Source: a virus. Taken from it: a stretch of 27,498 nt of DNA. The notes below the pieces were generated by a model. It was not told the DNA's origin. It made no database searches and was given only the letters and a program-made list of their open reading frames with translations. Below are positions 1 through 27,498 of this stretch, piece after piece; positions within the stretch are counted from its first letter, which is position 1, and every line of letters starts with the position of its first letter. Position numbers and translations under genes: made by a program. Where the stretch lies: positions 1 through 27,498 of IMG/VR virus record IMGVR_UViG_3300042309_000833; one strand, 5' to 3'.

Positions 1-530
1 ATCCAAGAGAAATGCATATCTTCACCAACTGAGAATTCGTGATTAATAGGAGGCAATTCTCTACAAAAATGAGTGATCATATCTCTATGGAAGAACCAAG
101 CGTGACCACCATAATCAACCATTTCTGCTTTTTCGTTGGGGTTATCCCAACCAATACGTTTCTCATATCCAAAATTGGAATTATTGATAATTACACCAAT
201 AGTTGTGTGAAGTCCAGGATGATTCTTCTGAGTCTCTAAACAATTCTCGAACCACTTCTTACCTGGAATAGTATCATCATCGAAAATACAAACCCAATTT
301 GTTCTAGCATTCAAAGCATAATAGAATCTAGACCATACTCCAAAATTTGTGTTTGAAATAGAAGAAACACATTTATTAATATATGTATTATCGTATTGAA
401 CTCCTGGCATCGAATTCTGCCAATACATAATATGCTTCGGCTGAATTGTTGATGTTGTTACAGCATCAAATTGTTCTTTTAAATTTTCAGGCCGTCTATA
501 TCCATTTAGCACCACAGTTATATCATTCAT
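1..530 (-). CDS. Glycosyltransferase, GT-A type, 3' end cut by window edge
   Basis: An open frame of 176 codons runs leftward from an ATG at 528-530 off the window edge without a stop, so the C-terminus is missing. It begins MNDITVVLNGYRRPENLKEQ, the usual opening of a GT-A nucleotide-sugar transferase. Further in it has FDDDTIPG (a DXD-type metal and sugar-nucleotide site) and GEDMHFSW near the cut, where a GT2 enzyme carries its ED catalytic acid region. It starts 4 bases after the stop of the GT-D gene, so it is the last visible gene of the minus-strand glycan operon. Acceptor and donor sugar cannot be read. The transferase fold is fairly sure; the specificity is unknown. Confidence 0.75.
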   Translation of the reverse strand, partial: MNDITVVLNGYRRPENLKEQFDAVTTSTIQPKHIMYWQNSMPGVQYDNTYINKCVSSISNTNFGVWSRFYYALNARTNWVCIFDDDTIPGKKWFENCLETQKNHPGLHTTIGVIINNSNFGYEKRIGWDNPNEKAEMVDYGGHAWFFHRDMITHFCRELPPINHEFSVGEDMHFSW

Positions 531-534
531 TTTA

Positions 535-1245
535 TTAAGAACCCCATGTACAAGTTAATTTTGAGTGAAAAGAATCTGGTTGATAGTAACCTCTAATATT
601 TATATCTGAACCCAACCAAGGATGTAATGTTGAACCAATATCAAGATATGTATTATTTTGATTGGTTTCCCATAGACTTTGAGATAATATCTTACCCAAA
701 GGACCACAAGCAAATAAGAAGATCTTATTACTTGATCGCATATTTTTAATAAAATCTATAACAGCCAAATCATTTACCCAAGCATTATAACCAACACCAA
801 TAAATGTGCAAGGAAATGGAAGATTGTCTACTTGTGATTTACTATTAGCAATCAATACAATATCTTTCTTCTTGAATTCAGGTATAAAATTATCTACGAA
901 AAATTTATAATTGGAATTTACGAAGATATTAGCAAAAGTTAAATTATCTTCATGTTGACCGCTCACATCTTTCATATTTTGAAAATTCGCTTGTCCTTGA
1001 CAACATGGACAAACTATTCCGACATAATAATTTGGATCTCTGTATGTAAATGATTTATGTAAAAGCGATCTTGCAATTTCATATTGTGGCTCAGGACCAT
1101 TAGTCATCCATTCCCCATAACCAGATGCAATGGTCTCTTTTCTTAGTGCAATCATTTCACCGTCACCGAATCTGGCTAACGCAAAATGTTCACCGGAATT
1201 AATTTTATTTAGAAATTTTTCTATTTCATGATTAAAGTATTTCAT
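535..1245 (-). CDS. GT-D fold glycosyltransferase (DUF1792-like)
   Basis: 236 residues. The N-terminal motif FALARFGDGE (about residues 21-30) is the signature of the GT-D family, in which the D-x-E (here D28-G-E30) binds the metal and nucleotide sugar. Later segments IFLFACGPLGKILSQSLW and TYLDIGS (about 175-203) match the nucleotide-binding C-terminal part of that family. Members add sugars to glycans on bacterial surface proteins or capsules. The start ATG overlaps the upstream GT2-like gene by 4 bases, which suggests translational coupling. It probably acts in the cytoplasm on the glycan built by the neighbouring enzymes. The family call is fairly confident; substrate unknown. Confidence 0.72.
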   Translation of the reverse strand: MKYFNHEIEKFLNKINSGEHFALARFGDGEMIALRKETIASGYGEWMTNGPEPQYEIARSLLHKSFTYRDPNYYVGIVCPCCQGQANFQNMKDVSGQHEDNLTFANIFVNSNYKFFVDNFIPEFKKKDIVLIANSKSQVDNLPFPCTFIGVGYNAWVNDLAVIDFIKNMRSSNKIFLFACGPLGKILSQSLWETNQNNTYLDIGSTLHPWLGSDINIRGYYQPDSFHSKLTCTWGS

Positions 1246-1883
1246 ATATGGATTTTATCTTGATTATTATTCCACCAATTTGTTTCATCTGAAATTATTT
1301 GTGGTAAGTTGTATTTATTGATTACCTCAGAATTACCTGATGTGATAGATATAGTATTGGAAACTGCTGAACCTCTTACAACATATAATCCGAATCTCTT
1401 CAGATTTATTAGGAGAAAAGTGTCACCCCACATTATTTTTAGTTGTTCCGGTATATGTTTGTATTTATGTTTATGTACAAACATCATACATCCAAAAGCA
1501 AATGGCCAGTCTTGAATCTGTTCTATTCTAGGTTCACCTTCATTATTGTAAATATCTATACCAATCAATCCTACGGATAATAACAAATCTTCGTTAATTA
1601 AATTGAAAATAGATTTATCGAATGTAATATCATCATTAAGTAAACATATTGAGTTATTTTTAGATATATCAACTCCAAGATTCCAAGAAGGATTGACGAA
1701 GATATTTTGATGTTTATTGATAACAGTTATCTTGCAATTATTCAAAATATCCCATTTCGGGGTGTTAGTGGAATCATTGTTTATGATGATAATTTCATCT
1801 ATCTGATCGACAGAAATCAGATCAAATAATAATGTTTGAGTTGTTTCACATTTCCAGAGAGTTGGTATAATTACAGTTATCAT
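1242..1883 (-). CDS. GT2-like glycosyltransferase, short
   Basis: 213 residues. It opens MITVIIPTLWKCETTQTLL, then IIIINNDSTN (about 31-40) and ICLLNDDITFD (about 79-89): the beta1, UDP-binding and DXD-like elements of a GT-A family 2 transferase. The segment WPFAFGCMMFVHKHKYKHIP (about 126-145) resembles the acceptor-side region. The protein is shorter than typical 250-330 residue GT2 enzymes and a clear C-terminal helix pair is missing, so it is a compact version. It lies 4 bases after the preceding gene and overlaps the GT-D gene by 4 bases. Role inferred: adds one residue to the glycan made by this operon. Confidence 0.7.
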   Translation of the reverse strand: MITVIIPTLWKCETTQTLLFDLISVDQIDEIIIINNDSTNTPKWDILNNCKITVINKHQNIFVNPSWNLGVDISKNNSICLLNDDITFDKSIFNLINEDLLLSVGLIGIDIYNNEGEPRIEQIQDWPFAFGCMMFVHKHKYKHIPEQLKIMWGDTFLLINLKRFGLYVVRGSAVSNTISITSGNSEVINKYNLPQIISDETNWWNNNQDKIHI

Positions 1884-1887
1884 AATA

Positions 1888-2520
1888 TTATCTCGTATTT
1901 CTATCTAGTTTGACGTATTCGTTATCGTGTGATAGTGCTTCAACATCATATATGAAATGTATATTCTCTTCTCCGATTTTTGGAGCCAACCTAGAATATG
2001 TTGGATGTAGATCTGGACAATCTAATCTGTGTGGTTTTTCATACACATCTTGAACAGATTCTATTAGAGGAAGAATATACTTTTTAGGGAATACACTAAA
2101 ATATTGTGGATCTGCAGTATATCTATGATTATCCCACCATCCCTTTTCTCTGAAGAAGAAATTGAATTTTTCTGGATCTATATTATAATTGCTAATCGAG
2201 TCATTGAATAATATATCAAATCTTGTAGAAACAATCAGATCTATATCTTCTTCTATCATCGATTCTAAAGATTTCTTATAAGTTGTTCTTAAATCAGAAT
2301 TAGAATATTGGATTAATTGATGTTTCTTGGGTTTATATTTATCAATTAGTTCTTCTTGTGTTTCATTGTGATAAGTTGTTATATAAATATTCGGATTCTC
2401 AAAAGTATATATTAAATTCTTATTGATATTTTCGTATCCTCTTCGCCAATCCCGCCCTCTATCACCATATGATATTCCACACAAATTAATAGCAACACGC
2501 ATGTTAGTAAATATTGACAT
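1888..2520 (-). CDS. Putative glycosyltransferase, paralogue of its neighbour
   Basis: 210 residues. The start ATG at 2518-2520 lies 17 bases inside the end of the upstream gene and has GAGAAG in front of it. A second in-frame ATG six codons later (MRVAINLCGISYG) looks more like a natural N-terminus, so the start is uncertain. The core has DLIVSTRFDILFND (about 104-117) and the C-terminal half is rich in aromatic and His residues. The motif hydrophobic-R-x-D-I-hydrophobic is shared with the 2504-3289 product (LVILYRPDILIW), so the two seem to be distant relatives. Similar proteins occur in surface-glycan clusters of aquatic phages and bacteria. The transferase function is inferred from context and the D-containing motif only. 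Confidence 0.5.
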   Translation of the reverse strand: MSIFTNMRVAINLCGISYGDRGRDWRRGYENINKNLIYTFENPNIYITTYHNETQEELIDKYKPKKHQLIQYSNSDLRTTYKKSLESMIEEDIDLIVSTRFDILFNDSISNYNIDPEKFNFFFREKGWWDNHRYTADPQYFSVFPKKYILPLIESVQDVYEKPHRLDCPDLHPTYSRLAPKIGEENIHFIYDVEALSHDNEYVKLDRNTR

Positions 2521-3289
2521 ATCTTCTCAATTCCTCTTCAGTAAAACCATATTGTATTATGTCAGAAATTTTCAATTTATTAGAAGCGATCATTGAAGTG
2601 TGTATATATCTTATCGGAGCCTGGTGTTCACCAGCAATAATATTATCATTTCTTATCGGAACTCTGATAATTTCTTGTATGTATTTAGGGAATAATTTGT
2701 GTTCTAATGGAGGGTTATTGGTTGAGATAGAATCCCATGCATCTTTAAATAATAGCATATTTTCATAATTCATTATGAAATGGAAATCGCCTCGATAATC
2801 TTGATAATTGTTTAGTGTTATGCAATTAACATCATATTCAGAAAGAATAACATTTTTCCATATTAGAATATCTGGTCGATAAAGGATAACGAGATCGTAA
2901 CTAATTCCTTGAGTCTTAACCCATTCGTCTATCAATTCACAACCTAGCTTTATTGATAACGAATGTGATGCGATGGCAAAGGAATTGTGATTGACTCTAG
3001 ATTGTTCTAATTTAGATATTATGATTTCTTTGTATAAATTGTTATCTTCGAACTTATATGCAACTGGTTTGTATAAACTTGTTAAATTTTCTTGTATGTC
3101 TGGATTCCATGAATGTATAAAGAAATCGAATTTATAGTCTGAATTCGGTTCTATGAAATGTTTGACAATAGAATTATATGCTGCGACATAATTAATGTAT
3201 TCGCCTTCTCTATATAATTGTCCAGGTAAATCGAATTTACCTGTGACTTTAGATACAGCACCTTTAATTAGAAAAGCTACTCGTTTCAT
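2504..3289 (-). CDS. Putative glycosyltransferase-like protein
   Basis: 261 residues. The N-terminus MKRVAFLIKGAVSK followed by FDFFIHSWNPD (about 54-64) is the pattern of a Rossmann-like start with a short H-S-W loop seen in uncharacterised glycan-cluster transferases. LVILYRPDILIWKNV (about 133-147) supplies a possible metal-site aspartate. RGDFHFIMNYENMLLFKDAW follows. It overlaps the cupin gene by 4 bases (ATGA) and the next gene by 17. No signal peptide or membrane helix is visible, so it is cytoplasmic. A sugar transferase role fits the operon but no family was recognised with certainty. Confidence 0.5.
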   Translation of the reverse strand: MKRVAFLIKGAVSKVTGKFDLPGQLYREGEYINYVAAYNSIVKHFIEPNSDYKFDFFIHSWNPDIQENLTSLYKPVAYKFEDNNLYKEIIISKLEQSRVNHNSFAIASHSLSIKLGCELIDEWVKTQGISYDLVILYRPDILIWKNVILSEYDVNCITLNNYQDYRGDFHFIMNYENMLLFKDAWDSISTNNPPLEHKLFPKYIQEIIRVPIRNDNIIAGEHQAPIRYIHTSMIASNKLKISDIIQYGFTEEELRRYVNIY

Positions 3290-3606
3290 ACCAAATATTT
3301 ATCTCCAGGAGCACTCGGAACCTTAATACAAAGTATAGTACAATCTTCAACAAATATTGGTTCAGAAATTTCATTTGGTTGAATTATGAATATATTTCCT
3401 GAATTTAAAGTTCTATCTGCTATAATCATTTTACCTGAAATTAGAATATTATATTCCGTAGCAATTTTATGATAATGCGCTGGCCAGTATTCGTCTTTCT
3501 TGTGTGTGAGTATACCAATTTCAAAGCCTTTTGTTCTAATAATATTAGGTTCAAAATCACCAACAACCCAACCACGAAAAAACTCAGATAAGTGTTTTAT
3601 AATCAT
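3286..3606 (-). CDS. Small single-domain cupin
   Basis: 106 residues. Residues 44-58 match cupin motif 1 exactly in spacing: H44-x-H46-x4-E51-x6-G58, so three of the usual metal ligands are present. Motif 2 is partial: G70, P77 and E79 are there but the last His is replaced. Cupins of this size in sugar clusters act as epimerases, isomerases or small-molecule sensors. Start and stop overlap both neighbours by 4 bases (nucleotidyltransferase upstream, transferase downstream), so it is made together with them. The retained metal ligands suggest an enzyme, perhaps shaping the sugar that the nucleotidyltransferase activates. The exact reaction is unknown. Confidence 0.68.
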   Translation of the reverse strand: MIIKHLSEFFRGWVVGDFEPNIIRTKGFEIGILTHKKDEYWPAHYHKIATEYNILISGKMIIADRTLNSGNIFIIQPNEISEPIFVEDCTILCIKVPSAPGDKYLV

Positions 3607-4316
3607 AAGTTCCGTCTAATAAGATACTTTTCAAGATCTTCGGGAATACCTACAGCATTATGCTGCTCATTTGGTATGTGATGAATACCAATCTCGTATC
3701 CTTTAGAAATTAGATAATTATATGAAGGACCAATATAAAATTCAGAATTATATCTTTCTCCATTCGAGATCATTTGTTCTGCACTCTCAACAAAATATCT
3801 ACCACGTTTCCAATAATGAATTCCATTCAAGCTAATGTTGCTTATAACTTGTTTTTCTTTAACCTCAACAACACGCCCTTTAGTGTTTATTTTGGCATAA
3901 CTATTTTTGTTAGAATTTTCATAATATGTCACTATAGTCCCATCATATAACTTACAAGTATTGAGAAAAGTTTTTCCATCCCAATTCATAATTTGATCGC
4001 AATTAGTAATAAGCAATTCAGTTTCGTTATCAATTAATTCTTTGGCTAGTAGTGCAGAACAAGCCGGACCTTCTGTGGTGTAATCAATATCAATTATTCT
4101 GCAATCCGGTTTGATTTTTCTTAAAATTTTGTCTATGGCATATTCTTCAATATGCCATTTTTGGACCACGAATATATAGTCGCCTTCTAAATCTAATGAT
4201 TCGATTACATATTCAATAAGAGGTCTGTTATTTATTTTTATTAGAGGTTTAGGTAATGTATATTCTGTATTGTTGAATCTGGAACCTCTTCCAGCCATAG
4301 GAATAAGAATATGCAT
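3603..4316 (-). CDS. Sugar-phosphate nucleotidyltransferase
   Basis: 237 residues. MAGRGSRF (about 7-14) with LPKPLI (21-26) is the NTP-binding loop and catalytic Lys of the RmlA/GlmU-type nucleotidyltransferases. TEGPACSALLAKE (81-93) and NCDQIMNWDG (105-114), whose D107 would bind Mg2+, complete the nucleotide site. SEFYIGPSYNYLI (191-203) and a C-terminal GIPEDLEKYL (223-232, the usual G-T-P-E-D region) also fit. These enzymes couple a sugar-1-phosphate or polyol phosphate to NTP, releasing pyrophosphate. It sits 2 bases after the methyltransferase gene and overlaps the cupin gene by 4. It would provide the activated donor for the operon's transferases. The family is sure; base and sugar are not readable. 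Confidence 0.85.
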   Translation of the reverse strand: MHILIPMAGRGSRFNNTEYTLPKPLIKINNRPLIEYVIESLDLEGDYIFVVQKWHIEEYAIDKILRKIKPDCRIIDIDYTTEGPACSALLAKELIDNETELLITNCDQIMNWDGKTFLNTCKLYDGTIVTYYENSNKNSYAKINTKGRVVEVKEKQVISNISLNGIHYWKRGRYFVESAEQMISNGERYNSEFYIGPSYNYLISKGYEIGIHHIPNEQHNAVGIPEDLEKYLIRRNL

Positions 4317-4318
4317 AA

Positions 4319-4957
4319 TTAGATTCTGTAAGCAATACTCAATCCATAATCGTCGTCGTGTTCAAAATATTTTTCTACTCTATACATACTTTCGTCTATT
4401 GCAGGTAGAAATACAACTGGACCAGGATGTGAATTTGTATCGTGGAAAATAACAATACCATCTTCCGATAGCATGTCGGTATACAACCAATCATTGATTA
4501 CCATATTAACCGAATGCCAACCATCGATTAACAAGATAGAAATTTTATCCATTCCAATTTCTTCGGCATATTTACGAATTGTGGTTTGATTCGCCGAATT
4601 CTCACGAATAGTATACACTCTCTTCTCTTCATTATTCAAATAAGACTTATCATCTAAATCAATACCTAGATATGGAATATTATCTGGTTTATTTGTCAAT
4701 AACGCATTAGTGAAAGAACCTAGACCGTTTCTAGATACTCCTATTTCGATAATACCGTGCGTCATGTAATCTTTACACACCTTATCTACTAGATCATATG
4801 AGTTTTTGGTAATTTCTACATTATGTCCAGCAGTCCATGTAAAATTCCAATCATCATCGTTACTGTATTGAGACATCTGGGGTTTGAATTTCAATCCCTT
4901 AATATCTGTATTATGTTCTATGATGTTAATATAATGATTGTTGATAGTTATATTCAT
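4319..4957 (-). CDS. Class I SAM-dependent methyltransferase (Methyltransf_24-like)
   Basis: 212 residues. Motif I is IIEIGVSRNGLGS (69-81), the ribose-binding acid follows in YLGIDLDD (96-103), and ILLIDGWHSVNMVINDW (141-157) with IVIFHDTNSHPGP (168-180) matches the D-x-x-H / F-H-D-T pattern of the macrocin-O-methyltransferase-like group, whose members use these Asp and His residues to bind a divalent metal. It probably methylates a hydroxyl on the sugar or polyol. The ATG overlaps the stop of the RuBisCO-like gene (ATGA), so the two are coupled in translation. No membrane segment. Family call good, substrate inferred only from context. Confidence 0.8.
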   Translation of the reverse strand: MNITINNHYINIIEHNTDIKGLKFKPQMSQYSNDDDWNFTWTAGHNVEITKNSYDLVDKVCKDYMTHGIIEIGVSRNGLGSFTNALLTNKPDNIPYLGIDLDDKSYLNNEEKRVYTIRENSANQTTIRKYAEEIGMDKISILLIDGWHSVNMVINDWLYTDMLSEDGIVIFHDTNSHPGPVVFLPAIDESMYRVEKYFEHDDDYGLSIAYRI

Positions 4958-6144
4958 CTAATAATTCCCCATTTCTCAATTGCAATTCTATATTCTTCGC
5001 CTTCATTTCCATCAATTGATTGTCTCATTGCCAATGCCCCAGAAAGTGTTCCTCCAGGATGACCATGAACTGCTCCACCAGCATTTGCTAGATAATCAAA
5101 TCCAACTAGATTAGTTATTTTTTGAATTAATCCTGGATGCATTCCACAACTCAATGCTGGAGCTGTATTACCAGCTCTGAGAATATCTAAACACTCTAGA
5201 ATCTCGTCTGGGTCGTCGTTACTATATCCACCAACCATACCAGTTTGGATAGTATCAACACCCATCAAAGTTGCTAATTTACAGATAACTGGCCAAGAAA
5301 TACTGAAACGATGTGAAACGTCCGTGAATATTTTGGCACCACTACTCTGTAAATGTAAGAATAGGGGTAAGTTAGATTTTCTTATACTGTTATATACACC
5401 TAAACCACTATAAACATTGATGTGTACACCATTACCACCATTCTGATAAACTGAATTAATTCTATCCATAACAACATGTGGATCACAATTAATTGTGTGA
5501 CAGAAAATAACTTTTCTTGATTGTTTCGATAGATAATTTGCAATAATATCTACACGTCTCTCAAGTGGAGCACATAGAGGATTACTCATGATTTCATCTT
5601 CTTTAATAAAATCTACACCACCATCAACCATTTGCTTAACCATTTCTAATAGAACTTCTGGTGTAATTCCAATTTTAGGTTTAACAATACTACCGAATAA
5701 TGGTTTATTGTATTGGTTTGTAAATTTTCTGATACCAGATAACCCAAATCTCGGACCAAGAAAAGATCCGGTGACAGAATCTGGTAGATGCAGGCGAACT
5801 AATCTACATCTTTGAATAATATTGATGTCTAAATGTCCACCCATTAATTGACATAATAGATGCGAAATACCATCAGTATCCCAATCAGTATTAATTATTG
5901 GAAATGCAATCTTTACGATACCTGAAGTACCATTAAGTAGAGTTGTTTCATCACCTAAAATCATACAAGAATGATTTTCGAACAGGTAATCAGTTTCCCA
6001 TTCGTTCCTGACATTAGGATTACCTACACTCTGTCCTATTGCGATATTCCATGCTGCTTCTCTTAGATTAGTGGAAGATTCAACTAGATATTCAGCAATA
6101 ATATATTTTTGATCGTCATCTAATTGTTCAACGAAAAGATTCAT
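4954..6144 (-). CDS. RuBisCO-like protein (form IV type, phage-encoded)
   Basis: 396 residues, near the usual 370-450 of RuBisCO-like proteins. The TIM-barrel landmarks are clear: KPLFGSIVKPKIG (147-159; K155 and K157 match RuBisCO K175/K177) and GGVDFIKEDE (175-184; K181, D183 and E184 match the carbamylated Lys and Mg2+ ligands K201/D203/E204). SCGMHPG (332-338) and GGAVHGHPGG (356-365) match the two phosphate-binding loops. N-terminal VESSTNLREAAW fits the E60 region. Several carboxylase residues are changed by eye alignment: N123 is H104, H294-R295 reads Q-S (266-267), H327 is Q300, and loop-6 K334 is replaced in MVGGYSND. It should therefore bind metal and enolise a substrate but not fix CO2 on RuBP. 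Start chosen for the strong AGGTGA site 7 bases ahead; it overlaps the phosphodiesterase gene by 17 bases. Fold sure, reaction unknown. Confidence 0.9.
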   Translation of the reverse strand: MNLFVEQLDDDQKYIIAEYLVESSTNLREAAWNIAIGQSVGNPNVRNEWETDYLFENHSCMILGDETTLLNGTSGIVKIAFPIINTDWDTDGISHLLCQLMGGHLDINIIQRCRLVRLHLPDSVTGSFLGPRFGLSGIRKFTNQYNKPLFGSIVKPKIGITPEVLLEMVKQMVDGGVDFIKEDEIMSNPLCAPLERRVDIIANYLSKQSRKVIFCHTINCDPHVVMDRINSVYQNGGNGVHINVYSGLGVYNSIRKSNLPLFLHLQSSGAKIFTDVSHRFSISWPVICKLATLMGVDTIQTGMVGGYSNDDPDEILECLDILRAGNTAPALSCGMHPGLIQKITNLVGFDYLANAGGAVHGHPGGTLSGALAMRQSIDGNEGEEYRIAIEKWGIIR

Positions 6145-6604
6145 TTAGAATCACCTCATACTTAGTAATATAATCTGAACAAATTCCAAAACAAGTTGAC
6201 AATTTATTTGCATTGGATTCGTCGAAATTTAACTCAGGAAGAACATGAATTGAGTTATCGATTATATTTATACTAGGATAAGCCCAAATAACTCCATTAC
6301 TCGTTAATGTAGCAATATCAGAATCGTGTGTGAAATAAATTAGATCAGAATAACATTTATTGAATAATGATAAACTCACTGTATCTTTACAGTGAGTCCA
6401 CAATTTATCTTTTCTAGCCAATAACCAATCGATGTCAATCTTATGATGAGGATAATCGTGGCCCAGATATATTTCTGAATTATAGATTCTAACATCTATT
6501 TCAACATCATAACCGATAGAAATCGCATGATCAATATATCCTGGATCATTTTCGTAACATCTATCAGGTCCTGATAGATTACCACGATGAGATATAAATC
6601 TCAT
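6128..6604 (-). CDS. Short glycerophosphodiester phosphodiesterase-like enzyme
   Basis: 158 residues, clearly shorter than typical 230-350 residue GDPD enzymes, yet the catalytic core is present in order: H6-R7-G8, E18-N19, E35-x-D37 and H49 in LGHD. These match the HRG, EN, E-x-D and second-His positions of the PLC-like phosphodiesterase TIM barrel. The second half of the barrel is compressed. Such enzymes hydrolyse phosphodiesters such as glycerophospho-polyols. It starts 4 bases after the GT4 gene and its end overlaps the RuBisCO-like gene by 17 bases. It could release or trim a polyol-phosphate used by the neighbours. Fold likely, substrate unknown. Confidence 0.75.
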   Translation of the reverse strand: MRFISHRGNLSGPDRCYENDPGYIDHAISIGYDVEIDVRIYNSEIYLGHDYPHHKIDIDWLLARKDKLWTHCKDTVSLSLFNKCYSDLIYFTHDSDIATLTSNGVIWAYPSINIIDNSIHVLPELNFDESNANKLSTCFGICSDYITKYEVILNESFR

Positions 6605-6608
6605 ACTA

Positions 6609-7772
6609 TTACGCTCTCTTAATCCCTGCTGGATAATAACGATTCAACCATTCTAATTCATCCTGGTGATCGTCTTCCGCATACCAACCTTTTCCAGTAT
6701 ATACGTTATGAACCATGGTGAAATAATGTTCGTACATTCTAGCAACACGATCTAAAGAAAAGTTAGCCATTGCCCAATCTCTACAATCTTGTGGATTGAT
6801 CTTGTCAATATTCTTAGCCGCCCAAGAGAATTCTGAGAATGAACGACAACGATAACCAGTTACTCCGTGTAAATTATTCTCTGCGTGTGAACCCCAATCT
6901 GTTGTGATAATAGGACAACCTGCAAAAAGAGCTTCGATAGATGCTCCACCAAAAGGTTCGTTGAACATAGAAGGAAGCCAGAATCCCTTCGCCTTAGAGA
7001 GTACCTTCTTTCTATCTTCTGCATTAAGGTATCCGATAACTTCGATCTGACCAGGAATCTCTTTATATCCATGCTCCTCAAGAGAACCTTGTCCTGCGAT
7101 CTTCAATTTCAACCCAAGTTTTTCACAGACTTGATAGGCAACATCAATACCCTTTCCAGGATAGATTCTACCCATGAATAGAAGATAATCATCTTTCTCT
7201 TTTGAAAATTCAAATTCATCTGGATCGAAATAATTAGGAATCACAGCATGATACCAGGATTCTTTGCACTGACCAACAGCTTCATGACCACCAACAGCAG
7301 AACGAATGGCATATGATTCATAGATTCGCCAAGGAGAGAATTGGCCTGTAGCATATCCAATACCAGGCTCTACGATAATCATATCGTCTACAAACGCATC
7401 ACATACTGGTTTATTACCCCATCCCCAGAAAGGTAGAATGAAATCGTTTGGTTGTTTTCTCTTTTGAATTTCTCTAATAGCGTTCTTATAGAAAGTTTGA
7501 TAAGCATGATCATTCATATCAAACTTAAAGAAATTCTTGCGCCAATCAAAATCACCATATGCTTTCTTAAAATCGTCATTGGTAACAACCGTAACATGTT
7601 CCGTACACTCTAGTTCGGAATCTTCGTGACCATAATGAATAACTTCGTGTCCACGTGAGACCATCATTTTCCCGAATTTGCGTGTCTTTTGTCCGTACGC
7701 ACAAGCCGAAAATTCTGCATTAGTTACTACATGTGGTGGTGGTAGAATATGAAATCTAAACTTTTGACTCAT
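6609..7772 (-). CDS. GT4 family glycosyltransferase (GT-B fold)
   Basis: 387 residues and first gene of the glycan operon. The C-terminal nucleotide-sugar domain has LLFMGRIYPGKGID (197-210) and the E-x7-E motif EPFGGASIE (272-280) followed by ALFAGCPIITTDWG, diagnostic of retaining GT4 enzymes. The N-terminal half (MSQKFRFHILPPPHV...) fits an acceptor domain, with LPFWGWGN and VEPGIGY in mid-protein. A GGAG ribosome site lies 6 bases before the ATG and a sigma70 promoter 17 bases upstream. It would transfer a sugar from NDP-sugar to a glycan or virion component. Family sure, substrate not readable. Confidence 0.88.
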   Translation of the reverse strand: MSQKFRFHILPPPHVVTNAEFSACAYGQKTRKFGKMMVSRGHEVIHYGHEDSELECTEHVTVVTNDDFKKAYGDFDWRKNFFKFDMNDHAYQTFYKNAIREIQKRKQPNDFILPFWGWGNKPVCDAFVDDMIIVEPGIGYATGQFSPWRIYESYAIRSAVGGHEAVGQCKESWYHAVIPNYFDPDEFEFSKEKDDYLLFMGRIYPGKGIDVAYQVCEKLGLKLKIAGQGSLEEHGYKEIPGQIEVIGYLNAEDRKKVLSKAKGFWLPSMFNEPFGGASIEALFAGCPIITTDWGSHAENNLHGVTGYRCRSFSEFSWAAKNIDKINPQDCRDWAMANFSLDRVARMYEHYFTMVHNVYTGKGWYAEDDHQDELEWLNRYYPAGIKRA

Positions 7773-7788
7773 TATAACTCCTAATTCA

Positions 7789-7817
7789 ATTATAATATAC
7801 TTGAGTATTTAGGTCAA
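7789..7817 (-). promoter_or_regulatory. Sigma70-type promoter of the glycan operon
   Basis: On the minus strand TTGACC (7817-7812) and TATAAT (7794-7789) are separated by exactly 17 bases, close to the bacterial consensus. Start of transcription would fall near 7782, immediately before the GGAG ribosome site of the GT4 gene, giving a leader of about ten bases. The host RNA polymerase could thus read the eleven-gene operon early in infection, in contrast to the late-type promoters of the structural genes. Confidence 0.7.
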
Positions 7818-7825
7818 AATTGACC
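7812..7825. repeat. Palindrome over the -35 box (possible operator)
   Basis: GGTCAAAATTGACC is an inverted repeat with 6-base arms and a 2-base centre. Its left arm is the -35 box of the minus-strand promoter. A dimeric repressor or activator binding here would control the glycan operon. No regulator gene is visible nearby, so the role is inferred from position only. Confidence 0.4.
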
Positions 7826-7948
7826 AAATAAATTATACATGAGATAGAAATTTTCTAATAATCTCTAACCCACTATCCATCTACTATGATTGACTAGTAA
7901 ATGTCTAATCATATTTATGCACTTTAAAAGTACATAATTATTCCAGCG

Positions 7949-8521
7949 TTATACTCCAAATGCGATCTTATATAAATCAATTTTAGTTGTAGATCCTGCT
8001 GCGGCGGATGCAATTAATCTTATATTTCCACCAGTGATATTGGTTGTATAAGTTACTAGAGGATTTGCTGAAGTATGTACTCTAGAGTATTCGGATATAT
8101 TAGCTGTTGTTCCATTATGGATCAATAGAATTTCAGAACATTGGAAATTTGTGAGGTATGAAACTTGTAATACATATTTCACTGTTCTGAATGTAGATAT
8201 AGGCGATTCATCGATAACAGTTTCTGTAACACCAATATTTGTGATTCTTTTACCAGAAATTAATGCTGGATCAATTGAAAGTTGTCCAGTCATTGTTAGT
8301 GTATTAGTTTCTTTGACCCATGTTAATCCTGTTGCCCCAACTACAGATGTATTATCTAGATACAACAATTCACGATTAGATCCAGAAAATGTTCCTGTCG
8401 CTCCAGTAAAACCAGTCGCACCTATTCCTGTAGAACCTTGATTACCTATTGTGCCCTGAGTTCCTATTGATGCAACTTTTACAGTCGTTGATGATGGTAT
8501 TGTAACTGTTATATTTGACAT
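7949..8521 (-). CDS. Short collagen-like virion structural protein
   Basis: 190 residues. After a short N-terminal strand region, residues 20-48 form G-x-y collagen-type triplets (GTQGTIGNQGSTGIGATG...), then a beta-rich globular part from NRELLYLDN. The C-terminal part, with CSEILLIHNGTTANISEYS and TGGNIRLIASAAAGSTTKIDLYK, is a module repeatedly found at the ends of T4-like cyanophage structural proteins. It probably trimerises as a small fibre or decoration on neck or baseplate. It begins one base after the stop of the Ig-like gene. Exact virion position unknown. Confidence 0.62.
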   Translation of the reverse strand: MSNITVTIPSSTTVKVASIGTQGTIGNQGSTGIGATGFTGATGTFSGSNRELLYLDNTSVVGATGLTWVKETNTLTMTGQLSIDPALISGKRITNIGVTETVIDESPISTFRTVKYVLQVSYLTNFQCSEILLIHNGTTANISEYSRVHTSANPLVTYTTNITGGNIRLIASAAAGSTTKIDLYKIAFGV

Positions 8522-8522
8522 T

Positions 8523-8861
8523 TTACTTTGTTGCGTTTGGTTTAACTTCTACAATTCCTTCAATAACTCTAGTTACAATAGAACCATTTGTTATCTCAAC
8601 ATCATAAACATATCTACCCGATTTATATGTTGCAGTTTGTGTTGCAGTAGCTGATAATGTTAATTTACCATCAGTTGGAGGAGAATCTATAGTAACAGTT
8701 AAAGGATATACGTTGAAATCCGAATAATATGATGTTCTTATTTTACAACTACCAGTATATCCAGTTAGATTCATCGATGAACCATCAGAATTATTTAATT
8801 CAATTGTTGTACTAAATGTAGCACCAGATTCTATCTTTAAATTAGTGTAACCTGCTGACAT
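8523..8861 (-). CDS. Ig-like baseplate/structural protein (BppU N-domain-like)
   Basis: 112 residues, all beta. The layout IESGATFSTTIELNNSDGS, then LTGYTGSCKIRTSYYSD, then GKLTLSATATQTATYKSGRYVYDVEI and IVTRVIEGIVEVKP matches the Ig-like domain of phage baseplate upper proteins and related small tail proteins. A good AAGGA site lies 7 bases before the ATG. It follows gp15 by 9 bases, so it is probably made late and assembled on the neck or baseplate. The match is by pattern only; it may instead be a head decoration protein. Confidence 0.55.
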   Translation of the reverse strand: MSAGYTNLKIESGATFSTTIELNNSDGSSMNLTGYTGSCKIRTSYYSDFNVYPLTVTIDSPPTDGKLTLSATATQTATYKSGRYVYDVEITNGSIVTRVIEGIVEVKPNATK

Positions 8862-8870
8862 GTAATTTCC

Positions 8871-9896
8871 TTAATATTCCGTAATAGTTGTATTTATTGT
8901 ATAAACATCATCTCTATCTGCTGTAGATGGATTGACGGAAACTGTTGTTGTTACTAATTTTTGTGTAGTATCTAATTCGTAAAAATTAGTAACAGCATTT
9001 TTAATAATCTTAGCATCAGAAATTGGTGGATAAATCCAAGAGTTTGCAACAAATGTTAACGTCCATGTTAAAATTCTATCATCTTCTACTGATCCTTCAT
9101 ATTCATCTGATTGTGAAACTGATGTTAAAGTAATTTGCACATCCCTCTTCATATCAATAGATGGTATATCGTTCAGAGTAATGGTATAAAAAGGAGTGAA
9201 ATATGGAAGAATCTGTTCTATAATTTGTAGACCATCATCAATATATTTAACAAATAAATTAACAGTAAATTCAAAATTATAAGGAACTGGATTATACTGT
9301 CCAATATATGTTGTTTTTAACGTAGAAATACCGGAACCTGGTGCGATTAAATCAATTGCTGTTCCGGCTTCAGCTAAAGATTTAGAAGAAGCGAGTTTAA
9401 TTGTATTGTTAGTCGTCTTAATTGTGTAATAAGTTCCACCATCAAAAAATCCTGTTGCTCCAATTGAATTTCCAGATCCTTTAATATAAGTTACTGATTG
9501 ACCAGTTCTTAAATTATGTGACGGGATAGTTATGGTATTTTCACTTACATTAACGGCACTTGAAGCATTAAACGTCAAATCATTTTGTGGAACAAATATA
9601 TTCTTTCCAATAGTTTGTTGTTTTCTTGTTGAATCATATGACATAGAAGTTAACTCAAACGATAATCTTGGAAGAATAACTTTTACATCAACATAATTAT
9701 CTCTTCTCTGAACATCTTGTTGCTGTAACATCGTGATGGTTTTATCTGCAGATGCGTATGCAAGTGGAACTTTAATGGTTTTTTCTATCGATCCATCTTG
9801 ATTATATCTTAAGACTCTTATATTATTAAATAGAGAACCAAAAGCTGCAGTCAGATTTCTAATTGTAGAGAAATAAAAGTTTGATGAATTTAACAT
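8871..9896 (-). CDS. 15: gp15 tail sheath stabiliser / tail terminator, with inserted domain
   Basis: 341 residues against 272 in T4. Residues 1-100 (FSTIRNLTAAFGSLFNNI, then LPRLSFELTSMSYDSTRK) and 195-341 (YNPVPYNFEFTVNLFVKYID, then IEQILPYFTPFYTITLND) carry the conserved gp15 body, which caps the tail tube and sheath and binds the neck. Residues about 103-194 are extra: SHNLRTGQSVTYIKGSG, then GGTYYTIKTTNNTIKLASS, a fibre-type beta module also found twice in the 19785-22994 fibre. It lies 23 bases after gp14, preceded by AAGGA. Identity is supported by position next to gp13 and gp14. Confidence 0.85.
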   Translation of the reverse strand: MLNSSNFYFSTIRNLTAAFGSLFNNIRVLRYNQDGSIEKTIKVPLAYASADKTITMLQQQDVQRRDNYVDVKVILPRLSFELTSMSYDSTRKQQTIGKNIFVPQNDLTFNASSAVNVSENTITIPSHNLRTGQSVTYIKGSGNSIGATGFFDGGTYYTIKTTNNTIKLASSKSLAEAGTAIDLIAPGSGISTLKTTYIGQYNPVPYNFEFTVNLFVKYIDDGLQIIEQILPYFTPFYTITLNDIPSIDMKRDVQITLTSVSQSDEYEGSVEDDRILTWTLTFVANSWIYPPISDAKIIKNAVTNFYELDTTQKLVTTTVSVNPSTADRDDVYTINTTITEY

Positions 9897-9919
9897 TTAA
9901 TACACATATTCCTTTATAA

Positions 9920-10558
9920 TTAATTATTGATATTAGAAAAAGGATTTGACTCTGTGAAGTCTATTATAATATCGGATTTAGATTGTATTTTATCGTTCTT
10001 AGCAAATGGATCACCAATTCCTGTAGCACCATCATTATTATAAGTTACATTAACTTCATCTGCTTCAGTACCAGTGTCAATAGTTTCATTAGAATATTTA
10101 AATACTTCGCAAGTTAGAATAAAATATTGTCTCGCCCCAAGAGGAAATAGAGGATTCTTATCATCAACATATTTAATTTCGAAAAGGGATCTTGCTGTAG
10201 GATACATTATAAGATCACCTTCGACTGGAAGAACCTTTCCTACAATAGATTCAAATCTTTCTCTAGAAACAATTAATCTTAATCTATCACCTAGAGTGAA
10301 TCCAAATTTAGAAATTAAAGCTCCGTCCCCAAGAAATGCTTCATAATTCTCTATGTACATTTCTATTACAAAATTTCTCTCGAATTTAGATATATAATCT
10401 TCACGATATAATTCATCAACATTAACAATAGTTCTTGGTAAATAAACAAAATCACATCCTGCAATTTGTATAGATTCATTTACCAAAACTTGGAGAAGAT
10501 TCTGTTCTTCTGTAGAACCTATACCACGACCGGATTGAAAAAATTTATTAGTTGGCAT
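9920..10558 (-). CDS. 14: gp14 neck protein
   Basis: 212 residues (T4 gp14 is 256). N-terminal NKFFQSGRGIGSTEEQNLLQ, then DFVYLPRTIVNVDELYRED and FLGDGALISKFGFTLGDRL are typical of the T4-like head-completion neck protein gp14. With gp13 it forms the ring that seals the filled head and receives the tail. The start lies 3 bases after the gp13 stop, and gp15 follows, the canonical 13-14-15 order. No unusual features besides the shorter length. Confidence 0.85.
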   Translation of the reverse strand: MPTNKFFQSGRGIGSTEEQNLLQVLVNESIQIAGCDFVYLPRTIVNVDELYREDYISKFERNFVIEMYIENYEAFLGDGALISKFGFTLGDRLRLIVSRERFESIVGKVLPVEGDLIMYPTARSLFEIKYVDDKNPLFPLGARQYFILTCEVFKYSNETIDTGTEADEVNVTYNNDGATGIGDPFAKNDKIQSKSDIIIDFTESNPFSNINN

Positions 10559-10561
10559 GAT

Positions 10562-11326
10562 TTATCCAATAAATAGATCCAACGGTAATTGTAAATCTTT
10601 AGTGAGTCTTGTTTCTAATTTTTCTATTTCAGTTATAGCTTCTGAATATATTGCATCACCATTAATTGTTATACCGCCTGGCAAATTCATATTTCCAAAT
10701 TTCTTAAGATTCTCGCCCCATTGTCTTTTAATTAGAGCTGTAGCATATTCCTTAAGAAATTCGTCAGCCCAAATATCGTTAAAAGTATTGATATCTAATT
10801 TCTTGTAAATTTTCAAAACAATATTGGATGTTTTCTCTTTTAATAAAGAGAGCGGTTCGTTGAATCTAATTCTATTTGTTTTTCTATTAAAGTTAAAAGA
10901 ATTTAATGGTGATAATGACATCTGCATAGTAGCAAGATACGACTTCATAGAATCTAAATAAGCTAAATTATTTCCTATAATATTTGATGTATTATAGAAA
11001 TCGTTCATATAGAACTGATATTGTGCATTAAATAGATCGCCACTACCAACTCCTGTAGAAACGTCATTACCGACAGGAAGTGCAGATATTACAGAAAATA
11101 CTTTTTCATCTAGAGTAATATATCCATTAGTTACATCCGTATTAGTTATAGGAACAATAAGATAATCTTCTTCAACGCCATCAAAATGATAATCAAAATA
11201 TTTCGTTATGGCATCATCGATTCTATCATCAACTTGTTCTTCTGCAACATTTATTTCTATTACAGGAAAACCTAGTCTTCTTAAACAGTAATCGGAAAAT
11301 TGTTCTCTAGTTGTTGGCGTTGCCAT
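10562..11326 (-). CDS. 13: gp13 neck protein
   Basis: 254 residues (T4 gp13 is 309). The N-terminus TPTTREQFSDYCLRRLGFP followed by EEQVDDRIDDAITKYFDYHF is strongly conserved in T4-like gp13, the neck protein that joins the portal to gp14 and the tail. AGGAG sits 7 bases before the ATG, and a TATAAATA late box lies 15 bases ahead of the start codon. First gene of the 13-14-15 block, which is on the opposite strand from gp16-19. Confidence 0.87.
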   Translation of the reverse strand: MATPTTREQFSDYCLRRLGFPVIEINVAEEQVDDRIDDAITKYFDYHFDGVEEDYLIVPITNTDVTNGYITLDEKVFSVISALPVGNDVSTGVGSGDLFNAQYQFYMNDFYNTSNIIGNNLAYLDSMKSYLATMQMSLSPLNSFNFNRKTNRIRFNEPLSLLKEKTSNIVLKIYKKLDINTFNDIWADEFLKEYATALIKRQWGENLKKFGNMNLPGGITINGDAIYSEAITEIEKLETRLTKDLQLPLDLFIG

Positions 11327-11341
11327 TACATACTCCTATCT

Positions 11342-11349
11342 TATTTATA
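11342..11349 (-). promoter_or_regulatory. T4-type late promoter for gp13
   Basis: TATAAATA on the minus strand exactly matches the T4 late promoter box recognised by the phage late sigma factor gp55. It lies between the hairpin terminator and the gp13 start, so transcription would begin just upstream of the AGGAG ribosome site. This exact match also supports T4-like late control in this phage. Confidence 0.75.
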
Positions 11350-11359
11350 TAAATAAAGA

Positions 11360-11380
11360 GGGAACTCTTAAAGAGTTCCC
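11360..11380 (-). terminator. Hairpin terminator between the 11403-11759 gene and gp13
   Basis: GGGAACTC-TTAAA-GAGTTCCC gives a perfect 8-bp stem with 5-base loop. Read on the minus strand it is followed by TCTTTATTTATA, a broken U-rich tract, so it would end the transcript of the small upstream gene. The gp13 late promoter starts right after it, separating the two units. Confidence 0.7.
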
Positions 11381-11402
11381 TAAGAAATATGAACTTATAA
11401 AT

Positions 11403-11759
11403 TCAATCAGCAATAAAAAAACTTAATTGTGATAATTGTATTGGCGACAAATTAACTGATTCCGGAAGAGACTCTACTTTAATAGGTTCTAGTGGAATCT
11501 CAATTTCTTCCTGTAGAAGAGGATTTAATTCTTCAACAAACATATTAAGATTTTCTTCAGTTACCACAACACTTCCTTCGTTCTCTACACCATATTTTTG
11601 CACTAACTTCTGTCTTGTTTCTTCTAGATTTGTGAGCTCAGAAGCTATTACTTTTAAAGCCTTAGAAATTCTGTATGCAATATTAATTGGTAAAGTGCAG
11701 TTTGATAGTGCAACCAACGCAGCTTCAGAATTTTTAAGTTGTCCTAATGTCAATTTCAT
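11403..11759 (-). CDS. Small helical phage protein, DUF1617-like
   Basis: 118 residues. LGQLKNSEAALVALSNCTLP then AYRISKALKVIASELTNLEETRQKLVQKYG (about residues 27-56) reads as a helical, partly coiled-coil region, followed by an acidic tail with several Pro (LLQEEIEIPLEPIKVESLPE). This pattern is common in the small DUF1617 proteins of tailed phages, whose function is unknown. AGGAG lies 8 bases before the ATG. It forms a separate transcription unit ended by the hairpin at 11360-11380. Confidence 0.55.
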   Translation of the reverse strand: MKLTLGQLKNSEAALVALSNCTLPINIAYRISKALKVIASELTNLEETRQKLVQKYGVENEGSVVVTEENLNMFVEELNPLLQEEIEIPLEPIKVESLPESVNLSPIQLSQLSFFIAD

Positions 11760-11838
11760 TTTATTATCTCCTAAATATAGTTATGCACTAAATTTCTCAG
11801 CACACCATTCTTTCGTCATGAATTAAATTCATCAAAAC

Positions 11839-11846
11839 TATTTATA
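11839..11846 (-). promoter_or_regulatory. Late promoter, minus strand, at the divergent gap
   Basis: TATAAATA on the minus strand, an exact T4 late box, lies 79 bases before the ATG of the 11403-11759 gene. On the plus strand the same bases run into the AGGAG ribosome site of the cell-wall hydrolase, so the two opposite units share this spot. No clear promoter for the plus-strand hydrolase gene was found in the gap. Confidence 0.6.
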
Positions 11847-11856
11847 GGAGACAATT

Positions 11857-12270
11857 TTGATTAGAAATATAATAATTTCTATTGCTTTTTGCACGCTTGT
11901 TTTTAGCTATGATACAAGCAATAGAAATGTAAACTGTATGACACAAGCAATTTATCACGAAGCAAGAGGAGAATCTTATATGGGGAAAATTGCAGTCGGA
12001 CATATAATTCTAAACAGAATAAAAAAAGGATATGGAACGGATCCTTGTGAAATAGTTTCTAGTAAGAGACAATTTTCTTGGTATGGAAAAAACAATTCCA
12101 TCAAAGAACGAGATAGATGGGATGAATGTTATAGATTATCAAAAAAGATTCTTGCAAATGAAACTCAAGATCCAACCAAAGGATCTATATTCTTTCATGA
12201 GAAGAGTATCAACCCAGGTTGGAAATATAAGAGAATAGTAGTCATCGATAGTCATATATTCTATAAGTAA
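11857..12270 (+). CDS. SleB-type cell-wall hydrolase with signal peptide
   Basis: 137 residues. It starts at TTG; AGGAG 6 bases upstream supports this over any ATG. The first 17 residues, IRNIIISIAFCTLVFS after the start, form a positively charged then hydrophobic segment that looks like a signal peptide or signal-anchor. The rest is a Hydrolase_2/SleB domain: MTQAIYHEARGES with catalytic E35, GKIAVGHIILNRIKKG, RQFSWYG (71-77) and IFFHEK. These enzymes cut peptidoglycan glycan strands, so it probably serves lysis from the periplasm as a secreted endolysin. No holin is visible next to it. Confidence 0.82.
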   Translation: MIRNIIISIAFCTLVFSYDTSNRNVNCMTQAIYHEARGESYMGKIAVGHIILNRIKKGYGTDPCEIVSSKRQFSWYGKNNSIKERDRWDECYRLSKKILANETQDPTKGSIFFHEKSINPGWKYKRIVVIDSHIFYK

Positions 12271-12389
12271 TATACTTAAAATCGCTACATACTAAGTATA
12301 GCGTAGAAAGTCAAGTTCGTCAAGTGAGATGATGTTGAATCTCAAAAAATCATATTGATGAATCATATGTTATATAGTATAATAGTTAT
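12271..12389. other. Gap before primase with two weak hairpins
   Basis: An interrupted hairpin CGCT..AGCG around ATAC/GTAT lies at 12283-12303, and TGAGAT/ATCTCA with an 8-base loop at 12325-12344, followed by AAAAAA rather than a U-run. Neither is a convincing terminator on the plus strand. The rest of the gap is the primase promoter. No open frame or RNA gene is seen. Confidence 0.4.
12355..12383 (+). promoter_or_regulatory. Sigma70-type promoter of the primase gene
   Basis: TTGATG (12355-12360), 17-base spacer, TATAAT (12378-12383). Transcription would start near 12390, the first base of the ATG itself, so the mRNA would be leaderless. This promoter probably serves the primase-nuclease-thyX-nrd unit as an early or middle gene set. 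Confidence 0.65.
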
Positions 12390-13406
12390 ATGAGTATATT
12401 GGTTGATTCAAAATATCTTTCGTTGATATCTCCTAAATTAGACTTATTTAAGAAGAAGTCTGAAGTCTTATGGAATTTTAGATGTCCATATTGTATGGAT
12501 TCGAAGAAGAGAGAATCAAAGGCGAGAGGTTATGTCTACAGGAAACACAACGACCTCTTTTTTAAGTGTCATAATTGTGTGAAAGGCACAACGTTCTCTA
12601 ATTTCCTTAAATTCTTAGACCCTGTTTTACATAAACAATATATATTCGAGAGATTCACATCAGGAGATACTCATCCAAATCATAATTACAAGAAACCAAT
12701 CCTAGTTTCTTCTGATGCAAAAAACAAATTTCAGAAAAAAATCATAAATTATGATATCGGTTTGGAATCTATAAAGGATCTTCAAGACGGACATTACGCA
12801 AAAGAATATATTAGATCAAGAGAAATACCATCTGAGCATTGGAATAAATTGTTTTTTACAAACGACTTTAAACAATATGTCGAATCTATTAATAAAGAAA
12901 AATCTAAGAACTTAAAACCAAAAGATCCAAGGATTGTGATTCCTTTCTTTGATAAAACTGGTAAATTGATAGCAGTTCAAGGTCGTGCATTGGAAGACAG
13001 TATCGCAAGATATATTACAATTAAATTACACGAAGATAATGATAAAATATATGGTTTAGAACGTATAAATACAAATACAACTTTATGGATATTTGAAGGT
13101 CCAATTGATTCGTTATTTGTGAAAAATGCTCTGGCTACAGCTGGAGCTGAATTATCAAAATTAATAAAAGATTATCCTAAAGCAATATTCGTTTTTGATA
13201 ATGAACCATCAAATAAACAGATTATTCAAAATATGAATTTTGTAATAGATTCTGGATGTAAAATTGTAATTTGGAAAAAAGAAAACAAATGTAAAGATGT
13301 CAATGATATGGTTCTTGCAGGTTTAGATATTGATTCAGAATTAACAGAATCGTCTTATTCGGGGTTAGAAGCATTATTTAAATTTAATATTTGGAAGAAG
13401 GTGTGA
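12390..13406 (+). CDS. 61: gp61-type DNA primase
   Basis: 338 residues (T4 gp61 is 342). The zinc-binding N-domain has C32-x2-C35 and C60-x2-C63 around the conserved KARGYVYRKHNDLFFKCHNC. The TOPRIM part carries WIFEGPIDSLF (E236, D240) and IFVFDNEPSN (D270, E272), the catalytic metal site for RNA primer synthesis. It acts with a gp41-type helicase at the phage replication fork; no helicase gene is in the window. No ribosome site precedes the ATG, and the promoter -10 box ends only 6 bases before it. The downstream nuclease gene follows after 1 base. Confidence 0.88.
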   Translation: MSILVDSKYLSLISPKLDLFKKKSEVLWNFRCPYCMDSKKRESKARGYVYRKHNDLFFKCHNCVKGTTFSNFLKFLDPVLHKQYIFERFTSGDTHPNHNYKKPILVSSDAKNKFQKKIINYDIGLESIKDLQDGHYAKEYIRSREIPSEHWNKLFFTNDFKQYVESINKEKSKNLKPKDPRIVIPFFDKTGKLIAVQGRALEDSIARYITIKLHEDNDKIYGLERINTNTTLWIFEGPIDSLFVKNALATAGAELSKLIKDYPKAIFVFDNEPSNKQIIQNMNFVIDSGCKIVIWKKENKCKDVNDMVLAGLDIDSELTESSYSGLEALFKFNIWKKV

Positions 13407-13407
13407 C

Positions 13408-13776
13408 ATGTATACTTACAGTGCTAAGATTTTAAGAGTTATAGATGGCGATACAATTGAATCTGAAATTGATTTGGGGTTTGGAGTAAGTATTCGAAAG
13501 ATTGTTAGATTGAATGGAATCGATACTCCAGAAAAAAATTCAAGGATCGTATCGGAACGTGAATTGGCTGTAAAGGCGACAGCTAGAACTAAATATGCTT
13601 TAGAAAATAAAACAATAATTTTGAAAACGCAGTTAGATAAAGATGATAAATATGGGCGTGTCTTGGCTTATGTTTATGTGTCTGAGAAAGATGTTGAATC
13701 TAACCAATCGTTTAATATTAAGTTAATTCAAGAAGGATTAGCTTTTCCATATTCTGGAGGAAAGAAGAATGTATAA
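13408..13776 (+). CDS. SNase-like (thermonuclease-fold) nuclease
   Basis: 122 residues, a minimal SNase domain. VIDGDTI (11-17), VRLNGIDTPE (33-42) and DKYGRVLAYV (80-89) place the catalytic R34, E42 and R84 and the Ca2+-binding D14 and D39 as in staphylococcal nuclease. No signal peptide is present, so it probably works inside the cell, perhaps degrading host DNA to feed nucleotide synthesis. It overlaps thyX by 8 bases, with its GGAGG serving as the thyX ribosome site. Family firm, biological role inferred from neighbours. Confidence 0.85.
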   Translation: MYTYSAKILRVIDGDTIESEIDLGFGVSIRKIVRLNGIDTPEKNSRIVSERELAVKATARTKYALENKTIILKTQLDKDDKYGRVLAYVYVSEKDVESNQSFNIKLIQEGLAFPYSGGKKNV

Positions 13777-14452
13777 GAAATATGAAGATATTCTTTCCGT
13801 TAAATTGATTTCCTACACACAACCAAATCCAGAAGAATTTTCACAAGGATTTATTGATGATGGTATTCAAAATTTAATCTCTTATTGTGCCAGAGTTTCT
13901 AATCCCTCAAACCAAAACAATCTAGATACAGTCGATAAGCTACTTAATTATCTAATTAAGAATAAACATTGGTCTCCATTTGAGATGGTTGATGTTTGTC
14001 TTGAGATTACAAGCACCAGAGATATTGTACGTCAGATTCTAAGACATCGTTCTTTTTCATTCCAGGAATTTTCACAAAGATATGCAGATCCAACAAAAGA
14101 ATTAGATTTCTGTCTAAAGGAATGTAGACTTCAAGATACAAAGAATAGACAGAATTCAATTCTAATTAATAATGATGAATTGGCTGAGATTTGGAAACAG
14201 TTACAAATACAAGTAATTGATATTGCTAAAGCTAATTATGAAAATGCAATTTCACAAGGTATTGCTAAGGAAGTAGCAAGAGTTATGCTACCGGAAGGTA
14301 ATACAGTTTCAAGAATGTACATTAAAGGTTCTATTCGTTCCTGGATTCATTACATTGAAGTTCGTGATGGTAATGGTACACAGAAAGAACACCAATTAGT
14401 TGCACGTGCTTGTGCCGAAGCCATAAATAAAATTTTCCCTTATATTAAGTAG
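13769..14452 (+). CDS. thyX: Flavin-dependent thymidylate synthase ThyX
   Basis: 227 residues, normal for the family. The ThyX signature RHR-x7-S is present at R92-H93-R94 and S102 (RHRSFSFQEFSQRY). HWSPFEMVDVCLEI (67-80) and EVARVMLPEGNTVSRMYIKGSIRSWIHY supply the dUMP/FAD-binding region. It converts dUMP to dTMP with methylene-tetrahydrofolate and FAD, bypassing host ThyA. Lies between the nuclease (8-base overlap) and nrdA (8-base gap after AGGAG), making a nucleotide-supply module. The high AT content of the phage genome fits a need for dTMP. Confidence 0.93.
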   Translation: MYKKYEDILSVKLISYTQPNPEEFSQGFIDDGIQNLISYCARVSNPSNQNNLDTVDKLLNYLIKNKHWSPFEMVDVCLEITSTRDIVRQILRHRSFSFQEFSQRYADPTKELDFCLKECRLQDTKNRQNSILINNDELAEIWKQLQIQVIDIAKANYENAISQGIAKEVARVMLPEGNTVSRMYIKGSIRSWIHYIEVRDGNGTQKEHQLVARACAEAINKIFPYIK

Positions 14453-14460
14453 GAGTTTAG

Positions 14461-16239
14461 ATGTCAGAATATCTAGGTATTAATATTGACCGTTCAAGAG
14501 ATTCTCTCTTTGATGAATTAGGTTTGAAGAGATTACAGGAATCGTATATGAGAGAAGAGGAAATCTCTCCACAAGAAAGATATGCATTCGTTGCAAAGAC
14601 TTTCGGTTCTAATCCAGAACACGCACAAAGATTATATGATTATGCATCTAAACATTGGTTGAGTTTTTCTACACCAATTCTTTCTTATGGTAGAACAAAG
14701 AAAGGATTGCCAATTTCGTGTTATCTTGCCCATATACATGACTCAGCAGAAGGTTTAATTGATACTCTAGCTGAAACTAATTGGTTATCTATGTTGGGTG
14801 GTGGAGTTGGTTTGGGTGTAGGAATGAGATCTTCTAGCGAAAAGTCTACTGGTGTTATGGCACATATGAAAACTTATGATGCCTGTTCTCTAGCATACAG
14901 ACAAGGAACAACTAGACGTGGATCATATGCTGCTTATCTTGATATCTCACATCCTGATATCATTAACTTCATGGAGATGAGAAAACCGACTGGCGATCCA
15001 AATATTCGCTGTCTTAATATGCATAATGCTGTTATGATCCCAGATTCTTTCATGCAAATTATTGAACGATGTATGATTGATCCGAATGCAGATGATTCCT
15101 GGAATCTTATCGATCCGTCTTCAAAGGAAATTAAAGAAACGGTTTCAGCAAAGTATCTCTGGCAGTTACTTTTGGAATTGAGAATGATGACTGGTGAACC
15201 TTATCTGATGTTCATTGATACTGCAAATAATGCTCTACCAAGAGAACAATATGATAAAGGTCTAAGGATAAGACAATCGAATATATGTTCAGAGATCCAT
15301 TTGTGTACGGATAAAGATCGAACAGCAGTATGTTGTTTATCGTCAATTAATATTTACAGATATGATGAGTTTAAGGATTATTTTGAACAGATTATTTCTG
15401 ATGTTGCTGAGATGTTAGATAATGTCTTAACTAGATTTATTAATGATGCCCCAAAAACAATTAAAAGAGCAAAATATAGTGCGATGATGGAGAGAGCAAT
15501 TGGGATTGGAGTTTTGGGATATCATTCATATCTGCAATCTAAATCTATCCCATTTGAATCAGTCGCAGCTAAGATCTTTAATAAAACTTTCTTTAAGACA
15601 ATGAAAGAATATGCCGATGCAGCCAATCTAAGATTAGGAAAAGAACGTGGTGAGGCTCCGGATATGGTTGGTTCAGGAAAGAGATTTTCAAATTGCATTG
15701 CAATTGCACCAACTGCTTCCACATCCATCATCATGGGTAACATAAGTCCTTCTATCGAACCTCTTAGAGCAAATGTATTCAGACAAGATACTCTGTCTGG
15801 TTCTTTTATTCACAGAAATCATGAACTAGAAAAAGTTCTTCTCAAAAAGAATGTTGATATGGAAGAAATCTGGAATTCAATAGTATTGAATGACGGATCA
15901 GTTCAACATCTAACTTGTCTGACAGATGATGAGAAGGAAGTGTTCAAGACAGCAATTGAAATCGATCAACGTTGGATTATTGAAAAAGCTGGTGATAGAC
16001 AGAAATATATTGATCAAGGACAATCTGTCAATCTATTCTTCAAACCAGATACACACGTAAAATATCTTCATGCGATTCATTTCTTAGGATGGAAAGTTGG
16101 TTTGAAAGCATTATATTATTGTAGATCAGAAAAGATTAGAAAAGCCAATAAGATCTCACAGAGAATCGATAGAAAGAGAATTGAAGATATTGATATCAAA
16201 TCAATAGTCGAAGGAGAAGGGTGTATTGCTTGTGAATGA
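14461..16239 (+). CDS. nrdA: Class I ribonucleotide reductase large subunit NrdA
   Basis: 592 residues against about 760 in E. coli or T4; it lacks the N-terminal ATP-cone. Active-site cysteines are in place: C87 in PISCYLA, thiyl C276 in SNICSE (with N274 and E278), and the partner Cys at CCLSSINI (291-292). IAPTASTSII is the phosphate-binding loop. The tail ends CIACE, the redox shuttle pair C588/C591. It reduces ribonucleoside diphosphates to deoxy forms with NrdB. AGGAG precedes the ATG by 6 bases. Without the ATP-cone it would escape normal dATP feedback, useful during phage replication. Confidence 0.93.
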   Translation: MSEYLGINIDRSRDSLFDELGLKRLQESYMREEEISPQERYAFVAKTFGSNPEHAQRLYDYASKHWLSFSTPILSYGRTKKGLPISCYLAHIHDSAEGLIDTLAETNWLSMLGGGVGLGVGMRSSSEKSTGVMAHMKTYDACSLAYRQGTTRRGSYAAYLDISHPDIINFMEMRKPTGDPNIRCLNMHNAVMIPDSFMQIIERCMIDPNADDSWNLIDPSSKEIKETVSAKYLWQLLLELRMMTGEPYLMFIDTANNALPREQYDKGLRIRQSNICSEIHLCTDKDRTAVCCLSSINIYRYDEFKDYFEQIISDVAEMLDNVLTRFINDAPKTIKRAKYSAMMERAIGIGVLGYHSYLQSKSIPFESVAAKIFNKTFFKTMKEYADAANLRLGKERGEAPDMVGSGKRFSNCIAIAPTASTSIIMGNISPSIEPLRANVFRQDTLSGSFIHRNHELEKVLLKKNVDMEEIWNSIVLNDGSVQHLTCLTDDEKEVFKTAIEIDQRWIIEKAGDRQKYIDQGQSVNLFFKPDTHVKYLHAIHFLGWKVGLKALYYCRSEKIRKANKISQRIDRKRIEDIDIKSIVEGEGCIACE

Positions 16240-16513
16240 ACCAAATTTTATTGAGGAAATGATTCATCACTTCATTTCTTATCAATCTAAAAAATATAAG
16301 TTAGATATGATGGTCCATGAAATATTTGAACACGATCCAGAAAATTTTGATTTTGATGACGATATAGAATTTGATTGGTTTAATAAATCAATTACATTAG
16401 ATCTAAAAGGAAATTATCCAAAAGAAAAGTTTAAACCTTTGTTTGATCTTGGGATATCTATAATCATAATAAGAAAACATTTACTCGAAAGTATAACTCT
16501 AGTTCAGGAATAA
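16226..16513 (+). CDS. Small acidic unknown protein between nrdA and nrdB
   Basis: About 93-95 residues; not recognised. The frame can start at TTG 16226 (9 bases after AAGGAG) or GTG 16232; both overlap the end of nrdA and no ATG fits. The protein has an acidic middle (HDPENFDFDDDIEFDWF) and a hydrophobic LGISIIIIRKHLL stretch near the end that is too short and charged at its edge to be a sure membrane helix. It ends 1 base before nrdB. Its conserved position suggests a role linked to ribonucleotide reductase, but nothing in the sequence shows it. Confidence 0.6.
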   Translation: MLVNEPNFIEEMIHHFISYQSKKYKLDMMVHEIFEHDPENFDFDDDIEFDWFNKSITLDLKGNYPKEKFKPLFDLGISIIIIRKHLLESITLVQE

Positions 16514-16514
16514 T

Positions 16515-17492
16515 ATGTCAAAGAAAAAGAATCAATTGCAATTGACTGATAAAAGATCTACATTCAAACCAATGAATTATCCTTGGTGTTTTGACGCCTG
16601 GAGAACACATGAACAAATGCATTGGTTGTGGACTGAAGTAGAAATGATGCAAGATATTAAAGATTGGAAGGAAAAGTTGTCTACTTCAGAAAAGACTTTC
16701 TTAACACATATCTTTCGTTTCTTTACACAAGGAGATATTGACGTCTCAGATGGATATGTCACAAATTATCTACCATTTTTTCCACAACCAGAAGTTCGAA
16801 TGATGTTACTTGGTTTCGCTGCTCGTGAAGCAATTCACGTTGCCGCTTATTCTCATCTTGTTGAGACTCTTGGTCTACCAGAAACAACTTATAATGAATT
16901 CTTAGAATATACTTCTATGAAAGAGAAGCACGAATATATCTTCTCACATAAGGGCGATGATATCAGAAGTATTGCTAAGAATATTGCAGTATTTTCTGCT
17001 TTTACAGAAGGAATGCAATTATTCTCTTCATTCGTTATGTTGCTTAATTTTGCAAGACACGGAAAGATGAAAGGAATGGGTATGATTATCCAATGGTCTC
17101 TGTTGGATGAAGATATGCATTCTGAATCAATGATTCGATTATTCAGAACTTTTATCGAAGAGAATAGAGAGATTTGGGACGATGAGTTGAAATCAGAAAT
17201 CTATACCATCGCAACTAAAATGGTAGAATTAGAAGATCAATTTATTGATCTGGCATTTAGTATGGGTCCGATGGAGAATCTTACTCCCGAAGAAGTTAAG
17301 AAATATATTCGCTATATTGCAGATAAGAGATTAATCTCGATGGGTATGAAAGGAATCTTTAAAGTTAAGAAGAATCCTCTAACTTGGGTCGATGCGATGG
17401 TTGGAGTCGGTCACACAAGTTTCTTTGAGAATCGTTCTACAGATTATGCGAAGGGTGCTCTGACTGGATCTTGGGAAGATGTTTGGAAATGA
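16515..17492 (+). CDS. nrdB: Class I ribonucleotide reductase small subunit NrdB
   Basis: 325 residues. The diiron ligands appear with E. coli spacing: D74 (QGDIDV), E105 and H108 (REAIHVAAY), E165 (FTEGMQ), E199 and H202 (DEDMHSE). Y112, seven residues after E105, is the radical tyrosine, so this is a normal class Ia-like protein rather than a radical-lacking variant. It generates the radical used by NrdA. The stop overlaps the next gene as ATGA. Confidence 0.93.
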   Translation: MSKKKNQLQLTDKRSTFKPMNYPWCFDAWRTHEQMHWLWTEVEMMQDIKDWKEKLSTSEKTFLTHIFRFFTQGDIDVSDGYVTNYLPFFPQPEVRMMLLGFAAREAIHVAAYSHLVETLGLPETTYNEFLEYTSMKEKHEYIFSHKGDDIRSIAKNIAVFSAFTEGMQLFSSFVMLLNFARHGKMKGMGMIIQWSLLDEDMHSESMIRLFRTFIEENREIWDDELKSEIYTIATKMVELEDQFIDLAFSMGPMENLTPEEVKKYIRYIADKRLISMGMKGIFKVKKNPLTWVDAMVGVGHTSFFENRSTDYAKGALTGSWEDVWK

Positions 17493-17779
17493 CAATTGAA
17501 GAATTGATGCAATGGAACGAACAACTAGCAGATGAGATAACAGGTTCGGCTCTATATTATGGTAACAATACTGCGGAAGATTTTCGAAAGATTATCCTGA
17601 AAATTATTAATCAATCGACTCAACGTGGATATTCTCTCGCCAAAATAGAATCTTTCACAGAAGAACGTTGCTGGTGTCTATCTGCAGAATACGAAGATCA
17701 TCCTTATAATCCTAATAAAAAAGTTGGAGAAATATGTGAAGTTTGTGGAAACTTAGTTGAGTCTGAATGGTATTTGTAG
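17489..17779 (+). CDS. Small unknown protein with Cys pairs, coupled to nrdB
   Basis: 96 residues. The start is the ATG at 17489 overlapping the nrdB stop (ATGA), not an in-frame ATG 18 bases earlier. The N-terminal part is helical (IEELMQWNEQLADEITG, then FRKIILKIINQ); the C-terminal part has CWC and CEVCG, which could bind zinc or be redox active. In many related phages a glutaredoxin follows nrdB, but no thioredoxin C-x-x-C motif of that type is present here. It may be a zinc-bearing accessory factor. Function unknown. Confidence 0.65.
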   Translation: MTIEELMQWNEQLADEITGSALYYGNNTAEDFRKIILKIINQSTQRGYSLAKIESFTEERCWCLSAEYEDHPYNPNKKVGEICEVCGNLVESEWYL

Positions 17780-17791
17780 TAACACAATAAA

Positions 17792-17819
17792 TAATGGATA
17801 ATGCCTACATTATCCATTA
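17792..17819 (+). repeat. Perfect hairpin covering a start codon
   Basis: TAATGGATAATG-CCTA-CATTATCCATTA is a 12-bp perfect stem with a 4-base loop. The ATG of the next gene (17801-17803) closes the loop side of the left arm. No Shine-Dalgarno site precedes that ATG. An AATAAATA late-like box (17786-17793) runs into the stem. The hairpin may end the nrd transcript or hide the start codon from ribosomes on read-through mRNA. Confidence 0.6.
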
Positions 17820-18433
17820 ATATTCCACTACAATATTGTCTGTTAAGAAAAGAATATCTCTATAATTTAGAAGATCGTTTTGGTGAATTTATTCCTTGCT
17901 CTGTGTTTGGTGTTACTTCAATACCAGCCAGAGCAATCACTTTTTCATGCATGATTAATAATGGTGCACAAGTAGCCAGATTACCTATTTCTGCATTCTG
18001 TTGGAAAGAGACCGAACCACAACCACTTGAAGTTCTAGAACTTTGGGATTGTTTCTCATACGATCTAACTTGTGTAGAATATGATTATCTTCGTGGAATG
18101 AGAGCATCTGCTTTCCTAAAAGATAAGTCTTGGTATGAAGGTGAATATTGTTTTACTCTAGATTGGTACGGCTCACCGACAGCAGAAAATCCAGGAGAAG
18201 GTGGATTTAAGACTGCTCACATCTTGAAGTTAGATAATGGTAATTTTGCTGCACAACCAAATAACAGAATCTGTTGGTTCGAACCATCATTTATTACGAA
18301 ACCATATATAGATTGCGAAACAAAACCAGATTATAAAGTAAATGAACATATTTGGAAATGTGAAGGACGATCGAAATGGTATACAGAAGATTCTGATAAA
18401 TACTTTTACGATATAGTAAGAGGAAAAGATTAA
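17801..18433 (+). CDS. Conserved phage protein of unknown function
   Basis: 210 residues, no signal peptide or membrane helix. MPTLSINIPLQYCLLRKEYL, SIPARAITFSCMINNGAQ, LELWDCFSY and NGNFAAQPNNRICWFEPSF are strongly patterned segments that look conserved in T4-like phages of aquatic bacteria, but I cannot name a function. It is rich in Trp and Cys. The start codon lies inside a hairpin with no ribosome site, and the stop abuts the next gene's ATG directly. Placement before fibre and structural genes suggests a virion-related or late role. Confidence 0.7.
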   Translation: MPTLSINIPLQYCLLRKEYLYNLEDRFGEFIPCSVFGVTSIPARAITFSCMINNGAQVARLPISAFCWKETEPQPLEVLELWDCFSYDLTCVEYDYLRGMRASAFLKDKSWYEGEYCFTLDWYGSPTAENPGEGGFKTAHILKLDNGNFAAQPNNRICWFEPSFITKPYIDCETKPDYKVNEHIWKCEGRSKWYTEDSDKYFYDIVRGKD

Positions 18434-22993
<4,560 letters not shown>

Positions 22994-22994
<1 letters not shown>

Positions 22995-23047
22995 TGGCTA
23001 TCACATACGATTGGATCTTCAACCCCTTTGATTCAAGGATCGACTAG
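22994..23047 (+). pseudogene. 17-codon remnant of a donor copy of the 23118-23447 gene
   Basis: ATG overlaps the fibre stop (TAATG) and reads MAITYDWIFNPFDSRID then TAG. The first residues resemble the intact gene just downstream (MAINFTWQFSNFKVKP), including M-A-I, W at 7 and F at 9. It looks like the 5' end of the same gene from another phage, carried in with the fibre tip and cut at the exchange point. Confidence 0.65.
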
Positions 23048-23114
23048 ATGGATCAAAGAACTTTCTGAACAAAATAAACAGTTATTATAAGAGATAAATA
23101 CATTAAAAGGGTAA
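23046..23114 (+). pseudogene. Remnant of an older fibre C-terminus (S74 coiled coil)
   Basis: In one frame the bases read RWIKELSEQNKQLL, a TAA at 23088-23090, then EINTLKG and TAA. This is the kind of terminal coiled coil that ends S74 fibres (compare [16 protein letters not shown] in the present gene), with one in-frame stop. It has no start codon and is AT-rich like the rest of the phage. It is best explained as the left-over 3' end of the fibre gene replaced by the present one. Confidence 0.65.
23093..23100 (+). promoter_or_regulatory. Possible late promoter for the terminase unit
   Basis: GATAAATA, one base off the T4 late box, lies 17 bases before the ATG of the 23118-23447 gene, similar to the 15-base distance at gp13. 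It falls inside the fibre remnant, so the match may be chance. Confidence 0.35.
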
Positions 23115-23117
23115 TAT

Positions 23118-23447
23118 ATGGCAATTAATTTTACGTGGCAATTCAGCAACTTCAAAGTCAAACCAAGTTTGGATGAACTAGAAGATGTATTGGTTTCCTA
23201 TGAATGGCGAAGAGGAGCAAAAGATGGAGAGTATTTTATAGATTGTTATGGTTTATTATCTCTATCAGATCCTGACCAAGATTCTTTTAAAGATTATGAA
23301 ACTTTAACAAAAGATGATATAATTAACTGGACTATTTCCAAATTAACACAAGAAACTGTTGATAATTATGATTTAAGTTTGGTGTCTCAGATTGAAAATT
23401 TGAAGAATCCGCCATTAATAACCAAACCCGTTCCTTGGAGCGAATAA
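23118..23447 (+). CDS. Small conserved phage protein upstream of terminase
   Basis: 109 residues. MAINFTWQFSNFKVKPSLDE then YEWRRGAKDGEYFIDCYGLLSL and a Pro-rich end (NPPLITKPVPW) are the pattern of a small protein found in T4-like phages of aquatic bacteria, often in several copies near fibre genes. Function unknown. AAAAGGG lies 6 bases upstream of the ATG. One base separates it from gp16. A 17-codon fragment of a second copy lies just upstream. Confidence 0.7.
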   Translation: MAINFTWQFSNFKVKPSLDELEDVLVSYEWRRGAKDGEYFIDCYGLLSLSDPDQDSFKDYETLTKDDIINWTISKLTQETVDNYDLSLVSQIENLKNPPLITKPVPWSE

Positions 23448-23448
23448 A

Positions 23449-23835
23449 ATGATCGATGATAAATTGAATGAAATCTTCGATATAGAGTCTACACCAAATC
23501 AATCAGATATCATTAAAAACGTCCCACCAGTACGAGAAGATATTGATGAAGATATTGAAGCAGCAAAAAAGATACATCGTGATCTAATGGAAAAATCACA
23601 AGATGCTTTAGATAATCTGATTGAATTTGCAAAAGCATCTGAATCACCACGTGCATATGAAGTTGTTGCCAATCTTATTAAGACGACTTCAGAAGTTGCA
23701 AAAACACTAGTAGAAATCAAGAATAAAGAAACAAAAGCTAAACCAGAAATTCAGAATAATACACAGAATAATCTTTTCGTCGGTTCAACTGCAGAATTAC
23801 AGAAGTTCTTGAAAGGACAAAAAGAAGATGTTTAA
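23449..23835 (+). CDS. 16: gp16 small terminase subunit
   Basis: 128 residues (T4 gp16 is 164). Helical and acidic, with EDIEAAKKIHRDLMEKSQDALDNLIEFAK (about 35-63) followed by ESPRAYEVVANLIKTTSEVAKTLVEI, the conserved central oligomerisation helices of T4-like gp16. It forms rings that help recognise phage DNA and stimulate gp17. The stop overlaps the gp17 start by 8 bases, the usual gp16-gp17 coupling. GGAG lies 7 bases before the ATG. Confidence 0.82.
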   Translation: MIDDKLNEIFDIESTPNQSDIIKNVPPVREDIDEDIEAAKKIHRDLMEKSQDALDNLIEFAKASESPRAYEVVANLIKTTSEVAKTLVEIKNKETKAKPEIQNNTQNNLFVGSTAELQKFLKGQKEDV

Positions 23836-25417
23836 TACAGGTGATAAGAATTATTATCTAAATCCACAAATAAAAAGATCTGGATTATCGGAAGAATACA
23901 CCACAGAACAGATTCAAGAGTATGTTAAATGTTCACAGGATCCAATATACTTTATAGAAAATTATGTAGAGATTAATTCTCTTGATAGAGGATTCGTGAA
24001 ATTCAAAACACGTGGTTATCAACAAGATCTAATAGAAAAATACCATAAAAATAAAAAGAATATTGTACTTTCAAGTAGACAGAGTGGAAAAACGATTACT
24101 ACTGCATCATTCATTCTTTGGTATATATTCTTTAATCCTGATAAGAATGTTGCAATTCTAGCAAATAAAGCTGCAGTAGCAAGAGAAATTCTAGCAAGAA
24201 TAGTTGCTTCTTTCGAACGAATACCATTCTTCTTACAACCTGGTGTTAAAATTCTAAATAAAGGTTCTGTAGAATTGGGTAATTCTTCTAGAATAATTGC
24301 ATCTGCAACTTCAGCATCCGCAATTCGTGGTTTTTCAGTTTCGTTACTTTATCTAGATGAATTTGGTTTCGTAGATAATGCGGAAGAATTCTTTAGATCA
24401 GTTATTCCAACAATTTCATCGGGCGAAACAACAAAAGTTATTATTTCATCTACACCAAATGGGTTGAATCTTTTCCATAAATTGTGGAAAGATGCTATAG
24501 ATGGAAATAATGATTATGTACCGACAGAGATAACTTGGGATCAAGTTCCAGGAAGAGACGAATCTTGGAAGAATCTACAAATTGCGCAACTCGGAGAACA
24601 TGGATTTAGACAAGAATTCGGAAATGAATTTCTTGGATCTTCGAATACTCTAATTTCTGGATATAAATTGCAATCTCTAACTTGGGAAAAACCAAAATTA
24701 GATTCTGATTCTTTAATTATTTTGGAAGAACCTATTCAAAATCATAATTATGTAATTTCAGTAGATTCTTCTAGAGGAGTCGAAAATGATTATTCAGTTG
24801 CAATTGTTATCGATACAACACAAATTCCATATAAAATAGTTGCAAGATTTAAAGATAATACAACTAGACCAATACTTCTACCGAATATCATTGTTGATTT
24901 GGCAAAGAAATATAATATGGCATTTTTGTTAATAGAAAGAAATACAGTAGGACAAACAGTTGCAGAATCCTGTTATTGGGATTTAGAATATGAAAATATA
25001 TTCACAACTATTCCAGGAAAATCTGGACAAGAATTACGATCATCATTTTCAAAATCAAATAAAATCGGTGTTGAAATGACTTCACAAGTGAAAAGATTGG
25101 GTACTTCTATTCTAAAAACGCTTGTTGAAGAAGATAAGTTAATTAATTATACAGAAGATATTGTTAATGAATTATATTCATTTATTAATAAACATGGTTC
25201 TTGGGGTGGAGAAGCAGGAAAACATGATGATCTTGTTATGTCTTTAGTGTTGTTTTCTTGGGCGACAAACCAATCTTTCTTTAAAGAAATAACAAATTCT
25301 GATTTAAGAAAATCGTTTTTCGATTCACAGGAAGAATCTGTAGAAGAAATCTATTCTTTTGCTGGAATTACTACTGGATCTGAAGAAGAAACTGCAGATA
25401 ATTCTTGGTTAATTTAG
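23828..25417 (+). CDS. 17: gp17 large terminase (ATPase-nuclease)
   Basis: 529 residues (T4 gp17 is 610). Walker A SRQSGKT (83-89), Walker B LLYLDE (173-178) with catalytic E178, and coupling motif SSTP (207-210) form the packaging ATPase. The C-terminal RNaseH-fold nuclease has D313 in VDSSRG, E370 in LLIERN, and Asp in KHDDLVM near 465. It cuts concatemers and pumps DNA through the portal. It starts 8 bases inside gp16 and is followed by a late promoter and gp18. No interrupting intron or intein is present. Confidence 0.94.
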   Translation: MFNTGDKNYYLNPQIKRSGLSEEYTTEQIQEYVKCSQDPIYFIENYVEINSLDRGFVKFKTRGYQQDLIEKYHKNKKNIVLSSRQSGKTITTASFILWYIFFNPDKNVAILANKAAVAREILARIVASFERIPFFLQPGVKILNKGSVELGNSSRIIASATSASAIRGFSVSLLYLDEFGFVDNAEEFFRSVIPTISSGETTKVIISSTPNGLNLFHKLWKDAIDGNNDYVPTEITWDQVPGRDESWKNLQIAQLGEHGFRQEFGNEFLGSSNTLISGYKLQSLTWEKPKLDSDSLIILEEPIQNHNYVISVDSSRGVENDYSVAIVIDTTQIPYKIVARFKDNTTRPILLPNIIVDLAKKYNMAFLLIERNTVGQTVAESCYWDLEYENIFTTIPGKSGQELRSSFSKSNKIGVEMTSQVKRLGTSILKTLVEEDKLINYTEDIVNELYSFINKHGSWGGEAGKHDDLVMSLVLFSWATNQSFFKEITNSDLRKSFFDSQEESVEEIYSFAGITTGSEEETADNSWLI

Positions 25418-25430
25418 AAAACCCTTTTTT

Positions 25431-25438
25431 TATAAATA
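25431..25438 (+). promoter_or_regulatory. T4-type late promoter for the tail sheath gene
   Basis: TATAAATA, an exact T4 late box, sits 54 bases before the gp18 ATG, in the gap after gp17. A strong AAGGAG ribosome site lies 7 bases before that ATG. A separate late promoter suits the high demand for sheath protein. Confidence 0.75.
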
Positions 25439-25492
25439 TAACTAGAAATATATATTCGAAAGAATAAAAACCTCTCAACAAGGAGAAAAATA

Positions 25493-27424
25493 ATGGCTTT
25501 TCAGCTTAGTCCAGGCGTAAATGTTTCTGAAATCGATTTAACAACTACGGTTCCTGCAGTTGCAACTTCAATTGGAGCAATTGCTGGCGCTTTCCAATGG
25601 GGCCCAGTTTTAGAAATAAGAACAATTTCTTCAGAAATTGAATTAATAGATACTTTCTTTAAACCAAATAACACTGTTGCAGATACTTTCTTTTCTGCAG
25701 CAAATTTCTTACAATATTCTAATGCTCTAAGAGTTGTTAGAAATGTTGGTACTGATGCTAGAAATGCAACAAATGGCGCTTCTGGTATTTCCGGATTGAC
25801 TATTGCAAATGCTGGTGTGTCAAATAATATGGCACCAGGAACTTTTGCATTATCATTTACTGGAGCAGGTTCTGGTGCTGCTGGTACTGCAACTATATCT
25901 TATGGTGCAACAGGAGCAATTGTTTCTGCAGTAACTCTGACAAATGCAGGATCAGGATATACTTCTGCTCCAACAGTTGGTATTACAGGTGCTACAGGAT
26001 TTACTACAAATTTCTCTATCACATCATCAACTGCAAATACTTTAATTATTAAGAATGAAACTGATTATCAACAAAATTATATTTCTGGTTCAGCTTCAGC
26101 TGCTGGTACTTGGACTGCAAAGTATCCAGGAATCTTAGGAAATTCTCTGAAAGTTTCAATTTGCGACTCTCAAACTTTTTCCAGTTGGACATATAAGAAT
26201 GCATTTACAGTAACACCAGGAACTTCTGATTATGTATCTACTCGTGGTGGTTCTAATGACGAATTGCATGTTATTGTTATTGACGAAGATGGTGCGTTTA
26301 CTGGAACGCCAGGAACAGTATTAGAAAAATATGCTTTCTTATCAAAAGCTTCTGATGCTAAGACTGAATCCGGAGAAACTAATTATTATGCAAATGTAAT
26401 CAATACCAAGTCACAATATATCTGGTGGACTAATCACCCTTCAGTTGGTGTTGATTGGGGTTCTGCCTCAACTGGTATTGCATTCGATCTATCCGGTCCT
26501 CTAACTGCTTCATTATCTGCAGGAGTTGATGCAAATACATTAACTAATGGCGAAATCCAAGCTGGTTATGATCTATTTGCCGATCCAGAAACTATTGACG
26601 TAAATCTAATTATTGGTGGATCTTCAAATACTACTGTCGGAACTTATCTAGTCCAATCTATTGCAGAAAATAGAAAGGATGCTATTGTGTTCTTATCACC
26701 AGCCAAATCAGATGTTGTAGATAATAAAGGACAAGAAGTAACTGACATAACAACAACCAAAAATGCACTACAATTGTCATCATCTTATGCTGTTGTTGAT
26801 TCTGGTTGGAAGTATCAATACGATAAGTACAATGATGTATTCCGCTGGGTTCCTCTAAATGCAGATATTGCTGGTCTATGTGCTAGAACCGATCAAACTA
26901 ACGATCCATGGTTCTCGCCAGCTGGATTTAACAGAGGAAATATCAAAAACGTTGTGAAGTTGGCATTCAATCCAGATAAGGCTGATAGAGATGATCTATA
27001 TAAGATCGGCGTCAATCCTGTGGTAACTTTCCCAGGACAAGGCACTATCTTATATGGAGATAAGACTCTTCTTTCTAAGCCTTCTGCTTTCGATAGAATC
27101 AATGTTCGTAGATTATTCATTGTTCTTGAAAAGGCAATTGCAACTGCTTCTAAATTCTCTCTATTTGAATTGAACGACGAATTTACTAGAGCACAATTTA
27201 TTGGATTAGTTGAACCTTATCTACGAGATGTGCAAGGTAGAAGAGGAATTATCGATTTCAAGGTTGTGTGTGACGAAACCAATAATACTCCTCAAGTAAT
27301 TGATTCTAATTCATTCGTTGGTGATATCTATATTAAGCCAGCAAGATCTATCAATTTCATTCAATTGAATTTCGTAGCTGTCAGAACTGGCGTGGAATTT
27401 TCTGAGATTGTTGGACAATTCTAA
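25493..27424 (+). CDS. 18: gp18 contractile tail sheath protein
   Basis: 643 residues (T4 gp18 is 659). The N-terminus FQLSPGVNVSEIDLTTTVPA and AIAGAFQWGPV, and the C-terminal RRLFIVLEKAIATASKFSLFE with FVGDIYIKPARSINFIQLNFVAV, are hallmarks of T4-like sheath. Residues about 90-185 are a Gly/Ser/Thr-rich insert with VTLTNAGSGYTSAPTVGITG, a beta module seen in other phage surface proteins, while the conserved chain resumes at LIIKNETDYQQNY. The insert would probably sit on the sheath exterior. It follows gp17 with its own late promoter and ends at a strong hairpin. Confidence 0.92.
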   Translation: MAFQLSPGVNVSEIDLTTTVPAVATSIGAIAGAFQWGPVLEIRTISSEIELIDTFFKPNNTVADTFFSAANFLQYSNALRVVRNVGTDARNATNGASGISGLTIANAGVSNNMAPGTFALSFTGAGSGAAGTATISYGATGAIVSAVTLTNAGSGYTSAPTVGITGATGFTTNFSITSSTANTLIIKNETDYQQNYISGSASAAGTWTAKYPGILGNSLKVSICDSQTFSSWTYKNAFTVTPGTSDYVSTRGGSNDELHVIVIDEDGAFTGTPGTVLEKYAFLSKASDAKTESGETNYYANVINTKSQYIWWTNHPSVGVDWGSASTGIAFDLSGPLTASLSAGVDANTLTNGEIQAGYDLFADPETIDVNLIIGGSSNTTVGTYLVQSIAENRKDAIVFLSPAKSDVVDNKGQEVTDITTTKNALQLSSSYAVVDSGWKYQYDKYNDVFRWVPLNADIAGLCARTDQTNDPWFSPAGFNRGNIKNVVKLAFNPDKADRDDLYKIGVNPVVTFPGQGTILYGDKTLLSKPSAFDRINVRRLFIVLEKAIATASKFSLFELNDEFTRAQFIGLVEPYLRDVQGRRGIIDFKVVCDETNNTPQVIDSNSFVGDIYIKPARSINFIQLNFVAVRTGVEFSEIVGQF

Positions 27425-27426
27425 TG

Positions 27427-27448
27427 ATGGGAGGAGAAATCCTCCCAT
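27427..27448 (+). terminator. Hairpin terminator after the sheath gene
   Basis: ATGGGAGGA-GAAA-TCCTCCCAT: a perfect 9-bp stem with a stable GAAA tetraloop, followed by TTCT. The U-run is short, so it may also act as a 3' mRNA stabiliser. It starts 2 bases after the gp18 stop. Confidence 0.78.
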
Positions 27449-27456
27449 TTCTAACG

Positions 27457-27464
27457 AATAAATA
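27457..27464 (+). promoter_or_regulatory. Late-type promoter for the next tail gene
   Basis: AATAAATA, one base off TATAAATA, lies between the sheath terminator and an ATG at 27487. The layout terminator, late box, ribosome site (AAAGGA at 27470-27475) repeats what is seen before gp13. Confidence 0.5.
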
Positions 27465-27486
27465 AGAATAAAGGATTTAAACACAT

Positions 27487-27498
27487 ATGCCATTTAAC
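27487..27498 (+). CDS. 19: Start of probable gp19 tail tube gene, cut by window edge
   Basis: Only ATG CCA TTT AAC (MPFN) is inside the window. AAAGGA lies 11 bases upstream, and a late-type box precedes it. In T4-like phages the tail tube gene follows the sheath gene, so gp19 is the likely identity. This rests on position only. Confidence 0.45.

Follow-up and report, generated by a model that had tools for sequence, protein, structure and literature searches.

A start-codon hairpin overlapping a T4-type late promoter box suggests an early-mask, late-unmask switch in an uncultured freshwater T4-like phage group

Introduction

How is a gene translated when its start codon lies inside a perfect hairpin and no ribosome-binding site precedes it? 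This question is raised by the gene at 17801–18433 in a 27.5-kb uncultured virus record, analysed here over its full 27,498 nucleotides (the window), which carries T4-like genes for tail sheath, a T4-type terminase, neck proteins, primase, nrdA, nrdB and thyX. A sequence-only reading of the window had proposed that the start codon would be masked on mRNA reading through from nrdB and free on a late transcript beginning near 17800, making a simple early/late translation switch.

The mechanism itself is already known from T4, in which genes e, soc, 49 and I-TevI use early-mask, late-unmask control (PMC3014915). T4 late promoters consist of an 8-bp box at −13 to −6, with A at −13 as a common variant (PMC2988020), and the corresponding cyanophage late box is NATAAATA (PMC2984593).

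Results

The gene in question (17801–18433, plus strand) encodes a 210-amino-acid protein of PHROG 3704. It follows nrdB, which encodes the small subunit of ribonucleotide reductase (16515–17492, plus strand) and is the presumed source of read-through RNA, and it lies directly before a virion structural gene (PHROG 1645; 18434–19783, plus strand), which has its own Shine–Dalgarno sequence, and a tail-fibre gene. The nrdA–nrdB pair is upstream on the same strand, with one small open reading frame (orf102; 17489–17779, plus strand) between nrdB and the PHROG 3704 gene, its stop 12 nt before the hairpin stem. Between nrdB and the PHROG 3704 gene, the plus strand showed no terminator-like site.

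Members of PHROG 3704 occur in many cyanophages, in SAR11 phages and in others, and database entries for the cyanophage proteins call them 'PurM' or 'ferredoxin'. The window protein has no match in Pfam or NCBIfam and no conserved cysteine cluster; its predicted fold is β-rich (pLDDT 82), with no convincing relative in the PDB (TM about 0.2). The 'ferredoxin' label traces only to the name given to PHROG 3704, and both names appear unfounded. In the S-TIM5 group (L174, L046, L048–L055 and L057), the roughly 35 nt around the ATG of the homologue hold a conserved hairpin, CTCGTAGTTA...TAACTATGAG, that encloses this start codon and, with the T run after it, resembles a terminator placed across the start; its loop varies, and one G–U pair becomes A–U in L049.

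The window hairpin is a perfect 12-bp stem, TAATGGATAATG-CCTA-CATTATCCATTA (17792–17819), just as the sequence-only reading had described it. Its 5′ arm (17792–17803, plus strand) takes in the start codon (17801–17803) as well as the last part of the late box, and pairs across a 4-nt CCTA loop (17804–17807, plus strand) with a 3′ arm (17808–17819, plus strand) lying within codons 3–7 of the gene. The stem has only three G–C pairs. It is the sole perfect inverted repeat of at least 12 bp with a 3–10-nt loop in the window; first-order Markov simulations give an expected number of 0.033 per window, with any such repeat present in 2 of 60 simulations. Among the 31 gene starts in the window, that at 17801 has the lowest 60-nt folding energy, and within this 60-nt stretch the AUG is predicted to be 1% unpaired. 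The predicted stability of the stem is −13.4 kcal/mol, with pair probabilities of 0.87–1.00 in a 300-nt context. The reported lack of a ribosome site also held: no Shine–Dalgarno-like sequence lies upstream of 17801, a feature that precedes many other genes of the window. A short overlapping frame of 8 codons at 17794 was dismissed, being not conserved in the sister lineage described below (lineage B).

A T4-type late promoter box, AATAAATA (17786–17793, plus strand), overlaps the 5′ arm, in agreement with the earlier claim of a late-like box running into the stem. It stands seven nucleotides from the ATG and has A at −13, a listed T4 variant. By T4 geometry (PMC2988020) and the local sequence, late transcription is predicted to start at 17799–17800 on the plus strand, 1–2 nt before the ATG, so that the late RNA of this gene would be nearly leaderless. 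A start at around 17799 would remove 7 of the 12 bases of the 5′ arm, leaving UAAUG. Once truncated there, the start region is calculated to need 1.2 rather than 7.8 kcal/mol to open; in lineage B, the corresponding figures are 1.7 and 8.7 kcal/mol. The freeing of the ATG by a late start near 17800, as proposed earlier, would not be complete: the late RNA predicted here could still form a 5-bp remnant, UAAUG/CAUUA, over the AUG, with a stability of about −1 kcal/mol at 37 °C. TAAATA is not enriched across the window (47 found, 52 expected), and enrichment was dropped as evidence for promoters, the 60-nt upstream regions holding only 9 in sense against 5 in antisense. We identified no gp55 gene in the window.

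These features suggest a mechanism that we consider probable, in which the hairpin is a mask on nrd read-through RNA, and initiation from the late promoter embedded in it lifts that mask. On RNA reading in from the nrdA–nrdB operon, the start codon would be buried in the 12-bp stem of about −13 kcal/mol, and ribosomes should not start at 17801. Late in infection, phage-modified RNA polymerase would start at the box overlapping the 5′ arm, giving an RNA that begins 1–2 nt before the ATG with most of that arm gone and that would be translated almost without a leader. With the promoter embedded in the hairpin, escape from the mask should be limited to late transcripts. We infer from this arrangement that the late box is used, where exactly the late RNA begins, that RNA reads through from nrdB and that translation differs between the two RNAs.

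The arms can be followed in the close relatives, around ten contigs that fall into four lineages on an only partly resolved tree: A (the window, L082 and L093–L096), B (L098, L010 and L170), C (L097) and D (L099 and L100). A late TAAATA box ends 6–7 nt before the ATG of the gene in all four, and no Shine–Dalgarno sequence is visible before the homologue start in B, C or D. The stem is kept in lineage A, in which an A-to-G change in L095 preserves its pair as G–U. Lineage B is a sister of the window lineage (83% DNA identity) and has the same geometry of box and arm, TATAAATA-N7-ATG. Its hairpin, AATATTGATTGAT/ATCAATCAATATT, is a perfect 13-bp stem over the ATG that differs from that of A in both arms and is shifted by 3 nt. 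The native arms pair with −13.4 kcal/mol in A and −12.9 kcal/mol in B, but arms cross-paired between the lineages give only −3.0 and −6.4 kcal/mol, indicating that the two arms changed together between A and B. The helix thus shows compensatory conservation in one sister lineage.

We compared these hairpins with a null model in which the late box, the ATG and the protein were fixed while the spacer and synonymous codons were redrawn 3,000 times. None of the 3,000 draws reached the energy of the window hairpin. As the window locus was chosen for its hairpin, the fair test is lineage B, which was not so chosen; there, 0, 1 and 3 of 3,000 draws were as stable in the three near-identical members. 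Lineages C and D retain the box but have no strong hairpin, with 3,000 and 789 of 3,000 draws, respectively, being as stable as the native sequence. The check named in the sequence-only reading, conservation of both arms in relatives, is passed by A and, in compensated form, by B; the hairpin is absent from C and D. The position of nrdB does not explain where the hairpin occurs: the homologue in lineage C still lies downstream of nrdB, with four small open reading frames between.

Could two AT-rich regions simply pair by chance, with no selected function? The AT-rich region, the choice of the window locus for its hairpin and the absence of the hairpin from C and D would all fit, but we think this unlikely, given that the stability seen in lineage B arises in about 0.1% or fewer of the null draws and that both arms changed together between A and B. 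With the hairpin present in A and B but not in C and D, the spacing from box to ATG is the more constant feature. Across 132 open reading frames in nine related contigs, this gene alone recurs with a box 6–7 nt before its start. Other late boxes in these contigs are mostly at least 15 nt upstream, often with a Shine–Dalgarno sequence between; one further close box, at 3289 on the minus strand of the window, is inside the upstream gene, after GGAG.

A second explanation, which we rate just as low, is translational coupling: ribosomes finishing the upstream gene would melt the hairpin and restart at 17801, tying expression to the neighbouring gene rather than to late timing. The upstream stop is indeed exactly 21 nt before the ATG in both A and B (10–12 nt before the stem), even though the upstream gene is orf102 in A and nrdB in B. 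However, there is no Shine–Dalgarno sequence for re-initiation, a ribosome at the upstream stop would reach only the base of the stem, and coupling leaves unexplained why the late box is fixed 6–7 nt before the ATG in four lineages.

It is more doubtful still that the hairpin terminates transcription, either of the minus strand or of nrd read-through. Read on the minus strand, it does score as a terminator-like stem with TTTATTGTGT behind it, and in L175 and the S-TIM5 group the ATG of the homologue coincides with, or closely follows, a terminator-like hairpin. Against this, the plus strand has no T tract after the stem, the T run seen on the minus strand is the late box in complement, and the stem is poor in G–C pairs; moreover, the accepted genes from 11857 to 27424 all lie on the plus strand. 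Least probable of all is a DNA palindrome serving as a repressor operator, for although the perfect inverted repeat overlaps the promoter box, A and B differ in repeat sequence, centre (4 versus 9 nt) and register while keeping self-pairing, and the L095 change preserves an RNA wobble pair while breaking DNA symmetry.

We scanned opening energies, with the same truncation at the predicted late start, for all 79 pairs of late box and gene in T4, S-PM2, HTVC008M, the window and L098. T4 gene e came top, followed by 49 and I-TevII in that order, and segB was not far below; these four are documented or implicated cases of mask control (PMC3014915), so the scan serves as a positive control. The window gene ranked 13th and its lineage B counterpart 12th, ranks to be read with caution, as the start region counted for these two is shorter, there being almost no leader.

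Several other hairpins and boxes were noticed in these contigs. Lineage B has an HNH endonuclease gene at its nrdA locus (L098 1–919; L087 around 1206–2108), next to an intein-like C-terminal end, and a late box and a strong predicted hairpin cover its start region, as in T4 homing endonucleases. In the window, an 11-bp perfect inverted repeat at 11341–11381 is followed by a minus-strand T-rich tract and then by TATAAATA, 15 nt before the neck-protein gene at 11326, which looks like a terminator beside a late promoter. The 15-mer TAAATAATGGATAAT recurs in part of lineage A before a small open reading frame upstream of nrdA (L088 9048–9062, minus strand; L086 around 1876), and no matching 3′ arm was seen.

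Late boxes close to start codons also occur in SAR11 phages. T4 and S-PM2 have no boxes 5–8 nt before a start, compared with 36 and 42, respectively, at 9–60 nt. By contrast, HTVC008M (KC465899; L207–L209) and Mosig EXVC030M (MT647606) have 14 and 7 boxes 5–8 nt before starts, of which 11 and 6 are at exactly 5 nt. Counted against the annotated starts of HTVC008M, 12 boxes are at exactly 5 nt, including those of baseplate, tape-measure and gp2-like genes. A Shine–Dalgarno sequence is missing from 14 of the 16 HTVC008M genes with a box at 5–8 nt, against 83 of 181 others. By T4 geometry, late RNAs from these start-proximal boxes in HTVC008M and Mosig would start at the A of the ATG, that is, they would be leaderless. 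Start-codon hairpins are not a general trait of these genes, as HTVC008M genes with start-proximal late boxes showed no significant difference from other genes. At one HTVC008M locus, the start codons of two divergent late genes (18916, minus strand; 18943, plus strand) lie only 26 nt apart. Both genes have a late box 5 nt upstream of the ATG, and their promoters overlap as a result.

Discussion

Our best reading of the locus is that it would be an early-mask, late-unmask switch of the type of T4 genes e and 49, in a variant without a ribosome-binding site. As in that type, the start is predicted to be sequestered in a stable helix, and the late box is placed so that the late RNA would lose the 5′ strand of the helix, which is kept in A and compensated in B, and absent from C and D. 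Unlike the late RNA of that type, the one predicted here would offer no usable Shine–Dalgarno sequence, which is why we class the locus as a variant. The switch put forward from sequence is partly supported: its geometry is strengthened by the compensation in B, the fixed spacing and the T4 control, and the proposal is weakened by C and D, which have the promoter without the hairpin, and by the weak 5-bp remnant expected on the late RNA.

A broader proposition, which we regard as evenly balanced, is that some T4-like phages make leaderless late mRNAs from a gp55-type box 5–7 nt before the start, and that the hairpin of this freshwater group silences one such gene on early read-through RNA, so that its translation would require the leaderless late form. 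Late-promoter prediction has been reported to fail in pelagimyophages (PMC7029224); boxes placed only 5 nt from the ATG in SAR11 T4-like phages could account for that failed search. We came across no earlier report of boxes 5 nt before an ATG in the open-access literature searched, although such silence speaks only weakly for novelty. Were the late RNA leaderless, a single promoter position would set both the time of transcription and which RNA is translatable. The reading would also extend a classic T4 timing device, used by lysozyme and homing endonuclease genes, to an uncultured freshwater group of T4-like phages and to a gene that lacks a ribosome-binding site.

Among the closest parallels is T4 gene e, in which RNA initiated upstream likewise folds a helix over the start, a late TATAAATA promoter lies in the 5′ strand of that helix and the late RNA lacks this strand. 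Gene e, however, hides a Shine–Dalgarno sequence together with the start codon, whereas the PHROG 3704 gene has none to hide; and the late RNA of e has a normal leader, its boxes lying 13 and 26 nt before the ATG, compared with the 1–2-nt leader predicted here. The start region is similarly sequestered on upstream transcripts in T4 segB and I-TevII and in mobE of Aeromonas phage Aeh1 (PMC3014915), but those masks control selfish endonuclease genes, and the PHROG 3704 gene is neither a lysis nor a homing gene. With HTVC008M and Mosig it shares a late box near enough to the ATG for a nearly leaderless late RNA, at a spacing of 6–7 nt in the freshwater group and 5 nt in the SAR11 phages.
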